DNA from: Lysobacteraceae bacterium
GTDB taxonomy: Bacteria; Pseudomonadota; Gammaproteobacteria; Nevskiales; Nevskiaceae
Length of the DNA stretch: 64,000 nucleotides
NCBI GenBank assembly: GCA_013823855.1
Contig: PNMW01000011.1
Location: 62,001 to 126,000 of the forward strand
Reading direction: 5' to 3'
Position 1 is the first letter of the stretch. The number at the start of each line of letters is the position of its first letter. Both the position numbers and the translations under genes were made by a program. Of this stretch, positions 1-64,000 are shown piece by piece. Below the pieces are notes generated by a model, which worked only from the letters and a program-made list of their open reading frames with translations, made no database searches and was not told where the DNA came from.

Positions 1-1113
1 CGGCTGCCGTGCCGCCGCGGCGGCTTCCAGCAGCAGTCGCGCATCGGCCGGTTCGCGCTGGCTCTGCCAGTTGCGCGTTGCCAGTTCCAGCGCGCGCGCC
101 GGCTCGCGGGTCAGCCGCAGGCGATACAGCGCTTCCTCGCGCAGATGCACGGCCGATTCGCCGCGCAGCCCGGCTTCGGCGAAACGGGCGTCGAGCTGGG
201 CGATGCTGTCGGCCAGTGCCGGATCACCGAGCGCCGACTGGGCCAGCGCATGGCGCAGCAGCAGGTTGTCGATGCGGGTCTGGTCGCGGGTGATGGCCAG
301 CGCCTCGCCGGCGCGACCGTTGGCGAGCAGGAAATCGGCCCAGGCGGTCAGCAGGTAGGGATCGTGCCCGCTGCTGGCGTCGAGCGCCGCCAGCGCGTCG
401 CCGAACGCGGCTTCGGCGCGGCGGCGCTCGCCCCGGCGCGCCTGCATCTCGGCCAGCGCCGTCAGCGCCCAGATCCGTTCGCTGGCGGGGGCGGCCGCGG
501 ATTCGTCGATCGCCGCAGCCAGCGCCTGCGCGGCCGCGGCGGCGTGACCATCGAGGCTGCGCACGCTGGTGACGCAGACGGCTGCTGCGAGGAGCAGGCT
601 GCGGGTCGCGAGCAGCGCGTCGCAGTCGGCGAGTGCGGCGTCAGGGCGCCCCTGCACCATCAACACCGTGGCGCGGGTCAGCCGCGCCTGCTGATCGTCC
701 GGATGCCGGGCGATCAGCGCATCGAGATCGGCCAGCGCGCCGGTGAAATCGTGGCGCTGCTGGCGCAGGGTGGCGCGCAGCAGGCGCACGGCAGGCGGTG
801 GATCGGCCAGTGCCAGCCACGGCGCCAGCGCCGATTCCGCACGGCCGTGATAGCGCGGATCGGCTTCGGCGCGACCCTGCTCGATCGCCTTGCGGGCGTA
901 GGCCAGGGCCTGTGGCAGATCGTCCGGGTGGCGCGCCAGCCGGCGTCGCTCGGCGTTCAGCGCGCGCAGCGCCGCCGCGTCGGCCGCGCGCGGTGCCGCC
1001 CGTTCGAGCACGGTGTCGTTGCTGTCGGGGATGAACGGTTCGCGACCGGCCAGCGCAGCGGGCAGGTGGAGCACTGACAGCAGGGCGGCGGCAACGATCG
1101 GGGCGCGAGTCAT
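1..1113 (-). CDS. TPR-like secreted protein, C-terminus missing
   Basis: The gene runs off the left edge, so only the first 371 residues are visible. It begins with a short hydrophobic N-terminus (APIVAAALLSVLHLPAALAG) that looks like a Sec signal peptide, so the product is probably periplasmic. The rest is alanine-, arginine- and leucine-rich helical sequence with repeated patterns such as ALADLDALIARHPDDQQARL and AEAAFGDALAALDASSG, typical of tetratricopeptide repeats that act as protein-protein scaffolds. No catalytic motif is visible. It starts 7 nt after the stop of the DUF6279 lipoprotein gene, so the two are probably co-transcribed and may act together at the envelope. The specific role is unknown. 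Confidence 0.65.
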   Translation of the reverse strand, partial: MTRAPIVAAALLSVLHLPAALAGREPFIPDSNDTVLERAAPRAADAAALRALNAERRRLARHPDDLPQALAYARKAIEQGRAEADPRYHGRAESALAPWLALADPPPAVRLLRATLRQQRHDFTGALADLDALIARHPDDQQARLTRATVLMVQGRPDAALADCDALLATRSLLLAAAVCVTSVRSLDGHAAAAAQALAAAIDESAAAPASERIWALTALAEMQARRGERRRAEAAFGDALAALDASSGHDPYLLTAWADFLLANGRAGEALAITRDQTRIDNLLLRHALAQSALGDPALADSIAQLDARFAEAGLRGESAVHLREEALYRLRLTREPARALELATRNWQSQREPADARLLLEAAAAARQP

Positions 1114-1120
1114 CCCCGCC

Positions 1121-1996
1121 TTACGGCGCGGCAGACGCGACGGACGCGCCGCGTCGCGACAGCCGCTCGAAATCGTCGGCCAGCTCGCGCACGGTGGCCT
1201 TCAAGCGGTCGCGTTGCCGGGTGTCGGCGGCATCGAGCAGGCGCGCCAGCAGGACCCGCTCGCGCGCCTGCGCGGCATCGCTGCGCGCCCTTTCGCGGGG
1301 ATCGGCAGCGGCGATGAGCCGGTCGGTCAGCCCCGGTTCGCTGCGTGTCGCCAGGCCGGCGATCAGTCGCTGGTGGCGGGCCAGTCGGGCCGCCGCGTGC
1401 TCGGCCGGCGTGCGCAGCTGCGGCTGTTCGCTGATCCAGGCGGCATCGAGCAGCGCCCGTTGCCGGTCGTTCAGCTTGCCGATCCAGCGGTCGAGGCTGT
1501 TGCGCCATTCCCGCAGCCAGAGCTTGCGGCGATCTTCGAGGCTGTCGTCGGCGTGCTCGCGGGCTTCCTCGTCGATGGCCGTCCGCTGCCGTGCGTCGTA
1601 GGCGGTGACTTGCGCGTCGCCGAGCCGGGTCAGCAGCCGTTCGGCACCGGGTTGGGCCCGCTCCCACAATTGCTTGCCGTGCGCCTCGGCCTTGCCGAGC
1701 ATGGCGATGATCGCTGCGCCCAGGTCGGCGTTGCCGTCGATGGCGTCGGCCAGCGCGCGCAGGTCGGCCGCGTACAGCGGCAGCTGGGTCTGGCGATGCC
1801 ATTGGTGGAGCGCGCGGAATTCGTCGCGGAACGCGGCTTTCTGGGCATCGTCGAGGTCGATCTCGCTGTCGACTTCCCAGAGCGCCAGGCGTTCGAGGTT
1901 GTCGTACGCGAGCTTCAGGCCGGTGCTGCAGCCGACGGTCGCCAGCAGCAGGAGCAGCGACAGGGCGGCGGCGAGCGAACGCAGCGGAAGGGTCAT
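1121..1996 (-). CDS. DUF6279-like lipoprotein
   Basis: A 291-residue protein with a lipoprotein signal peptide: hydrophobic residues 4-20 followed by a lipobox ending TVGC, so the mature protein should be lipid-anchored at Cys22 or Cys23. Directly after it comes a conserved-looking block, KLAYDNLERLALWEVDSEID, that I recognise as the start of the DUF6279 lipoprotein family of Proteobacteria. The remainder is charged and helical. The frame stays open further upstream, but the lipoprotein signal places the start at 1996. It is followed 7 nt later by a TPR-like secreted protein. The family has no established function that I know of. Confidence 0.75.
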   Translation of the reverse strand: MTLPLRSLAAALSLLLLLATVGCSTGLKLAYDNLERLALWEVDSEIDLDDAQKAAFRDEFRALHQWHRQTQLPLYAADLRALADAIDGNADLGAAIIAMLGKAEAHGKQLWERAQPGAERLLTRLGDAQVTAYDARQRTAIDEEAREHADDSLEDRRKLWLREWRNSLDRWIGKLNDRQRALLDAAWISEQPQLRTPAEHAAARLARHQRLIAGLATRSEPGLTDRLIAAADPRERARSDAAQARERVLLARLLDAADTRQRDRLKATVRELADDFERLSRRGASVASAAP

Positions 1997-2096
1997 CGGG
2001 AATCCTGGAAGCGGCGTTGCGCCGTCCGGTGGACTGACCCGGGAACGGAAAAGTTCGCGACGGCGACGCCCGGCAGGGCGTCGCCGTCGCGGGCGC

Positions 2097-2264
2097 TCAG
2101 TCGACTTCGACCATCTGGAAGTCGGCCTTGCCGGCGCCGCAGTCCGGGCAGGTCCAGTCGTCCGGCACGTCCTCCCAGCGGGTGCCCGGCTTGATCCCTT
2201 CATCGGGAACGCCCTTGGCCTCGTCGTAGACGAAATCACAGACCAGACAACGCCACTTCTTCAT
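2097..2264 (-). CDS. rubA: rubredoxin
   Basis: A 55-residue one-electron carrier with a single iron held by four cysteines. The ligands are present as CLVC (Cys6, Cys9) and CPDC (Cys39, Cys42), with the usual aromatic residues Tyr13, Trp30 and Trp37. Length and sequence are those of a standard single-domain rubredoxin. Members of this group pass electrons from rubredoxin reductase to alkane hydroxylases or to peroxide- and NO-reducing enzymes; none of those partners is in this window, so the partner here cannot be named. The start at 2264 gives the canonical MKKWRC N-terminus. Confidence 0.95.
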
Positions 2265-2461
2265 TGCAAACCCCGTCGATTGGATAAATGAAAGCGGTGC
2301 ATGCGGCACTGGCCGGGCCGGCCAGTCGCTGCACCGCTTGGTCACCGATGCCCGCGCTAGTGGCGCGCGGCGCCGCAATTATGCGGCTGCGCCGCGAACT
2401 TCCGCCAACCGCCGATCGCTGCGCCGCGCGACAGGGTACGCGTCGGCTGCCGTCCGCCGTG

Positions 2462-4312
2462 TCAGCGGGCCGGCGTGGCGCCGCCGGCGCTGCCGCGCAG
2501 CGCATCGAGGGCGGCGCGGCTGTCGGGCGAGGGATTGACCGGTTCGGATCGGCCGTCGACCAGATCATGGCCGAGCCGGCTGGCGCGCAGCGACAGCTGG
2601 GTGCTGTCGTCGATGCCGGTGAAGCGCACCAGGTCTTCCGCCGGGTAGTAGCTGCCGACCTTCAGCCAGCGGGTCTGGTTCCGGGCGGCGTCGAAGACCC
2701 GGAACCAGGTGTCGGGCAGCAGCACCCGCGCCAGCAATGCCGGGGCTGCCGGATGCAGGGCGCCGTCGCGCTCGGAAGCCGGTGCTGTTTCCATGGCCGG
2801 CGCCGGTGCTGCGGCGGGTGCCGGGGCCGTCGGCGGCAAGGCGTCGTACCGGGCCCAGCTGGCCAGCAGGCCGTCGATCAGCAGCCCGGCACGGGCCACA
2901 CTCATGCCGACGCCGACCAGCGCCGTGCGCAGCTCGACCAACAGCGCGGCCCTTGCCTGCTGGTCCTGCTCGCGTGGCGGCCGCGCGATGTCGAGGCTGT
3001 CCAGCACCCGATCGAGCAGACGGTCGGCGTCGCGAAAGCCGTCGCTGTCGCGGCCGCCGTGCAGCAGCCGCAGTGCCAGCAGCGGGCCGATGCCGGATCG
3101 CAGCAGGCTCAGCAGCGGTGGCGGCAGCTCGCGGGCGACGATGCGCAGCTCCAGCTCGCGGGCGACCTCGCCGCGCACCTGGCGCAGCAGCAGCCTGCGC
3201 TGCTCGCGCAACTGCGCACGCAGCGAGGCGACCCGCTCGTGCAGCGCGTCGCCACCGCCGCCCGCCGAGGCCAGCACCGATGCCAGCAGCGAGTCGAGCC
3301 GGCCGATGGCCTGCCGGTCGCCGTCGAATTCCCCGGCCATCGCGATCAGTTCAGCGACCACCGGCGGCAGCGACCGGCCGGTGGCATGGACCGCCGTCGT
3401 GGCGACGACCGCGGGCGGCGCACCGGCGGACAGTCGTGCCAGCAGCGCGCCGATCAGCGCGCGGGTGCTGTCCGGCAGCGCTTCGGCAGCCGGCCATGGC
3501 AATGCGGTATCGCCGGCCGCTGCCGTTCCCGGCAGCGCGGCCGACATCGCGGTGGCCGGCTGCGAAGCACCCGATGCGCCCCAGCCCGCATGGCGCGGCA
3601 CCGACGCGGCGGGGACGCGTGCGGTATAGCCGTGCCGCTCCAGCGTTTCGAGCGCCTGCCGCAGCAGGCGCTCGAAATCGCGGCAGAGCACGCGTTCGAA
3701 CAGTTTGTAGACGATCAGCTTGATCTCGAAACCGGCCCGCAACGCGGTCATCGCGGAGGCGAACGCGTTGCAGATGCCGGTTGCCGTCAGGGCGGCTTCC
3801 GGGATCCGTGCGCCGTCTGCCCGTGCCGCATCGACACGGCGCCTGAGATCCTGAAGTGCGGCGCCGAACTGGCCGTCGATACGGGCCGCCAGATTGCCGA
3901 TGGCGATCCGCTCCTCGAGTTCCTCGGTCGGCTGGATGCGCAGCTCGAGGGTCTCGGCGCCGGCGGCCGGTGGCGGCGCGGACGCTTCGAAGCTGGCGGC
4001 GATCGCCTCGGAAAAGCGCTCGCTGAAGCCGGCGCGGTCCAGGCGCAGTACCCGCATGGTGTCGATGAACTGGCGCCGTTCGAGGTCGCTGGCGGCGGTC
4101 TCGCTCATCTTGAACAGGGCGTCGTCAGCGCTGTCGAGCATCTGCCGGGCCAGATCGTCGAGGATCTCGACGCAGCCGCTGCACAGCGCGCGGCGCAGCG
4201 CGTCGTCCGCAGCCGCACCGGCCGGCGCGGCGGGAACGAACAGGCTGTGGACCGTGGCGGCCATCGGCGATGCACCGGTGAAAGTGGCTCGACGCTGATC
4301 CTGAACGCGCAT
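2462..4312 (-). CDS. DUF1631 family protein
   Basis: A large (about 616-residue) alanine-, arginine- and leucine-rich protein without signal peptide or membrane segment. Two blocks match the DUF1631 family: a central segment around FEIKLIVYKLFERVLCRDFE and a C-terminal region beginning LPDTWFRVFDAARNQTRWLK. DUF1631 proteins are found in many gammaproteobacteria and have no settled function. The start is uncertain: ATG at 4312 has an upstream GGCGGTG eight bases away, while ATG at 4264 (MAATVHSLFVP) would shorten it by 16 residues. It is divergent from metH, with about 145 bp between the starts. Confidence 0.75.
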   Translation of the reverse strand: MRVQDQRRATFTGASPMAATVHSLFVPAAPAGAAADDALRRALCSGCVEILDDLARQMLDSADDALFKMSETAASDLERRQFIDTMRVLRLDRAGFSERFSEAIAASFEASAPPPAAGAETLELRIQPTEELEERIAIGNLAARIDGQFGAALQDLRRRVDAARADGARIPEAALTATGICNAFASAMTALRAGFEIKLIVYKLFERVLCRDFERLLRQALETLERHGYTARVPAASVPRHAGWGASGASQPATAMSAALPGTAAAGDTALPWPAAEALPDSTRALIGALLARLSAGAPPAVVATTAVHATGRSLPPVVAELIAMAGEFDGDRQAIGRLDSLLASVLASAGGGGDALHERVASLRAQLREQRRLLLRQVRGEVARELELRIVARELPPPLLSLLRSGIGPLLALRLLHGGRDSDGFRDADRLLDRVLDSLDIARPPREQDQQARAALLVELRTALVGVGMSVARAGLLIDGLLASWARYDALPPTAPAPAAAPAPAMETAPASERDGALHPAAPALLARVLLPDTWFRVFDAARNQTRWLKVGSYYPAEDLVRFTGIDDSTQLSLRASRLGHDLVDGRSEPVNPSPDSRAALDALRGSAGGATPAR

Positions 4313-4456
4313 CGCCGCGACACCGCCGGCGGCGGATGCGGGGCGATGATGGTCCGATGAGAGGCGCGCGCCCGGGCTGACTGGCGGATCAGCCTTGCCG
4401 AGCAACAAGCCATCCGCCTATCCGCATGGAAGGATACAATTCGGCCGCTCAACCGG

Positions 4457-8257
<3,801 letters not shown>

Positions 8258-8270
8258 GGGCTGCCGGCCG

Positions 8271-8308
8271 GCCTCGATCGCCCGGGATGCTCCCCGGGCG
8301 ATCGAGGC
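8271..8308. terminator. bidirectional hairpin terminator
   Basis: A perfect 16-bp inverted repeat (arms 8271-8286 and 8293-8308) with a 6-nt loop lies between the convergent ends of metH and the methyltransferase-like gene. There is no clear U-run, but position and stem strength suggest a terminator for both strands. Confidence 0.75.
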
Positions 8309-8309
8309 C

Positions 8310-9134
8310 TCAGCGCTTCGGCTTCACGAACTTGAAGGTCATCCGGTCCGATTCGCCGATCGCGAGGTACTTGTCACGATCGACCTCCTTCAGCCGCAGC
8401 ACCGGCGGCAGGGTCCATACGCCTTCCGGGTAGTCCTTGGTGTCGTTCGGGTTGTTGTTGATCGGCGAGGTCGCCGCGAGCTTGAAGCCGGCCGAATAGG
8501 CGAGCGCGCGGATGTAGGCCTCGGTGACATAGCCGCTCTTGATCGACTGCTCGCGGCTGGTGCCCGGCGCGGCGCGATGCTCGACGACGCCCAGCGTGCC
8601 GCCCGGCTTGAGCATCGTGTAGAAGGCTTCGAACGCGGCGGCCTCGTAGCCGCCTTCGATCCAGTTGTGGACATTGCGGAAGGTCAGCACCACGTCGGCG
8701 CTGCCCGGCGGCACGGTTTCCGCCCGTTCCGGCGGCCGGAACTCGGCGACCTCGGTGCGATCGTAGACCGCCGGATTCGACGCCAGCTTGGCGCGGAAGC
8801 GCTCGGCACCGCGGCGCGCGTAGTCATCGGTCTGCGGCAGGCTGACCGGCTGGATCGCCGCGACATAGCGGCCGCGCTCGCGCAGGTACGGCGCCAGGAT
8901 CTCGGTGTACCAGCCGGCGCCGCCGGGCCAGATCTCGACCACCGTGTCGCTCGGCTTGACGTCGAAGAAGCGCAGCGTTTCCAGCGGATGACGCCAGACG
9001 TCGCGGACGGCGAATTCCGGGGTGCGGTGCGGGGCGGCGATCACCTCGGCCAAGGTCGGCGCCTGCGCGGCGCCCGCAGCTTGCGCGACCAGCAGGGTGA
9101 AGACAGCGAAGCTGCGTTGCAGCGTACGGATCAT
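8310..9134 (-). CDS. exported class I SAM-methyltransferase-like protein
   Basis: A 274-residue protein that begins with a clear signal peptide (SFAVFTLLVAQAAGAAQA), so the mature chain should be periplasmic. The body has a class I methyltransferase fold: a motif-I-like EIWPGGAGWYTEIL, a central PGSADVVLTFRNVHNWI and a post-motif GGTLGVVEH. It resembles the group of predicted methyltransferases with signal peptides (COG4798 type). Motif I is altered (W-P-G-G-A-G), and S-adenosylmethionine is not known to be abundant outside the cytoplasm, so whether it is an active methyltransferase is unclear. It is a single gene, convergent with metH. Confidence 0.8.
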   Translation of the reverse strand: MIRTLQRSFAVFTLLVAQAAGAAQAPTLAEVIAAPHRTPEFAVRDVWRHPLETLRFFDVKPSDTVVEIWPGGAGWYTEILAPYLRERGRYVAAIQPVSLPQTDDYARRGAERFRAKLASNPAVYDRTEVAEFRPPERAETVPPGSADVVLTFRNVHNWIEGGYEAAAFEAFYTMLKPGGTLGVVEHRAAPGTSREQSIKSGYVTEAYIRALAYSAGFKLAATSPINNNPNDTKDYPEGVWTLPPVLRLKEVDRDKYLAIGESDRMTFKFVKPKR

Positions 9135-9299
9135 CGGATGACTCCAGAAAGCGGAAGTGGACGAACGGGATCGGTTGCGAGATCGTGAATGTCATCTCGA
9201 ACTGCGACATGCCGGTTCGTAGACTAGTGCCATTGCTCGATCCCGGGTGGCTGCTTGCCGATCCGAAACGCCGATTTGAACCGACAGGGAGAGTTGTTC

Positions 9300-11282
9300 A
9301 TGCGTTCATTTGTCCTGCCCCGGGTGCTGGCCGCGCTGGCACTTGCCGGCATCGTCACGCCTGTTGTCTCCGGTCCCGCCGAGCCGCCGCCGGTCGAGTT
9401 GTTCGCCAGGAAGCTGGCGTTTTCCGACCTCAAGCTGTCGCCGGATGGCAGCAAGGTGGCCGCGCAGGTGCAGGCGTCGCGCAGCGGCGCGATCGCCGTG
9501 CTGTCGATCCCCGAGCTGAAGCAGATCGGCGGGATCCGGCTCGATGGCGAGCAGCAGTTCGTGACCTATTCTTGGGCCAGCAACAGCCAGCTGGTCGGCG
9601 AACTCGGTCGTCGTGAAGGTCCGCTGGCGCCGGTGGATTCCACGGGCGAACTGGTCGCCTTCAATGCCGATGGCTCGAACCTGCGCTACTTGCTTGGGCA
9701 GGATGGTTCGGACGGCAAGCTCGGCACGCGACTCGCCACCCGGAACCGGAAGCGGGCGTTCAGCACGGTGATCGATCCGCTGGTCGATGATCCGGACCAC
9801 GTGGTGATCGCGTCCTGGGAGTTCAACACCGGCGAATACTCTAGGGCCGTCGTCTCCCGACTCAACCTGAAGACCTCGCGGCTGGAGGAACTGGCGGTCG
9901 CCCCGGCGGCCGGCGCGGCCCGCTTCCTGCTCGACCGCCAGGGGCGACCGCGCTACGTGATGGTGGGCGTCGACGCATTCGTCGCCCGGACCTGGCAGCG
10001 TGGCCCGGACCAGAAGGAATGGCAGCCGTTGCAGAAGGAAGGCGAGTTCGCCAATTCGCAGCCACTGGCGTTTGCCGAGGACGGCAAGTCGGTGTTCCTC
10101 GATTCGCGCGAATTCGGTCCGCGCAGCTGTCTGGTCCGGCAGGTGCTGGAGACGGGCGAGCGGGCCAGGCTCGCCTGTCACGGACAGGCTGACCTCGATC
10201 ATGCGATCAGCGCGTTCGCGATCAACGGCGAGCCGATCGCGGCGGTATTCGAGGCTGGCAAGCCGGAGACGGTGCTGCTGAACACCGGACACCCCGACAT
10301 CGAGGTCCTCAAGCTGCTGCAGGAGGCTTTCCCGGGCAAGCAGGTCGAGATCGCGTCGACGACCCGCGATGGTGCGCGGCTGCTGGTGCGGACCTACGAC
10401 GATCGCACGCTCGGCGATTACTACCTGTTCAATGCCCGGACCAAGGCTGCCGACTTTCTGGTCGCCGAGGGCGACTGGCTGGACCCCGAATGGATGGGCG
10501 AGCGCCGACCGGTCGCGGTCAAGGTGCGCGATGGCAGCACCGTCCACGGCTACCTGACCTTGCCAGCGGGTGGCGACGGCAAGAAGTTGCCGCTGGTCGT
10601 CCACCCGCATGGCGGTCCGTTTGGCACGCGTGACCGCTGGGGCTTCGATGTCGACCCCCAGCTGCTGGCGACCCGCGGCTACGCCGTGCTGCAGGTCAAT
10701 TTCCGTGGCTCGGAAGGCTATGGCTTCGATTTCGAGCGCCAGGGCCGTCGCGCCTGGGGCACGACGATGATCGATGACATTACCGATGCCACCCAGTGGC
10801 TCGTCGATCAGGGGTACGCCGATCCGGCGCGCGTCTGCATCTTCGGCGCGAGCTACGGCGGCTACGCCGCGATGATGAGTGCGGTGCGCGAGCCCGATCG
10901 CTATCGCTGCGTGATCGCCGAGGCGGGCGTCTACGATCTGAAGCTGTGGAAGAGCGACGTCGATTTCATCGAGACCGAGCGCGGCAAGCGCTACTTCGAG
11001 ACCGGCGTCGCGGCCAGCGACGAGGAGATGCTGGCGCAATCGCCGCTGGGCCAGATCGACAAGCTCAAGGCACCGGTGCTGATCATCCACGGCGAGGACG
11101 ATCGGCGCACGCCACTGACCCAGGCCCGCGCACTGCGCAAGGCGCTGGAAGCGCGCAAGCATCCGTACGAGTGGCTGGTCAAGGGCGACGAGCGCCACGG
11201 CTTCTTCAAGGAAGAAAACGTGGTGGCGCGTGATAAGGCGGTGCTCGCATTCCTCGCCCGGCATCTTGGCGGCGCTCGATGA
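9300..11282 (+). CDS. S9 family (prolyl oligopeptidase) serine peptidase
   Basis: A 660-residue exported peptidase. The N-terminus has a signal peptide (FVLPRVLAALALAGIVTPVV). The first half is a beta-propeller-like region starting with LKLSPDGSKVAAQV. The C-terminal alpha/beta hydrolase domain carries the catalytic triad: Ser518 in GASYGGYAAM, Asp601 in HGEDDRRTP and His633 in GDERHGFF. Family members cleave short peptides or release dipeptides; the exact specificity cannot be read here. The start at 9300 is preceded by GGGAGAG at good spacing; an upstream in-frame ATG at 9255 would put residues before the signal peptide. Its stop overlaps the start of the next small gene (ATGA). Confidence 0.92.
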   Translation: MRSFVLPRVLAALALAGIVTPVVSGPAEPPPVELFARKLAFSDLKLSPDGSKVAAQVQASRSGAIAVLSIPELKQIGGIRLDGEQQFVTYSWASNSQLVGELGRREGPLAPVDSTGELVAFNADGSNLRYLLGQDGSDGKLGTRLATRNRKRAFSTVIDPLVDDPDHVVIASWEFNTGEYSRAVVSRLNLKTSRLEELAVAPAAGAARFLLDRQGRPRYVMVGVDAFVARTWQRGPDQKEWQPLQKEGEFANSQPLAFAEDGKSVFLDSREFGPRSCLVRQVLETGERARLACHGQADLDHAISAFAINGEPIAAVFEAGKPETVLLNTGHPDIEVLKLLQEAFPGKQVEIASTTRDGARLLVRTYDDRTLGDYYLFNARTKAADFLVAEGDWLDPEWMGERRPVAVKVRDGSTVHGYLTLPAGGDGKKLPLVVHPHGGPFGTRDRWGFDVDPQLLATRGYAVLQVNFRGSEGYGFDFERQGRRAWGTTMIDDITDATQWLVDQGYADPARVCIFGASYGGYAAMMSAVREPDRYRCVIAEAGVYDLKLWKSDVDFIETERGKRYFETGVAASDEEMLAQSPLGQIDKLKAPVLIIHGEDDRRTPLTQARALRKALEARKHPYEWLVKGDERHGFFKEENVVARDKAVLAFLARHLGGAR

Positions 11283-11578
11283 CCCGCGAGCGGCTGGAGA
11301 TCGCACGAGCCATCGTGATGGTGCTGGCCAGCACATCGATGGTGGCGGCGGTGGCCGCAGCGGACGGCAATGCGGCCACGCCGTCACCTGCGGAATCGGC
11401 TGTGGCACTGCCGATCGAACACCTCGTTCGTCTCCCAGCCTTCCGATCGCGGGCCCTGCTCGCGGTCAGGTCGGTGACGATCGCGCGCCCGGTGACGACG
11501 GCAAGGCTTTCGTCGATGCCGGCAGGCAGGTCTGCGGAACCCCGCGCAGTCGAGCTCGGCACGGTGGTATCGCCCTGA
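11279..11578 (+). CDS. small hypothetical secreted protein
   Basis: A 99-residue frame whose ATG overlaps the stop of the S9 peptidase gene (ATGA), and whose own stop falls 5 bp before a strong terminator. This placement supports translation as the last gene of a two-gene operon. Residues 9-28 (ARAIVMVLASTSMVAAVAAA) look like a signal peptide or membrane segment. The rest is Ala/Arg/Val/Ser-rich with no motif. I do not recognise the family. A frame on the opposite strand overlaps it, so coding status is uncertain. Confidence 0.45.
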   Translation: MTRERLEIARAIVMVLASTSMVAAVAAADGNAATPSPAESAVALPIEHLVRLPAFRSRALLAVRSVTIARPVTTARLSSMPAGRSAEPRAVELGTVVSP

Positions 11579-11583
11579 GCCGC

Positions 11584-11637
11584 CGCCACGAAAAAAGCCC
11601 GCGTCACCAAGCGGTGACACGGGCTTTTTTCGTGGCG
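11584..11637. terminator. bidirectional intrinsic terminator
   Basis: A long inverted repeat with arms beginning CGCCACGAAAAAAGCCCG and a 4-nt loop near 11609-11612. The A-run in one arm and T-run in the other give a U-tract after the GC stem on both strands. It separates the S9 peptidase operon from the convergent slyD gene. Confidence 0.92.
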
Positions 11638-11644
11638 CGAACGC

Positions 11645-12127
11645 TTAGTGGTGATGACCACCAGCGCCATGCACATGGCCGTGCAGCACTTCCTCGACCG
11701 AAGCCTCGCGCACCTGGGTGATTTCTACGGCGAAGTGCAGGGTTTCGCCAGCCAGCGGATGGTTGCCATCGACGGTCACGGTATCGCCTTCGACGGCGGT
11801 GACCACGACGCTGACCGGGCCCATGTTGCTTTCGGCCTGGAACTGCATGCCCGGCTCGAGATTGTCGACGCCCTGGAACGCTGCGCGCGGCACCTTCTGC
11901 ACCAGCTGGGGGTTGTGTGCGCCGTAGCCTTCTTCCGGGGCGACGGTGACGTTCAGCTTGTCGCCGACCGACTTGCCGGCCAGCGCCTTTTCGAGGCCCG
12001 GCACGATGTTGCCCTTGCCATGCAGATACGGCAGCGCATCGCGACCCTCCGAGCTGTCGAGGACTTCGCCGGCATCGTTGGTCAGCGTGTAGTGGAAGTA
12101 GGCGACGCAGCGGTCGGCGATCTGCAT
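11645..12127 (-). CDS. slyD: FKBP-type peptidyl-prolyl isomerase SlyD
   Basis: A 160-residue cytoplasmic cis-trans prolyl isomerase and chaperone. The FKBP domain is split in the usual way by an insert-in-flap domain: YFHYTLTNDAGEVLDSS and LPYLHGKGNIVPGLEKAL, then the IF loop GYGAHNPQLVQKVPRAAF, then the return strand HPLAGETLHFAVEI. The C-terminus is a histidine-rich tail (HGHVHGAGGHHH), which in this family binds nickel and other metals and links SlyD to hydrogenase or urease maturation; no such operon is in the window. The start at 12127 gives the normal N-terminus MQIADRCVAYFHY; the frame remains open upstream. Confidence 0.95.
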   Translation of the reverse strand: MQIADRCVAYFHYTLTNDAGEVLDSSEGRDALPYLHGKGNIVPGLEKALAGKSVGDKLNVTVAPEEGYGAHNPQLVQKVPRAAFQGVDNLEPGMQFQAESNMGPVSVVVTAVEGDTVTVDGNHPLAGETLHFAVEITQVREASVEEVLHGHVHGAGGHHH

Positions 12128-12280
12128 GACGGGTACCGGTGGGAGAAAAATGAGCGCGAATGGTATCGGAATCGTGCTGGCCGGTCGTGTCGCCCCGACG
12201 CCGCTTGAAATCGGGCCATCCGGCGGCATGCTTGATCGAGGTCGCATGCCGCGATCGCAGGCAGGGACGGTCACGGACTC

Positions 12281-12613
12281 ATGAGCAACGTCAATTCGAG
12301 CGGAAGCCAGGGCAGCGTGCTGTCCGGCAGCATCTGGATGATCGTGATCTCGGTGCTGCTGTTCTGGCTGCCGGGGGTCGGCGGTTTCATCAGCGGACTG
12401 GTCGGCGGGAAGATCGCCGGCGGTGTCGGCTCGGCGCTGGCGGCGTGGCTGGTGTCGTCGATCCTGTTCGGCGTGCTGTTCGCCGCGTTCGGCACGATGC
12501 TGACCGGCATGATCGTGGTCGGCTTCATCGCCGGACTCGGCGGCCTGTTCATCGCGTTCATCGACGCCGGCGCGCGCCTGCTCGGCGCGATCATCGGCGG
12601 CTTTCTGGCTTGA
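12281..12613 (+). CDS. small glycine-rich membrane protein, unknown function
   Basis: A 110-residue protein that is almost entirely hydrophobic after a polar 16-residue N-terminus. Three or four membrane segments can be drawn (about residues 18-40, 44-66, 68-95 and 97-109), with glycine-rich small-residue patterns such as GGFISGLVGGKIAGGVGSAL that favour tight helix packing. It stands alone between the divergent slyD gene and the convergent SDR gene. I do not recognise a characterised family. Confidence 0.7.
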   Translation: MSNVNSSGSQGSVLSGSIWMIVISVLLFWLPGVGGFISGLVGGKIAGGVGSALAAWLVSSILFGVLFAAFGTMLTGMIVVGFIAGLGGLFIAFIDAGARLLGAIIGGFLA

Positions 12614-12641
12614 CTTTCTGGCCTGAGCGGCGCCGTCGGCG

Positions 12642-13397
12642 CTACCAGGGAATCTCGCTGCCGTCCCAGGCGTAGAAGCGGCCGCTGGATTCCCGGTCCA
12701 GCCCGGCGATCACCGCCAGCAGACGCTCGGCCGCGAACGCCGGCGTGAACAGCCTTTCGGCCGCGACATTGCCGCGGAATGGCGCCGACAGCCCGGTTTC
12801 CACGGTGCCCGGATGCAGCGACACCACGATCAGCTCGCGGGCGCGCCGAGCCAGCTCGATCGCTGCGGTGTGCATCAGCTGGTTCTGGGCGGCCTTGGCG
12901 GCACGGTAGGCGTACCAGCCGCCGAGACGGTTGTCGCCGATCGATCCGACCCGTGCCGACAGGGTGGCCAGCACCGCGCGCTCGCCGTGCGCGAGCAGGC
13001 GCTGGAAATGCTTGGCGACCAGGATCGGGCCGACCGCATTGATGGCGTAACTGGCGAGCAGCCGCTCCGGCCTGACGTCGGCCAGCCGCCGTTCCGGTTG
13101 CAGGCCGTCGCCGTGGAGCTGCCCGGCGGTGTTGATCAGCAGCTGCAGCGCCGGCGCGCGGGCCTGCAGTTCGGTCGCGGCGGCCTCGATGCTGGCTTCG
13201 TCGGCGAGATCGAGGTGCAGGCGGTCGCAGCGGCTGCCGTGGGTGGTGGTCAGGCGGTCGAGTCCGGCATGGCCGCCGACCGTGCGGCCGGCCGCGATCA
13301 CCCGGTCGTAGGCCGGATCGGCGAGCAGCGCTTCGACCAGGCCCAAGCCGATGCCGCGCGTGCCGCCAATCACCAGCGCCGTCAGTCCGTTGGTCAA
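12642..13397 (-). CDS. short-chain dehydrogenase/reductase (C-factor-like)
   Basis: A 251-residue SDR oxidoreductase. The nucleotide-binding motif is GGTRGIGLG near the N-terminus, the NTAGQLH block replaces the usual NNAG, and the active-site YxxxK is YRAAK, preceded by a serine in TLSARVGSI. The C-terminus FYAWDGSEIPW is typical of the CsgA/C-factor-like SDR group. The substrate is unknown. The best start is TTG at 13397, whose TTGA overlaps the stop of the upstream lipoprotein gene, suggesting translational coupling; no ATG gives a complete Rossmann strand. Longer readings in this frame run into the lipoprotein gene out of frame and are not real. Confidence 0.85.
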   Translation of the reverse strand: MTNGLTALVIGGTRGIGLGLVEALLADPAYDRVIAAGRTVGGHAGLDRLTTTHGSRCDRLHLDLADEASIEAAATELQARAPALQLLINTAGQLHGDGLQPERRLADVRPERLLASYAINAVGPILVAKHFQRLLAHGERAVLATLSARVGSIGDNRLGGWYAYRAAKAAQNQLMHTAAIELARRARELIVVSLHPGTVETGLSAPFRGNVAAERLFTPAFAAERLLAVIAGLDRESSGRFYAWDGSEIPW

Positions 13398-13738
13398 CGC
13401 GGGTTCTCGAAGAACACGTAGTGGGTCGCGTAATCGCTGATCTCGAAGTAGACCTTCTTCTCGTCGGCGTCCTTGACGAGGTTCAGGTTCTCGTCGAGCA
13501 CGCCGTAACCGTAGCGATAGGCCCGCGCGCGGCCATCGTCGGTGCCGCTGGCGGTGGTCAGCTTGTCGATGCCGATGAAGCGGCGCACCAGCTTGTCGCC
13601 GGCGTAGATCTCCAGCACGCCGTCGGTGCCGGTCCAGTTCTGCAGGCTGCGGCTGATCTGGTTCTGGGTTTCCTGGGTGCAGCCGGCAAGGGCGACCAGC
13701 AGCGCGGCGCCGGCCAGGCCGGATTTCGACATGATCAT
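13394..13738 (-). CDS. small lipoprotein, unknown function
   Basis: A 114-residue predicted lipoprotein. The signal peptide ends in a lipobox LAGC, with the lipidated cysteine near residue 20. The mature part contains LEIYAGDKLVRRFIGIDKLT and ends in an aromatic strand (ATHYVFFENPR). I do not recognise the family. The start at 13738 is supported by GGAG about 8 nt upstream. It is the first gene of a two-gene operon with the SDR. Confidence 0.75.
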   Translation of the reverse strand: MIMSKSGLAGAALLVALAGCTQETQNQISRSLQNWTGTDGVLEIYAGDKLVRRFIGIDKLTTASGTDDGRARAYRYGYGVLDENLNLVKDADEKKVYFEISDYATHYVFFENPR

Positions 13739-13792
13739 GGGGCAACTCCGAAGTGGGCCGATCTTGCTGAGCAAGTCCGGAAACGGCTGCGG

Positions 13793-14056
13793 ATGACAAC
13801 ACGGCTCGACCTCAAAGTCAGCCCCGAGGCGGCGCGCATCGCCGTCACCGGCTGGATCGGCGAGCGGCCGAAGGTGTCGGTGACCGCGGCGCCGGAGCGC
13901 GGCAAGGCCAATGAAGCGGTCGAGCCGCTGCTGGCGGAAGCGCTCGGCCTGCCGGGATCGGCGCTGACCGTGATGGCCGGACACAGCAGCAAGCTGGAGC
14001 GGATCGAGATCGCCGGCCTGACTGCCGAGGCGCTGCGACAACGGCTGCCGCACTGA
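13793..14056 (+). CDS. yggU: DUF167 (YggU-type) protein
   Basis: An 87-residue cytoplasmic protein of the DUF167 family. It shows the family pattern: an N-terminal strand with LDLKVSPEA, the conserved block VSVTAAPERGKANEAV, and a C-terminal GHSSKLERIEI. Structures of the family are known but no biochemical role is settled. The start at 13793 gives the usual length; the reading frame continues upstream through the divergent lipoprotein gene, which is a shadow. Confidence 0.9.
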   Translation: MTTRLDLKVSPEAARIAVTGWIGERPKVSVTAAPERGKANEAVEPLLAEALGLPGSALTVMAGHSSKLERIEIAGLTAEALRQRLPH

Positions 14057-14066
14057 ACCGGCGCGG

Positions 14067-14084
14067 GCCGGAACGCCGGCTTTT
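14067..14084 (+). terminator. candidate intrinsic terminator after yggU
   Basis: A short GCCGG/CCGGC hairpin with a 4-nt loop followed by TTTT lies 10 bp after the yggU stop and before hisB. The stem is only 5 bp, so termination may be partial. Confidence 0.4.
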
Positions 14085-14151
14085 GTGAACCGTGGCACGC
14101 ATTTGCCGTCGGGGTGTATCCTTTCGCGCCTTAGTCCCCGATGGTTTTCAG

Positions 14152-14745
14152 ATGTCTGCCCGCGTTGCCAGCGTTCGCCGCGATACCCGCGAGACCCAGA
14201 TCGGTGTCGAGATCAATCTCGACGGCACCGGCCAGATCGAGTTCGATACCGGCATTCACTTCCTGGAGCACATGCTCGAGCAGGTGGCGCGCCATGGTCT
14301 CGTCGATCTGGTGGTCGAAGCCAAGGGCGATGTCCACATCGACCATCACCACACCGTCGAGGACATCGGCATCTGCCTCGGCCAGGCCTTCGACAAGGCG
14401 ATCGGCGACAAGCGCGGCATCGTCCGCTACGGCCATGCCTATGTGCCGCTCGACGAGGCGCTGTCGCGGGTGGTGCTCGACTGCTCCGGCCGTCCGGGCC
14501 TGGAATGGTTCGTCGAGTTCCCGCGCGCGCGGATCGGCGAATTCGACGTCGACCTGTTCCGCGAGTTCTTCCAGGGCTTCGTCAATCACGCCAAGGTGAC
14601 CCTGCACGTCGATTGCCTGCGCGCACGCAACGCCCATCACGTCGCCGAAACGGTGTTCAAGGCCTTCGGCCGGGCGCTGCGGATGGCGGTGGAGTGCGAT
14701 CCTCGCGCCAACGGCGCGATGCCGTCGACCAAGGGCGTGCTGTAA
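14152..14745 (+). CDS. hisB: imidazoleglycerol-phosphate dehydratase
   Basis: A 197-residue monofunctional HisB that dehydrates imidazole glycerol phosphate to imidazole acetol phosphate, step six of histidine synthesis. The metal-binding signatures are clear: [23 protein letters not shown] and, near the C-terminus, [17 protein letters not shown]. It lacks the N-terminal HAD phosphatase domain of enterobacterial HisB, so histidinol-phosphate phosphatase must be encoded elsewhere. The start at 14152 gives the standard N-terminus. It is the first gene of a his cluster that continues H-A-F-E. Confidence 0.97.
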
Positions 14746-14817
14746 GCCACTCCGCCTGCCCGTCGACCACGTTCCCTTTCATTTGAAATCCCCCGCTACG
14801 GCCCGATTCGCGCAGTG

Positions 14818-15462
14818 ATGGAAAAGATCGGCGTCATCGATTACGGCATGGGCAACCTGCATTCGCTCGGCAAGGCGCTGGAGCGGGTGGCCGGCAACCA
14901 GCGCATCGTCATCAGCTATGACCCGGAGGAGCTGATCGCCTGCGATCGCCTCGTGCTCCCCGGTGTCGGCGGCGTCAAGGCCGCGATGAACGAGCTGCGG
15001 CGGCTGGAGCTGAACGAGATGGTCATCGAGGCGGCGCGCAAGCGACCGCTGCTCGGCATCTGTCTCGGCATGCAGGTGCTGCTGGAGCGCAGCGAGGAGA
15101 ACGGCGGCGTGGCCGCACTCGGCCTGATCCCCGGCGAGGTGATCCGTTTCGTCGACCCGCCGCTGGACGCCGTCGAGCGCCTGAAAGTGCCGCACATGGG
15201 CTGGAACCGCGTGCATCAGAGCCGCCCGCATGCGGTCTGGGCCGGCGTGCCCGACGACAGCTGGTTCTATTTCGTGCACAGCTATCACGCCGCGCCGGTG
15301 AATCCGGACCATGTGCTCGGCGACGCCGACTACACGCACCGCTTTGCCGCCGCGGTCGCCCGCGACAACATCGTCGGCTTCCAGTTTCATCCCGAGAAGA
15401 GCCAGTCCGTCGGCCTCCGGCTGCTGGCCAATTTCGCGGCCTGGAACGGCGACGGCCGATGA
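14818..15462 (+). CDS. hisH: imidazole glycerol phosphate synthase, glutaminase subunit
   Basis: A 214-residue class I glutamine amidotransferase that makes ammonia for HisF. The nucleophile is Cys82 in GICLGMQ, the oxyanion strand is LPGVGG, and the His-Glu dyad lies in FHPEKSQS. The start is ATG at 14818; a GTG one codon earlier is possible. It lies 72 bp after hisB and 142 bp before hisA. Confidence 0.97.
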   Translation: MEKIGVIDYGMGNLHSLGKALERVAGNQRIVISYDPEELIACDRLVLPGVGGVKAAMNELRRLELNEMVIEAARKRPLLGICLGMQVLLERSEENGGVAALGLIPGEVIRFVDPPLDAVERLKVPHMGWNRVHQSRPHAVWAGVPDDSWFYFVHSYHAAPVNPDHVLGDADYTHRFAAAVARDNIVGFQFHPEKSQSVGLRLLANFAAWNGDGR

Positions 15463-15604
15463 GCGCGCCGCGCCGCGCGTTCTTGCCTCGCCTGTGCCTT
15501 TGCGGCACAGTTTCGGCATCCCCCTGAATTCCGGCGTCGCTTGGTCGTCGTCGTCCTACGTCATTCAACGAATCTGCGCGCTCCGCGCCTTCACGACCGC
15601 TCCC

Positions 15605-16330
15605 ATGCTGCTGATCCCCGCGATTGACCTGAAGAATGGCCAGTGTGTCCGCCTGCGCCAGGGCCGGATGGACGACGTCACCGTGTTTTCCAACGACCCC
15701 GCCGAAGTCGCCCAGCGCTGGGTCGACGAAGGTGCCAGCCGCATCCACGTCGTCGACCTCGACGGTGCGCTGAAGGGCACGCCGGTCAATCTGAAGGTGA
15801 TCGAGCGGATCGCCAAGGTCTGCGGTTCGGTGCCGGTGCAGGCCGGTGGCGGCGTTCGCGACGAGGACACCGTGCAGGCCTATCTGAATGCCGGCGTCAG
15901 CTACATCATCATCGGCACCAAGGCGGTCAACGCGCCGCATTTCCTGCGCGACCTGTGTCTTGAATATCCGCGCCACATCATCGTCGGCATCGATGCCAAG
16001 GACGGCCGGGTGGCCGTCGACGGCTGGTCGAAACTGTCGTCGCACGGCGTCGTCGAGATGGCCAAGCAGTGCGAGCACGATGGCGTCGAGGCGATCGTCT
16101 ACACCGACATCGGCCGCGACGGGATGATGAACGGCTTCAACGTCGAGGCCACCCGCAACCTCGCCCGCTCGGTGAAGACCGACATCATCGCCTCCGGCGG
16201 CGTGTCGACGATCGAGGACCTGCACCTGCTGAAATCGATCGAGGAAGACGGCGTCATCGGTGCCGTCATCGGCCGCGCGCTCTACGAGGGCGGCCTGCAG
16301 TTCAAGGATTGCCTGAAGGCCGTCCAGTAA
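15605..16330 (+). CDS. hisA: phosphoribosylformimino-AICAR-P isomerase
   Basis: A 241-residue TIM-barrel isomerase that converts ProFAR to PRFAR. The first strand holds the catalytic Asp in PAIDLKNGQCVRLRQG, and the second catalytic Asp lies in VYTDIGRDGMMNG. Phosphate-binding loops are AGGGVRDE and SGGVSTIEDL. The start at 15605 gives the usual MLLIPAIDL N-terminus; the 142-bp gap after hisH is open in the same frame but not conserved-looking. HisA and HisF act on consecutive intermediates and lie 24 bp apart. Confidence 0.97.
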   Translation: MLLIPAIDLKNGQCVRLRQGRMDDVTVFSNDPAEVAQRWVDEGASRIHVVDLDGALKGTPVNLKVIERIAKVCGSVPVQAGGGVRDEDTVQAYLNAGVSYIIIGTKAVNAPHFLRDLCLEYPRHIIVGIDAKDGRVAVDGWSKLSSHGVVEMAKQCEHDGVEAIVYTDIGRDGMMNGFNVEATRNLARSVKTDIIASGGVSTIEDLHLLKSIEEDGVIGAVIGRALYEGGLQFKDCLKAVQ

Positions 16331-16354
16331 GTCTTTCGCCCCCGGCGGTCTCCC

Positions 16355-17149
16355 ATGCTTGCGAAGCGCGTCATCCCCTGTCTCGACATCAACGCTGGCC
16401 GCGTGGTCAAGGGCGTCAAGTTCGAGGATCTGCGCGACGCCGGTGATCCGGTCGAAGTCGCCCGGCGCTACGACGCCCAGGGCGCCGACGAGCTGGTGTT
16501 TCTCGACATCACCGCCTCCAGCGACGACCGCCCGACCCTGTTCAAGACCGTCGAGGCCGTGGCTTCGGCGATCTTCATTCCGCTGACCGTTGGTGGCGGC
16601 GTGCGCACCTGCGCCGACGTTCGCGCGCTGCTGTCGGCCGGTGCCGACAAGGTGTCGATCAACACCTCGGCGGTGCAGCGGCCGGATTTCGTCACCGAAG
16701 CCAGCGACCGCTACGGCGTGCAGTGCATCGTCGTCGCCATCGATGCCAAGCGGGTGTCGAAGAAGAACCAGCCGCCGCGCTGGGAGATCTTCACCCACGG
16801 CGGCCGCAAGGCCACCGGTCTCGACGCCATCGAATGGGCGGCGCTGATGGTCCAGAAGGGCGCCGGCGAGCTGCTCGTCACCAGCATGGACCGCGACGGC
16901 ACCAAGGCCGGCTACGACAACGAGCTGCTGCGCGAGATCAGCAACGCGGTCAGCGTGCCGGTGATCGCCAGCGGCGGTGTCGGCACGCTCGAACATCTGG
17001 AGCAGGGCCTGAGCCAGGGTGGCGCCGATGCGGTGCTCGCGGCCAGCATCTTCCACAGCGGCCAGCACAGCGTCGGCGAGGCCAAGCAGTACCTGTCGCG
17101 CCACGGCGTCACCGTGCGGATGCCGGCGCCGCTCGCGTTCACGGTCTGA
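16355..17149 (+). CDS. hisF: imidazole glycerol phosphate synthase, cyclase subunit
   Basis: A 264-residue TIM-barrel cyclase that pairs with HisH to make imidazole glycerol phosphate and AICAR. Catalytic aspartates lie in [13 protein letters not shown] and [13 protein letters not shown], and phosphate loops are TVGGGVRT and [11 protein letters not shown]. It is slightly longer than the common 252-258 residues because of an insert in the loop near [12 protein letters not shown]. The stop lies one base before the hisE ATG, with no hisI between them. Confidence 0.97.
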
Positions 17150-17150
17150 C

Positions 17151-17501
17151 ATGGCCGCCGACCTCGGTGAAGTGCTCGACGCGCTGTACGCGACGCTGGT
17201 CGCCCGGCGCGGCGCCGACCCGTCGACCAGCTACGTCGCCAGCCTGTACGCCAAGGGCGCCGACACGATCCTCAAGAAGATCGGCGAGGAAGCGGCGGAA
17301 ACCATCATTGCCGGGAAGGATTGTGCGTCCGGCGGGGCACTTGAGCGCGTAAGACTGGTCAGTGAGGTGGCGGACCTGTGCTTTCACGTCATGGTCTTGA
17401 TGGCCGCGTATGATGTTCCGCTGTCGTCGCTGGGCGATGAACTCGCGCGCCGTACCGGGCGTTCCGGCCTGGCCGAAAAGGCGTCACGCAGCGCCACCTG
17501 A
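17151..17501 (+). CDS. hisE: phosphoribosyl-ATP pyrophosphatase
   Basis: A 116-residue all-alpha NTP pyrophosphohydrolase that converts PR-ATP to PR-AMP, step two of histidine synthesis. The metal-binding helices are visible as [15 protein letters not shown] and [14 protein letters not shown]. It is a stand-alone HisE, not fused to HisI; in many gammaproteobacteria hisI precedes it or is fused to it. It is followed 32 bp later by tatA, an arrangement also known in Pseudomonas. Confidence 0.95.
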
Positions 17502-17533
17502 AGTGGTATCGCGATCGATTTGAGGAGATTTCC

Positions 17534-17767
17534 ATGGGCAGTTTCAGCATTTGGCACTGGCTGGTGGTGCTGGGCATCGTCGTTCTCGTGTTCGGAACCA
17601 AGAAGCTGCGCGGCGCCGGCGGCGACCTCGGCGCGGCGGTCAAGAACTTCAAGTCGGCGATGAAGGACGGCGAGGCCGAAGCCGACAAGAACACCGAGGC
17701 GCTGCGCGCCGAGATCATCGATTCGGGCAAGTCGCCGGCCGGCGACAAGCACAACGAGAAGGTCTGA
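17534..17767 (+). CDS. tatA: Sec-independent translocase subunit TatA
   Basis: A 77-residue pore-forming subunit of the twin-arginine translocase, which exports folded proteins. It has one N-terminal membrane helix ([16 protein letters not shown]), the hinge [18 protein letters not shown] and a charged amphipathic C-terminal tail. A GGAG ribosome site precedes the ATG. It is the first gene of tatABC and probably reads through from hisE. Confidence 0.95.
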
Positions 17768-17805
17768 TCCCCTGATCCGGTCCTGAGCCGAGGCGCGGCA
17801 AGTTC

Positions 17806-18243
17806 ATGCTCGATATCAGCTTTTCCGAGCTGTTGGTGTGCTTCCTCGTCGCCCTGGTGGTGCTCGGGCCGGAGAAGCTGCCGCGTGTCGCCCGCGGCAT
17901 CGGCCGCTGGACCGGCCAGGCCAAGGCCTACATGCGCAATCTCAGCGCCGAGCTGGATCGCGAGTCGCATGCCTCTGACCTGCGCAAGCAGATGGACGAC
18001 GCCCGGCGCATCTTCCAGGAGGAATCGACCTCGCTGAAGCGCGAGTTCGACGGCGCCGCCGAGCAGGGCCGCTCGATGCTCTCCGACCATCCGCATCCGC
18101 TGCCGGAGGCCGGGCGCCCGCCGGTCGCCGAACCGGCGGCGGCGCCACCGCCTCCGCCGGTGATCGAGCACACGCCGCACGCCGCGCCGTCGATCGACGC
18201 GCCGTCCTGGAAGCCCGCAGCGAAATCCGATTCGAATGGCTGA
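17806..18243 (+). CDS. tatB: Sec-independent translocase subunit TatB
   Basis: A 145-residue twin-arginine receptor subunit that binds cargo with TatC. The N-terminal membrane helix (FSELLVCFLVALVVLGPEKL) has the glutamate at residue 6 and the GPEKLP hinge typical of TatB. A long amphipathic helix with a coiled-coil tendency follows, ending in a proline/alanine-rich tail. Its stop overlaps the start of tatC by 8 bp. Confidence 0.95.
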   Translation: MLDISFSELLVCFLVALVVLGPEKLPRVARGIGRWTGQAKAYMRNLSAELDRESHASDLRKQMDDARRIFQEESTSLKREFDGAAEQGRSMLSDHPHPLPEAGRPPVAEPAAAPPPPPVIEHTPHAAPSIDAPSWKPAAKSDSNG

Positions 18244-19003
18244 TCAGCCGGAACCGCAGGCCACCGAGCAGCCGCTGCTCGCGCATCTGATCGAGCTGCG
18301 CAGCCGCGTGGTGCGGGCGCTGGTCGGCATCCTGATCGCACTGATCCCGCTGCTGTTCTTCGCCGGCGATCTTTATACCTTCCTGGCCACGCCGCTGATC
18401 AAGCTGCTGCCGGCCGGCAGCAACATGATCGCCACCGAAGTGGCGGCGCCGTTCCTGACACCGTTCAAGCTGGCCGCGATCGTCGCCTTCGCGATCGCGC
18501 TGCCCTGGGTGCTCTACCAGATCTGGGCTTTCGTGGCGCCCGGCCTCTATCGCAACGAGCGGCGCCTGGTGCTGCCGATCCTCGCCAGTGGCACGACGCT
18601 GTTCTACGCCGGGGTCGCCTTCGCCTACTACCTGGTGCTGCCGACGGTATTCAAGTTCTTCATCGGCTCGACCCCGGCAGGGGTGGCGGTGATGACCGAC
18701 GTCTCGAAGTACCTCGATTTCGTGCTCAAGCTGTTCATGGCCTTCGGTTTCGCCTTCGAGATGCCGGTGGCGATCGTGCTGATGGTGCTGACCGGCTTCG
18801 TGACCCCGGCGCAGCTGGCGGCCCGGCGCGACTACGTGCTGGTCGGCGTGTTCGTCGCCGCCGCGATCCTGACGCCGCCGGACGTGCTGTCGCAGCTGAT
18901 GCTCGCGGTCCCGGCCTATCTGTTGTACGAGGTCGGCATCCTTGCCTCGCGCTGGCTGGTGCGTGATCGGCCGGTGCCCGAAGGCGACGACCTGCCGACC
19001 TGA
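18236..19003 (+). CDS. tatC: Sec-independent translocase subunit TatC
   Basis: A 255-residue polytopic inner-membrane protein, the core of the twin-arginine receptor. Six membrane helices can be drawn. Conserved features include the N-terminal HLIELRSRVVRAL, the periplasmic loop ending FLTPFKLA, LPWVLYQIWAFVAPGLYRNE, and the fifth-helix region FGFAFEMPV with the functional Phe-Glu pair. Length is normal. It overlaps tatB, so the two are translationally coupled. Confidence 0.97.
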   Translation: MADQPEPQATEQPLLAHLIELRSRVVRALVGILIALIPLLFFAGDLYTFLATPLIKLLPAGSNMIATEVAAPFLTPFKLAAIVAFAIALPWVLYQIWAFVAPGLYRNERRLVLPILASGTTLFYAGVAFAYYLVLPTVFKFFIGSTPAGVAVMTDVSKYLDFVLKLFMAFGFAFEMPVAIVLMVLTGFVTPAQLAARRDYVLVGVFVAAAILTPPDVLSQLMLAVPAYLLYEVGILASRWLVRDRPVPEGDDLPT

Positions 19004-19168
19004 CCTTGCGGCATCGGCGTCCATCGCGCGCCGATCCGTTTGCATCCGCCGGCATCGATCCCGGATCGTGATTCGCCGGGAAATCCCCACGACGATCGCC
19101 CGATGCCATGCGCGCGGCAGCCGGGGTTGCTAGATTGTCGGACCCGCATTCGCTGGAGAGCCGCTTCC

Positions 19169-19852
19169 ATGCACGTCCTACTTGTCGAAGATCATCCCGA
19201 TCTCGCCGCCAATCTTGGTGATTTCCTTGGCAGCCACGGTCACAGCGTCGACTTCGCTGCCGATGGCCCCAGCGGCCTGCGCCTGGCGCAGTCGCAGCGC
19301 TTCGACGCCATCGTCCTCGATCGCCTGCTGCCGGGCCTCGACGGCGCCAGCGTCTGCCGCCGCCTGCGCTCGGCCGGCGGCCAGCAGGTGCCGCTGCTGA
19401 TGCTGACCGCGCTCGACACCGTCAACGACCGCGTCGAAGGCCTGCGCGCCGGCGCCGACGACTATATGGTCAAGCCGTTCGCGATGGTCGAGCTGCTGGC
19501 ACGTCTCGAAGCCCTGCACCGACGGGCCACCACCGCGTCCGGTGACCGCCTGCTGGCGGTCGCCGATCTCGAGTTCGATCTCGATACCCTGATCGCACGG
19601 CGCGGCGGCGAGGCGATCAGCCTGACGCCGGCGCTGCGCAAGCTGCTCGAACTGCTGATGCGCGAGACGCATCGCGTCGTCGCCCGCGAGGAACTGGAGC
19701 GGCGCCTGTGGGGCGATGCGCCGCCGGAAGGCGACGTGCTGCGTGCCCACATGTACGCGCTGCGGGTGGCGATCGACAAGCCCTGGCCGCGCAAGCTGCT
19801 GCACACCATCCACGGCAGCGGCTACCGGCTTGCCGATCTTGGCGACGGCTAG
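19169..19852 (+). CDS. OmpR-family response regulator
   Basis: A 227-residue two-component DNA-binding regulator. The receiver domain has the acidic pair Glu7-Asp8, phospho-acceptor Asp51 (VLDRLLPG) and Lys102 (DDYMVKPF). The C-terminal winged helix ends in LLHTIHGSGYRLADL, as expected for OmpR/PhoB members. A GGAGAG site precedes the start. The stop codon TAG at 19850-19852 is part of the CTAG at the outer end of an inverted-repeat element, so insertion of that element occurred exactly at the gene's end. The partner kinase begins on the other side of the element. The regulated genes are unknown. Confidence 0.92.
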   Translation: MHVLLVEDHPDLAANLGDFLGSHGHSVDFAADGPSGLRLAQSQRFDAIVLDRLLPGLDGASVCRRLRSAGGQQVPLLMLTALDTVNDRVEGLRAGADDYMVKPFAMVELLARLEALHRRATTASGDRLLAVADLEFDLDTLIARRGGEAISLTPALRKLLELLMRETHRVVAREELERRLWGDAPPEGDVLRAHMYALRVAIDKPWPRKLLHTIHGSGYRLADLGDG

Positions 19853-19871
19853 GGCCTGTCATCGATTACTG
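19849..19871 (+). repeat. left terminal inverted repeat
   Basis: 23 nt, matching the reverse complement of 20113-20135 at 22 positions. It begins with CTAG and contains the stop codon of the response regulator gene. Confidence 0.85.
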
Positions 19872-20112
19872 CGGCCGCTGCGGCGGAGGTCGCTTTTGCC
19901 CAGTGCAACGAACGAGGAGCAGCCAATGGTGGTTCCATTGGCGCGACGAGAGAGGCAGCAATGGGCAAAAACGATCCCGCCCCGAAGGGTTGCCGCCAAA
20001 AAGCCGCCGGCGCAGAGCATGCTCTGCGCGTTGCAAACCTTGACCATAGGGAGGCTATGGCCTGCGGTTCGCGCCTTGCCCGGCGGCTTTTTGACCGGCA
20101 ACGCAGCGGGCA

Positions 20113-20135
20113 CAGCAATCGATGACAGGCCCTAG
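20113..20135 (-). repeat. right terminal inverted repeat
   Basis: 23 nt, the inverted partner of 19849-19871. It contains the only good ATG (20122) for the histidine kinase gene. Confidence 0.85.
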
Positions 20136-21408
20136 TCCACCGGATCTCGATCGCGAGGCCGCGCCACGGCGGCAGCCGGTCCGCATCGCCGGCCTCCGCA
20201 ACCGGCTGGCGCTGGCGCTGCTGGGCCTGACCATCACCGCGGCGACCATCCAGGGCCTGTGCTTCTGGGCCCTGGAGTACTGGATCGAGCGCGACAGCCT
20301 GATCACCCTGCTCAGCCGCGAGCTCGATTACATGATCGAGACCGGCGCGCCGCCGAGCAGCGAACCGCCGGGCGTCGGCAGTCTGCGCCAGCGCTACTAC
20401 CGGAGCGATCAGCCGACGCCGCTGAGCCCGGAGATCGCCGCGCTCGACCCCGGCTGGCATGGCGACGTGACGATCGCCGGCCTGCACCACCTGGTGCTGG
20501 TGCGGCAGCTCGGCGACGGGCCCGGACGCGCCTATCTCGCCTACGACAGCCGTCGCCTACAGGTGCGCGGCAAGCGGCAGATCGTGTCGTTCCTGTTCGG
20601 GCTGGCCGTGGTGCTGGTGATCGCGCTCTGGGGTGCCCGGCGGCTGGCCCGCGAAGCCCTGCAGCCGCTGGCCGGGCTGGTCGGCCAGATCCGCGTGCTC
20701 GACCCCGAGCAGCGCGGGCCGCGTCTGGTCGCGGTCGACGACCCCGATCTCAAGGTGATCTCCGATGCGCTGAACACCTACATGGCGCGCTTCGATGCGG
20801 TGGTCGAACGCGAGCGCGTGTTCTCGTCTGCAGCCAGCCACGAACTGCGCACGCCGCTGACGGTGATCCGCGGCGCCGTCGAATTGCTGGTGGCCGGCGT
20901 GCCCGATCCGAAGCGGCCGCTGGCCCGGATCAGCCGCGCCGTCGCGCAGGCGCAGGCCGATCTCGACGCGCTGCTGGCACTGTCGCGGCTGCGCGAGCCG
21001 CCGACCAGCCGGGTGCTCGATCTCGACCGCCTGCTGCCGGAATGGGCCGAGCTTGACGACACCACGGCGACCCGGCTGGTCTGGCGGCTGACGCCGACCC
21101 GGCTGATCGCCTCGCCGGGCAGCGTCCACGTGATCTTCTCGAACCTGCTGCGCAATGCGGTCCGCGCCGCCGGGCAGGACGGCGAGGTGATCATCGAACT
21201 CGCCGATCACGTGCTGCGGGTGACCGACAACGGCCCCGGCGTGCCGTCGAACGAATTGCCGCTGGTCTTCGAGCCGCATTTCCGCGGCCGCGACGGCGGC
21301 ACCGGCATCGGCCTGTACGTGGCCCGCACCCTGGCGCGCCGGCATGGCTGGGAGCTGACCCTGACCAACCGCGCCGAGGGGGGCGCGATCGCCGAGCTGA
21401 ACTTCTAG
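20122..21408 (+). CDS. sensor histidine kinase
   Basis: A 428-residue membrane kinase, probable partner of the response regulator at 19.2 kb. It has two membrane helices (about residues 28-50 and 153-172) around a roughly 100-residue periplasmic sensor region, then a HAMP-like linker. The HisKA domain has phospho-acceptor His240 in ASHELRTPLT, and the HATPase domain has the N box NLLRNAVRAA, the G1 box VTDNGPGVPS and the G2 box GGTGIGLYV. The start codon lies inside the right terminal repeat of the mobile element, so its first five residues (MTGPS) are encoded by that element. Before the insertion the start must have been further upstream, perhaps overlapping the regulator gene. The signal sensed is unknown. 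Confidence 0.9.
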   Translation: MTGPSPPDLDREAAPRRQPVRIAGLRNRLALALLGLTITAATIQGLCFWALEYWIERDSLITLLSRELDYMIETGAPPSSEPPGVGSLRQRYYRSDQPTPLSPEIAALDPGWHGDVTIAGLHHLVLVRQLGDGPGRAYLAYDSRRLQVRGKRQIVSFLFGLAVVLVIALWGARRLAREALQPLAGLVGQIRVLDPEQRGPRLVAVDDPDLKVISDALNTYMARFDAVVERERVFSSAASHELRTPLTVIRGAVELLVAGVPDPKRPLARISRAVAQAQADLDALLALSRLREPPTSRVLDLDRLLPEWAELDDTTATRLVWRLTPTRLIASPGSVHVIFSNLLRNAVRAAGQDGEVIIELADHVLRVTDNGPGVPSNELPLVFEPHFRGRDGGTGIGLYVARTLARRHGWELTLTNRAEGGAIAELNF

Positions 21409-22247
21409 CGCCTGCCGGCCGCCGCTGCGGCACGCGCCAGGTCAAGCCGCTGGCAGACCTGCTCGATGCCGTCGAGCAGGCGCGGCCCGGCCCGGGCCAG
21501 CCGGTCGGCGTCGATCGGATAAAGCGCGCCGCGCTTGGCCGCCGGCGCCGAACCGAGCCGGGCCCAGTAGGCGCGGATGTCGGCCGCATTCTCCTCGCCG
21601 CCGTAGAGCACCACCTCGGGCGCGGCAAGCAGCATCGCTTCCGCGCCGACCGCCGCCGCCAGGGTCGGCAGGGCGGCGAACACGTTGACGCCGCCGCAGA
21701 CCGCCATCGCTTCGGAAATCGGACTGCTGGCATTGACCGTGTAGGCCGGAGCGGTCTCGATCTGGTAGACGACCCGGATCGGCGGTGCCCCGCGGTGCGC
21801 GGCGCGCAGGGCGGCCAGCCGCTGGCGATAGGCGCTCGCCGCAGCGTCTGCTGCCGTCTCGGTGCCCAGCCAGGCGCCGACCGTCTGCAGCGCGTCGGCA
21901 ACGCCGTCGAGCGAGCTGATCGGCAGCGCCTCGACGCGCAGGCCGAGCTTGCGCAGCCGCGCGATGTTGTCGACCGGCGTGCCGCCGTCCCAGGCCAGGA
22001 TCAGGTCCGGCCGCCGCGCCAGCACGGCTTCGAGATTGACCTGCCAGCCGTCGCCGATTTCCGGCAGCCGGGCGACCGACGGCGGGAAATCGCTGTGCGC
22101 CGACACCGCGACCAGCCGCTCGCAGCCACCGGCGGCGCAGACCAGTTCGGCAAGGTGCGGCGCCAGCGTGACCACGCGGCGGGCGTCGGCCTGCACGCCG
22201 GCGCCGGCGATCATCAGCACGGCGGCGATCAGGGCACGCATCGGCAT
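21405..22247 (-). CDS. btuF: periplasmic cobalamin-binding protein
   Basis: A 280-residue class III periplasmic binding protein with an N-terminal signal peptide (ALIAAVLMIAGAGVQA). The features are those of BtuF: RRVVTLAPHLAELVCAAG, then VSAHSDFPP, LILAWDGGTP and a C-terminal VVLYGGEENA. BtuF delivers vitamin B12 to the BtuCD importer. No btuB, btuC or btuD gene is nearby. A related iron-chelate binder is possible, but the WDGG and HSDFPP patterns favour B12. It is the last gene of ampD-ampE-btuF, starting 4 nt after ampE. Its stop and the histidine kinase stop overlap in a CTAG palindrome. Confidence 0.88.
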   Translation of the reverse strand: MPMRALIAAVLMIAGAGVQADARRVVTLAPHLAELVCAAGGCERLVAVSAHSDFPPSVARLPEIGDGWQVNLEAVLARRPDLILAWDGGTPVDNIARLRKLGLRVEALPISSLDGVADALQTVGAWLGTETAADAAASAYRQRLAALRAAHRGAPPIRVVYQIETAPAYTVNASSPISEAMAVCGGVNVFAALPTLAAAVGAEAMLLAAPEVVLYGGEENAADIRAYWARLGSAPAAKRGALYPIDADRLARAGPRLLDGIEQVCQRLDLARAAAAAGRR

Positions 22248-22251
22248 CGGC

Positions 22252-23112
22252 TCAGGACACCCAGGCGCCGGCGCTGAACATCGCCACCAGCGCCAGCAGG
22301 ATCAGGGTGGCGCGGGTTTCCATGCGCAGCACCTCGGCCAGGGTGGCGTCGAGCGACGACGCGATCATCGGGCCGCTGCCCGGCGCGTCTTCCCAGTCCA
22401 GCGCGGCGTTGGCGGTTTCCGCCAGCAGGCTCCAGCTGCGCTGCTGCCAGCCGTCGTCGCCGGCAACCGGTTCGCGCTGCACGCGGCCGAAGGCGTCCAG
22501 CGCGTCGTCCATGCTGCCGGCCATGCCGAACAGCAGCGCGGTGATCCGTGCCGGCAGCCAGGCCAGCAGGCCGTGCAGCAGCGCCGCCTGCCGCCGGGCA
22601 GCCGGTTCGTCGATCAGCACCGCCATGCGGCTGGCGATCCGGTACAGCACCGCGCCGGCCGGCCCCAGCAGCATGAACCACAGGCAGGCGCCGAAGCGCC
22701 GCTCGTGGCTCTGGATGAACAGCGCGCCGAGCAGCGACCGGTGGTCGGCATCGGGCATCGGGCCGAGCTGCAGCACGCGGCTCAGCCGGGTGACGGTGGC
22801 GGCGTCGCCGGCACTGCGCGCGGCGCGCAGCCGCTGCACGTCGTCGGCGAGATCGCGCGGGCCGAAGCAGACCAGCAGCACCGCCGCCGAGAACGCCAGT
22901 TCCAGCAATGCGACGTGCAGCTGCCAGGCGAGGCCGCCGACCAGCAGCGCCGCCGCCAGCGCCAGCAGCCACGGCGTGCCGGCGAAGCGGCGCAGCGGCG
23001 CCGGCAGCCTCGGCCACAGCCGCGCCAGCACCGGATCGGCCGAGCCGCCGCGGCGGTGCGACGACAGCAGCCGTTCGGCGCCGAGCGCCAGCAGCATCGC
23101 CAGCAGGATCAC
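22252..23112 (-). CDS. ampE: AmpE, regulatory membrane protein
   Basis: A 286-residue inner-membrane protein with about four membrane helices. It has the AmpE N-terminus (LLALGAERLLS), a polar loop with DADHRSLLGALFIQSHERRF, and the helix FGACLWFMLLGPAGAVLYR. AmpE is distantly related in fold to the cobalamin enzyme CbiB/CobD and is encoded with AmpD in many gammaproteobacteria; its proposed role is in sensing beta-lactam-induced cell-wall stress. The start is GTG at 23112, overlapping the ampD stop as GTGA. It lies 4 nt before btuF. Confidence 0.9.
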   Translation of the reverse strand: MILLAMLLALGAERLLSSHRRGGSADPVLARLWPRLPAPLRRFAGTPWLLALAAALLVGGLAWQLHVALLELAFSAAVLLVCFGPRDLADDVQRLRAARSAGDAATVTRLSRVLQLGPMPDADHRSLLGALFIQSHERRFGACLWFMLLGPAGAVLYRIASRMAVLIDEPAARRQAALLHGLLAWLPARITALLFGMAGSMDDALDAFGRVQREPVAGDDGWQQRSWSLLAETANAALDWEDAPGSGPMIASSLDATLAEVLRMETRATLILLALVAMFSAGAWVS

Positions 23113-23738
23113 GCGGCACCGCCGAGTGCCGCGCGCAGCCGCGGCCAGTCGAAGCAAGGCCCGGGATCGGTCTTGCGGCCGGGCGCGATGTCGCTGTGGC
23201 CGGTGATCGCCTCGGCGCGCAGGCCGGGATAGGCGCGCAGCAGCGCCTTGATGGTGGCCGTGAGGGCGGCGTACTGGGCCTCGGTGAACGGGCGTACGTC
23301 GCTGCCCTCGAGTTCGATGCCGATCGAGAAATCGTTGCAGCGGCTGCGCCCGCGCCATTCGCTGACGCCGGCGTGCCAGGCCCGGCGATCGAACGGCACG
23401 TACTGGCTGATCCGGCCGTCGCGGAAGATGCACAGATGGGCGGAAACCCGCAGCGTGGCGATGCCGGCGAAATACGGATCGGCGGCCGGATCGAGCCGGT
23501 TCAGGAACAGGTCGTCGATGTAGCTGCGCTCGGGAGCCTCAGGATGGCTGTCGAAGCGATCCGGCGGCAGCGAGATGTTGTGGATCACGATCAGCGCGAG
23601 ATCCTGCGGATCGGGTCGCTCGTCGCAGTTCGGCGAGGCGCGATAGGCTGCGCCCGACAGGCGGTGATCGTGCACCTGCGGGCTCGACGGAACGCCCGCG
23701 GCGAGGTGGCGGTCAGACACGCGAATTGCTGCCGTCAT
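23109..23738 (-). CDS. ampD: 1,6-anhydro-N-acetylmuramyl-L-alanine amidase
   Basis: A 209-residue cytoplasmic zinc amidase of the amidase_2 fold that cleaves the peptide from anhydro-muropeptides during cell-wall recycling and keeps AmpC-type beta-lactamase induction low. Zinc ligands are visible as His in IVIHNISLPP, His in GHSDIAPGRKTDPGPCFDW and the Asp of KTDPG. The sequence ARSYIDDLF-like loop and the SIGIELEG strand match AmpD. It starts a three-gene operon with ampE and btuF, divergent from the M16 peptidase with 35 bp between starts. Confidence 0.94.
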   Translation of the reverse strand: MTAAIRVSDRHLAAGVPSSPQVHDHRLSGAAYRASPNCDERPDPQDLALIVIHNISLPPDRFDSHPEAPERSYIDDLFLNRLDPAADPYFAGIATLRVSAHLCIFRDGRISQYVPFDRRAWHAGVSEWRGRSRCNDFSIGIELEGSDVRPFTEAQYAALTATIKALLRAYPGLRAEAITGHSDIAPGRKTDPGPCFDWPRLRAALGGAA

Positions 23739-23773
23739 CGGCCATCTCGATCCACATCAACAAGGGCATCTCC

Positions 23774-26551
23774 ATGCGCGTGATTGTCACATTGGCTGCG
23801 GCGTTCTGCCTCGGCTTGGGGTCTGCTGCGGCCGCCGAACCGGTCAGGCCGGCGAAGGCGAGTGCCGATGCCCTGGCGAAGCTGCCGCCGATCGACGTGC
23901 CCTACGAGAAGTTCCGGCTGGCCAACGGCCTGACCGTGGTCGTCCACGAGGATCACAAGGCGCCGCTGGTGGCGGTCAACGTCTGGTACCACATCGGCTC
24001 CAAGGACGAGCCGGAAGGCCGCCACGGCTTCGCCCACCTGTTCGAGCACCTGATGTTCAACGGCTCCGAGCATTTCAACGACGAATTCTTCCGGGCGCTG
24101 GAACCGGCCGGCGCCACCGGCATCAACGGCACCACCAACCGCGACCGCACCAACTATTTCGAGACGGTGCCGACCGCCGCCCTCGACCTGGCGCTGTTCC
24201 TCGAATCCGATCGCATGGGCCACCTGCTCGGCGCCATCGACCAGAAGAAGCTCGACGAGCAGCGCGGCGTGGTGCTCAACGAGAAGCGCCAGGGCGAGAA
24301 CCAGCCGTACGGCGCCTTGCGGGAAATCCTGTCGAAGGACGCCTACCCGCCGGGCCACCCGTACTCGTGGACCACGATCGGCTCCGACGAGGACCTGAAC
24401 GCCGCCACGCTCGACGACGTGAAAGCCTGGTTCAAGCGCTACTACGGGCCGAACAACGCGACCCTGGTGCTGGCCGGCGACATCACCGTCGCCGAGGCGC
24501 GCGCCAAGGCCGAGCAGTATTTCGGCGCGCTTCCGGCCAGCGAGCCGGTTTCGCACGCCAAGGCCTGGGCGGCGCCGATGGCCGGAGAGAAGCGCCTGCA
24601 GATCAACGACAAGGTGCCGCTGCCGCGCCTGTACTCGGTCTGGAACGTGCCGGGCGACGGCGACCGCGACGTGGTGCTGCTCGGCCTGGTCGCCGACCTG
24701 CTGACCAGCGGCAAGACCGGCCGCCTGTACGAGCGTCTGGTCTACCGCGACCAGAGCGCCAGCGCGATCAGCGCCTCGATCAATGCCGACGAGATCGCCG
24801 GCCAGTTCAGCATCGTCGCCAGCGCCCGGCCGAGTGCCGATCCGCACGCCAGCCTCGCGGCGATCGAGGCGGCGGTGCGCGAGGAACTGCAGCGCCTGCT
24901 CGACCAGGGACCGACCGAGGCCGAACTGGCGCGGATCAAGACCCAGCGCTATGCCGACCTGCTGCCGGCCTTCGACGGCGTCGGCGCCAAGGGCCAGCTG
25001 CTGGCCGCCAACGAGGTGTTCCACGGCGATCCGGCGCAGTACAAGCGCGAGCTGCAGTGGGAGCAGGCGGCCACCGTCGCCGATGTCCGCGACGCCGCCC
25101 GCCGCTGGCTCGGCGTCGGCCGGCTGGTGCTGGAAGTGCTGCCCGAGAACGGCCTGAAGCCGGTCGCCGAAACGGTCGACCGCTCGAAGCTGCCGGTGCC
25201 GGCGGCGTCTGCGGCGCTGAAGCTGCCGCCGATCCAGCGCGCCACGCTTGCCAACGGCCTCAGGCTGGCGGTGGTCGAGCGCCGTGGCGTGCCGCTGGTC
25301 GAGATGGCGCTGATCGTCGACGCCGGCCGCGCCGCCGACGGCCCGGCGACGACCGGCGTGTCGGCGATGACCTTCGGGCAGCTCGACGAAGGCGCCGGCA
25401 CCCTCGATTCGCTGGCGATCGCCCGGCGGCAGGCCGAACTGGGCATCGAGATCGGCGCCTCGTCAGGCCGCGAAGCCTCGATGGTGACCTTGTCGGCGAT
25501 CAAGCCGAGCCTGGGTCCGGCGCTCGATCTGTACGCGACGATCATCCGCCAGCCGACCTTCCCGCAGGCCGATCTGGAGCGCAGCAAGCAGAACCTCAAG
25601 TCGGCGATCGTCCAGGAAAAGGCGGCGCCGGGCGGCCTGCTGCGCCGTGTGCTGTCGACCCAGATCTACGGCGCCGGCCATCCCTACGCCTATGTCGGCA
25701 GCGGCGAGGAGGCGGTGGTGGCCGCCACCACGCGCGACGACCTGGTCGCCTTCCACCGCCGCTGGCTGCGCCCCGACAACGCCACCCTGCTGGTGGTCGG
25801 CGACACCACGCTGGCCGAGATCCGGCCGCAGATCGAGGCGCGCTTCGGCGACTGGAAGGCGCCGGCCGAGCCGAAGCCGGTGAAGACCATCCCGGCGGTG
25901 GCGCCGGCCAGCGCGCCGCGCCTGTTCCTGCTCGACAAGCCGGGCGCCACGCAGTCGATCATCGCCGCCGCCAACATCGCGCCGGACGGCAAGAGCGCCG
26001 GCCAGGAGCTGATGTCGACCGCCAACACCGTGCTCGGCGGCCAGTTCATCTCGCGCCTGAACCTGAACCTGCGCGAGGACAAGCACTGGAGCTACGGCGC
26101 CAGTTCCAGCATCACCCGCACCCGCGGCCCGCAGGTGTTCCTGGCACAGGCGCAGGTCGAGCGCGACCGCACCGCCGATTCGATCGTCGAAATGCAGAAG
26201 GAACTGCGCGACATCGTGGCGAAGAAGCCGCCGACGGCCGCCGAGATCGACGACGCCAAGCGCGCCGACCTGCTGGCGCTGCCCGGCAGCTTCGAGACCG
26301 CCGGCCAGGTCGCCTCGGCGTTCGCCAGCCTGATCGAGCTGGAACAGCCGGACGATTACTACAACCGGCTGCCGGAATTGATTGCCGCGCAGACGCCGGA
26401 TGCCGTGGCAGCGGCAGCCAAGGCGCTGGTCCGGCCGGAAGCGCTGAGCTGGTTCGTGGTCGGCGACCTGGCCAGGATCGAGGCCGAGGTGCGCAAGCTG
26501 AAGCTCGGCGAGGTCAAGGTGCTCGATGCCGATGGCAAGGTGCTGCGCTGA
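23774..26551 (+). CDS. M16 family zinc metallopeptidase, two-domain
   Basis: A 925-residue exported insulinase-type peptidase. It has a signal peptide (VTLAAAFCLGLGSAAAA). The N-terminal catalytic half has the inverted zinc motif HLFEH (residues 88-92) with Glu170 as the likely third ligand. The second half repeats the fold (ANGLRLAVVERRGVPLVEM) without the zinc motif. Such fused M16 proteins degrade peptides, including signal peptides and quorum peptides; the substrate here is not known. The start at 23774 places the signal peptide at the N-terminus; an upstream in-frame ATG at 23726 is less likely. A long frame in another phase from 24367 is a shadow. Confidence 0.92.
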   Translation: MRVIVTLAAAFCLGLGSAAAAEPVRPAKASADALAKLPPIDVPYEKFRLANGLTVVVHEDHKAPLVAVNVWYHIGSKDEPEGRHGFAHLFEHLMFNGSEHFNDEFFRALEPAGATGINGTTNRDRTNYFETVPTAALDLALFLESDRMGHLLGAIDQKKLDEQRGVVLNEKRQGENQPYGALREILSKDAYPPGHPYSWTTIGSDEDLNAATLDDVKAWFKRYYGPNNATLVLAGDITVAEARAKAEQYFGALPASEPVSHAKAWAAPMAGEKRLQINDKVPLPRLYSVWNVPGDGDRDVVLLGLVADLLTSGKTGRLYERLVYRDQSASAISASINADEIAGQFSIVASARPSADPHASLAAIEAAVREELQRLLDQGPTEAELARIKTQRYADLLPAFDGVGAKGQLLAANEVFHGDPAQYKRELQWEQAATVADVRDAARRWLGVGRLVLEVLPENGLKPVAETVDRSKLPVPAASAALKLPPIQRATLANGLRLAVVERRGVPLVEMALIVDAGRAADGPATTGVSAMTFGQLDEGAGTLDSLAIARRQAELGIEIGASSGREASMVTLSAIKPSLGPALDLYATIIRQPTFPQADLERSKQNLKSAIVQEKAAPGGLLRRVLSTQIYGAGHPYAYVGSGEEAVVAATTRDDLVAFHRRWLRPDNATLLVVGDTTLAEIRPQIEARFGDWKAPAEPKPVKTIPAVAPASAPRLFLLDKPGATQSIIAAANIAPDGKSAGQELMSTANTVLGGQFISRLNLNLREDKHWSYGASSSITRTRGPQVFLAQAQVERDRTADSIVEMQKELRDIVAKKPPTAAEIDDAKRADLLALPGSFETAGQVASAFASLIELEQPDDYYNRLPELIAAQTPDAVAAAAKALVRPEALSWFVVGDLARIEAEVRKLKLGEVKVLDADGKVLR

Positions 26552-26580
26552 GGCCTGCTCGCTGCAGCCGAAATGAAGAA

Positions 26581-26609
26581 CCCCTGATTCCGGCTTCCGG
26601 AATCAGGGG
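26581..26609. terminator. hairpin terminator
   Basis: A perfect 13-bp stem (26581-26593 and 26597-26609) with a 3-nt loop lies between the convergent M16 peptidase gene and the small gene at 26.6 kb. No long T-run is visible. Confidence 0.7.
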
Positions 26610-26636
26610 CGGATCAGGCTCGCTCGGAATGCCCGC

Positions 26637-26951
26637 TCAGTTCACGCCCTCGCCGAGCGGCCGCACGAAGGTGAACTTCGCCGGTTCGGCAACCAGCGCG
26701 CGCGCCGGATCGGCGACATTGCCGGCCAGCGCCTGGAACGGCAGCGAGGCGACGAACACCACGGTGCCGATCACCGTCGCGGCAAGGCCGAGCGGGCGGG
26801 CGACCAGCAGGTCGACGGTCATCGCCGCGGCCGACGGCGCGCCGCCGATGGTCGCTTCGTAGCCAGTGCCGTCCTGGGCACTCGCGGACGCCGCAGCCAG
26901 CGACAATACGGCCCCGGCCAACAACGACAGACCGCGTGTAGTCAGCGACAT
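26637..26951 (-). CDS. small exported protein, unknown function
   Basis: A 104-residue protein with a signal peptide (LSLLAGAVLSLAAASASAQ) and one further hydrophobic stretch (GLAATVIGTVVFVASLPFQA), so it may be inserted in the membrane. The C-terminus contains PAKFTFVRPLGEG. I have seen similar small proteins in other gammaproteobacteria but know no function. It is divergent from trmL, with 90 bp between starts. Confidence 0.7.
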   Translation of the reverse strand: MSLTTRGLSLLAGAVLSLAAASASAQDGTGYEATIGGAPSAAAMTVDLLVARPLGLAATVIGTVVFVASLPFQALAGNVADPARALVAEPAKFTFVRPLGEGVN

Positions 26952-27041
26952 GGAATACCTCGGAACAGTGGGAAAACACGGTGGCGGCAGCCTATGCGGG
27001 GGTCCGGGTGGCGTCAACCGCGTGCGCCGGAGCCGCTGCCG

Positions 27042-27515
27042 ATGATCCACGTCGTCCTCTATCAGCCGGAGATTCCACCGAATACCGGCAATGTCATCCG
27101 CCTGTGCGCCAACAGCGGCGCGCAGCTGCATTTGATCCGGCCGCTGGGTTTCGATCTCGACGACAAGAAGCTGCGCCGCGCCGGGCTCGATTACCACGAG
27201 TACGCGCCGATGAAGGTCCACGCCGATCTCTCCACCCTGCTGGCGAAGACCAGCGCCGGGCGCTGCTTCGCGTTCACCACCAAGGGCCGCAACCGCCATG
27301 ACCGGATCGCCTGGCAGCCGGGCGACGTGCTGCTGTTCGGCCCGGAATCGCGCGGCCTGCCGCAGGAGGTGCTCGACGGCATTCCGGCCGAGCGCCAGGT
27401 CTACATCCCGCAGCAGCCGGGCCGGCGCAGCCTGAACCTGTCGAATGCGGTGGCGGTGGCGGTCTACGAGGTCTGGCGGCAGTCCGGTTTCGTCGGCGCC
27501 GCCGAGCCCGGCTAG
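27042..27515 (+). CDS. trmL: tRNA (cytidine(34)-2'-O)-methyltransferase
   Basis: A 157-residue SPOUT methyltransferase that methylates the 2'-OH of the wobble base in tRNA-Leu isoacceptors. The knotted SAM site shows as VLLFGPESRGLP, then IPQQPGRRSLNLSNAVAVAV near the C-terminus; the N-terminus QPEIPPNTGNVIRLCAN is typical of TrmL. Length matches the family. The start at 27042 gives MIHVVLYQPEIP. Confidence 0.95.
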   Translation: MIHVVLYQPEIPPNTGNVIRLCANSGAQLHLIRPLGFDLDDKKLRRAGLDYHEYAPMKVHADLSTLLAKTSAGRCFAFTTKGRNRHDRIAWQPGDVLLFGPESRGLPQEVLDGIPAERQVYIPQQPGRRSLNLSNAVAVAVYEVWRQSGFVGAAEPG

Positions 27516-27561
27516 GTCCGTCGTCCGTCGTCGCCGCCATGGCGTGGCGATCGGCCTCGAC

Positions 27562-28548
27562 TCAATGGCCGAGCAGCAGCCGCGACAGACGCCATGACCA
27601 GCTGGCCGCGTTCGGCCGGCCGTCGTCGAGATAGCTGATCAGCCCCGGCAGGCCGGCCAGCCAGCGGGCGCGGCCGGCGGCGACATCGCGGCGGGCCTGC
27701 TCGCGGATGGCGCGCAGCTTCGAGAAATCCAGCGGCTGTGGCGCATCCGGGTCGTACAGCCAGCCGTTCTCGCCATCGCGGAAATACTCGTTCATCGTCG
27801 CCCGGTCCGGCGCGATCACCGCCTGGCCGAGCGCCATCGCGTCGAGGAACGACAGGCCGATGCCTTCCAGCAGGCGCGGCGCCATGAAGGTGTTGCAGCT
27901 GCCGAGCAGGCGCAGGTAGTCGGCCTTCTCGAGCCAGTCCGGCACCTGCTCGATGCGGTACTCGGCGCGCTCGGCGGCCGACGGCAGCGCCAGCGTTTCG
28001 CCGGGATCGGCGACCGTGCGCAGCACGATGCGCTCCGGACGCGCGTCGCCGAGCAGCGCCTTCAATGTCGGCCAGCCCGGTGTGCCGCGGCGCATCCAGA
28101 AGAACAGCCGCAGCGGTTCGTCGACGATCGCCGGGGCGTCGTCGAGCGGCGTCGGCCAGTACTGCAGCGCCTGCGATTCGAAGCCGGCGGCGGTGCAGTA
28201 GTCATGCGCTTCGCGGCAGAAGCTGATCAGCCGCAGCCCGCTCGGCCTGAGCCGCCGCCACGGCCCCGGGGCCAGGCGGATGCCGTCGCGCATCGGCGCC
28301 CAGAACAGCCGTCGGCAGCGCAGGCGGCGCAGCACGGCGCGCTTCGGCAGGCTCTGGAAGAACAGGATCAGGTCGGCGCCGTGGGCATTGAGGGTCGCGG
28401 CGTTCAGCGCGGCCCCGCCGGGCTTCCAGCTGTCGTCCCAGACCACGGTGACCGCGAAGTGCTCGCGCAGCAGTTCCAGCAGGAAGCCGCTGCTGCCGGT
28501 CTTCTGATGGAAGCCGTGGCCGACGAACAGCAGCCTCGGCAGGCTCAT
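27562..28548 (-). CDS. glycosyltransferase (GT4-like)
   Basis: A 328-residue protein of the GT-B fold. The N-terminus has FVGHGFHQKTGSSGFLLELL, and the C-terminal nucleotide-sugar site has MAPRLLEGIGLSFLDAMALG, where the E and S-F-L pattern corresponds to the EX7E region of retaining glycosyltransferases. The substrate is not known. Its ATG overlaps the stop of the upstream GT9 gene (ATGA), so the pair is co-translated; together they may add core sugars to lipopolysaccharide. Confidence 0.8.
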   Translation of the reverse strand: MSLPRLLFVGHGFHQKTGSSGFLLELLREHFAVTVVWDDSWKPGGAALNAATLNAHGADLILFFQSLPKRAVLRRLRCRRLFWAPMRDGIRLAPGPWRRLRPSGLRLISFCREAHDYCTAAGFESQALQYWPTPLDDAPAIVDEPLRLFFWMRRGTPGWPTLKALLGDARPERIVLRTVADPGETLALPSAAERAEYRIEQVPDWLEKADYLRLLGSCNTFMAPRLLEGIGLSFLDAMALGQAVIAPDRATMNEYFRDGENGWLYDPDAPQPLDFSKLRAIREQARRDVAAGRARWLAGLPGLISYLDDGRPNAASWSWRLSRLLLGH

Positions 28549-29609
28549 GACAGCGCCGCCTCGACCGCGGCGATCACCCGTGCTGCCGGCAGTTCGTCGA
28601 GGCAGGCCGCGCGGCTTTCCTTGTGCCGGTCGCAGCCTTCGAGCACGCAGGGCACGCAGGCCTTGATGCCCTGCACGATGCGGACATTGCCGCGCTGCTG
28701 CAGCGGTGCCACCCGTTGCCACGGCGTGTCGCCGGCGCTGTTCTGGCCGACCGGCCACGGTCCCCAGACTTCCGGGTTGGTCGGGCCGAACAGGGTCACC
28801 ACCGGCGTGCCGCAGGCGGCCGCCAGATGGGTGACCGAGGTATCCGGGCCGATGAACACGGCGGCGGCCTTGATCAGATTCGCGAGGTCGCCGAGCTGCA
28901 GCCGGCCAACCACGTCGATCAGCGCGCCGCCGTGCTTCGGCAGCAGGCTCGGCAGCGCGTCGGCCAGCGCCCGCTCGCCGGGCGCCGGACCGCCGCTGAT
29001 CACCACCCGCAGGCCGCGCTGCCACAGCGCGGCCACCAGTTCCGCCCAGTGCGCGGTCGGCCAGGCCTTGTAGCGGAACATCGGTGCCAGATGCAGCACG
29101 GCATAGGCGCCGGCGGCCGGGTCGACCACCGGCGCCGCCTTGCCGCGCGGCGGCACCACGTCCGGATGACGGGCGATGCCGAGCGCGTCGGCCAGCTTCA
29201 GCGCCTGTTCGACGGTATGGCGATGCACCGGATCGTTGTCGCACTGGTAACGGCAGTGCCAGCGCTTCCAGCGTTCCGCCAGCGACTGCGGGCCGGACAC
29301 GATGCCGGCCCGGACGCGACCGGCCAGCAGGGCGATCAGCTGCGGCCGGTCGTTGGCCTGGGTGCTGATCGCGAGGTCGTAGCTGCGCCACGGAAACGGC
29401 AGCTTGCGGCTGCCGCCGGCCATGGTCAGGCAGCGATCGAGGTCGGGATTGCCTTCGAGGATGGTCTCGGTGCCCTTGAACACCAGCGCATCGATGCGCG
29501 CCTGCGGATAGGCGCGGCGCAGGCTGGCGATCAGCGGCGTGCACAGCAGCACGTCGCCGAGACGGCGCATGCAGATGACCAGGATGCTGCGGGGGGCGGT
29601 GGCGGACAT
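28545..29609 (-). CDS. GT9 family heptosyltransferase
   Basis: A 354-residue glycosyltransferase of the ADP-heptose:LPS type. The N-terminal acceptor site shows as ILVICMRRLGDVLLCTPLI, and the donor site as FIGPDTSVTHLAAACGTPVV with LFGPTNPEVWGPW. These are hallmarks of WaaC/WaaF/WaaQ-like enzymes. It ends with a cysteine cluster CVPCVLEGCDRHKESRAAC of the kind seen in some heptosyltransferases. The acceptor cannot be assigned; gmhB at 55 kb supplies the heptose pathway. It is divergent from a GT2 gene. Confidence 0.9.
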   Translation of the reverse strand: MSATAPRSILVICMRRLGDVLLCTPLIASLRRAYPQARIDALVFKGTETILEGNPDLDRCLTMAGGSRKLPFPWRSYDLAISTQANDRPQLIALLAGRVRAGIVSGPQSLAERWKRWHCRYQCDNDPVHRHTVEQALKLADALGIARHPDVVPPRGKAAPVVDPAAGAYAVLHLAPMFRYKAWPTAHWAELVAALWQRGLRVVISGGPAPGERALADALPSLLPKHGGALIDVVGRLQLGDLANLIKAAAVFIGPDTSVTHLAAACGTPVVTLFGPTNPEVWGPWPVGQNSAGDTPWQRVAPLQQRGNVRIVQGIKACVPCVLEGCDRHKESRAACLDELPAARVIAAVEAALS

Positions 29610-29744
29610 GCAGGCGGGATCGGAGGACGGGTCGCGGCGGCTTCGGCAATTACCGTACGATAAATCCGCGCGCAGGAACGACGGCCACGTCGATCGCCTT
29701 CCGCTTCCCGGGCCCGCGCCCGCCTTGTCCGTCCGTCGCCACCG

Positions 29745-30734
29745 ATGCTGCCCGAACCCCTGAAGCCGCTGCTGCTGCCCCGCGGTGTGAGCCTGCCGGA
29801 AACCCCGCCGTCGCGACCCGCCGGCCTTCGCGATCCGCTGCCGACACTCACCGTGGTGACGCCGTCGTACAACCAGGCGGCGTATCTGGAAACGACGATC
29901 CGCTCGGTGCTGACCCAGGGCTATCCGGCGCTCGAATACTTCGTGATCGACGGCGGCAGTTCGGATGCCAGCCGCAGCATCATCGAGCACTACGCGCCGG
30001 GCCTGAGCGGCTGGGTGTCGGAGCGTGATCGCGGCCAGGTCGATGCGATCCTGAAAGGCCTGGATCGCGCCACCGGCGAGTGGTTCATCTGGATCAATTC
30101 CGACGACCTGCTGGCGCCCGGCGCCTTGTGGACCGTCGCCGCCGCGATCCAGCACGGCGAGGTCGACCTGATCGGCGGCGTCACCCGGCAATTCGACGAG
30201 CACGGCGCGCGCGGCAAGGTGGTCTGCCGGCAGCTCGATGTCCGCTCGCTGATCCTCGAACAGCTGCCGTCCGGTTGCCGTTGGCACCAGCCGGCGATCT
30301 GGATGAAGCGCGCCGCGATGATCGCCAGCGGCATCGACACCAGCAGCCATTTCCGCTTCGACTACGAACTGCTGATCCGCTACCTGCACCGCTTTCCGCG
30401 GGTCCGCTATCTCGACGACACGCTGGCGCATTTCCGCTTCCACAGCGAATCGAAAACCATCAGCACCGGGCCGCGCTTCCGCGACGAGCATCTCGACGTG
30501 CTGGCGCGGCTGGCGAAGGAACCCGCATTCGCCGCCTATGCCGACGAGCTGTCGCTGGGCCATCGCGCGGTCGCCTGGCTGCAGCAGGTCGACGCGCTGC
30601 TCGGCGATCGGGCCCGGCCGCGCTTCGAGCGCCTCGCCGAACTGCTGCGCGGCGCCCGCGCCGATCCCGATGCCCGCTGGACCCGGAACACCCGGCGCGC
30701 CGCGCGCCGCATCGCCCTGAAGGGCGGCCGTTGA
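29745..30734 (+). CDS. GT2 family glycosyltransferase
   Basis: A 329-residue inverting glycosyltransferase. The GT-A domain starts at about residue 35 with LTVVTPSYNQAAYLETTIRS, then EYFVIDGGSSDAS and the metal-binding INSDDLLAPGALW (D-D motif). A WHQPAIWMKR region and the FDYELLIRYL block follow. Such enzymes extend surface polysaccharide or lipopolysaccharide outer core. It begins a four-gene operon of glycosyltransferases with short gaps or 4-bp overlaps. Confidence 0.88.
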   Translation: MLPEPLKPLLLPRGVSLPETPPSRPAGLRDPLPTLTVVTPSYNQAAYLETTIRSVLTQGYPALEYFVIDGGSSDASRSIIEHYAPGLSGWVSERDRGQVDAILKGLDRATGEWFIWINSDDLLAPGALWTVAAAIQHGEVDLIGGVTRQFDEHGARGKVVCRQLDVRSLILEQLPSGCRWHQPAIWMKRAAMIASGIDTSSHFRFDYELLIRYLHRFPRVRYLDDTLAHFRFHSESKTISTGPRFRDEHLDVLARLAKEPAFAAYADELSLGHRAVAWLQQVDALLGDRARPRFERLAELLRGARADPDARWTRNTRRAARRIALKGGR

Positions 30735-30747
30735 AGCGGATCCGGGC

Positions 30748-31797
30748 ATGAACGTCGCCCTCGTCCACTACAGCTTCCGGCGCGGCGGCGGCATGGAGTC
30801 CTATCTCGCCGATCTGGTGCGCGGCTTCCGCGCGGCCGGCGACACCGTCGATGTCTATGCCCGCGAAGTCGATGCCGACTGGGCCCGCACCCTGGGCGCC
30901 AACGCCTACCGCCTGCTGCCGCTGCCGTTGCCGCGCCGCTGGCGCAACCGGGTATTTGCCTCGCGGATCGCGCGGCTGGAGCTGACCGAGCGCTATCCGC
31001 TGGTGATCTCGCTGGCCCGCACCCGCGGCCAGCACATCGCGATCAATGGCGGCGCGCATCCGGGCTTCTGCGCCGCGATGCAGCGACCGGATTCCGCGCA
31101 CGATCGCATTGAGACCCGCCTGGAGCGGGCGATGCTCGACAGCGCGACGACGGTCGTCGCGCACTCGCGGACGCTGGCGGCGCAGATCGGCCACTACTAC
31201 CCGGAGGCGGCGGCCAAGACCCGGGTGATCTATCCGCCGGTCGATGGCCAGCGCTTCGCGCCGCGCGACGCGCGCAGCCGCGCGCTGCGCCGGCAGGCGC
31301 TGGGCCTGGCGCCCGACGACATCGCCTTGGTGTTCCCGTCGATGGACCACGCGCGCAAGGGCCTGGCGCCGCTGCTCGACGCGTTCGTGCAGCTGGACGA
31401 CCCGCGCGCCCGGCTGCTGGTCGCCGGCCGCGCGGCCCGCAAGGCATTGCCGCCGCGGGTGACGCCGCTCGGTTACGTCGACGACATGCCGGCGCTGTAC
31501 GCGGCGACCGACTGGACGGTGCTGCCGTCGCGCTACGAGCCGTTCGGGCTGGTGATCGCCGAATCGCTGGCCTGCGGCACGCCGGCGATCATCGGCGCCG
31601 ATGCCGGCGTCGCCGAGCTGATGGGGCCGGCGGACGGCATCACGCTTCCGGAGATCAGCCCTGCGGCGATCCTCGCGGCGCTGAAGGCGGCCTGCGCCGC
31701 ACCGCACCGCGTGTCGCCCGGATTCATCAGCCGCCACGGCCTGAGCCTCGCCGAACACATCGACGCCCTGAAGCATTGCCAAGCGCCTGATCGATGA
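30748..31797 (+). CDS. GT4 family glycosyltransferase
   Basis: A 349-residue retaining glycosyltransferase. The N-terminus LVHYSFRRGGGMESYLADLV is that of WaaG-like GT4 enzymes, and the donor-binding end has VLPSRYEPFGLVIAESLACG and IGADAGVAEL (EX7E). It is slightly short for the family. WaaG adds the first outer-core glucose to LPS; this is a reasonable but unproven guess. It overlaps the next gene by 4 bp. Confidence 0.85.
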   Translation: MNVALVHYSFRRGGGMESYLADLVRGFRAAGDTVDVYAREVDADWARTLGANAYRLLPLPLPRRWRNRVFASRIARLELTERYPLVISLARTRGQHIAINGGAHPGFCAAMQRPDSAHDRIETRLERAMLDSATTVVAHSRTLAAQIGHYYPEAAAKTRVIYPPVDGQRFAPRDARSRALRRQALGLAPDDIALVFPSMDHARKGLAPLLDAFVQLDDPRARLLVAGRAARKALPPRVTPLGYVDDMPALYAATDWTVLPSRYEPFGLVIAESLACGTPAIIGADAGVAELMGPADGITLPEISPAAILAALKAACAAPHRVSPGFISRHGLSLAEHIDALKHCQAPDR

Positions 31798-32819
31798 GCC
31801 GCGACCGCAGCATCAAGGCCGCGCTCGGCCGCGCCCGCCGCGTGCTGGTGATCGACCTCGGCGGCCTCGGCGATCACATCCACAGCCTGCCGGCGCTATG
31901 GCTGATCCGGCAGAACGCGCCGCAGGCCGAACTCTGCGTGGTCGGCAATTCCGGGCTGTACGGCGTGCTGACGCCGTGGATCGACCGGCCGATCGTCTAC
32001 CGCAAGGCCGGGCTGAAGGCCGACCTGGCGTTCATCGGCCAGCTGCGCCGGCTGAAAGCCGACGTCGCGATCGTGATCACCAGCAGCCATCACGCGGTGT
32101 CGTTTGGCGGCCTGAGTGGCGCGGCGCTGCGCGTCGCCCGCAAGGCCGACGAGAACAAGCGCTGGTCCTGGCAGCCGTGGCTGCTCGATGTGGTTGCCGA
32201 GCACCCGTTCCACGAGATTCCGATGTACCGGCAGCGCTGGAACGCGTTCCGCGCGCTCGGCCTCGATGGCGAGCGGCCGGAGTTCCACATCGCCATCGAT
32301 CCCGCGCTGCGCCGCAAGGCCGGCATCCGCGAGGCCGACGAGGGCCGCTACCTGCACCTGAGCCCGAGCGCCACCGACGACCGCCGCGACTTGCCGGTCG
32401 ACCAGATGATCCTGCTGTGGGATCAGCTTCGCGCCCGCTTTCCGGACCGGCCGTTCGTGGTCAGCGGCCACGGCACGGCACGCGGCAAGGCGAAGCTGGC
32501 GGCGATCCTGGCCGGCGTCGGCTTCACGCCGGAATACGTGTTCGACGGCACGCTCGACGTACACGGCTTCATGTCGGTGGTCCAGGGCGCCGCACTCCAC
32601 ATCGGCCCGGATTCCGGCGGCCTGCACGTGGCGCGGGTCGCGGCGACAGCGTCGGTGTCGTGGTTCCGGCCCAATCATCATCTGAAGAACTGGTTCCCGG
32701 ACGATCCCGAGCGGCACCGTGCCTTCGTCGCGCCGGAATCCCGTGACGACGGCCTGCACGGTTTCGACCTGCAGGTGTTCATCGACGCTGCGGCCGACCT
32801 GATCGCCGACGCGCCATGA
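31794..32819 (+). CDS. GT9 family heptosyltransferase-like protein
   Basis: A 341-residue GT-B glycosyltransferase related to ADP-heptose transferases. It has VLVIDLGGLGDHIHSLPALW at the N-terminus and HIGPDSGGLHVARVAATASV at the donor site. The second is the heptosyltransferase donor motif in modified form. It is the second GT9 gene in the cluster. It overlaps both neighbours by 4 bp (ATGA). Confidence 0.87.
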   Translation: MSRDRSIKAALGRARRVLVIDLGGLGDHIHSLPALWLIRQNAPQAELCVVGNSGLYGVLTPWIDRPIVYRKAGLKADLAFIGQLRRLKADVAIVITSSHHAVSFGGLSGAALRVARKADENKRWSWQPWLLDVVAEHPFHEIPMYRQRWNAFRALGLDGERPEFHIAIDPALRRKAGIREADEGRYLHLSPSATDDRRDLPVDQMILLWDQLRARFPDRPFVVSGHGTARGKAKLAAILAGVGFTPEYVFDGTLDVHGFMSVVQGAALHIGPDSGGLHVARVAATASVSWFRPNHHLKNWFPDDPERHRAFVAPESRDDGLHGFDLQVFIDAAADLIADAP

Positions 32820-33856
32820 ACGAACGAAGCGTGCTGTTCGTGCCGCAGCACCAGGGCGGCGGCACCGGCGAGTTCTACCGGCTGCTGGCCGTCGCCGAAG
32901 CACTGCAGGCGCGCGATGCCTCGGTGCACATCCGGTTCCTGATGCCGCAGGCCTGTCCGCTGCGCGCGCGGCTGCCGTTCGCCTGCATCGAAAGCGATCT
33001 GCCCGACGACCAGCGCGCCCGCTTCCATGCCCGCGAAATCGCGCGGCTGGAGCCGCCGATCGTGGTGTTCGACAAGACCTGTCGCGGCGCGCTGCTGCGT
33101 CACTGCCGGCGTCACCGCGCGCACGCGATCTGCATCTCCGACGAGCCGGGCACCCTGGCCAAGGCGCTGCGCGTCGACTGGCTGTGGCAGCTGCCCGAGC
33201 ACTGGCACCAGCGCTATCTGCTCGATCGCCCGGCTTTCAGTCGCGCGCAGCGGTTCAAGGCGGCGCTCGGCCGCACCCGGCATCTGCTGTTCGACGTCTG
33301 CCACGCCGAGGCCGCGGCCGACGACAGCGCCGCTTCGACCACCACGCCGTACGTCCTGTTCGTGCCCGGTGGCGGCGGTTATGCGCTCGATGGCCGTCCG
33401 GTGCCGGCGGTGTTCGCCGTCGCGGCCGATGCCGTTGCCCGCGCATCGGGCGCGCGGGTGCTGATCATCGGCGGCGAGCGGCCCTTCGTGGACTCACCGC
33501 TGGACCTGCTGCCGCCACAGCCTCAGGCGGCGCTGATGCGGCTGGTGCAGCGCGCGACCCTGGTGGTCACCGGTGGCGGACATCTGCTGCATCAGGCGAT
33601 GAGCCTCGGCGTGCCGACCGTGACCTTGCCGCTCGGCGGCTCCGATCAGGGCGAGCGCATCGGCCGCTACGCCGATTGCGGCTGGACGCTGGCAGTGGCG
33701 CCGGAACCTGCGGCGATCGCCCCGGCGACCCTGGCGCTGCTCGGCGACGAAGGCCGGCGCCGGCAGATGCGCGAACGGCTGGCGGTGCTGGGGCTGCGCA
33801 ATGGCCTGCCGCTGATGGTGGCCGCGCTGCTGGCGCGGCTCGACCGCGCCGGCTGA
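32816..33856 (+). CDS. GT28/PseG-like glycosyltransferase, unknown substrate
   Basis: A 346-residue protein in the glycosyltransferase operon. The N-terminus (RSVLFVPQHQGGGTGEFYRL) and the C-terminal VVTGGGHLLHQAMSLGVPTV resemble the nucleotide-sugar fold of MurG/PseG-type enzymes (GGG loop plus E/H-rich helix). I cannot assign a family with certainty; the operon context supports a sugar transferase or modification enzyme. It ends one base before the convergent gpsA stop. Confidence 0.65.
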   Translation: MNERSVLFVPQHQGGGTGEFYRLLAVAEALQARDASVHIRFLMPQACPLRARLPFACIESDLPDDQRARFHAREIARLEPPIVVFDKTCRGALLRHCRRHRAHAICISDEPGTLAKALRVDWLWQLPEHWHQRYLLDRPAFSRAQRFKAALGRTRHLLFDVCHAEAAADDSAASTTTPYVLFVPGGGGYALDGRPVPAVFAVAADAVARASGARVLIIGGERPFVDSPLDLLPPQPQAALMRLVQRATLVVTGGGHLLHQAMSLGVPTVTLPLGGSDQGERIGRYADCGWTLAVAPEPAAIAPATLALLGDEGRRRQMRERLAVLGLRNGLPLMVAALLARLDRAG

Positions 33857-33857
33857 C

Positions 33858-34865
33858 TCAGCCCAGCTCGGCGCGCTGCGGTCGTTCAGCGAGCCGCTTG
33901 ACGGCTTCGATCGGCGAGATGCTGCCGGCGATCACCGCCCCCGCCATCTCGTGCAGCGGCATTTCCACGCCGAGCTTGGCGGCCAGACGCAGCACCTCCG
34001 GCGCGGCGCGCACGCCTTCGACCACGCCGTTGATGCCGGCCTTGGCCTGCTCGGGCGTTGCACCCTGGCCCAGCTGCAGGCCGTAGCGGCGGTTGCGCGA
34101 CTGGTTGTCGGTGCAGGTCAGCACCAGATCGCCGAGGCCGGCGAGGCCCATCAGGGTGCCGGGTTCGGCGCCGAGCGCGGTCGCCAGCCGGGTGATCTCG
34201 TTGAGGCCGCGGGTGATCATCGCCGCGCGGGTGTTGGCACCGAGCCCGAGGCCATCGGCGATGCCGACGGCGATCGCCAGCACGTTCTTGGCCGCGCCGC
34301 CGATCTCGACGCCGACGAGGTCGGACGAGGTATAGGCACGGAAGCCGTCGCCGTGGAAGCGCAGCGCCATCCGTTCGGCGAACGCCGGATCGTTGGCGGC
34401 GACGGTCACCGAGGTCGGCAGGCCCATCCCCAGTTCCTTGGCGAAGGTCGGCCCGGAAATGACCGCGATCAGCCGGTTGCGGCCGAGCACGTTGCCAATC
34501 ACTTCATGCGCGAGCTGGCCGCTGCCGGGCTCCAGGCCCTTGGCCGCGCAGGCGATGCCCTGCTCGGCGCGCAGCAGCGGCGCCAGCCGCTCGCAGGTTT
34601 CCCGCAGGGTCGGGCTCGGCGTGGAAATCACGATGTCGCCGGACGCCCTGACGGCACCGGCGAGATCACTGGTCGCGATCAGCTTCGCCGGCAGCGAGAT
34701 GCCCTTCAGGTAACGGACGTTCTCGCGGCTTTCGTCCATCGTCGCCATGGTCGTCGCGTCGCGCCCCCAGAGGAAACCGGGGGCGCCGCGCCGGGTCAGC
34801 TGGATCGCCAGCGCGGTGCCGAAGGCGCCGGCGCCGAGCACGGTGATCGGCGTCAGTTCAGACAT
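33858..34865 (-). CDS. gpsA: NAD(P)-dependent glycerol-3-phosphate dehydrogenase
   Basis: A 335-residue cytoplasmic enzyme that reduces dihydroxyacetone phosphate to sn-glycerol-3-phosphate for phospholipid synthesis. The NAD site is TVLGAGAFGTALAIQL, and the active-site lysine lies in EIGGAAKNVLAIAVGIADGL. Catalytic and substrate motifs such as SGPTFAKELGMGLPTSVTVA are intact. Length is normal. It is the last gene of yibN-grxC-secB-gpsA, the order found in Escherichia coli. Confidence 0.97.
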   Translation of the reverse strand: MSELTPITVLGAGAFGTALAIQLTRRGAPGFLWGRDATTMATMDESRENVRYLKGISLPAKLIATSDLAGAVRASGDIVISTPSPTLRETCERLAPLLRAEQGIACAAKGLEPGSGQLAHEVIGNVLGRNRLIAVISGPTFAKELGMGLPTSVTVAANDPAFAERMALRFHGDGFRAYTSSDLVGVEIGGAAKNVLAIAVGIADGLGLGANTRAAMITRGLNEITRLATALGAEPGTLMGLAGLGDLVLTCTDNQSRNRRYGLQLGQGATPEQAKAGINGVVEGVRAAPEVLRLAAKLGVEMPLHEMAGAVIAGSISPIEAVKRLAERPQRAELG

Positions 34866-34923
34866 GGCGGTCGCTGCCGGCGGGTACTGCGCATCGGGCG
34901 AGCAAGGCCGCCGGCCGGACGAT

Positions 34924-35451
34924 TTACTGCACTGTCGTCGTGGTCGGCGCCGGCTGGGCGATGTCGGTGCCCTGCGGCTGGCCGTGCTGCGCCAGATGCT
35001 GCGCGTACAGCGCGTCGAAGTTGATCGGCTGCAGCATCACCGGCGGGTAGCCGGTACGGCCGATCAGGTTGGCGATCGCTTCGCGGGCGAACGGCAGGAT
35101 CACGCTCGGGCAGTAGGCGGCGAGCACGTGCTGCAGTTCGGCGTTGTTCTCGAAGTTGGCCATCTGGAAGATGCCGGCCTGATGGACTTCGACGAGGAAC
35201 GCGACTTCCTCGTTGATCTTGGCGGTGACCGTCACCTGCAGGGTCACCTGGAACACACCGCTGGCCAGCATGTCGATGCCGGTGCCGACCTGCACGTCGA
35301 TCGCCGGCGGGGTTTCGACGGTCAGGATGCGAGGCGCGTTCGGCATTTCCAGCGAGGCGTCCTTGAGGAACAGGCGCTGCAGGAAGACCTGGCGGGCGGG
35401 GGCGCCATCGACGGTCGGTGCGGACGGCGGGACGGGGTTCGGAGTGCTCAT
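34924..35451 (-). CDS. secB: protein-export chaperone SecB
   Basis: A 175-residue tetrameric chaperone that keeps preproteins unfolded and hands them to SecA. Recognisable blocks are QRLFLKDASLEMPNAP, VTAKINEEVAFLVEVHQAGI and the C-terminal CPSVILPFAREAIANLIGR. The N-terminus has an alanine/proline-rich extension, and the tail is longer than in E. coli (155 residues). It lies between grxC and gpsA. Confidence 0.96.
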   Translation of the reverse strand: MSTPNPVPPSAPTVDGAPARQVFLQRLFLKDASLEMPNAPRILTVETPPAIDVQVGTGIDMLASGVFQVTLQVTVTAKINEEVAFLVEVHQAGIFQMANFENNAELQHVLAAYCPSVILPFAREAIANLIGRTGYPPVMLQPINFDALYAQHLAQHGQPQGTDIAQPAPTTTTVQ

Positions 35452-35500
35452 GATCGGATCGGGCTACGTGGGATTGCAGGGAAAGCGCGCCGCCGAGGTT

Positions 35501-35758
35501 TCAGGCGTCGCGCAACAGGGGGTCGAGCTGGCCGGCGCGCTCGAGCGCGGCGAGGTCGTCGAAGCCGCCGACATGCTGCTCGCCGACATAGATCTGCGGC
35601 ACGGTGCGGCGGCCGGTGCGGGCCATCAGGTCGACGCGCAGCTGCTCGTTGCCGTCGATCAGGATTTCCTCGTACGGCACGCCCTTCTGGGTCAGCAGAC
35701 GCTTGGCCATCATGCAGTACGGGCAGATGCGGGTCGAATAGACGGTGACCGGCTTCAT
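35501..35758 (-). CDS. grxC: glutaredoxin 3
   Basis: An 85-residue thiol-disulfide oxidoreductase that uses glutathione. The active site is CPYC in STRICPYCMMAKRLL, and the cis-proline region is RTVPQIYVGEQHVGGFDDL. Length is standard. It lies between the rhodanese gene and secB in the usual order. Confidence 0.95.
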   Translation of the reverse strand: MKPVTVYSTRICPYCMMAKRLLTQKGVPYEEILIDGNEQLRVDLMARTGRRTVPQIYVGEQHVGGFDDLAALERAGQLDPLLRDA

Positions 35759-35804
35759 CGGAGCAACCTCGCGCCGTCGGGCGGCGGCTACGGTGGGGAA
35801 AGGC

Positions 35805-36254
35805 TTACTTGGCGGTGACCGGCAGGCTGGCGGTCAGCCAGCCATTCATGCCGCCCTTGAGCTGGTAGACCTCGGCGTGGCCGAGCGCGCGCAGCCTGGC
35901 GGCGGCCTCGACCTGGCTGGAACCGAGCGCGCAGTAGACGAGCACCGGCCGCGACTTGTCCTTGCCGATCTCCGCGGCGCGCTCGCCGAACTTGGCGAGC
36001 GGGATGTTCACGGCGTTGAGCAGGTGGCCCTTCTTGAAGTCCGCGTTCGGGCGGACATCGACGATCAGCGCGTCGCGGTCGTTGATCAGGCGCACGGCTT
36101 CGAGCGCGCCGAGGCGTTTGCCACCGGTCACCGAGCCGTGGACCTCGTTGGCGATCAGGGCCGCGCTGGCCAGTGCCAGGGCGATGAACAGGAGCGGATG
36201 AGCCTGTACGAAAGGCAGCAGTTGGTCGATCAAGGGGAGCCGGACATTGAACAA
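35805..36254 (-). CDS. yibN: YibN-like membrane-anchored rhodanese
   Basis: A 149-residue protein with one N-terminal membrane helix (HPLLFIALALASAALIA) and a cytoplasmic rhodanese domain from about residue 45. The domain has VDVRPNADFKKGHLLNAVNI, and the catalytic cysteine lies in VLVYCALGSSQ. Rhodaneses handle sulfane sulfur. It begins the yibN-grxC-secB-gpsA operon. Its start is only 12 bp from the start of the divergent envC, so the promoters of each must lie inside the other gene or use alternative starts. Confidence 0.92.
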   Translation of the reverse strand: MFNVRLPLIDQLLPFVQAHPLLFIALALASAALIANEVHGSVTGGKRLGALEAVRLINDRDALIVDVRPNADFKKGHLLNAVNIPLAKFGERAAEIGKDKSRPVLVYCALGSSQVEAAARLRALGHAEVYQLKGGMNGWLTASLPVTAK

Positions 36255-36266
36255 GGGGGCGTCGCG

Positions 36267-37526
36267 ATGGGATTATCGCATTCGATGACCCCCCCGGAAA
36301 GCAAACCACGCGCCGAGGTCGTGACCCGACCCGCGACGCTGCGGCTGCTGGCGCTCGGCTGCCTGCTGGGCCTGGCCGCCGCCGGGGCCGCGGTGCAGGC
36401 CGCCGGCGACACCGCCGGCAGGCTGAAGGCGGGCACCGCCGATCTCGAATCGGTGCGCGCCCGTATCGGGGCCGCCAATCAGCGCATCGACCGCGCGCGC
36501 GCCGACCAGGGCGCGCAGCGGGCGGCCGTCGAGGCGGCCGAGCGCAAGATCGCCGACGCCCAGCGCGGGCTGAAGAAGCTGGCGGCCGATCTCGAAGCCG
36601 GCGAGGTGCGGGTCCGGGCGGCCAGGGCCAGCCGGGCGGCAGCCGAAACCCGTCTGAACCAGGCGCGGGCGCAGCTGGCACGGCAGGTGCGGTCGGCCTA
36701 CGTGGCCGGTCAGGGCGGCGCCACGGCGCTGGTGCTGGCGCAGCAGGCGCCGGATCGCCTCGCCCGCCTGCTGACCTATTTCGACTACCTGAACCGTGCC
36801 AGCGCCCGCCAGCTCGACGGCATCAACGCCGAGATCGCCGCGGTCGAGGTCGAGCAGCAGAAGCTCGACGCCGAGCTGCAGGCGCTCAAGGCGCTGCAGG
36901 CGGATCGCGAGAACGCGCTGGCGGCACTGGAAGGCGACCGTCAGCAGCGGCGCAAGGCGGTGGCGGCGCTCGATGCCGAGATTGCCGACGAGGACGCCAA
37001 GCTCAAGTCGCTGAAGAGCAGCGAGCAGGAAATCCAGGCGCTGCTGAAGCAGCTCAAGGAAGCGCTGGCGGCGATTCCGCCACCGGTGAAGAAGCCGCGC
37101 GGCGACGGCAGCCCGGCCAAGCCGCAGAAGCCGTTTCCGAAGATGCGCGGCGTGCTCGCCTGGCCGCTGCGCGGCAGCATCCTGGCCCACTACGGTGACG
37201 CCAAGCTCGACACCCGTCTGCAGTGGAAGGGTCTGTGGATCGCCGCCAATGAAGGCGCGCCGGTACGGGCCAGCGCCGACGGCCGCGTGGCATATGTCGG
37301 CTGGCTGTCCAGCTACGGGCTGATCGTCGTGCTGGAGCACGACAAGGGCTTCTTCACGCTCTATGGCCACAACGCCTCGGTCAACGCGGCGGCCGGCGAT
37401 CAGGTCGATGCCGGAGACGTGATCGCGGCCGCCGGCAACACCGGCGGCTACGAGCGCAGCGGCCTGTATTTCGAAGTCCGGCGCGGCACCGAACCGGTCG
37501 ATCCACGCGACTGGCTCGGCCCCTGA
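36267..37526 (+). CDS. envC: EnvC-like septal amidase activator (degenerate LytM)
   Basis: A 419-residue exported protein. After a signal-like segment (LLALGCLLGLAAAGAAVQA) comes a long coiled coil (about residues 55-270) and a C-terminal M23/LytM domain. The domain has RASADGRVAYVGWLSSYG and YGHNASV but lacks the zinc ligands: LQWKGLWI replaces the H-x3-D strand, and SGLYFEVR replaces HLHFE. This is the EnvC pattern, a non-catalytic protein that activates AmiA/AmiB amidases at the division site. An ATG at 36285 is an alternative start. It precedes ctpA by 168 bp. Confidence 0.9.
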   Translation: MGLSHSMTPPESKPRAEVVTRPATLRLLALGCLLGLAAAGAAVQAAGDTAGRLKAGTADLESVRARIGAANQRIDRARADQGAQRAAVEAAERKIADAQRGLKKLAADLEAGEVRVRAARASRAAAETRLNQARAQLARQVRSAYVAGQGGATALVLAQQAPDRLARLLTYFDYLNRASARQLDGINAEIAAVEVEQQKLDAELQALKALQADRENALAALEGDRQQRRKAVAALDAEIADEDAKLKSLKSSEQEIQALLKQLKEALAAIPPPVKKPRGDGSPAKPQKPFPKMRGVLAWPLRGSILAHYGDAKLDTRLQWKGLWIAANEGAPVRASADGRVAYVGWLSSYGLIVVLEHDKGFFTLYGHNASVNAAAGDQVDAGDVIAAAGNTGGYERSGLYFEVRRGTEPVDPRDWLGP

Positions 37527-37694
37527 TCAGTGGCCGGCGGCGACCGCCGGGACGCCCGCAAAGCCCCGGCCGGCGAACGATCCGGCGCCGCCGGGGTCTG
37601 CTTCCGGTGCTGTGATACATTCGGAACAGAGTCGTTTCGCAGCCTGAATTCCAGCGAATTCGCAGCTCATATTCCCATCCAGACCCAGTTCACC

Positions 37695-39044
37695 ATGTCC
37701 TCCTCGACCCGCGTTTCCCTGGCCTTGCTGGCCGGTGTCGTCTTCGGCGTCAGCGCCACGCTGACGCACGGCGTGTTCGCCGAAAAGCAGGCGCCTGCCG
37801 AAACGCTGCCGCTGAAGGATCTGCAGACCTTCGTCGAGATCCTCAACCGGGTGAAGAGTGACTACGTCGAACCGGTCAAGGATGAAACCCTGCTCGAGAA
37901 CGCCGTGCGCGGCATGCTCGCCGGTCTCGACCCCCATTCCTCGTACCTCGACAAGGCCGAGTACAAGGACCTGAACGCCTCGACCACCGGCAAGTTCGGC
38001 GGCCTCGGCATCGAGGTGCAGTTGTCGAACGGGCTGGTGAAAGTCGTGTCGCCGATCGATGACACGCCGGCCGCCAAGGCCGGCGTCAAGGCCGGCGACC
38101 TGATCGTCAAGATCGACGACACGCCGGTGAAGGGCCTGACCCTGCAGGACGCGGTCACCAAGATGCGCGGCGACCCGGGCACCAAGATCGTGCTGACCCT
38201 GGTGCGCGAAAGCCAGCCGGCGCCGCTGGTGCTGGAACTGAAGCGCGACTACATCAAGGTTGCCTCGGTGCGCGGCCGCTCGATCGAGCCCGGCTTCGGC
38301 TACGTGCGCATCTCGCAGTTCACCGCGACGACCGGCAAGAACCTGTCGGAAGAGCTGGCCAAGCTGAAGAAGGAAGGCGAGCTGAAGGGGCTGGTGCTGG
38401 ACCTGCGCAACAACCCGGGCGGCCTGCTGACCGCGGCGGTCGACGTTTCGGACGAATTCCTCAACAAGGGCGGCATCGTCAGCATCAAGGGCCGCGACGC
38501 CGATTCGACGCGTGCCTTCGACGCTTCGGTCGGCGACGCGCTCGACGGCAAGCCGCTGGTCGTGCTGGTCAACGGCGGCTCGGCTTCGGCGGCGGAAATC
38601 GTCGCCGGCGCGCTGCAGGACCAGAAGCGCGGCGTGCTGATCGGCTCCAAGACCTTCGGCAAGGGTTCGGTGCAGACCATCCTGCCGCTCAACAACGATT
38701 CGGCGATCAAGATCACCACGGCGCGTTACTACACGCCGAGCGGCCGCTCGATCCAGGCGGAAGGCATCGTGCCGGATGTCACCATCCAGCCGCTGAAGAT
38801 TTCCAAGCTCGATCCGGCGGAAGTCGGCGAAGGCGTGCACGAGGCCGACCTCAAGGGCCGCCTTGACAATCCGAATGCCAAGCCGGACGACAAGGCCAAG
38901 GACGCCGCCAAGGACGAGAAGAAGGATGACAAGAAGGACGGCAAGCCGGAGCCGATCAACATCGCCGATCTGGCGGTCAACGATTACGAACTGTACGAAG
39001 CACTGAACCTGCTGAAGGGCATGAGCATCACCCAGGGGCGCTGA
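37695..39044 (+). CDS. ctpA: C-terminal processing peptidase (S41)
   Basis: A 449-residue periplasmic serine protease that trims or degrades envelope proteins. It has a signal anchor ([20 protein letters not shown]) and a PDZ domain around [20 protein letters not shown]. The catalytic Ser298 (GGSASAAEI) and Lys323 (KTFGKGSVQ) form the Ser/Lys dyad. A lysine/aspartate-rich linker (about residues 400-420) precedes the C-terminal helix. It follows envC, as in Pseudomonas. A hairpin terminator lies 20 bp after the stop. Confidence 0.96.
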
Positions 39045-39063
39045 GCTTCAGTCTGCAGCGAAC

Positions 39064-39086
39064 GACGCCGGCCCTGCGCCGGCGTC
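39064..39086. terminator. hairpin terminator after ctpA
   Basis: A 9-bp GC-rich stem (39064-39072 and 39078-39086) with a 5-nt loop, followed by TTCGTTT on the plus strand. It lies between the convergent ctpA and DUF4112 genes. Confidence 0.65.
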
Positions 39087-39092
39087 TTCGTT

Positions 39093-39587
39093 TCAGCTGC
39101 GCATCCACGTCCACAGGCCGTAACCGATCGCCGCGACGCCGAGCGCTCCGACCACTCGCAGCCATAGCGGGGCCTGCCGTCGCGGTGCCGGCGGCGCGAG
39201 TATCGGCGCATATTCCTTGCGCAGCAGTTCGAAGTTGCGACGGTGCGACTTGAACACCGCATCGAAGACGTCGCCCAGGCCGGGCACAAGGCCACCGGCG
39301 AAATCGATCGCGACATTGCGCGCCATCCTGAACAGCACGCGGCGCGGCACGCCGGCGCGGGCGGCGCGGGTGATGGTCAGCGCCGACACGCCGAAGGCCA
39401 GCGCATCGCCGGCCAGCGGAATCAGGCCGACGATCGCATCGAGCCCGAAGCGGAAGCGGGTACCGGGAATCGTCAGGCAGTCGTCGAGCCACCAGGCTGT
39501 CTTGTCGACGAAGGCGACGAGATCGCGGACCTCTTCGGCTGCGGGTCCTGTCTCGGGGATCTCGGGGATCTCGGGGCGATCGGTCAT
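39093..39587 (-). CDS. DUF4112 membrane protein
   Basis: A 164-residue protein with the DUF4112 signature: a segment FGLDAIVGLIPLAGDALAFG, then NVAIDFAGGLVPGLGDVFDA and KSHRRNFELL. A final hydrophobic helix (LRVVGALGVAAIGYGLWTW) may anchor it in the membrane. The N-terminus has a short PEIPEIPE repeat. Function is unknown. A GTG one codon upstream is an alternative start. It lies 9 bp after ubiB in the same direction. Confidence 0.82.
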   Translation of the reverse strand: MTDRPEIPEIPETGPAAEEVRDLVAFVDKTAWWLDDCLTIPGTRFRFGLDAIVGLIPLAGDALAFGVSALTITRAARAGVPRRVLFRMARNVAIDFAGGLVPGLGDVFDAVFKSHRRNFELLRKEYAPILAPPAPRRQAPLWLRVVGALGVAAIGYGLWTWMRS

Positions 39588-39596
39588 CACCGGCGC

Positions 39597-41216
39597 TCAG
39601 CGGAACGCCTTGTACCAGCCCCAGCTGCCGACCAGCACGAAGGCCGACGACAGCAGCACGACGGCGGTCGACGGTGCCGCGCCGTTCAGCGAGGCCAGCC
39701 CGTAGAGCAGCGCACCGACCACCCAGGCGGTGCCGCCGATCGCGGCGTGCAGGCTCTTGCGGGTGGCGCTGCGCAGTTCGCCCCGGAGGGCGTCGACGCC
39801 GCCGGAATCCATCGAATGGCTCGGCAATGCGCCGCCCTTGGCGAGGAACTTCATCGCGTTCTGGGCAAGTTCCGGCAGCGCCTCCGCCAGCTGCGGCCCC
39901 TGCTTGCGCAGCCGCGCCAGCGTGGCGCCCGGGTTGATCCGGTTCCACATCCACTGCTCCATGATCGGCTTGGCGGTCTTCCACAAGTCCAGATCCGGAT
40001 ACAGCTGGCGGCCCAGGCCTTCGGTGGTCAGCAGGGTCTTCTGCAGCAGCACCAGCTGCGGCTGCACCTGGTAGTTGAAGCGCCGGGCGATCTCGAACAG
40101 GCGCAGCAGGAAGACGCCGAACGAGATGTCCTTGATGGGTTTTCCGAAGATCGGCTCCGACACGGTGCGGATCGCGCTCTCGAAGTCCTCGGCGCGGACC
40201 TCGGGCGGAATCCAGCCGGATTCCAGATGCAGCTCGGCGATGCGCCGGTAGTCGCGGTTGAAGAAGGCGAGGAAATTCTCGGCCAGGTAACGCAGGTCGG
40301 CCGGTGTCAGCTGGCCGACGATGCCGAAATCCACCGCCAGATAGCTCGGCTTCCGCACGTCGGAAACGTCGACGAAGATGTTGCCGGGATGCATGTCGGC
40401 GTGGAAGAAGTTGTCGCGGAACACCTGCTTGAAAAAGATTTCCACGCCCCGTTCGGCGAGCACCTGGAAATTCACGCCGATCTCGCGCAGGCGGTCGATC
40501 TCGCGCAGGGACACGCCATGGATGCGCTCCATCACCAGCACGTCGGCGCGGGTGTAGTCCCAGAACACGATCGGGTGATAGATCAGCTCCGAGCCCAGCC
40601 AGTTGCGGCGCAGCAGCGAGCAGTTCGCCCCTTCGCGCATCAGGTCCAGCTCATCGAAGATCACCCGCTCGTACTCGGCCACCACTTCGCGCGGCCGGAG
40701 CCGCTTGCCGAGCGGATGCCAGCGCTCGGCGAACTCGGCCAGCGCGCGCAGCAGCGCGACATCCTTCTCGACCCGGGCATGGACGCCGGGCCGCAGCACC
40801 TTGATCACCACCTCGAAGCCGGGATCGCCCTCGTCCTGAGGCTTCAGCCGCGCGGTATGCACCTGGGCAACCGAAGCCGCCGCCAGCGGCACTTCGTCGA
40901 AGGCATCGAACATCTCCTCGATGCGGCGGCCCAACGAGCGCTCGATCAGCGCCCGCGCCTCCGCACCCGAGAACGGTTCGACCTGGTCCTGCAACTGCGC
41001 CAGTTCGGCGGCGACGTCGTGCGGCAGGATGTCCGGCCGGGTCGACAGCGCCTGGCCGAACTTGATGAACACCGGCCCCAGTTCCTGCAGCGCCAGCCGC
41101 AGGCGCTCGCCGCGCGGGCGTGGGTCGTTCGAGGGCTTGCCGTTCCAGAACTCGGACAGGCCGTAGCGGCGCGTGACCTGCCAGATCGCCCACAGGCGCG
41201 GCGTGGCGCGGATCAT
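39597..41216 (-). CDS. ubiB: ubiquinone biosynthesis kinase-like protein UbiB
   Basis: A 539-residue ABC1/ADCK-family atypical kinase needed for ubiquinone synthesis. It has the family KxGQ motif ([16 protein letters not shown]), the alanine-rich loop [13 protein letters not shown], the invariant lysine in [10 protein letters not shown], the metal-binding [11 protein letters not shown] and DFGIVGQL. Two C-terminal membrane helices end the chain. Its start overlaps the ubiJ stop as ATGA. Confidence 0.96.
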
Positions 41217-41827
41217 GGTGCGCTCCGCTGTTCGAGCCGCGCGAGGCGTGCTTCGAGCCGATCGACGCCTTCCCGCACGCTGTCCACTTCGTCCATCCAT
41301 TCCTCGACGTCGGCCGCGCGGGCCAGGTCTTCGCTTTCTTCGGTCAGGTATTCGGCGGTATCGCGGCTGAGCTTGTCGGCGGCGGACCGGCCGAAACCGA
41401 GCAAGCCCCGCAGGCCGCCGACCAGCCGATGCGCCGCGCCATCGCCGATCAGCCGGGCCACCAGTTCCTCGGGATCGAAGCCGACCCGGGTCAGCAGGCC
41501 GCTGAAGCGCTGCAGCAGCTCGGTATCGCCGACCACCTCGATGCCGCTCGGCAGGCCGGCACGGCGGGCCAGCGTGTTCAGGCCGAGCCGGGCCAGTCGC
41601 AGGCTCGGCGCCGACACCAGCACATCCGGCTCGTCCTCGGCGACGTTCGTCACCCGCACGCCGGTGGCGATCGGCTCGATCACGAACATCCAGCCGAGGT
41701 CCGCAGCTTCCAGTGCGATCGACTTGCCTTCCATCGCCGCGCAATCGGCCACGACGCCGCGTTCGAGGCGCAGGTAGCGATTCAGGGCGACTTCCAGGGT
41801 CGCGCAGACGACGGCGGGAGCGGGCAT
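41213..41827 (-). CDS. ubiJ: ubiquinone biosynthesis accessory factor UbiJ
   Basis: A 204-residue SCP2-domain protein that binds ubiquinone lipid intermediates and organises the Ubi metabolon. Blocks match UbiJ: an N-terminal [28 protein letters not shown] and [18 protein letters not shown], with a C-terminal coiled coil. Length equals the E. coli protein (201 residues). It starts 1 nt after the stop of the mrr gene, which separates it from ubiE. Confidence 0.92.
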
Positions 41828-41828
41828 G

Positions 41829-42794
41829 TCAGGCGGGGTCGAAGTAATCGTTGTCCAGTCGCTTGAGGACGTAGCTGCCGACATGGGCGACACCGACATC
41901 GTGCTCGACCATCAGCGCGGCAAGGCGCTCGCCGTCGATCAGGATGATCTTCAAGGCGATACTGTTCGCGAAGTCGCGCGCTTCGCGGGTGAAGGTCGAG
42001 GTCGTGATGAACACGCCCTTGCCGGCGCGCTGGCCATGCAGCGCACCGGCGAACTTCTGGATTTCCGGCCGGCCGACCGTGCCGTCCCAGCGCTTGGCCT
42101 GCACGTAGATCACGTCAAGCCCGAGCCGGTCCTCGTTGATGATGCCGTCGATGCCGCCATCGCCGCTCTTGCCGATGGCGCGGCCGGCGTCGGCCCGGCT
42201 GCCGCCGTAGCCCATCGCGACCAGCAGATCGATGACCAGACGTTCGAAGAACGCCGGTGAAACCAGCTTGACGCGGTCCAGCACTTCCGCCTCGAGGCCT
42301 TCTCGCAAGCGTTTGTCCGCCGTCGCCATTGCTTCTTCGGGCGTCTGCTCCGCCGGTGCGGTAAGACGCTGGGACTCGTCGACCGGCCGTGGTACTGCCG
42401 TGGGTGAAAACGGTAGCGAGGTCGCCGATCGGGTTTCGTCTGAGGCGTCTTTCGCTCTCGCGGTGAACCGGACGAAAGACGGATATTGAAGCAACGTCTT
42501 GTTATCGATCCTTCGTGGATTGCTCGCGAGCAAAGCGATGCCGGCGTCGGTGATCGTGAAGGTGCCGCGCTTCGGCGAAGTCAGCAGCCCCGCTTGCTTC
42601 AAGTACGTGCGCGCCCAGCCAACGCGACCCGCGAAAAGCTCGCTACCGCTAGGTATCAGCGTCTGACGTTCGTCTTCGGTGAGGCCAAACTGATCGGCAA
42701 GGTGATTCACGGAGTCGCGCACCGAATGCAGTTGGCCGTCGGAAGCCAGCTGCAGCAGCGGCAGCATCAGCGTCTGGTAATCCGGAATCGCCAT
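41829..42794 (-). CDS. mrr: Mrr-type restriction endonuclease inside the ubi operon
   Basis: A 321-residue protein with an N-terminal winged-helix Mrr domain (about residues 5-95) and a C-terminal Mrr_cat PD-(D/E)xK-like nuclease. Putative catalytic residues are Asp216 (GGIDG), Gln232 and Lys234 (YVQAK), followed by VGRPEIQKFAGAL and GVFITTSTFTREA. Mrr enzymes cut DNA with foreign methylation (type IV). No methyltransferase or second subunit is nearby. It lies in the same direction between ubiE (10-nt gap) and ubiJ (1-nt gap). Its codons are less GC-rich than its neighbours', suggesting recent transfer. A TTG two codons upstream is an alternative start. Confidence 0.9.
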   Translation of the reverse strand: MAIPDYQTLMLPLLQLASDGQLHSVRDSVNHLADQFGLTEDERQTLIPSGSELFAGRVGWARTYLKQAGLLTSPKRGTFTITDAGIALLASNPRRIDNKTLLQYPSFVRFTARAKDASDETRSATSLPFSPTAVPRPVDESQRLTAPAEQTPEEAMATADKRLREGLEAEVLDRVKLVSPAFFERLVIDLLVAMGYGGSRADAGRAIGKSGDGGIDGIINEDRLGLDVIYVQAKRWDGTVGRPEIQKFAGALHGQRAGKGVFITTSTFTREARDFANSIALKIILIDGERLAALMVEHDVGVAHVGSYVLKRLDNDYFDPA

Positions 42795-42804
42795 CGCCAA
42801 TCGC

Positions 42805-43572
42805 TCAGTCGAGCCGATAGCCGCGATGCACGGCGACGATGCCGCCGGTCAGGTTGTAGACCTGCACGCGTGCCAGCCCGGCGTTCTCCATCATGCCCTT
42901 CAGCGTGTCCTGATCAGGATGCATGCGGATCGACTCGGCGAGGTATCTGTAGCTGTCGGCGTCATTGGCGACCAGCCGGCCCATCAGTGGCAGCAGCTTG
43001 AACGAATACTGGTCATAGACCTTGCTCAGCAGCTCGGTCTGCGGCTTGGAAAATTCCAGCACCAGCAGGCGGCCGCCGGGCTTGAGCACGCGGCGCATCG
43101 AGGCCAGTGCCTTGTCCTTGTCGGTGACGTTGCGCAGGCCGAAGGCGATGGTGATGCAGTCGAAGCTGCCGTCCTCGAACGGCAGGCATTCGGCGTTGGC
43201 CTGCACCAGCGGCACGTCGACCACGCCCTTGTCGGCCAGTGCCGCGCGGCCCTGATCGAGCATGGCGGCGTTGATGTCGGCCAGGGTGACCAGGCCGCGG
43301 CTGCCGGCCAGCTTGCGGAACTCGCGCGCCAGATCACCGGTGCCGCCGGCGAGGTCGAGCACCTTCTCGCCGCTGCGGACCCCGGCCAGGTCGATGACGA
43401 AGCGCTTCCACAGCCGGTGGATGCCGAACGACATCAGGTCGTTCATCACGTCGTACTTCGAGGCGACCGACGAGAACACCTCGCGCACGCGCTTCTGTTT
43501 CTCGGCGACCGGCACCTGCTCGAAGCCGAAGTGCGTGGTGCCGCGCGGATTGCGCTCGTCTTGCTGGGCCAT
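42805..43572 (-). CDS. ubiE: ubiquinone/menaquinone methyltransferase UbiE
   Basis: A 255-residue C-methyltransferase for demethylmenaquinone and the ubiquinone intermediate DDMQ. It has the UbiE signatures [20 protein letters not shown] near the N-terminus, [15 protein letters not shown] (motif I) and [16 protein letters not shown]. The C-terminal [18 protein letters not shown] is complete. Length is normal. It is first in ubiE-[mrr]-ubiJ-ubiB. Confidence 0.97.
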
Positions 43573-43643
43573 GGTCGGCGGGGGAAGTCGGAAGTGGCCG
43601 GATTATCGCAGTTCGCTGCACGGACGCGGCGCGGCCAGCGGCT

Positions 43644-44177
43644 TCAGTCGTCGGCCAGGTCTTCGCCGAACAGTTCCCGGGTGAAGCCGAACTGGCTCAA
43701 ATCGCGGATCCGGCGCGGATAGAGGATGCCGTCGAGGTGATCGCACTCGTGCTGCACGACGCGGGCGTGGAAGCCGCTCACCTCGCGAGCGATCGGCTGG
43801 CCGCGCTGGTCGACGCCGCTGTAGCGCAGGCGGGCGAAGCGCGGCACCAGCCCGCGCATGCCGGGCACCGACAGGCAACCTTCCCAGCCGTCTTCCAGAT
43901 CCGGGGCCAGCGGCGTCAGCACCGGGTTGCAGAGCATCGTGAACGGCACCGTTTCGGCGTCCGGGTAACGCGGATTGGCGCCGACGCCGAAGATCACCAG
44001 ACGCAGGTTGACGCCGATCTGCGGCGCGGCGAGGCCGGCACCGTCGAGCGCCGCCATGGTGTCCTGCATGTCGGTGATCAGCGCCTGCAGTTCGGCGCTG
44101 CCGAACAGGGCTTCCGGCACCGGCTCGGCGACGCGCAGCAGGCGCGCATCGCCCATCCGCAGCACCTCGCGGATCAC
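43644..44177 (-). CDS. def: peptide deformylase
   Basis: A 177-residue metalloenzyme that removes the formyl group from new proteins. All three motifs are intact: [18 protein letters not shown] and QHECDHLDG, which hold the metal through Cys and two His. The start is GTG at 44177, which overlaps the stop of the DUF971 gene (GTGA) and gives the usual [10 protein letters not shown]-terminus. It is not next to fmt, so it is probably a second deformylase. It follows hslU and the DUF971 gene. Confidence 0.95.
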
Positions 44178-44599
44178 GGCGTGCCGCCGGTCGGGGCGAC
44201 CGGCTTGAACTTGCCGACGCCGAGCGCTGACAGCTTCACCGTCGGGTTGTCGCGGCTCATGCCGTGTTCGGCCAGGCGCTGTTCGTAGCGTGGCCACCAG
44301 GCGGCGTGCTGGTCGGCCAGTTCGCGCAAGGTCGGCCACGAGAACAGGCCGCTGTCGTGGCCGTCGTCGAACTTCAGGCGCACCGCGTAGCGGCCGACCG
44401 GTTCGATCGCGTTCACGTTCACCTCGCGCTTGCCGGCGACCAGCATCGGCTCTCCGCCGCCGTGGCCGCGCACTTCAGCACTCGGGCTGAACACCCGCAG
44501 GTATTCCAGTGGCAGCGAGTCGCTGCGATCCGCCCACACCACTTCCAGCAGGCGGGACTTGCGGTGCAGCTTGATGTCGGTCGGGATCGGCGTGCTCAC
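44174..44599 (-). CDS. DUF971 (GBBH-like N-terminal domain) protein
   Basis: A 141-residue cytoplasmic protein with the DUF971 fold: [20 protein letters not shown], then [20 protein letters not shown] and WPTLRELA. This domain also forms the N-terminus of gamma-butyrobetaine hydroxylase. Stand-alone members lie next to hslU in Pseudomonas, and the role is unknown. The start is GTG at 44599, overlapping the hslU stop; its stop overlaps the def start. Confidence 0.88.
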
Positions 44600-45978
44600 A
44601 GGATGAAGCGGCTCAGGTCCTCGTTGCCGGCGAGCTTTTCGAGCTTGGCGTCGACGTAGGCGGCATCGACGGTCAGCGTGGTGCCGGCGCGGTCCGGGGC
44701 GTCGAACGCGGCTTCTTCCATCAGCCGCTCCAGCACCGTGTGCAAGCGGCGGGCGCCGATGTTCTCGGTGCGCTCGTTGACCTGCCAGGCGAACTCGGCC
44801 AGCCGCTTCAGGCCTTCCGCCGTGAAGTCCAGCGCCACCCCTTCGGTGGCCAGCAGCGCCTTGTACTGCTCGGTCAGCGAATGGGTCGGCTCGCTGAGAA
44901 TGCGCACGAAGTCGTCGGTCTGAAGCTGATCGAGTTCGACCCGGATCGGCAGACGGCCCTGCAGCTCCGGCAGCATGTCGCTGGGCCTGGCCATGTGGAA
45001 GGCGCCGCTGGCGATGAACAGGATATGGTCGGTCTTGATCGCGCCGTGCTTGGTCGACACCGTGCTGCCCTCGACCAGCGGCAGCAGGTCGCGCTGCACG
45101 CCTTCGCGGGAGACGTCGGCGCCGCCGTACTCGCCGCGCTTGCAGACCTTGTCGATCTCGTCGATGAAGACGATGCCGTTGTCCTCGGCGTTCTTCAGCG
45201 CCTCGACCTTGATCGCCTCCTCGTCGATCAGCTTCGCCGCTTCCTCGTCGATCAGCAGCTTGCGGGCCTCGCGGATCTTCAGCTTGCGCGGTTTCTGCTG
45301 GCCTTGGCCCAAGTTCTTGAACATCGCCTGCAGCTGGCTGGTCATTTCCTCCATGCCCGGCGGGCCCATCACCGACATCGCCGGCGGGGCGACATTCAGC
45401 TTCAGTTCGATCTCGGTGTCGTCGAGCTTGCCTTCGCGCAGCCGCTTGCGGAATACCTGACGGGCCGCGCCGTTCTCGCTTTCGCGATGCGTCGAGGCTT
45501 CGCCGAAGTTCGTCGGCGGCGGCAGCAGCGCGTCGAGAATGCGCTCCTCGGCGGCGTCCTCGGCCTTGCCCTGCATTTTCGCGATCGCCTGCTCGCGGGT
45601 CAGCTTGACGGCGACGTCGGCCAGTTCGCGGATGATCGAATCGACATCGCGGCCGACATAGCCGACTTCGGTGAACTTGGTCGCTTCCACCTTGACGAAC
45701 GGCGCATTGGCCAGCTTCGCCAGGCGGCGGGCGATCTCGGTCTTGCCGACGCCGGTCGGGCCGATCATCAGGATGTTCTTCGGCGTGATCTCGCCGCGGA
45801 TCGATTCCGGCGTCTGCTGGCGGCGCCAGCGGTTGCGCAGCGCGATCGCCACGGCTTTCTTGGCTGCGGCCTGGCCGACGATGTGGCGGTCGAGTTCGGA
45901 GACGATCTCGCGCGGCGTCATCGCGGCAGCGCTGGTCGGCGGGGACTTCAGGGCTTCGGGGGGCGGGGCGTCGTTCAT
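44596..45978 (-). CDS. hslU: ATP-dependent protease ATPase subunit HslU
   Basis: A 460-residue AAA+ unfoldase that forms rings on HslV. Walker A is [18 protein letters not shown], the pore GYVGRDV motif is present, and Walker B is [14 protein letters not shown]. The I-domain lies between about residues 110 and 245. The C-terminus ends in the LSRFIL tail that docks into HslV. Length is slightly above E. coli (443). It starts 11 nt after hslV. Confidence 0.98.
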
Positions 45979-45989
45979 GGCGGAAGGTC

Positions 45990-46565
45990 TCAGCGGCCGG
46001 CGTCGGCAGTCAGCGCCGGCGGCTGCTTGTCGATCGTTTCGATCGTCAGGTTGTGATTGGTGTAGATGCAGATGTCGGCGGCGATGTGCAGCGAGCGCTC
46101 GGCGATCTCGCGTGCCGAAAGCTCGGTGTTGGCGACCAGCGCCCGGGCGGCGGCGGTGGCGAAGCTGCCGCCGGAGCCGATCGCCAGCACGCCGTGCGCT
46201 TCCGGCTCCATGACGTCGCCATTGCCGGAAATCATCAGTGTGGTATCGGCGTCGGCGACCAGCAGCAGCGCTTCGAGACGGCGCAGGTAGCGGTCCGAGC
46301 GCCAGTCCTTGGCCATTTCCACCGCCGCGCGGGTCAGGTGGCCGGCGTGCTTTTCGAGCTTGCCCTCGAAGCGCTCGAATAGCGTGAACGCATCGGCGGT
46401 GCCGCCGGCGAATCCGGCGATAACCTTGTCGTTGTACAGGCGACGCACCTTGCGCGCATTGCCCTTGACCATGGTGTTGCCCATCGATACCTGGCCGTCG
46501 CCGCAGACGCAGACCTGACTGCCGCGGCGCACGGCGAGGATCGTCGTGCCGTCAAACTGTTCCAA
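45990..46565 (-). CDS. hslV: ATP-dependent protease subunit HslV
   Basis: A 191-residue threonine protease, the chamber of the HslUV complex. The nucleophile Thr lies in [10 protein letters not shown], followed by [20 protein letters not shown] and [20 protein letters not shown]. The start codon is TTG at 46565, with GGAGA upstream. The product has a six-residue extension (MEQFDG) before the catalytic Thr, so it must be processed to expose it; E. coli HslV has only Met there. Confidence 0.96.
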
Positions 46566-46670
46566 GAGTGGTTCTCCATCGGGCTCGCCTGCGGCGAGCG
46601 TGCTAGCGATGGAGCAGTGTTTGGGTCCGGGTCCGGCGATTCAAGCCGAACGGCCGGCCGATGCCGGCGG

Positions 46671-48203
46671 TCAGTCGTCGATCCCGAGTTCCTTGATCTT
46701 GCGGGTCAGCGTGTTCCGGCCCCAGCCGAGGCGCCGAGCCGCTTCCTGGCGCTGGCCCTTGCACGCCGCCAGCGCGACCTCGATCAGGGTGCGCTCGAAC
46801 AGCGGCGAGGCGTGGCCGAGCAGATCGTCGTCGCCGTCGGCGAAACGGGCTTCGGCCCAGTGGCGCAGCGCTTCGTGCCAGTCGCCGCTGACCGGAATCG
46901 TCGCCGGCACCGGCGACAGCGGCATCACCGCCGGAACCGCAGCCGCCACCGGCGGCGCCGTCGGGCTGACCACCGCCACCGGCGGGGCCTCGCTGGCGGC
47001 GGGCCGGCCGCGCAGTTCCGGCGGCAGGTCGGCCAGATGGACGTCCTGACCCGGTGCCATCACGGTCAGCCAGCGGCAGGTGTTCTCCAGCTGGCGCACG
47101 TTGCCATGCCAGTCGTAGGCCTTGAGCACCGCCAGCACCTCCGGCAGCAGCTGCTTGGGCTCGGTCTTCAGTTCGCGGGCGGCGGCATCGAGGAAATGGC
47201 GCAGCAGCAGCGGAATGTCCTCGCTGCGCTCTCTGAGCGGCGGGATGCGGATGCGGATGACGTTCAGGCGGTGATAGAGGTCCTCGCGGAAGCGGCCTTC
47301 CTGCACCGCGCGATCGAGGTCCTGGTGGGTGGCGGCGATGATGCGGACATCGACGCTGATCGGGCTGACGCCGCCGACCCGGTAGAACTGGCCGTCCTGC
47401 AGCACGCGCAGCAGGCGGGTCTGCAGGTCGGCCGGCATGTCGCCGATTTCGTCGAGGAACAGCGAGCCGCCGTCGGCCTGCTCGAAGCGGCCCTTGCGCT
47501 GCATCGCCGCGCCGGTGAACGAGCCGCGCTCATGACCGAAGAATTCCGATTCCAGCAGATCCTTGGGGATCGCCGCCGTGTTGATCGCCAGGAACGGCTT
47601 CGAGGCGCGCGGCGAGTTCACGTGCAGCGCGCGGGCGATCAGTTCCTTGCCGGTGCCCGATTCGCCGGTGATCAGCACGGTGATCTGGGACTGGCTCAGG
47701 CGGCCGATGGCGCGAAACACGTCCTGCATCGCCGGTGCTTCGCCGATGATCGCCGCACGCGGCTCCATCGGCTTGAGTTCGGGCGTCGCGATCCGCTTCT
47801 GCGCGGCGCGGCGCACCAGGCTGGCCACCGCGTCGACATCGAACGGCTTGGGCAGGTATTCGAAGGCGCCGCCCTTGAACGAGGCGACCGCGGCATCGAG
47901 ATCGGAGTGCGCGGTGATGATGATCACCGGCAGATCCGGCTTGGCGGCGTGGACCCGGTCCATCAGCTCCAGACCGTCGAGGCCGGGCATCCGGATGTCG
48001 GAAATCATCACGTCCGGCAGCGCGTCGGCGTTGGCGTCCTGCAGCGCGTCGAGCAGTTCGGCGGCGCCCGGAAAGCTTTCGACCTGCATGCCTTCGCGGG
48101 TCAGCGATTTCTCCAGGACCCAGCGGATCGATTCATCGTCATCGACGATCCACACCCGGATCGCAGCGGTGTCGTGCAGCTTCATCGCGTTCATGGTGCC
48201 CAT
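46671..48203 (-). CDS. glnG: nitrogen regulation response regulator NtrC
   Basis: A 510-residue sigma-54 activator. The receiver has the acidic VDDDESIRW and phospho-acceptor Asp69 (MISDIRMPG). The AAA+ core has [30 protein letters not shown] (the GAFTGA sigma-54 contact loop, here GSFTGA) and [12 protein letters not shown]. The C-terminal Fis-type helix-turn-helix is [20 protein letters not shown]. An alanine/proline-rich linker of about 60 residues is longer than in E. coli. It follows ntrB by 55 bp. Confidence 0.97.
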
Positions 48204-48258
48204 GGTTCAGCGGGTGCCCTCGGGTCCGGCGCTGCGGGCGGATCGGTGATCACGGTGG

Positions 48259-49362
48259 TCACGCGGGCAGCTCCAGCGGCAGGTAGATCGAGAAGATGGT
48301 GATGCCCGGACGCGACTGACATTCGATCAATCCTCCGTGGCTGTTGATCAGGTACTGAGCAATCGGCAGGCCAAGTCCCGTTCCTTCTGCGCGCGTGGTC
48401 ACCATCGGATAGAAGATTTTCTCAAGCATGGTCGGCGCGATGCCGCCGCCGTTGTCCTCGATGTCGATCTGCACCGCCAGCTTGTGACGCACGCCGCCGA
48501 TCGTGAACTGCCGGCGCATCCGGGTGCGCAGGGTGATCAGCGGCCGCTCGGGGCGCGGGCTGGCCGCGATCAGCGACTGCAGCGCGTTGCGCGCCAGGTT
48601 CAGCGCGGCCTGGATCAACTGCTCGCGGTCGACGCGCACTTCCGGGATCGACGGGTCGTAGTCGCGCTGGACGCAGAGCAGCGTGCGGCCTTCGGCTTCG
48701 ATCAGCTGGCGGACGTGCTCGAGCACTTCATGGATGTTGACCATCTCCTTCTGCGGCAGCCGGTTCGGGCCGAGCAGTCGGTTGACCAGGTTCTGCAGGC
48801 GATCGGCCTCGCGGATGATCACCCGCGTGTATTCGAGGTGTTCGGAATCCGGAAACTCCCGCTCCAGCAGCTGGGCTGCGCCGCGGATGCCGCCGAGCGG
48901 ATTCTTGATCTCGTGCGCCAGGCCGCGGATCAGCTCGCGGCTGGCGCGGTGCTGGGCCAGCAGCTGCTCGTCGCGGGAGATCCGCAGATGGCGATCCAGC
49001 GGCAGGATTTCCAGCACCAGGCTGGGCCCGGAGAACTGCGCCGGCGTGGCGGTGCAGTCGACCGTCAGGCTGTCGTGGCCGGCGTCGTCACCGGGGCGGC
49101 GCAGCTTCAGTTCGCGTTCGATGAAGCCGGTGCCGGTCTCGATCGAGCGCTTCAGGCGCGGCATCTGTTCGATCAGGTGAGGCACGGCGATGCTCAGGGC
49201 CTGGCCCTGGACATGGCGGCGGCTGACGCTGAACAGCGTCTCGGTCGCCGAGTTCAGATAAGTGACGCGCAGAGCCGAATCCAGCGTGATGATCGCCGTG
49301 GTCAGGCCATCGAGGATGCCGGCCGGCTGAACGCGGTTCAGCACGGGTAATTTCATCCGCAT
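48259..49362 (-). CDS. glnL: nitrogen regulation sensor kinase NtrB
   Basis: A 367-residue soluble histidine kinase/phosphatase for NtrC, controlled by PII. The PAS domain begins near DGLTTAIITLDSALRVTYLN. The phospho-acceptor His lies in GLAHEIKNPLGGIRGAAQLL, and the HATPase G boxes are DIEDNGGGIAP and GTGLGLPIAQYLI. There is no membrane segment, as expected for NtrB. It lies between a DUF4124 gene and ntrC. Confidence 0.97.
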   Translation of the reverse strand: MRMKLPVLNRVQPAGILDGLTTAIITLDSALRVTYLNSATETLFSVSRRHVQGQALSIAVPHLIEQMPRLKRSIETGTGFIERELKLRRPGDDAGHDSLTVDCTATPAQFSGPSLVLEILPLDRHLRISRDEQLLAQHRASRELIRGLAHEIKNPLGGIRGAAQLLEREFPDSEHLEYTRVIIREADRLQNLVNRLLGPNRLPQKEMVNIHEVLEHVRQLIEAEGRTLLCVQRDYDPSIPEVRVDREQLIQAALNLARNALQSLIAASPRPERPLITLRTRMRRQFTIGGVRHKLAVQIDIEDNGGGIAPTMLEKIFYPMVTTRAEGTGLGLPIAQYLINSHGGLIECQSRPGITIFSIYLPLELPA

Positions 49363-49402
49363 GTGTCAGCAAAATGTGAGCCAGATTGGTGCAGCGGCTG
49401 CA

Positions 49403-49927
49403 TCAGCGCAGCACGATCGGCGGTTTCACATGCACGGTGACCGGCGCTGCGCGGAGCACTTCGCGGCCATTGGCGGCGACGATGGCCACGCCGAGCTGAT
49501 GCTCGCCGCGTTCGACGTGCTCGAACAGCCAGGCGCTGGACAGCGTCGCCACCTTGTTCTGCTGCACGCCATCGAGAAAGAACAGCAGGCCCTCGCCGGG
49601 CTGCAGCGCGACGTCGACGGTCATGCCGATGCCGGCGCTGGCATCGCGGATGGTGTCGTCCGGCGCCGGCGAAACGATGCGGATGCCGCCCTTCGGTGGT
49701 GGTGGCGGCGCGGCGGCGCCGTCGCTGCCGCCGGACGCGGCGGCCGACGGGACGGCAGCGGCCGCCGGGCTGTAGGTCTGCAGCGGCGGCAGTTCGACCG
49801 GCCTGACGCCTTCCTTCGGCGGCTTGTCGCCGTAATGGACGACCTTGTTCTCGTCGACCCAGCGATAGACCTCGGCATCGGCCGGGAGCAGGTTCAGCAG
49901 CAGGGCGAAAGCCAGTAGTGCGCGCAT
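49403..49927 (-). CDS. DUF4124 exported protein
   Basis: A 174-residue periplasmic protein with a signal peptide (LLAFALLLNLLPADA), directly followed by a DUF4124 domain (VYRWVDENKVVHYGDKPP). An alanine/proline/glycine linker leads to a C-terminal Ig-like half (GMTVDVALQPGEGLLFFLDG). DUF4124 proteins lie between glnA and ntrB in Pseudomonas too. Function is unknown. The start at 49927 places the signal peptide first. Confidence 0.85.
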   Translation of the reverse strand: MRALLAFALLLNLLPADAEVYRWVDENKVVHYGDKPPKEGVRPVELPPLQTYSPAAAAVPSAAASGGSDGAAAPPPPPKGGIRIVSPAPDDTIRDASAGIGMTVDVALQPGEGLLFFLDGVQQNKVATLSSAWLFEHVERGEHQLGVAIVAANGREVLRAAPVTVHVKPPIVLR

Positions 49928-50037
49928 GCTTCGAAGATAGCGCCGCGCCGCGAAGCGCAGCAATCGGTGGCGGGCGAGCGGCGGCAACAGCCGGATTCGC
50001 GCCGGAACGCCGCGCCGGTGAAACGGCGCGGCAACGA

Positions 50038-50063
50038 AAATGCCCCCGTTTCCGGGGGCATTT
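50038..50063. terminator. glnA terminator
   Basis: An 11-bp stem AAATGCCCCCG/CGGGGGCATTT with a 4-nt loop. On the minus strand it ends with a T-rich stretch. It lies 86 bp after the glnA stop. Confidence 0.85.
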
Positions 50064-50087
50064 CGTGATCACCTCGACCGGGGAAAA

Positions 50088-50113
50088 CCACGGAATCCCT
50101 CGGGATTCCGTGG
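50088..50113. terminator. second hairpin downstream of glnA
   Basis: A 12-bp perfect stem (50088-50099 and 50102-50113) with almost no loop, closer to glnA than the first terminator and without a T-run. It may act as a 3' stabilising structure for glnA mRNA. Confidence 0.55.
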
Positions 50114-50148
50114 CAGACCAGCCGGGTACTGCTCGCGCTGGGCTTGGC

Positions 50149-51558
50149 TCAGAGCGAGTAATACATGTCGAATTCGATCGGATGCGTGGTCATGCGGAAG
50201 CGGGTCACTTCCTGCAGCTTCAGCTCGATGTAGGCATCGATCAGATCGTTGGTGAACACGCCGCCCTTGGTCAGGAACTCGCGGTCGGCGTCAAGGGCTT
50301 CGAGCGCCATGTCGAGGCTGTGGCAGACGCGCGGGATCAGCTTGTCCTCTTCCGGCGGCAGGTGGTAGAGGTCCTTGTCGGACGCTTCGCCCGGGTGGAT
50401 CTTGTTCTGGATGCCATCCAGGCCGGCCATCATCATCGCGGTGAACGCGAGGTAGGGGTTGGCCGAGGAATCCGGGAAGCGGACTTCGATGCGGCGGCCC
50501 TTCGGATTCGGCACGTACGGAATGCGGATCGAGGCCGAACGGTTGCGGGCCGAGTAGGCCAGCATCACCGGCGCTTCGAAGCCCGGCACCAGGCGCTTGT
50601 AGCTGTTGGTGCCCGGATTGGTGAACGCGTTCAGCGCCTTGGCGTGCTTCAGGATGCCGCCGATGTAGTACAGCGCGGTATCCGACAGGCCGCCGTAGCC
50701 GTCGCCGGCGAACAGGTTCTTGCCGTTGAGCGACAGCGACTGGTGGACGTGCATGCCCGAGCCGTTGTCGCCGACGATCGGCTTGGGCATGAAGGTGGCG
50801 GTCTTGCCGAACTGGTCGGCGACGTTCTGCACGACGTACTTCAGCTTCAGCACGTCATCGGCCTTCTGCACCAGCGTGCCGAACTTGACGCCGATTTCGC
50901 ACTGGCCGGCGGTGGCGACTTCGTGGTGATGCACTTCGACTTCCATGCCGACCGCTTCCAGCGTCTCGCACATGGCGGAGCGGATGTCCTGCAGCTGATC
51001 GACCGGCGGCACCGGGAAGTAGCCGCCCTTGATCGCCGGACGGTGGCCGGTGTTGCCTTCCGGATAGTCCTTGCCCGAGTTCCAGGCGGCGTTCTTCGCG
51101 TCGATGTAGACGTAGCAGCCCCAGGGGCCGGAGTCCGAACGGATCGAGTCGAAGATGAAGAATTCGTTTTCCGGGCCGAAGTACGCGGTGTCGGCGATGC
51201 CGGTCGACTGCAGGTAGGCCATGCCGCGCTTGGCGACCGAACGCGGATCGCGCTCGTAGCCCTGCATGGTCGCCGGCTCGATCACGTCGCAGCTCAGCAC
51301 CAGCGTGGTTTCTTCGAAGAACGGGTCGATGAACGCGGTGCCGGCTTCCGGCATCAGGATCATGTCGGATTCGTTGATGCCCTTCCAGCCGGCGATCGAC
51401 GAGCCGTCGAACATCTTGCCGTCGATGAACAGCTGCTCATCGATGGTGTGGGCCGGCACGGTGACGTGCTGCTCCTTGCCCTTGGTGTCGCAGAAGCGGA
51501 AGTCAACATACTTCACGCTCTTCTCGGTGATGATCTTGAGTACGTCTTTACCCGACAT
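50149..51558 (-). CDS. glnA: type I glutamine synthetase
   Basis: A 469-residue dodecameric enzyme that makes glutamine from glutamate and ammonia. Metal and substrate sites appear as [24 protein letters not shown] and [18 protein letters not shown]; the Arg loop is NRSASIRIP. The adenylylation site is Tyr398 ([10 protein letters not shown]), so the enzyme should be regulated by GlnE. An AGGAGA ribosome site and a sigma-54-like promoter precede the start, fitting control by the NtrBC pair downstream. Confidence 0.98.
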
Positions 51559-51604
51559 GGGGGTCTCCTGGGGTGATGTGGCGCTTTGCAGCGGCCATAA
51601 GTTA

Positions 51605-51621
51605 AGCAGCAAATATGCCAG
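51605..51621 (-). promoter_or_regulatory. candidate sigma-54 promoter of glnA
   Basis: On the minus strand the site reads CTGGCATATTTGCTGCT. It has the GG and GC doublets with the exact 10-nt spacing of -24/-12 promoters, and matches YTGGCACG-N4-TTGCW at most positions. The predicted transcription start is about 35 nt before the glnA ATG. glnA is a classic NtrC/sigma-54 target. No clear NtrC-binding palindrome was found. Confidence 0.55.
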
Positions 51622-51675
51622 TGGTGGGCCGGGAACCCGGCGACTGGCGGCCTGAGTCATCCACGGCTAGCCGGG

Positions 51676-51954
51676 TCAGCCGCCCTTGCAACCGCGCAGG
51701 AAGGCTTCCAGCTGCTCGCCCTTGAAGCCTTCGTTGGCCGCGATCGTGGCGCAGACCTTGGCGCGCTGTTCGGGGCTCACGGTGGACGGCTTCGGCGTCG
51801 CGGCGTTGCCGAGGCAGGCCTTGATGAAGCTTTCCTGCTGATCGGCGGGAAGCTGCTTGGCCTGCGCGAAGCACTGCTCCGGGCTTTCGCCAGCGGCCTG
51901 GACGGCCAATGACGAGCACAGCGCCATCGATACCGCGATTGCGAGCCGCTTCAT
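51676..51954 (-). CDS. small exported PsiF-repeat-like protein
   Basis: A 92-residue protein with a signal peptide (LAIAVSMALCSSLAVQAAG). It has two cysteine-bracketed units, CFAQAKQLPADQQESFIKAC and CATIAANEGFKGEQLEAFL followed by RGC, which resemble the PsiF repeat of phosphate-starvation proteins. The four cysteines may form disulfides in the periplasm. Function is unknown. It is divergent from glyQ. Confidence 0.7.
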   Translation of the reverse strand: MKRLAIAVSMALCSSLAVQAAGESPEQCFAQAKQLPADQQESFIKACLGNAATPKPSTVSPEQRAKVCATIAANEGFKGEQLEAFLRGCKGG

Positions 51955-52085
51955 CCGAATGGTCTCCCCCGACGATCGTGGTCATGGTCGAGGCCGTCGA
52001 CACCGATCCCGCCGGTGCCGGGCCACGCCGTTTTTCGACGCGCCGGCAGCCTAGCACGGCCTCCTGAGGCCGCGCCGCCATTGGC

Positions 52086-52091
52086 TATACT
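52086..52091 (+). promoter_or_regulatory. candidate -10 box for glyQS
   Basis: TATACT lies about 63 bp before the glyQ start, with a weak CTGAGG -35 at 16-bp spacing (52064-52069). Confidence 0.35.
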
Positions 52092-52153
52092 CGCCGCCCG
52101 CCGCGGAAAACTGCCGCTGCGGCATCGAAATTCGCCGCAAAGACCGGATAGAC

Positions 52154-53074
52154 ATGACGTTAAAGCAAGGCATGACGTTCCAGGACCTCATCTTCACGCT
52201 GCAGACCTTCTGGGCCGACAAGGGCTGCGTCATCGTCCAGCCGCTGGACATGGAAGTCGGTGCCGGCACCTTTCACCCGGCGACCTTCCTGCGCGCGATC
52301 GGCCCGGAGCCGTGGAACGCCGCCTATGTCCAGCCCAGCCGCCGCCCGACCGACGGCCGCTACGGCGACAACCCGAACCGCCTGCAGCACTACTACCAGT
52401 TCCAGGTGCTGATGAAGCCGAGTCCGCCGGATATCCAGGATTTGTACCTGGAATCGCTGAAGGCACTCGGCTTCGACCTGCTGACGCACGATATCCGCTT
52501 CGTCGAGGACAACTGGGAATCGCCGACGCTGGGCGCCTGGGGCTTGGGCTGGGAAGTCTGGCTGAACGGCATGGAAGTCACACAGTTCACATACTTTCAA
52601 CAGGTTGGCGGGCTGGAATGCAAGCCGGTCGCCGGCGAGATCACCTACGGCCTCGAACGGCTGGCGATGTACATCCAGAAGGTCGAATCGGTCTATGACC
52701 TGGTCTGGTCCGACAAGGGCGGCAAGATCGTCACCTACGGCGACGTCTTCCACCAGAACGAAGTCGAGCAGAGCGCCTACAACTTCGAGCACGCCGACAC
52801 CGCAGCATTGTTCAAGCGTTTCGACGTCGCCGAAGCCGAGTGCAAGCATCTGATTTCATTGCCGGAACCGCTGCCGCTCCCGGCCTATGAGCGGGTGCTG
52901 CAGGCCTCGCACAGCTTCAACCTGCTCGATGCCCGCTCGGCGATCAGCGTCACCGAACGCCAGGGCTACATCCTCCGGGTACGCACCCTGGCACGCCTGT
53001 GCGCCGAGGCGTATTACAACGCGCGCGCGAAAATCGTCGGGTTTTCCCCGCTGACCCGCGAAAAGGCTGCCTGA
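52154..53074 (+). CDS. glyQ: glycine-tRNA ligase, alpha subunit
   Basis: A 306-residue catalytic class II subunit of the bacterial alpha2beta2 glycyl-tRNA synthetase. Characteristic blocks include [60 protein letters not shown] and [20 protein letters not shown]. Length is normal. An ATG at 52172 (MTFQDLIF) is an alternative start. It lies 2 nt before glyS. Confidence 0.97.
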
Positions 53075-53076
53075 AC

Positions 53077-55266
53077 ATGACGACTTCTGCCCCGCTGCTG
53101 ATCGAGATCGGCTGCGAAGACTTGCCGGCGCGCTATGTCATGCCGCTGGCCGATGCGCTCGCCGCCGGCGTCACCGGTGGTCTGGCGAAGCGCGGCATCG
53201 CGCTCGGTGCCGCCCGCACGCTGGCCACCCCGCGGCGCATCGCCGTGCTGGTCGAGGCTGTCGCCGTGCAGCAGCCGGATCAGGCGCTCGAACTGGTCGG
53301 CCCGGCCACCAGCGCCGCGCTCAAGGACGGCCAGCCGACGCCGGCCGCGCTCGGCTTCGCCAGGAAGTGCGGCGTCGACTTCAGCCAGATCGGCGAGAAG
53401 AACGGCAAGCTGCGCTTTGCCCGCCTCGAAAAAGGCAAGGCAACGGCGTCGCTGTTGCCAGAAATATTCGAGGAAACCCTGAAATCGATGGATGAACTGG
53501 TGCCCAAGCGGATGCGCTGGGGCGAGGGTGGCAGCTTTGTGGCCACTGGCCACATGCCACCCGAGCGCCGTGCCATGGATGGCACGGCCGGGGTCACTGG
53601 ACAAGGTGTGGATCGCGCCATGGATGGCGGGGAAAGCCTTGTATGGAAAGAAGAAACCTTCGTCCGCCCGGTGCAGTGGCTGCTGGCGCTGCTCGGGCCT
53701 GACGTGGTGCCGCTGCGTCGCTTCGGCCTGGAATCGGGCCGCCTGAGCTACGGCCACCGCTTCCACGCGCCGGCGGCGATTTCGCTGGCTGATCCGTCGG
53801 CCTACGTCGAAAGTTTGAGAAACGCCAAGGTCTGGTCCGAGGTCGCGACCCGAAAGGCCGAAATCGAGCGGCAGATCAAGGCGGAAGCCGCGAAGATCGG
53901 TGGAACGGCAAGAATCGACGCCGGCCTGCTCGATGAAGTGACCGCGCTGGTCGAATGGCCGGTGGTCATTTCCGGCCGCATCGAGGAACGCTTCCTCGAA
54001 CTGCCGTCGGAAGTGATCGTGGCGACGGTCGAAACCAACCAGCGCTATTTCACGGTGTTCGACGGCGCCGGCAAGTTGCTGCCGGCGTTCATCACCATCG
54101 CCAACATCGAATCGAAGGACCCGGCGCAGATCGTTCAGGGCAACGAGCGCGTGGTCCGTCCGCGATTGAGCGATGCGCTGTTCTTTTGGAAGCAGGATTT
54201 GAAGGCTGGGCTCGCCCCGCTCGCGGACAAGCTAATTCATTCCACTTTTCAAGCCTCGCTGGGCGGGTACGCCGAGAAAGTTGGACGAGTAGAAAAGGCT
54301 GCGAACAGGGTGGCGTTCAAGCTGGAACTCTCCGAAGCTGATCGGATTGAAGTAGCGAAAGCTGCCCAGCATTCCAAATATGACCTCTTTACGAAGATGG
54401 TCTATGAATTCCCGGAGTTGCAGGGCCTGATTGGGGCGTACTACGCCAGCAACTGGGACCTTTCTCCGAAGGCAGCAAACGCCATTCGAGAGCACTACCT
54501 GCCGACGCAAGCCGGCACGCCGATTCCGTCGACTGTCGAAGGCCGCATCGTCGCGCTGGCCGACAAGCTCGACACCCTGACCGGCATCTTCGCGATCGGC
54601 CAGAAGCCGACCGCCAGCAAAGACCCTTACGCCTTGCGCAGGGCCGCGCTCGGCATTTTGCGCATCCTGATCGAAGGCCGGTTGCCGCTCGATCTTCGCG
54701 TCCTCTTGAAAGAAGCCTTGGACGAGCAGCCGGCCGGCAAGCGCGACGAAGCGACGCTGAAAGACCTGCTGAGCTTTGTCCAGGAACGCCATCGCGCCTG
54801 GCGGGTCGGCAGCACGGCGTTCGGGGCACCGATCACGGTCGAGATGTTCGAAGCGGTCGCTGCGCTCGGCATCACGCAACCGCTTGATTTCGAGGCCCGT
54901 CTGCGGGCGATCCACGGCTTCCTCGCGCTGCCGGAAGCGGCCAGCCTTGCCGCCGCCCACAAGCGCGTCCGCAACGTGCTGAAGCAGGCCGGCGACGGCG
55001 ACTCCGATGTCGATGCTGCGAAGTTCGAAAGCGAAGCGGAATCAGGGCTTTACGCAGCACTGAACGCGGTCAACGCGAATCCGGCATCCGACTACGCCGA
55101 ACGCCTGAAGCAGCTCGCCGGCCTGAAAGCGCCGGTCGATGCCTTTTTCACTGGTGTCATGGTCATGGCCGACGACCCGGTGGTGCGGGCGAACCGCCTG
55201 GCGCTGCTGCGGCAGCTCGATCGGGTCTGCCGCGAAGTGGCCGACATTTCCTGCCTGCCCGGCTGA
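53077..55266 (+). CDS. glyS: glycine-tRNA ligase, beta subunit, with palindromic insertion
   Basis: A 729-residue beta subunit that binds tRNA-Gly. Normal blocks include LLIEIGCEDLPARYV, VPKRMRWG, FVRPVQWLLALLG, YGHRFHAP and RPRLSDALFFWKQDL. Between residues about 150 and 192 there is an in-frame insertion of about 40 residues with two AMDG repeats, encoded by nested palindromes (53539-53629). E. coli and Pseudomonas proteins lack it at this point. A stretch at about 54181-54510 also uses more A/T-ending codons than the rest of the gene. The start at 53077 follows glyQ by 2 nt. Confidence 0.95.
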   Translation: MTTSAPLLIEIGCEDLPARYVMPLADALAAGVTGGLAKRGIALGAARTLATPRRIAVLVEAVAVQQPDQALELVGPATSAALKDGQPTPAALGFARKCGVDFSQIGEKNGKLRFARLEKGKATASLLPEIFEETLKSMDELVPKRMRWGEGGSFVATGHMPPERRAMDGTAGVTGQGVDRAMDGGESLVWKEETFVRPVQWLLALLGPDVVPLRRFGLESGRLSYGHRFHAPAAISLADPSAYVESLRNAKVWSEVATRKAEIERQIKAEAAKIGGTARIDAGLLDEVTALVEWPVVISGRIEERFLELPSEVIVATVETNQRYFTVFDGAGKLLPAFITIANIESKDPAQIVQGNERVVRPRLSDALFFWKQDLKAGLAPLADKLIHSTFQASLGGYAEKVGRVEKAANRVAFKLELSEADRIEVAKAAQHSKYDLFTKMVYEFPELQGLIGAYYASNWDLSPKAANAIREHYLPTQAGTPIPSTVEGRIVALADKLDTLTGIFAIGQKPTASKDPYALRRAALGILRILIEGRLPLDLRVLLKEALDEQPAGKRDEATLKDLLSFVQERHRAWRVGSTAFGAPITVEMFEAVAALGITQPLDFEARLRAIHGFLALPEAASLAAAHKRVRNVLKQAGDGDSDVDAAKFESEAESGLYAALNAVNANPASDYAERLKQLAGLKAPVDAFFTGVMVMADDPVVRANRLALLRQLDRVCREVADISCLPG
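53539..53629. repeat. palindromic element inserted in frame in glyS
   Basis: Three inverted repeats lie close together: GTGGCCA-C-TGGCCAC (53539-53553), GCCGTGCCAT-GG-ATGGCACGGC (53567-53588) and CGCCAT-GG-ATGGCG (53616-53629). The last two share the core GCCATGGATGGC. The block keeps the glyS frame and encodes extra residues. It looks like a protein-tolerated interspersed palindrome, comparable in behaviour to Rickettsia palindromic elements. Confidence 0.7.
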
Positions 55267-55274
55267 GCAATCGC

Positions 55275-55823
55275 ATGAAACTGGTGATCCTCGACCGCGA
55301 CGGCGTCATCAACGAAGACTCGCCGGACTTCATCAAGTCGGTCGCCGAATGGCAGCCGGTGCCGGGCAGCCTCGAAGCGATCACCCTGCTGTGCCAGGCC
55401 GGTTTCCGGGTCTTCGTGGCCTCGAACCAGTCCGGGATCGGCCGCGGCCTGCTCGATTTCGACGCCCTGTTCGCGATCCACGACAAGATGCAGCGGGCGC
55501 TGGCCGAACTCGGTGGCCGCATCGACGGCATCTTCTACGCACCGGAGCATCCGGACCAGGCCAGCGAGATGCGCAAGCCGGCCCCCGGCATGCTCAAGGA
55601 CCTCGCGAAGCGGCTGAATGTCAGCCTCGACGGCGTTCCGTTCGTCGGCGACTCCGGTTCCGATCTCGACGCCGCCCGCGCCGCTGGTGCACGCCCTGTT
55701 TTGGTGCTTTCCGGCAATGGTGAACGCACCAAAACAAAACACGATCTCGCCGGCGTCGAGGTTTTCCCGGATCTGATGCAGTTCGCGCGCACTCATATCG
55801 AGCGTGGCGCGGCCGCGGTTTGA
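55275..55823 (+). CDS. gmhB: D-glycero-beta-D-manno-heptose 1,7-bisphosphate phosphatase
   Basis: A 182-residue HAD phosphatase that removes the C7 phosphate in ADP-heptose synthesis for LPS. HAD motifs are LDRDGVINEDSPDF, ASNQSGIGRG and FVGDSGSDLDAARAAGARPV. The gene follows glyS by 8 bp, as in Pseudomonas. Usual GmhB proteins have a zinc loop CPH...CDCRKP; here it is YAPEHPDQASEMRKPAPG, so the zinc cysteines are missing. The catalytic Asp residues remain. Confidence 0.9.
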   Translation: MKLVILDRDGVINEDSPDFIKSVAEWQPVPGSLEAITLLCQAGFRVFVASNQSGIGRGLLDFDALFAIHDKMQRALAELGGRIDGIFYAPEHPDQASEMRKPAPGMLKDLAKRLNVSLDGVPFVGDSGSDLDAARAAGARPVLVLSGNGERTKTKHDLAGVEVFPDLMQFARTHIERGAAAV

Positions 55824-55835
55824 TGATCCGAGCGT

Positions 55836-56132
55836 TCAAACCCGGCGTAGCCACCAACCGGGCTGCCGGCGCTTGTGGGAGACGGCGAGCAGGAACAGCG
55901 GCTGGCCCTCGGAACTGCGAAAGATCAGCTCGAACGGAAAGCGCCGCATGCCGGCCTTGCGGATATTCGGTCGGCGGTCGAGGCGAAACCGCAACGGCCG
56001 ATCGACGATCTGGCGCATCAGCGCGTCGAACTCGGCGAGGTAATCGGCACCGAGACCGGGCCGGCAGCTTTCGTAGAAACGGATCGTTTCGAGGTGTTCG
56101 GCTTCCGCCGCCGGATGAAACCTGAAGCTCAA
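55836..56132 (-). CDS. ParE/RelE-type toxin
   Basis: A 98-residue basic protein of the ParE/RelE fold: FHPAAEAEHLETIRFYE at the N-terminus, then DRRPNIRKAGMRRFPFELIF and a C-terminal VSHKRRQPGWW. The start is TTG at 56132, overlapping the antitoxin stop (TTGA). Target (gyrase or ribosome-bound mRNA) cannot be told from sequence. It lies 12 bp from the convergent gmhB. Confidence 0.85.
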   Translation of the reverse strand: MSFRFHPAAEAEHLETIRFYESCRPGLGADYLAEFDALMRQIVDRPLRFRLDRRPNIRKAGMRRFPFELIFRSSEGQPLFLLAVSHKRRQPGWWLRRV

Positions 56133-56353
56133 CGCAGCAGGGCGCGAGCTCGCTTGCTGACGATTTCGGCAGGAATGGTTTCGACGATCCCGGTGTCGAT
56201 CTCCGTCGAGCGGTGTTCCGCTTCATCGAGCCAGCGTGCTGCGACATCGACGTCATCCACGGGATCGAGGCTGGCAAGCAGGCTCTGAGCGAGCGCTGCG
56301 CGATCTGCCGTCGGCAGGCGCAGCGCTTCGAGTTCGAGGGTTCGCAGGTTCAT
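56129..56353 (-). CDS. addiction-module antitoxin
   Basis: A 74-residue acidic protein of the putative addiction-module (CHP02574-like) type: LEALRLPTADRAALAQSLLA, with WLDEAEHRSTEIDTG in the middle and a C-terminal EIVSKRARALL. It precedes and overlaps the toxin gene, as in a typical ParDE-like pair. It starts 12 bp after the mxaL stop in the same direction, so it may be expressed from the mxa operon. Confidence 0.82.
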   Translation of the reverse strand: MNLRTLELEALRLPTADRAALAQSLLASLDPVDDVDVAARWLDEAEHRSTEIDTGIVETIPAEIVSKRARALLR

Positions 56354-56365
56354 GGCCAAACGCTA

Positions 56366-57322
56366 TCACAGCGTTGCCGCGGAAGGCTTGCGCCGATCCG
56401 GCCTGAACCACCAGGCGAGCAGCAGCAGCGCCAGCAGCCCGGGGATCCAGCGCAGGTCGGTTTCGACGACGGCGGGATGGGCGAGCATGCGGTCGTGCAG
56501 TGCTAAGTCCAGCGATGTCGTGTCCACGAGCCGCGTGTAGCCGAAGCCGACGTTCTTCGCCAGCTGCTGCAGATGCGCCTCGCGCAACTCGGACAGGTGT
56601 TCGTGGCGGGTGCCGCCGGTGCTGTTCGCGGCCCCGCCCCATTGCAGCACTTCGGTCGCGCGCCAGTAGCCGATGCGGTGGCCGTCCTGATCGGATTTCG
56701 GAATCGGCTGCGCTTCCAGCCCGCCGACGCCGACCACCCAGCCGCGCACTTCGCCGAGCGGGCCGTCGTAGCTGCGGATCCGTTCCGGCGGCAGCGGCGG
56801 GGCCTCGTGGCCGTCGGTCATGAAGATCACCGTCGGCAGCGGCTTCAGGTCGCGGACATTGGTCATCGTCCACAGCAGGCCTTCCTGGATCTCGCTGGAG
56901 CGCTCGAAGGCCATGCGGCTGTCGATGTTGTCGAGCGCGGCGAGCAGCGCGCTGTAGTTGCGGCAGACCTCGACCGGCGCCAGCAGCGTGACGATCTTGC
57001 GGCCGGCGAACACGGCCCAGCCGATCCGCGTATCGCACTTCGGGTTCTTCAGCGCTTCGGCGACCGCGTGCTTGGCGAATTGCAGGCGGCTGACAAGCCG
57101 GCCGCCGATCCGGTAGTCCTCGACGTTCATGCTTTGCGAGACGTCGAAGATCACCATGTGATCGTAGGCGTTGCGGGTCACCGGCAGCTTCGGCATCCAG
57201 ACGGCTGCGGCGAGCAGCGCGATCACCGGCAGCAGCAGCCAGCCGCCACCGCCGAGCGCGTTGCGGACGTAGGCGAAAACGCCGCCGCTGCGCCGGCCAT
57301 CGTCGTTCGGGATCGCGCTCAC
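56366..57322 (-). CDS. mxaL: MxaL-like von Willebrand A protein
   Basis: A 318-residue membrane protein. An N-terminal membrane helix (GWLLLPVIALLAAAVWMP) is followed by a von Willebrand A domain with the metal-site motif DVSQS (IFDVSQSMN) and FMTDGHEAPPL. A C-terminal helix (WIPGLLALLLLAWWF) ends the chain. In methylotrophs MxaL is needed for calcium insertion into methanol dehydrogenase. The start is GTG at 57322, overlapping the mxaK stop. Confidence 0.87.
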   Translation of the reverse strand: MSAIPNDDGRRSGGVFAYVRNALGGGGWLLLPVIALLAAAVWMPKLPVTRNAYDHMVIFDVSQSMNVEDYRIGGRLVSRLQFAKHAVAEALKNPKCDTRIGWAVFAGRKIVTLLAPVEVCRNYSALLAALDNIDSRMAFERSSEIQEGLLWTMTNVRDLKPLPTVIFMTDGHEAPPLPPERIRSYDGPLGEVRGWVVGVGGLEAQPIPKSDQDGHRIGYWRATEVLQWGGAANSTGGTRHEHLSELREAHLQQLAKNVGFGYTRLVDTTSLDLALHDRMLAHPAVVETDLRWIPGLLALLLLAWWFRPDRRKPSAATL

Positions 57323-57906
57323 GGCAGCTCGGGCTTGTCGCCGTTCGGGCGCTCGACGGCCGGCGGCGGCGTGACCTCGACATTGCCGTCGTCGGCTTCC
57401 GGCTCCAGCCACAGCGCCCGTTCGAGGTTGTAGCGCGCTTCCCAGTGCTGCGGGTCCTCGTCGAGCACCCGGCGATAGGCCTGCTTGCCGAGTTCGACCA
57501 GGGTCCGGCCCTTGGCGACCTGCTCGTCGCCGATCGCCTTCGCCTGCCGCAGGTGCAGGTTGCCGAGGTCGTAGCGGGCGATCAGGCGGATGTCGTCGCG
57601 TGGCGACTGCGACAGCGTTTCCAGCGCTTTCAGCGCCCGGTCGTAGTCGCCGCCCTGTGCCAGCGCCAGGGCAAACGCCAGTGCCGCTTCGGGCGAATCG
57701 AGCGGCGGCGTCCTGAGTGTTGCAACCTGCCCGGCGGCCTCGCCGGCTGCTTTCACCTGCGCCGCCTCGGTCGCGAATGCGGCTGCTTCGGCGATCAGCG
57801 CATTGGCGTGCTCGGCGGCCCGCAGCTGCAGCCCGAGCGCGAGCGCGGTGCCGGCCAGTGCCAGCGAAACGCCACCGAAGGCGAGATGGATCGGGGTGCG
57901 TTTCAT
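57319..57906 (-). CDS. mxaK: MxaK-like protein
   Basis: A 195-residue protein with an N-terminal membrane anchor (HLAFGGVSLALAGTALALGL) and a TPR-like periplasmic body (ALALAQGGDYDRALKALETL, YDLGNLHLRQAKAIG). It resembles MxaK, an accessory factor in methanol dehydrogenase maturation. It overlaps mxaC and mxaL by 4 bp. Confidence 0.85.
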   Translation of the reverse strand: MKRTPIHLAFGGVSLALAGTALALGLQLRAAEHANALIAEAAAFATEAAQVKAAGEAAGQVATLRTPPLDSPEAALAFALALAQGGDYDRALKALETLSQSPRDDIRLIARYDLGNLHLRQAKAIGDEQVAKGRTLVELGKQAYRRVLDEDPQHWEARYNLERALWLEPEADDGNVEVTPPPAVERPNGDKPELP

Positions 57907-58919
57907 CGCGAGAAGCTCCGCACGGTGGTGGCGCGATGGGCGAGCAAGGCCAGACAGGCGAGGATCGCGGCCAGGTAGAAGTACGGCGTGAAATCGCGGC
58001 GCGGAATCCGTTCCTGGTATTCCAGCGGCAGGTTCTGGGCGCGCTCGATCTCGGCCACCGCTTTCGATACCGCGTCCGGGCTTTCCGCCTCGTAGACCTT
58101 GTAGGTGGTCGGCAGGGTCTTGAAGAAGCGATGCATCGCGACGTCGGTGATCAGGCCGACCGCCTCCGGTTCCTTCTCGGAATCCAGCCGCGGCCAGTTC
58201 ACTGAGCGCAGGTAGATCCAGTTCAGCGCGATGCGGTTCTGGCGCATGCCGTTGCGGATGTTCTGGCGGGTGATCTCGTCGATTTCCGCCGCGCCATCGG
58301 AGACCAGCAGGATCACCCGGCTGCCGGTGTACGCGCGGCCGTTGAACTGCTCGATCGCCGCCATCAGGCCACGGCCGAGATCGGTGCCGGGCAGGCCGTT
58401 GGAAATGCCGGCCGCGGTGATGCCGGCCTGGATCACCTCCGGCGACTGCGAGAACGGCGTCACCCGGAACGGTGCTGCGCCAAACATCAGCAGCGAAAAG
58501 CGATCGGCCGGCCGCCGCTCGACGAACGCCGACAAGGCCTGACGCGCGACATTGCGCTTGCGCAGCGGGCTGTCGCGGCGGCGCTTCGGGTGCGCGCCGC
58601 GGGCCAGCATCTCGTCATCCATGCTCAGGGAAGAGTCGAACAGCACGACGATCTCGGCACCGCGGCCGATCCGCTCGACATCCCACTCCGGCCGCCCCGG
58701 ACGCGCCAGCGCCAGCACCGTGGCCAGGATCGCGATCACCGCCGCCGCGCGGCCGATGCGCTCGACCCAGATGCCGAGACGGTCCTTCGGCAGCCAGGCC
58801 AGCGACGGGAAGGTCAGTTCCTCGCGCCGCCGGCGCAGCAGCGGCAGCACCGCCAGCGGCAGCAGCAGCAGCGCCCAGGGTGTGGCGAAATCCAGCGGCA
58901 GGTTCAGCCCGTCGATCAT
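57903..58919 (-). CDS. mxaC: MxaC-like von Willebrand A protein
   Basis: A 338-residue membrane protein. Two N-terminal helices (about residues 13-28 and 53-72) precede a von Willebrand A domain with VVLFDSSLSMDDEM and LLVSDGAAEID. A C-terminal helix (YFYLAAILACLALLAH) follows. It matches MxaC of the methanol oxidation cluster. It overlaps mxaA and mxaK by 4 bp. Confidence 0.87.
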   Translation of the reverse strand: MIDGLNLPLDFATPWALLLLPLAVLPLLRRRREELTFPSLAWLPKDRLGIWVERIGRAAAVIAILATVLALARPGRPEWDVERIGRGAEIVVLFDSSLSMDDEMLARGAHPKRRRDSPLRKRNVARQALSAFVERRPADRFSLLMFGAAPFRVTPFSQSPEVIQAGITAAGISNGLPGTDLGRGLMAAIEQFNGRAYTGSRVILLVSDGAAEIDEITRQNIRNGMRQNRIALNWIYLRSVNWPRLDSEKEPEAVGLITDVAMHRFFKTLPTTYKVYEAESPDAVSKAVAEIERAQNLPLEYQERIPRRDFTPYFYLAAILACLALLAHRATTVRSFSR

Positions 58920-60097
58920 CGTTCGTGGGCGCGCTCGATCGACCGCAGTTCGGCGCACAGCGCGGTCAGTGATTGACCCTCGGTGGCGGGCTGGCCACCG
59001 AAGAAGCGGGCCGCCGATTCGGCGTAGAAACGCTCGATCGCTCCGCGCGCGGCTTCGAACTCGGGCCGGGCGCGGAACAGCAGCGCCAAGGTCCCCGGCT
59101 GGATCGCGCGGCCGGCGCTGGCATCGAAAGCCTGATGCAGCAGCCGCCAGGCCTCGTCCGACTGCGCGTCGACACGCGCGAGCTGACGGCGCGCGCGGCC
59201 GAACGGCAGGCGCTCCGACGCCGCCCATTCGCGCCAGCGCCACCAGCCGAGCCACAGCGCCAGCATGCCCGCGAGACCGAGCAGCGCCAGCTTCAGCCGG
59301 TGACGGATCGGCGCGATGGCGATCGTCGGCGCCGGCCGGTCCGGCTGCAGCGGCAGCAGCCCGCCCTGATTGCGGACCAGGCTCGCGGTGATCGCGCCGA
59401 CGGTGATCGGCCAGTCGGCGACCTCGATGAACACCTCCGGTGTCGTCGTCCGCAGCTTCAGCTTCGGCAGCGCGATGACGTCGACATCCTTCGAGGCATT
59501 GACGATCTGGTATTCCATCGCCAGCCAGCGCGTACCGTCCGGATCGCGCTCGATGCGCGACGCGCGGCGGCTGATCCAGACGCCGAAGCGGTCCTTGCGC
59601 GGCAGCTCGGCGAGTTCGACCGGCTGGCCGTCGACGGTCAGCTGCACGCGCTGCACCAGCGTGTCGCCGACCAGATAGCCATACGGCCGCGGGTTGTCGA
59701 CCGGCGAGCGCAGCGGCACGACGACGACGGGCGGCGGCGGTGGCGGCACATAGCCCTGCGTCGCTGCGGCATCAGGCACATAGCCTTCGGCGACCGGCAT
59801 CGCGTCGACGGCTTCCGGCGGCGCTGCTGCTGCCGCCGCTGCAGCGGGTGCCGCCGGTTCCTGCTGCGACGGCGGCGGGCCGTTCAAAGGATTATCGACG
59901 GTCAGCGCCTGAATCCGCGCGTCCTCCTCGGCCTTCAGCCGCGCCGCTTCGGCTTCGCGCGCGGCGCGCTTGGCCGGGCGCGGATCGAACAGCGCTTCGC
60001 CCTTGAACGGCGGCTTGTAGTCGCGGTTCGGCGGCTCTTGCGCCTGCGCCGCCGAACAGGCGAGCAGCACGGCAAGCGCTGCGCTCGCGCGCCTCAT
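58916..60097 (-). CDS. mxaA: MxaA-like protein
   Basis: A 393-residue protein with a signal peptide (ALAVLLACSAAQAQ). A charged helix and an alanine/proline-rich linker (about residues 75-140) precede a beta-rich domain with GDTLVQRVQLTVDGQPVELA. One C-terminal membrane helix (LALLGLAGMLALWLGWW) is followed by a cytoplasmic tail of about 100 residues. It is longer than typical MxaA (about 300) because of the linker. It overlaps mxaS and mxaC by 4 bp. Confidence 0.8.
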   Translation of the reverse strand: MRRASAALAVLLACSAAQAQEPPNRDYKPPFKGEALFDPRPAKRAAREAEAARLKAEEDARIQALTVDNPLNGPPPSQQEPAAPAAAAAAAAPPEAVDAMPVAEGYVPDAAATQGYVPPPPPPVVVVPLRSPVDNPRPYGYLVGDTLVQRVQLTVDGQPVELAELPRKDRFGVWISRRASRIERDPDGTRWLAMEYQIVNASKDVDVIALPKLKLRTTTPEVFIEVADWPITVGAITASLVRNQGGLLPLQPDRPAPTIAIAPIRHRLKLALLGLAGMLALWLGWWRWREWAASERLPFGRARRQLARVDAQSDEAWRLLHQAFDASAGRAIQPGTLALLFRARPEFEAARGAIERFYAESAARFFGGQPATEGQSLTALCAELRSIERAHER

Positions 60098-60978
60098 GCG
60101 TTGGCCTCGAAGAAGTATTCGGACATCGCATCGGCATCGAAGGCGCCCTGCACCCAGAACGGCCGCAGGCCGCGATTGGCGAAGTACGCGGCGAGCGTCG
60201 CACGGCGTTCGGCGACCGTTTCGCGCCACTGCGCCCGCAGGCTCGGCCTGAGCCACATCGCGCTGCGGGTCGCCGATTCGGCATCGCGCAAGGACGCCAG
60301 CCCGTTCAGCGGCGGCGGCTCGATCTCGGCCGGGTCCCAGATGATCACCGGCACGATGAAGGCGCGCGACAGCGGGTCCAGCGCCTCGTCGAGCCGGACC
60401 AGCGGGAAGTGGAAATCGGAGGCGAGAAACACCAGGCACTGCCGCCCGGCCAACTGGCGCAGCGCGGCGGCGAGACCATCGACCGGATCGCCCTGATGCC
60501 GCTCGCCAACCTCGGCGCGCGCGGCCAGCTGAGGATCATCGAGTGCGGCGGCCATCACCTGGCCGATGCCGCGGCTCAGGCTCGGCGGCACCTGCAGGTC
60601 TTCGCGCTCCTGGCTGTCGAAGGCGACCATGCCGGCGGCGTCGCCAACCCGCGAGGCGCTGGCGCCGATCGCCCGGGCCAGATCGGACAGCACGGCGAGC
60701 TTGGTCCGCGCGGCGCCGAAGACCATCGACGCCGAGACATCGGCCGCCAGCCAGACCGGGATGCCGACCCGCTGCCGCATCACGCGCACCAGCCAGTCGC
60801 CGCGCACGTCGCGCAAGCTGGCGCGGACATCGAGGCGGCGCGGATCGGGGCGGCTGAAAAGTGTTGCGTGGGTGACGAACTCCTGGCCGTTGCCATGACT
60901 CAAGCCGGGATGCGAGCCCGGCCGCTGGCTGCCCGCCCGCGTCGGCAGCCGGTAATAGAAATCGCTGGCCTGGGTCAT
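60094..60978 (-). CDS. mxaS: MxaS-like DUF58 protein
   Basis: A 294-residue cytoplasmic DUF58 protein with a von Willebrand-like core: RRLDVRASLRDVRGDWLVRV, then VWLAADVSASMVFGA (DxSxS) and CLVFLASDFHFPLV. In MoxR-type operons such a protein works with the AAA+ ATPase encoded just upstream. It starts 1 nt after mxaR. Confidence 0.87.
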   Translation of the reverse strand: MTQASDFYYRLPTRAGSQRPGSHPGLSHGNGQEFVTHATLFSRPDPRRLDVRASLRDVRGDWLVRVMRQRVGIPVWLAADVSASMVFGAARTKLAVLSDLARAIGASASRVGDAAGMVAFDSQEREDLQVPPSLSRGIGQVMAAALDDPQLAARAEVGERHQGDPVDGLAAALRQLAGRQCLVFLASDFHFPLVRLDEALDPLSRAFIVPVIIWDPAEIEPPPLNGLASLRDAESATRSAMWLRPSLRAQWRETVAERRATLAAYFANRGLRPFWVQGAFDADAMSEYFFEANA

Positions 60979-60979
60979 C

Positions 60980-61999
60980 TCAGGGCGCCGGCACGCGCTC
61001 GAGGATCTGCGCGACCAGCGCATCGGCCAGCTCCGCGCGGCGCAGTTCGTAGACCGGCGTGAAGAACACGCGATGGACCATCGTCGACGGGAACACCGCC
61101 TGGATGTCGTCCGGCGTCAAATAATCGCGACCGGCCAGCCAGGCGACGACTCGCGCGGCACGGACCAGTGCCGAGACGCCGCGCGGGCTGGCGCCAGCGA
61201 GGATCAGCCGGCGCAGGTCGACGTTGGCAAGCACGATGCCGGCGGCCAGCGGATTGCGGGTCGCTTCCCAGAGATCGAGCACGTACTTTTCGAGTGCGGT
61301 ACTGGCGCGCACCGAGGCCTGGATGCCGGCGCCGATCTCGTTGAGCCTTTCCCAGGGCAGCAGGCCGGCGGGCACGGTGTCGATCAGCCGGTCGGTGTCG
61401 TGGAAGTCCGGATTGAAGGCCAGCTGGCGGCGGATGTCCGGCCCGGAAGGGGTTGCCATCCGCAGCTCGAACATGAAGCGGTCGCGCGCTGCGGAGGCGA
61501 GTTCGAAGGTTTCCTCGCGCTCGATCTTGTTGCGATCGGCGAACACCGTCATCTGCGGGAAGCGGTACTCACGGTTGAAGGCACTGACCGTGCGCTCGGC
61601 CATCGCCCGCAGCAGCAGCGACTGCACCTGCGGCCGGGCGCGGTTGATCTCGTTGAAGAAGAAGGTCACCAGCCGCTCGCCATGGCGCAGCAGCGGGCCG
61701 GGGTCGATGCGCGGCTTGCCGTTTTCGTCCACATACGTGTGGTAGATCAGGTCACCCGGCATCAGGTCGACCGTGCCCTCGACGCGCTCGAAGTCGCCGC
61801 CGATGGCGCGCGAAAACGCCCGCAGCACGGTGGTCTTGCCGACGCCGACATCGCCTTCGAGCAGCACGTGGCCGCGGGCGAACAGCGCGATGTTGATCAG
61901 CCGCACCGTCGCCGGCGCGCCGATCACCGCGCGGTTCACGGCCGCTTCGATCTTCAGCGCCTGATCGCGCCAGTCCTGCAGTTGCGTGTCGGTGGTCAT
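60980..61999 (-). CDS. mxaR: MxaR/MoxR-type AAA+ ATPase
   Basis: A 339-residue AAA+ chaperone of the MoxR family. Walker A is LEGDVGVGKTTVLRAFS, Walker B FFFNEINRARPQVQSLLLRA, and sensor regions follow, ending with the lid PRGVSALVRAARVVAWLAGR. MoxR ATPases work with von Willebrand proteins to insert cofactors or assemble complexes. It is the first gene of the six-gene operon mxaRSACKL. Confidence 0.92.
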   Translation of the reverse strand: MTTDTQLQDWRDQALKIEAAVNRAVIGAPATVRLINIALFARGHVLLEGDVGVGKTTVLRAFSRAIGGDFERVEGTVDLMPGDLIYHTYVDENGKPRIDPGPLLRHGERLVTFFFNEINRARPQVQSLLLRAMAERTVSAFNREYRFPQMTVFADRNKIEREETFELASAARDRFMFELRMATPSGPDIRRQLAFNPDFHDTDRLIDTVPAGLLPWERLNEIGAGIQASVRASTALEKYVLDLWEATRNPLAAGIVLANVDLRRLILAGASPRGVSALVRAARVVAWLAGRDYLTPDDIQAVFPSTMVHRVFFTPVYELRRAELADALVAQILERVPAP

Positions 62000-62315
62000 C
62001 GCGGTGAAGGGCGCTCGTGTCGGTGTCGCGCTGCGGGACGCGCCGCGCGGCGTGGTCAGTCGGGGCCACGAGCCGAACGCCGGCCGCTGCGATGCGCAGA
62101 CTCGGCCGCGATCGACGCAGGTCGACCGGCCGACGGCACCCCATGGGCTTGCTCCTCCAGCTCGCGCGTCGCAGTCCTCCGGCGATCACGCTGCCGGGCC
62201 ACGATCCTTTTTGCGGTCACGAACTTAGCGCAGTTCCGCCATCCGGTGGGACGCGGGCCGGCCCTGTGTCGACAGGCGTGCGGTGTGTCCTGGATGACCC
62301 ACCGCTGCAGGCCGG
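62000..62315. other. intergenic region between mxaR and phrB
   Basis: About 316 bp with no credible gene. It holds the mxaR promoter region and the 3' side of phrB; I could not pick out a convincing promoter, hairpin or repeat. In methylotrophs mxaF, J, G and I would be expected just upstream of mxaR; they are absent. Confidence 0.6.
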
Positions 62316-63776
62316 TCAGCCCTCGCCGCCGCCCTTGATCCGGGTGTACGCCGCCAGCGCCCGGTCGCGCGATTCGCTCAAGGACACGATCGGCTTCGGA
62401 TAATCCCGCCCTGGCGAGAACCTGGCCGCCAGCCAGACCGCCGGCCTGGCTTCCCAGGGCGCGTGCAGCGCGGCATCCGGCAGCCTGGCGATTTCCGGCA
62501 CCCAGCGCCGCAGGTAGCGGCCCTCGCCGTCGAACTTCGCCGACTGCAGCACCGGGTTGAAGATCCGGAAGTACGGCGCGGCATCGGCGCCGCAGCCGGC
62601 CGCCCATTGCCAGCCGAGCGAGTTCTGCGGCAGCGAGGCATCGACCAGGGTGTCCCAGAACCAGCGCGCGCCTTCCTGCCACGGGATCAGCAGGTTCTTG
62701 GTCAGGAAGCTGGCGACGATCATCCGCACCCGGTTGTGCATCCAGCCGGTGTGCCAGAGCTGGCGCATGCCGGCATCGACGATCGGCACGCCGGTCGCAC
62801 CGCGCTGCCAGGCGCGCAGGTCGTCGGCGTAGTCGGCCGGATCGCGCCACGGGAACGCCGCGAACTTGTCGTACATCGGCCGATCGGTGGTTGCCGGGTA
62901 ATGGAACAGCAGGTGGTGCGAGAACTCGCGCCAGCCCAGTTCGCGGACGAAGTGCTCGACATTGCCGATCAGCCCCGGCGCCTGGTTCTCGGCGACCAGC
63001 TGCCGGGTGCGCTGCACCAGCTGCACCGGGCCGATCTCGCCGAAATGCAGATGCGGCGACAGGCTCGAGGTGCTGGCCGCCGCCGGCAGGTCGCGCTGGT
63101 CGTGGTAGCGCGCGGCGCCATCGGCGCAGAACGCTTCCATCTGTGCCCAGGCGCCGGTTTCGCCCGGCGTCCAGTGCGCGTAGAAGCCGCCGTCCCAGGG
63201 GATCGTCGGCAGCAGCTTCAGCGCGTCGACCGGCAGGCCGGCCGGGAGCTGTGCCGGCGCCGGAATCCGCGCCGGTGCCGGTCGCGGCATGCGCACCGGC
63301 CGGGCGCCGGCATTGCGCCAGAACGGCGTGAACACGCGATAGGGGTCGCCGCCGCCGGTCTTCACTTCCCAGGGCTCGGCCAGCAGCGCCGAGTTGTGGC
63401 TTTCGGCGCTGATGCCGGCCTCGCGCAGCGCTGCCTTGATCCGCCTGTCGCGGGCGACGATCGCCGGCTCGTACAGGCGGTTCCAGTGCACCGCGGTGGC
63501 CCCGGTCTCGGCGATCAGCCGGCGCAGTTCGGCCAGCATGTCGCTGCCGCTGCGGATCACCAGCGGCGCGCCGAGTTCGGCCAGCCGCGCCGCGTGCGCC
63601 TTCAGGCTGTGGTGCAGCCACCAGCGGCTGGCGGCACCCGGTGGCCAGCCGTCCTCCTCGCCCGGGGCGTGGATGTAGACCGGGATCAGGTGCTGGTGAT
63701 GGTCGAGGGCGTGGTCGAGGGCGGGATGGTCGGCAACGCGGAAATCGCGTCTGAACCAGACGAGGGCAGTGCTCAC
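62316..63776 (-). CDS. phrB: class I deoxyribodipyrimidine photolyase
   Basis: A 486-residue light-driven DNA repair enzyme that splits cyclobutane pyrimidine dimers with FAD. Recognisable parts are the N-terminal ALVWFRRDFRVADHPALDHA for the antenna domain, SPHLHFGEIGPVQL, MHNRVRMIVASFLTKNLLI and YFRIFNPVLQSAKFDGEGRY for the FAD domain. Length is normal. The start is GTG at 63776; the upstream extension of the frame overlaps the next gene. Confidence 0.96.
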   Translation of the reverse strand: MSTALVWFRRDFRVADHPALDHALDHHQHLIPVYIHAPGEEDGWPPGAASRWWLHHSLKAHAARLAELGAPLVIRSGSDMLAELRRLIAETGATAVHWNRLYEPAIVARDRRIKAALREAGISAESHNSALLAEPWEVKTGGGDPYRVFTPFWRNAGARPVRMPRPAPARIPAPAQLPAGLPVDALKLLPTIPWDGGFYAHWTPGETGAWAQMEAFCADGAARYHDQRDLPAAASTSSLSPHLHFGEIGPVQLVQRTRQLVAENQAPGLIGNVEHFVRELGWREFSHHLLFHYPATTDRPMYDKFAAFPWRDPADYADDLRAWQRGATGVPIVDAGMRQLWHTGWMHNRVRMIVASFLTKNLLIPWQEGARWFWDTLVDASLPQNSLGWQWAAGCGADAAPYFRIFNPVLQSAKFDGEGRYLRRWVPEIARLPDAALHAPWEARPAVWLAARFSPGRDYPKPIVSLSESRDRALAAYTRIKGGGEG

Positions 63777-63792
63777 AATGGGCGTGGGAAGG

Positions 63793-64000
63793 TCAGGAAG
63801 AAGTCGGGGCTCCCGGCAGGCGCGTGCCGCACTGGCCGCAGAACACGGCGGTGGCATTGGCCGGCGTGCCGCACTGTGTGCAGAAGCGGGTCGCGGCGGC
63901 TGACGGCGGCGCCGGCACCGTCGTCGGGGCGCCGACCAGGGCCTGCTGCACGCCGGCACCCAGCGCCGGGTTCGCGCCTTGCGGCGGGTTGATCTTGTCG
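63793..64000 (-). CDS. zinc-ribbon protein, N-terminus missing
   Basis: Only the last 69 residues are in the window. They are a proline/alanine-rich linker and a C-terminal zinc ribbon with two CxxC pairs (RFCTQCGTPANATAVFCGQC). Such ribbons end SPFH-domain and other membrane-associated proteins; the main domain lies beyond the edge. It ends 16 bp before phrB and probably shares its operon. Confidence 0.75.
   Translation of the reverse strand, partial: DKINPPQGANPALGAGVQQALVGAPTTVPAPPSAAATRFCTQCGTPANATAVFCGQCGTRLPGAPTSS

Follow-up and report, generated by a model that had tools for sequence, protein, structure and literature searches.

Between a response regulator gene and a sensor histidine kinase gene of a Lysobacteraceae bacterium lies a short stretch of DNA packed with inverted repeats. 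It holds the stop codon of the first gene and the only plausible start codon of the second. What is this stretch, and what has it done to the two genes? The window analysed here is 64,000 nucleotides of a single contig; the features discussed are collected in the table below. Our reading is threefold: the stretch is a mobile element, the stop codon of the regulator is native, and the start codon of the kinase has been replaced. We put the joint probability of these three statements at about 0.8.

Coordinates of the element and its neighbouring genes, in positions of the window
Feature	Position	Strand	Basis
Response regulator gene, receiver and Trans_reg_C output domain, stop TAG 19850-19852	19169..19852	+	Pfam PF00072, PF00486
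TTG, probable ancestral kinase start, 14-nt overlap with regulator end	19839..19841	+	common to L059, L060, L143 and the joined flanks
Old kinase-start frame, open across the element, 98 codons, ends at right TAG 20133-20135	19839..20135	+	translation is proposed
Left copy of TA target duplication, inside CTAG	19850..19851	unstranded	101-copy alignment and empty site L059
Element, 281 bp, GGGCCTGTCATCGATT...AATCGATGACAGGCCC	19852..20132	+	repeats, sibling copies, profile, empty site
Left terminal inverted repeat, about 30 nt	19852..19881	+	
Core arm P1, long hairpin with conserved internal loop	19882..19981	+	arm model R1 covers P1
Central hairpin P2, CCCGAAGGG	19981..19989	+	2 counted pairs kept in 101/101 and 100/101 copies
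Core arm P3, long hairpin; outer stem is an A-tract paired with a T-tract	19990..20101	+	
Right terminal inverted repeat	20102..20132	+	
ATG in right terminal repeat, sole kinase start codon in reach	20122..20124	+	
Right copy of TA target duplication	20133..20134	unstranded	101-copy alignment and empty site L059
Sensor histidine kinase gene, intact, 428 codons	20122..21408	+	Pfam HisKA, HATPase_c; dN/dS

The element and its insertion site

The window at 19849-20135 reads CTAG GGCCTGTCATCGATT ... AATCGATGACAGGCC CTAG. A sequence-only reading of this DNA had described a structured stretch of 287 bp with CTAG ends and nested inverted repeats; its coordinates are exact and the repeats reappear on recomputation. 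It had also given the terminal repeats as 23 nt long. These repeats are present but do not match perfectly over that length: the first 19 nt are identical and 22 of 23 positions agree, the lone mismatch being A/G at position 20. Complementarity of the terminal repeats is 84% over 43 nt. Inside them lie inverted repeats at 19890-19906/19958-19974 (88%) and 19997-20010/20080-20093 (100%), and the smaller hairpins CCAATGG/CCATTGG, CCATAG/CTATGG and CCCGAAGGG appear in both sequence and fold. Folding of the plus-strand RNA, which had been proposed as a check, gives -175 kcal/mol for the 287 nt, far below the -117.5 +/- 5.7 of 200 dinucleotide shuffles (z = -10); none of the 200 folds as low. A chance palindrome is ruled out by this fold and because the element is repeated elsewhere in its own genome.

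The segment 19852-20132 is a MITE-like non-autonomous mobile element. Its core is unusual, about 270 bp of nested palindromes with strong covariation in the stems. It has several traits of MITEs: it is short and without a transposase gene (281 bp is too short for one), it has terminal inverted repeats and a target duplication, and there are multiple copies per genome. The open frames listed across it are incidental and shared with the flanks. Its G+C content is 63.1% against 68.6% for the window, which is not the AT-richness that the accessible part of one account names as typical of MITEs (PMC10969869); such richness is not a defining trait. A consensus scan of 19700-20300 gave no internal promoter and no simple terminator. 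In Rfam, the best match of the window copy scores 26.3 bits against a gathering cut-off of 82, and copies in six distant loci have no match.

The regulator TAG (19850-19852) sits inside the left CTAG. The sequence-only reading had placed it there correctly but took it to be supplied by the element. The closest relative at the locus (L059, regulator 97% identical) lacks the element, and its regulator ends GGCGACGGC TAG (GGC TAG), followed by CGACTCC; the stop is therefore native. This is the one empty site studied in detail, and it provides the comparison with a close relative that had been suggested. A kinase frame directly after the regulator is also found in L060, like L059 a metagenome assembly, and in L142 to L147. 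None of the relatives whose locus was compared shares the insertion with the genome of the window. The proposal that a non-autonomous element was inserted at the gene junction is borne out by the multiple copies, the target duplication, the empty site and ends of the same kind as those of insertion sequences.

Insertion took place at the TA of the CTAG that holds the native stop. With G as the first base of the element, TAG is restored at the left end and preserved at the right end, and the regulator is unchanged. The same boundaries are seen in other copies. After removal of one repeat of the same place from 102 placed copies, 101 were aligned (hits spanning fewer than 180 model positions were omitted); the first element base (column 4) is G in 97 of them and the last (column 268) is C in 98. 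The left TA is preserved in 66/101, the right TA in 58/101 and both in 40/101, the other 61 not having it at both ends as aligned. The bases outside the TAs vary; 21 of the 40 copies with TA at both ends have C and G as the next outer bases. This pattern agrees better with a TA duplication of 2 bp in a CTAG-like target than with a duplication of 4 bp.

The kinase start

The kinase open frame starts within the element, and the ATG at 20122 is the only ATG, GTG or TTG of that frame up to 130 nt past that position, which agrees with the earlier placement of the sole kinase ATG in the right repeat. Relatives have a different layout. A TTG lies 14 nt before the regulator end in L059, L060 and L143, and also in the flanks of the window when they are joined without the element. 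Starts were listed from 80 nt before the regulator end; further candidates are a GTG at +55 in L059, a TTG at +94 in L143 and a TTG at -23 in the joined window. In more distant relatives there is an ATG at +26 to +36 (L142, L144 to L146), while L147 has an ATG at -41 and a GTG at +25. The overlapping TTG layout upholds the suggestion that a coupled pair was separated and the kinase start replaced, given that the old TTG was presumably in use.

The insertion put 283 bp between the regulator and the kinase and severed the kinase from its probable overlapping TTG start. An in-frame ATG, lying by chance in the right terminal repeat, would now serve as the kinase start. The displacement of 283 bp is 1 modulo 3, so the old TTG frame is open through the element and stops at the right TAG. 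The new ATG overlaps this TAG by 14 nt, the same overlap as before the insertion; the equality may be luck, given the handful of possible in-frame spacings. Ribosomes entering the old TTG frame would read 98 codons through the element and stop at the right TAG, overlapping the new ATG.

We regard this read-through as the likeliest single route for kinase expression, at somewhat less than even odds. The new ATG is predicted to be 0.1% unpaired in the free mRNA. When a ribosome is masked at the regulator stop it is about 1% unpaired, and the openness of the 17 nt in front of it increases from 19% to 42-56%; when a ribosome is masked at the right TAG it is fully open, which the mask itself imposes. 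The calculated ribosome-binding duplex in the window is poor for the old TTG (-1.7 kcal/mol) and reaches -3.4 kcal/mol for the new ATG. Without read-through, the models leave the ATG buried in a stem, and kinase expression may simply be low. The kinase is presumably still made; in the relatives, the old TTG is presumably the start in use. Its dN/dS is 0.15-0.22 against three relatives, and theirs among themselves is 0.20 to 0.24, but most of this divergence may predate the insertion.

Copies, exchangeable ends and a probable transposase partner

A search for further copies had been suggested, and such copies occur in the same genome and in relatives. The genome of the window (G000; 3.87 Mb, 87 contigs, 88% complete) has seven other matching places of 139-285 nt with 76-96% identity. 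Two of these, L005 and L007, lie at contig ends with 46 identical bases common to both and are probably halves of one copy. A model of the arm finds at least nine copies, and the range over methods is 7 to 9. A DNA match is present in 52 of 100 genomes. The arm model matches 68 of 85 genomes of the order (E up to 1e-5) and, across the class, 63 of 369 genomes in 52 of 272 genera (E up to 1e-6); the genome of the window is included in each of these counts, and the 63 include two more of the order. The E-values are rough, being based on a short calibration, and copy counts by this model are lower bounds, as 42 (order) and 9 (class) candidates were scored per genome. All nine loci fetched outside the order show the arm with a central CCC-GGG hairpin; L303 and L306 are in reverse orientation and L304 is cut by a contig end. 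A full copy in G013 (L021, 1501-1773) and an internally deleted copy in G002 (L172, from 1947) occupy the same site, as judged by matching flanks. Since these are two species, copies can be inherited for long.

Carriage of the window copy by a phage or plasmid was considered and rejected, as it has no match in either; copy L309 has none in plasmids. Copy L302 matches four plasmid records, and an Azotobacter copy matches five, of which one is its own record and one covers only 43 nt of an end; it has no match in phages. On an Azotobacter plasmid, an annotated IS630-family transposase gene adjoins the element copy (L313, 1783-2918). An exact scan of a contig collection with 20 nt of the element end returned nothing. 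Two viral contigs contain 16 nt of the end, and neither matches the element profile.

Many copies sit on stop codons. A predicted gene stop lies in the terminal TAG of 33 of the 96 copies (out of 101) with about 350 bases of flank on both sides; genes here were predicted not by a gene finder but by a script that scores codon usage, with 33 open frames of the window as its training set. Stops that fall in an element number 34 at the terminal TAG and 7 elsewhere, while cut genes would put about two thirds elsewhere; interruption of genes therefore looks rare. The script found no gene open through a whole copy, although an insertion would usually cut the gene at the element anyway. Element-free CTAG sites at the same loci lie in genes (41), between genes (38) or on stops (13, or 13/51 of the non-genic sites). 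No special mechanism is needed for this preference for stop codons: a CTAG-like target, together with the loss of those insertions that hit genes, can account for it. Orientation relative to flanking tandem genes is mixed, with 34 copies in the same and 26 in the opposite direction. The same crude script suggests that three other copies may donate a start codon to a neighbour: L237 (GTG, 14 nt inside), L215 (ATG, 16) and L210 (TTG, 15).

The two ends of a copy belong together, whereas cores that are almost identical can bear very different ends. Left and right repeats of the same copy have a median identity of 0.92 (98 copies), against 0.62 between different copies. Among 1,396 pairs of copies with cores more than 80% identical, 255 have ends less than 65% identical. 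In G006, L232 and L229 have cores 94% identical and ends 29% identical, and each copy's two ends match each other. Outside the order, L302, L306 and L309 keep the layout with other ends, their TA-flanked repeats being 269-270 bp apart. Ends of the GGGTCTGTTGACG or GGGCCTGTTGACG type are found in copies on plasmids of Azotobacter chroococcum, Pseudomonas aeruginosa and Halomonas. G016 has a DDE_Tnp_1-type insertion sequence with ends TA-GGGATTCTCTGATTAAC (L315, 1017-2184). The ends of the distant copy L308 resemble these by eye.

Some sibling copies share their ends with insertion sequences. Those in G037 (L261), G015 (L265) and G034 (L279) are 808-831 bp long, and their termini consist of TA and then a repeat containing GTTAAC. 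L261, whose domains were examined, has two overlapping frames that together encode DUF4096 (PF13340) and DDE_Tnp_1 (PF01609); each frame matches the NCBI IS5 family model NF033580. Among the best 20 matches, L020, L203, L231 and L233 have the same 19 nt, TA included, as the end of L261, and L239 and L230 agree with the end of L279 in all 18 nt at each of their two ends. The sequence-only reading had suggested looking for an autonomous insertion sequence with the same ends; insertion sequences with such ends turned up for GTTAAC-type copies, but the GTCATC-type ends of the window copy match weakly (16/19 with an E of 0.43; 10 exact nt with an E of 1.5), and no insertion sequence with GTCATC-type ends was found. 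Comparison of the core with four insertion sequences gave nothing convincing beyond the ends, and thus nothing that points to internal descent of the core from an insertion sequence.

The element is probably moved in trans by an IS427-like transposase of the IS5 family. G000, at 88% completeness, has no match to PF13358, PF13340 or PF01609; its copies are probably stranded, or else the partner lies in the missing part of the genome or belongs to another family. G025, G036, G044 and G042 have at least 29-42 copies each by the arm model and likewise no match to PF01609. IS630 elements prefer CTAG, and an IS630 partner was considered and rejected: PF13358 occurs in 5 of 17 genomes searched, that of the window not among them, and none of 12 fetched loci shows these ends.

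What the core may be and how it compares with known systems

The 101 copies align over 271 columns with a median pairwise identity of 67%. They share an outer stem, formed by the terminal repeats, and three hairpins: P1, CCCGAAGGG and P3. Watson-Crick pairs fill 9,528 of 10,707 pair cells (89.0%), against a mean of 7,599 (71.0%) and a maximum of 7,668 in 200 shuffles; 60 of 108 pairs have at least two Watson-Crick types, each in at least five copies. When 34 diverse P1 arms are aligned on their own, 95.2% of pairs are standard against 76.2% when shuffled, both sides change in 26 of 33 pairs, and the signal is lost once the partner columns are slid out of register. Kinship among copies makes the shuffle comparison look stronger than it is; the sliding comparison is less affected. 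The profile and the arm model match both strands of many copies, but descent of P3 from P1 finds no support in a global alignment of the consensus half-cores, which scores 7.0 against a shuffle maximum of 9.5.

The wobble pairs bear on whether this pairing is that of RNA or DNA. Over all columns there are 417 G-U and 288 A-C cells. When columns with 15 or more G-U or A-C are left out, an omission on which the balance depends, there are 181 G-U and 243 A-C (ends 80 vs 87, P1 52 vs 57, P3 49 vs 99). We read this as pairing at the DNA level or arm-templated change rather than RNA selection, although a few columns with fixed G-U speak the opposite way. The central loop is found as GAA and as TTC within the same genome, and the stubs L176 (about 2031-2089) and L181 (about 2381-2440) consist of the two terminal repeats alone around a GCTGCG or GCAGCG centre, their cores apparently deleted at 3-nt homologies (GCG or CGC); both observations would suit a process acting on DNA. 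What conserves the core is probably its behaviour as single-stranded DNA or cruciform rather than as RNA, and arm-templated repair may keep the stems matched. In L178 (1682-2002) and L183 (from 2734), A- or T-tracts are replaced by small palindromes, CCCARRTA...TTGGG, as if a second tiny repeat were nested in the element.

We tentatively propose, at less than even odds, that a single ancient folded core, built of nested bulged hairpins that surround CCCGAAGGGTTGC, is mobile as a unit and has persisted across Gammaproteobacteria by swapping both its ends for those of whichever IS5-type transposase was available, and that it is selected as folded single-stranded DNA or cruciform. The core would perhaps attract the transposase during replication, or perhaps be copied by arm-templated repair. 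If this is true, a CTAG target would often place the element on TAG stops, leaving the gene intact and rewiring the gene downstream.

Conservation of the core across the class while the ends change would also suit a unit that the host or an enzyme recognises (a single-strand transposase of the Y1/RAYT type, for example) and that took over the ends of several insertion sequences. We consider this unlikely. Within the order, Y1_Tnp is present in 56 of 68 genomes with the element and in 7 of 17 without it (p = 0.001, with no correction for kinship), but 3 of 25 genomes with at least 20 copies have no Y1_Tnp match, and 20 fetched Y1 loci gave one marginal match (E 0.014) and no clear copy. A RAYT partner is thus associated by presence and not by position, and we know of no RAYT for which TA duplication is a feature.

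Less probable again is that the element acts in the transcript, as a leader or attenuator fold under selection that sets the ratio of kinase to regulator. The very stable fold (z = -10), the burial of the new ATG in a stem, and covarying arms with a few columns of fixed G-U would suit such a role. Selection on RNA of this strand predicts an excess of G-U, however, and the low-wobble columns have 181 against 243 A-C; the orientation to flanking tandem genes is mixed (34 vs 26), and an insertion found in one genome among the relatives compared offers no conserved regulation here. That the stretch is an ancient conserved operon leader and not mobile at all, as its position between two genes of one operon might suggest and as the sequence-only reading would have accepted had there been no other copies and a spacer conserved in distant relatives, can be dismissed: copies exist elsewhere and relatives have an empty site without the spacer.

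The element is a real mobile element, of an ordinary type, unusual in its conserved core and exchangeable ends, and at this locus it has rewired a kinase start. In bacteria, a MITE is usually regarded as what deletion has left of a single insertion sequence within a single lineage. This element has an inside that is conserved across a class and ends that are exchanged, which reverses that view and raises the question of what the core is for. The locus is also a clear natural example of two-component genes that overlapped and were then separated, the downstream one apparently being rescued by a start codon in a transposon end. Searches of the openly available full-text literature, including end and core strings, returned no account of the element. 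One or other of the strings occurs as a primer sequence in PMC12457610 and PMC10106347, and also in PMC3004942 and PMC4810273, which in their accessible parts concern human cells and a herpesvirus.

Several known systems resemble the element in part. REP and BIME palindromes are likewise structured repeats near gene ends, and to our knowledge REPs are without TA duplication. The copies do not flank a Y1 transposase gene as RAYT-mobilised REPs do, with one marginal match in 20 loci. According to the available portion of one source, REPs are 20-40 bp (PMC3733652), whereas this element is 281 bp with terminal repeats. The IS427 group of the IS5 family shares the 2-bp duplication, L261 being about 830 bp with two overlapping frames and 18-19 end bases identical to those of several copies; the ends and TA duplication of this group are found in sibling copies and only weakly in the window copy. 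Part of one account describes the group as 832-865 bp with mostly 2-bp repeats, and with two frames and a frameshift motif in some members (PMC3281130). The element differs in having no transposase and a core unlike the four insertion sequences beyond the ends. MITEPsy1 of Pseudomonas syringae is also non-autonomous, with a suspected relation to IS5, and inserts at CTAG or YTAA; it differs in being 100 nt long, with a 4-nt duplication and other ends, and the accessible text of its description mentions no such core (PMC3189936). QMITE1 and QMITE2 of Coxiella, Correia/NEMIS and CIR are small repeated sequences with strong stem-loops, and some alter gene ends (PMC5896051, PMC2229807, PMC10969869). 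As far as the available parts of these sources go, each is tied to one or a few genera, whereas here one core spans a class and its ends change.
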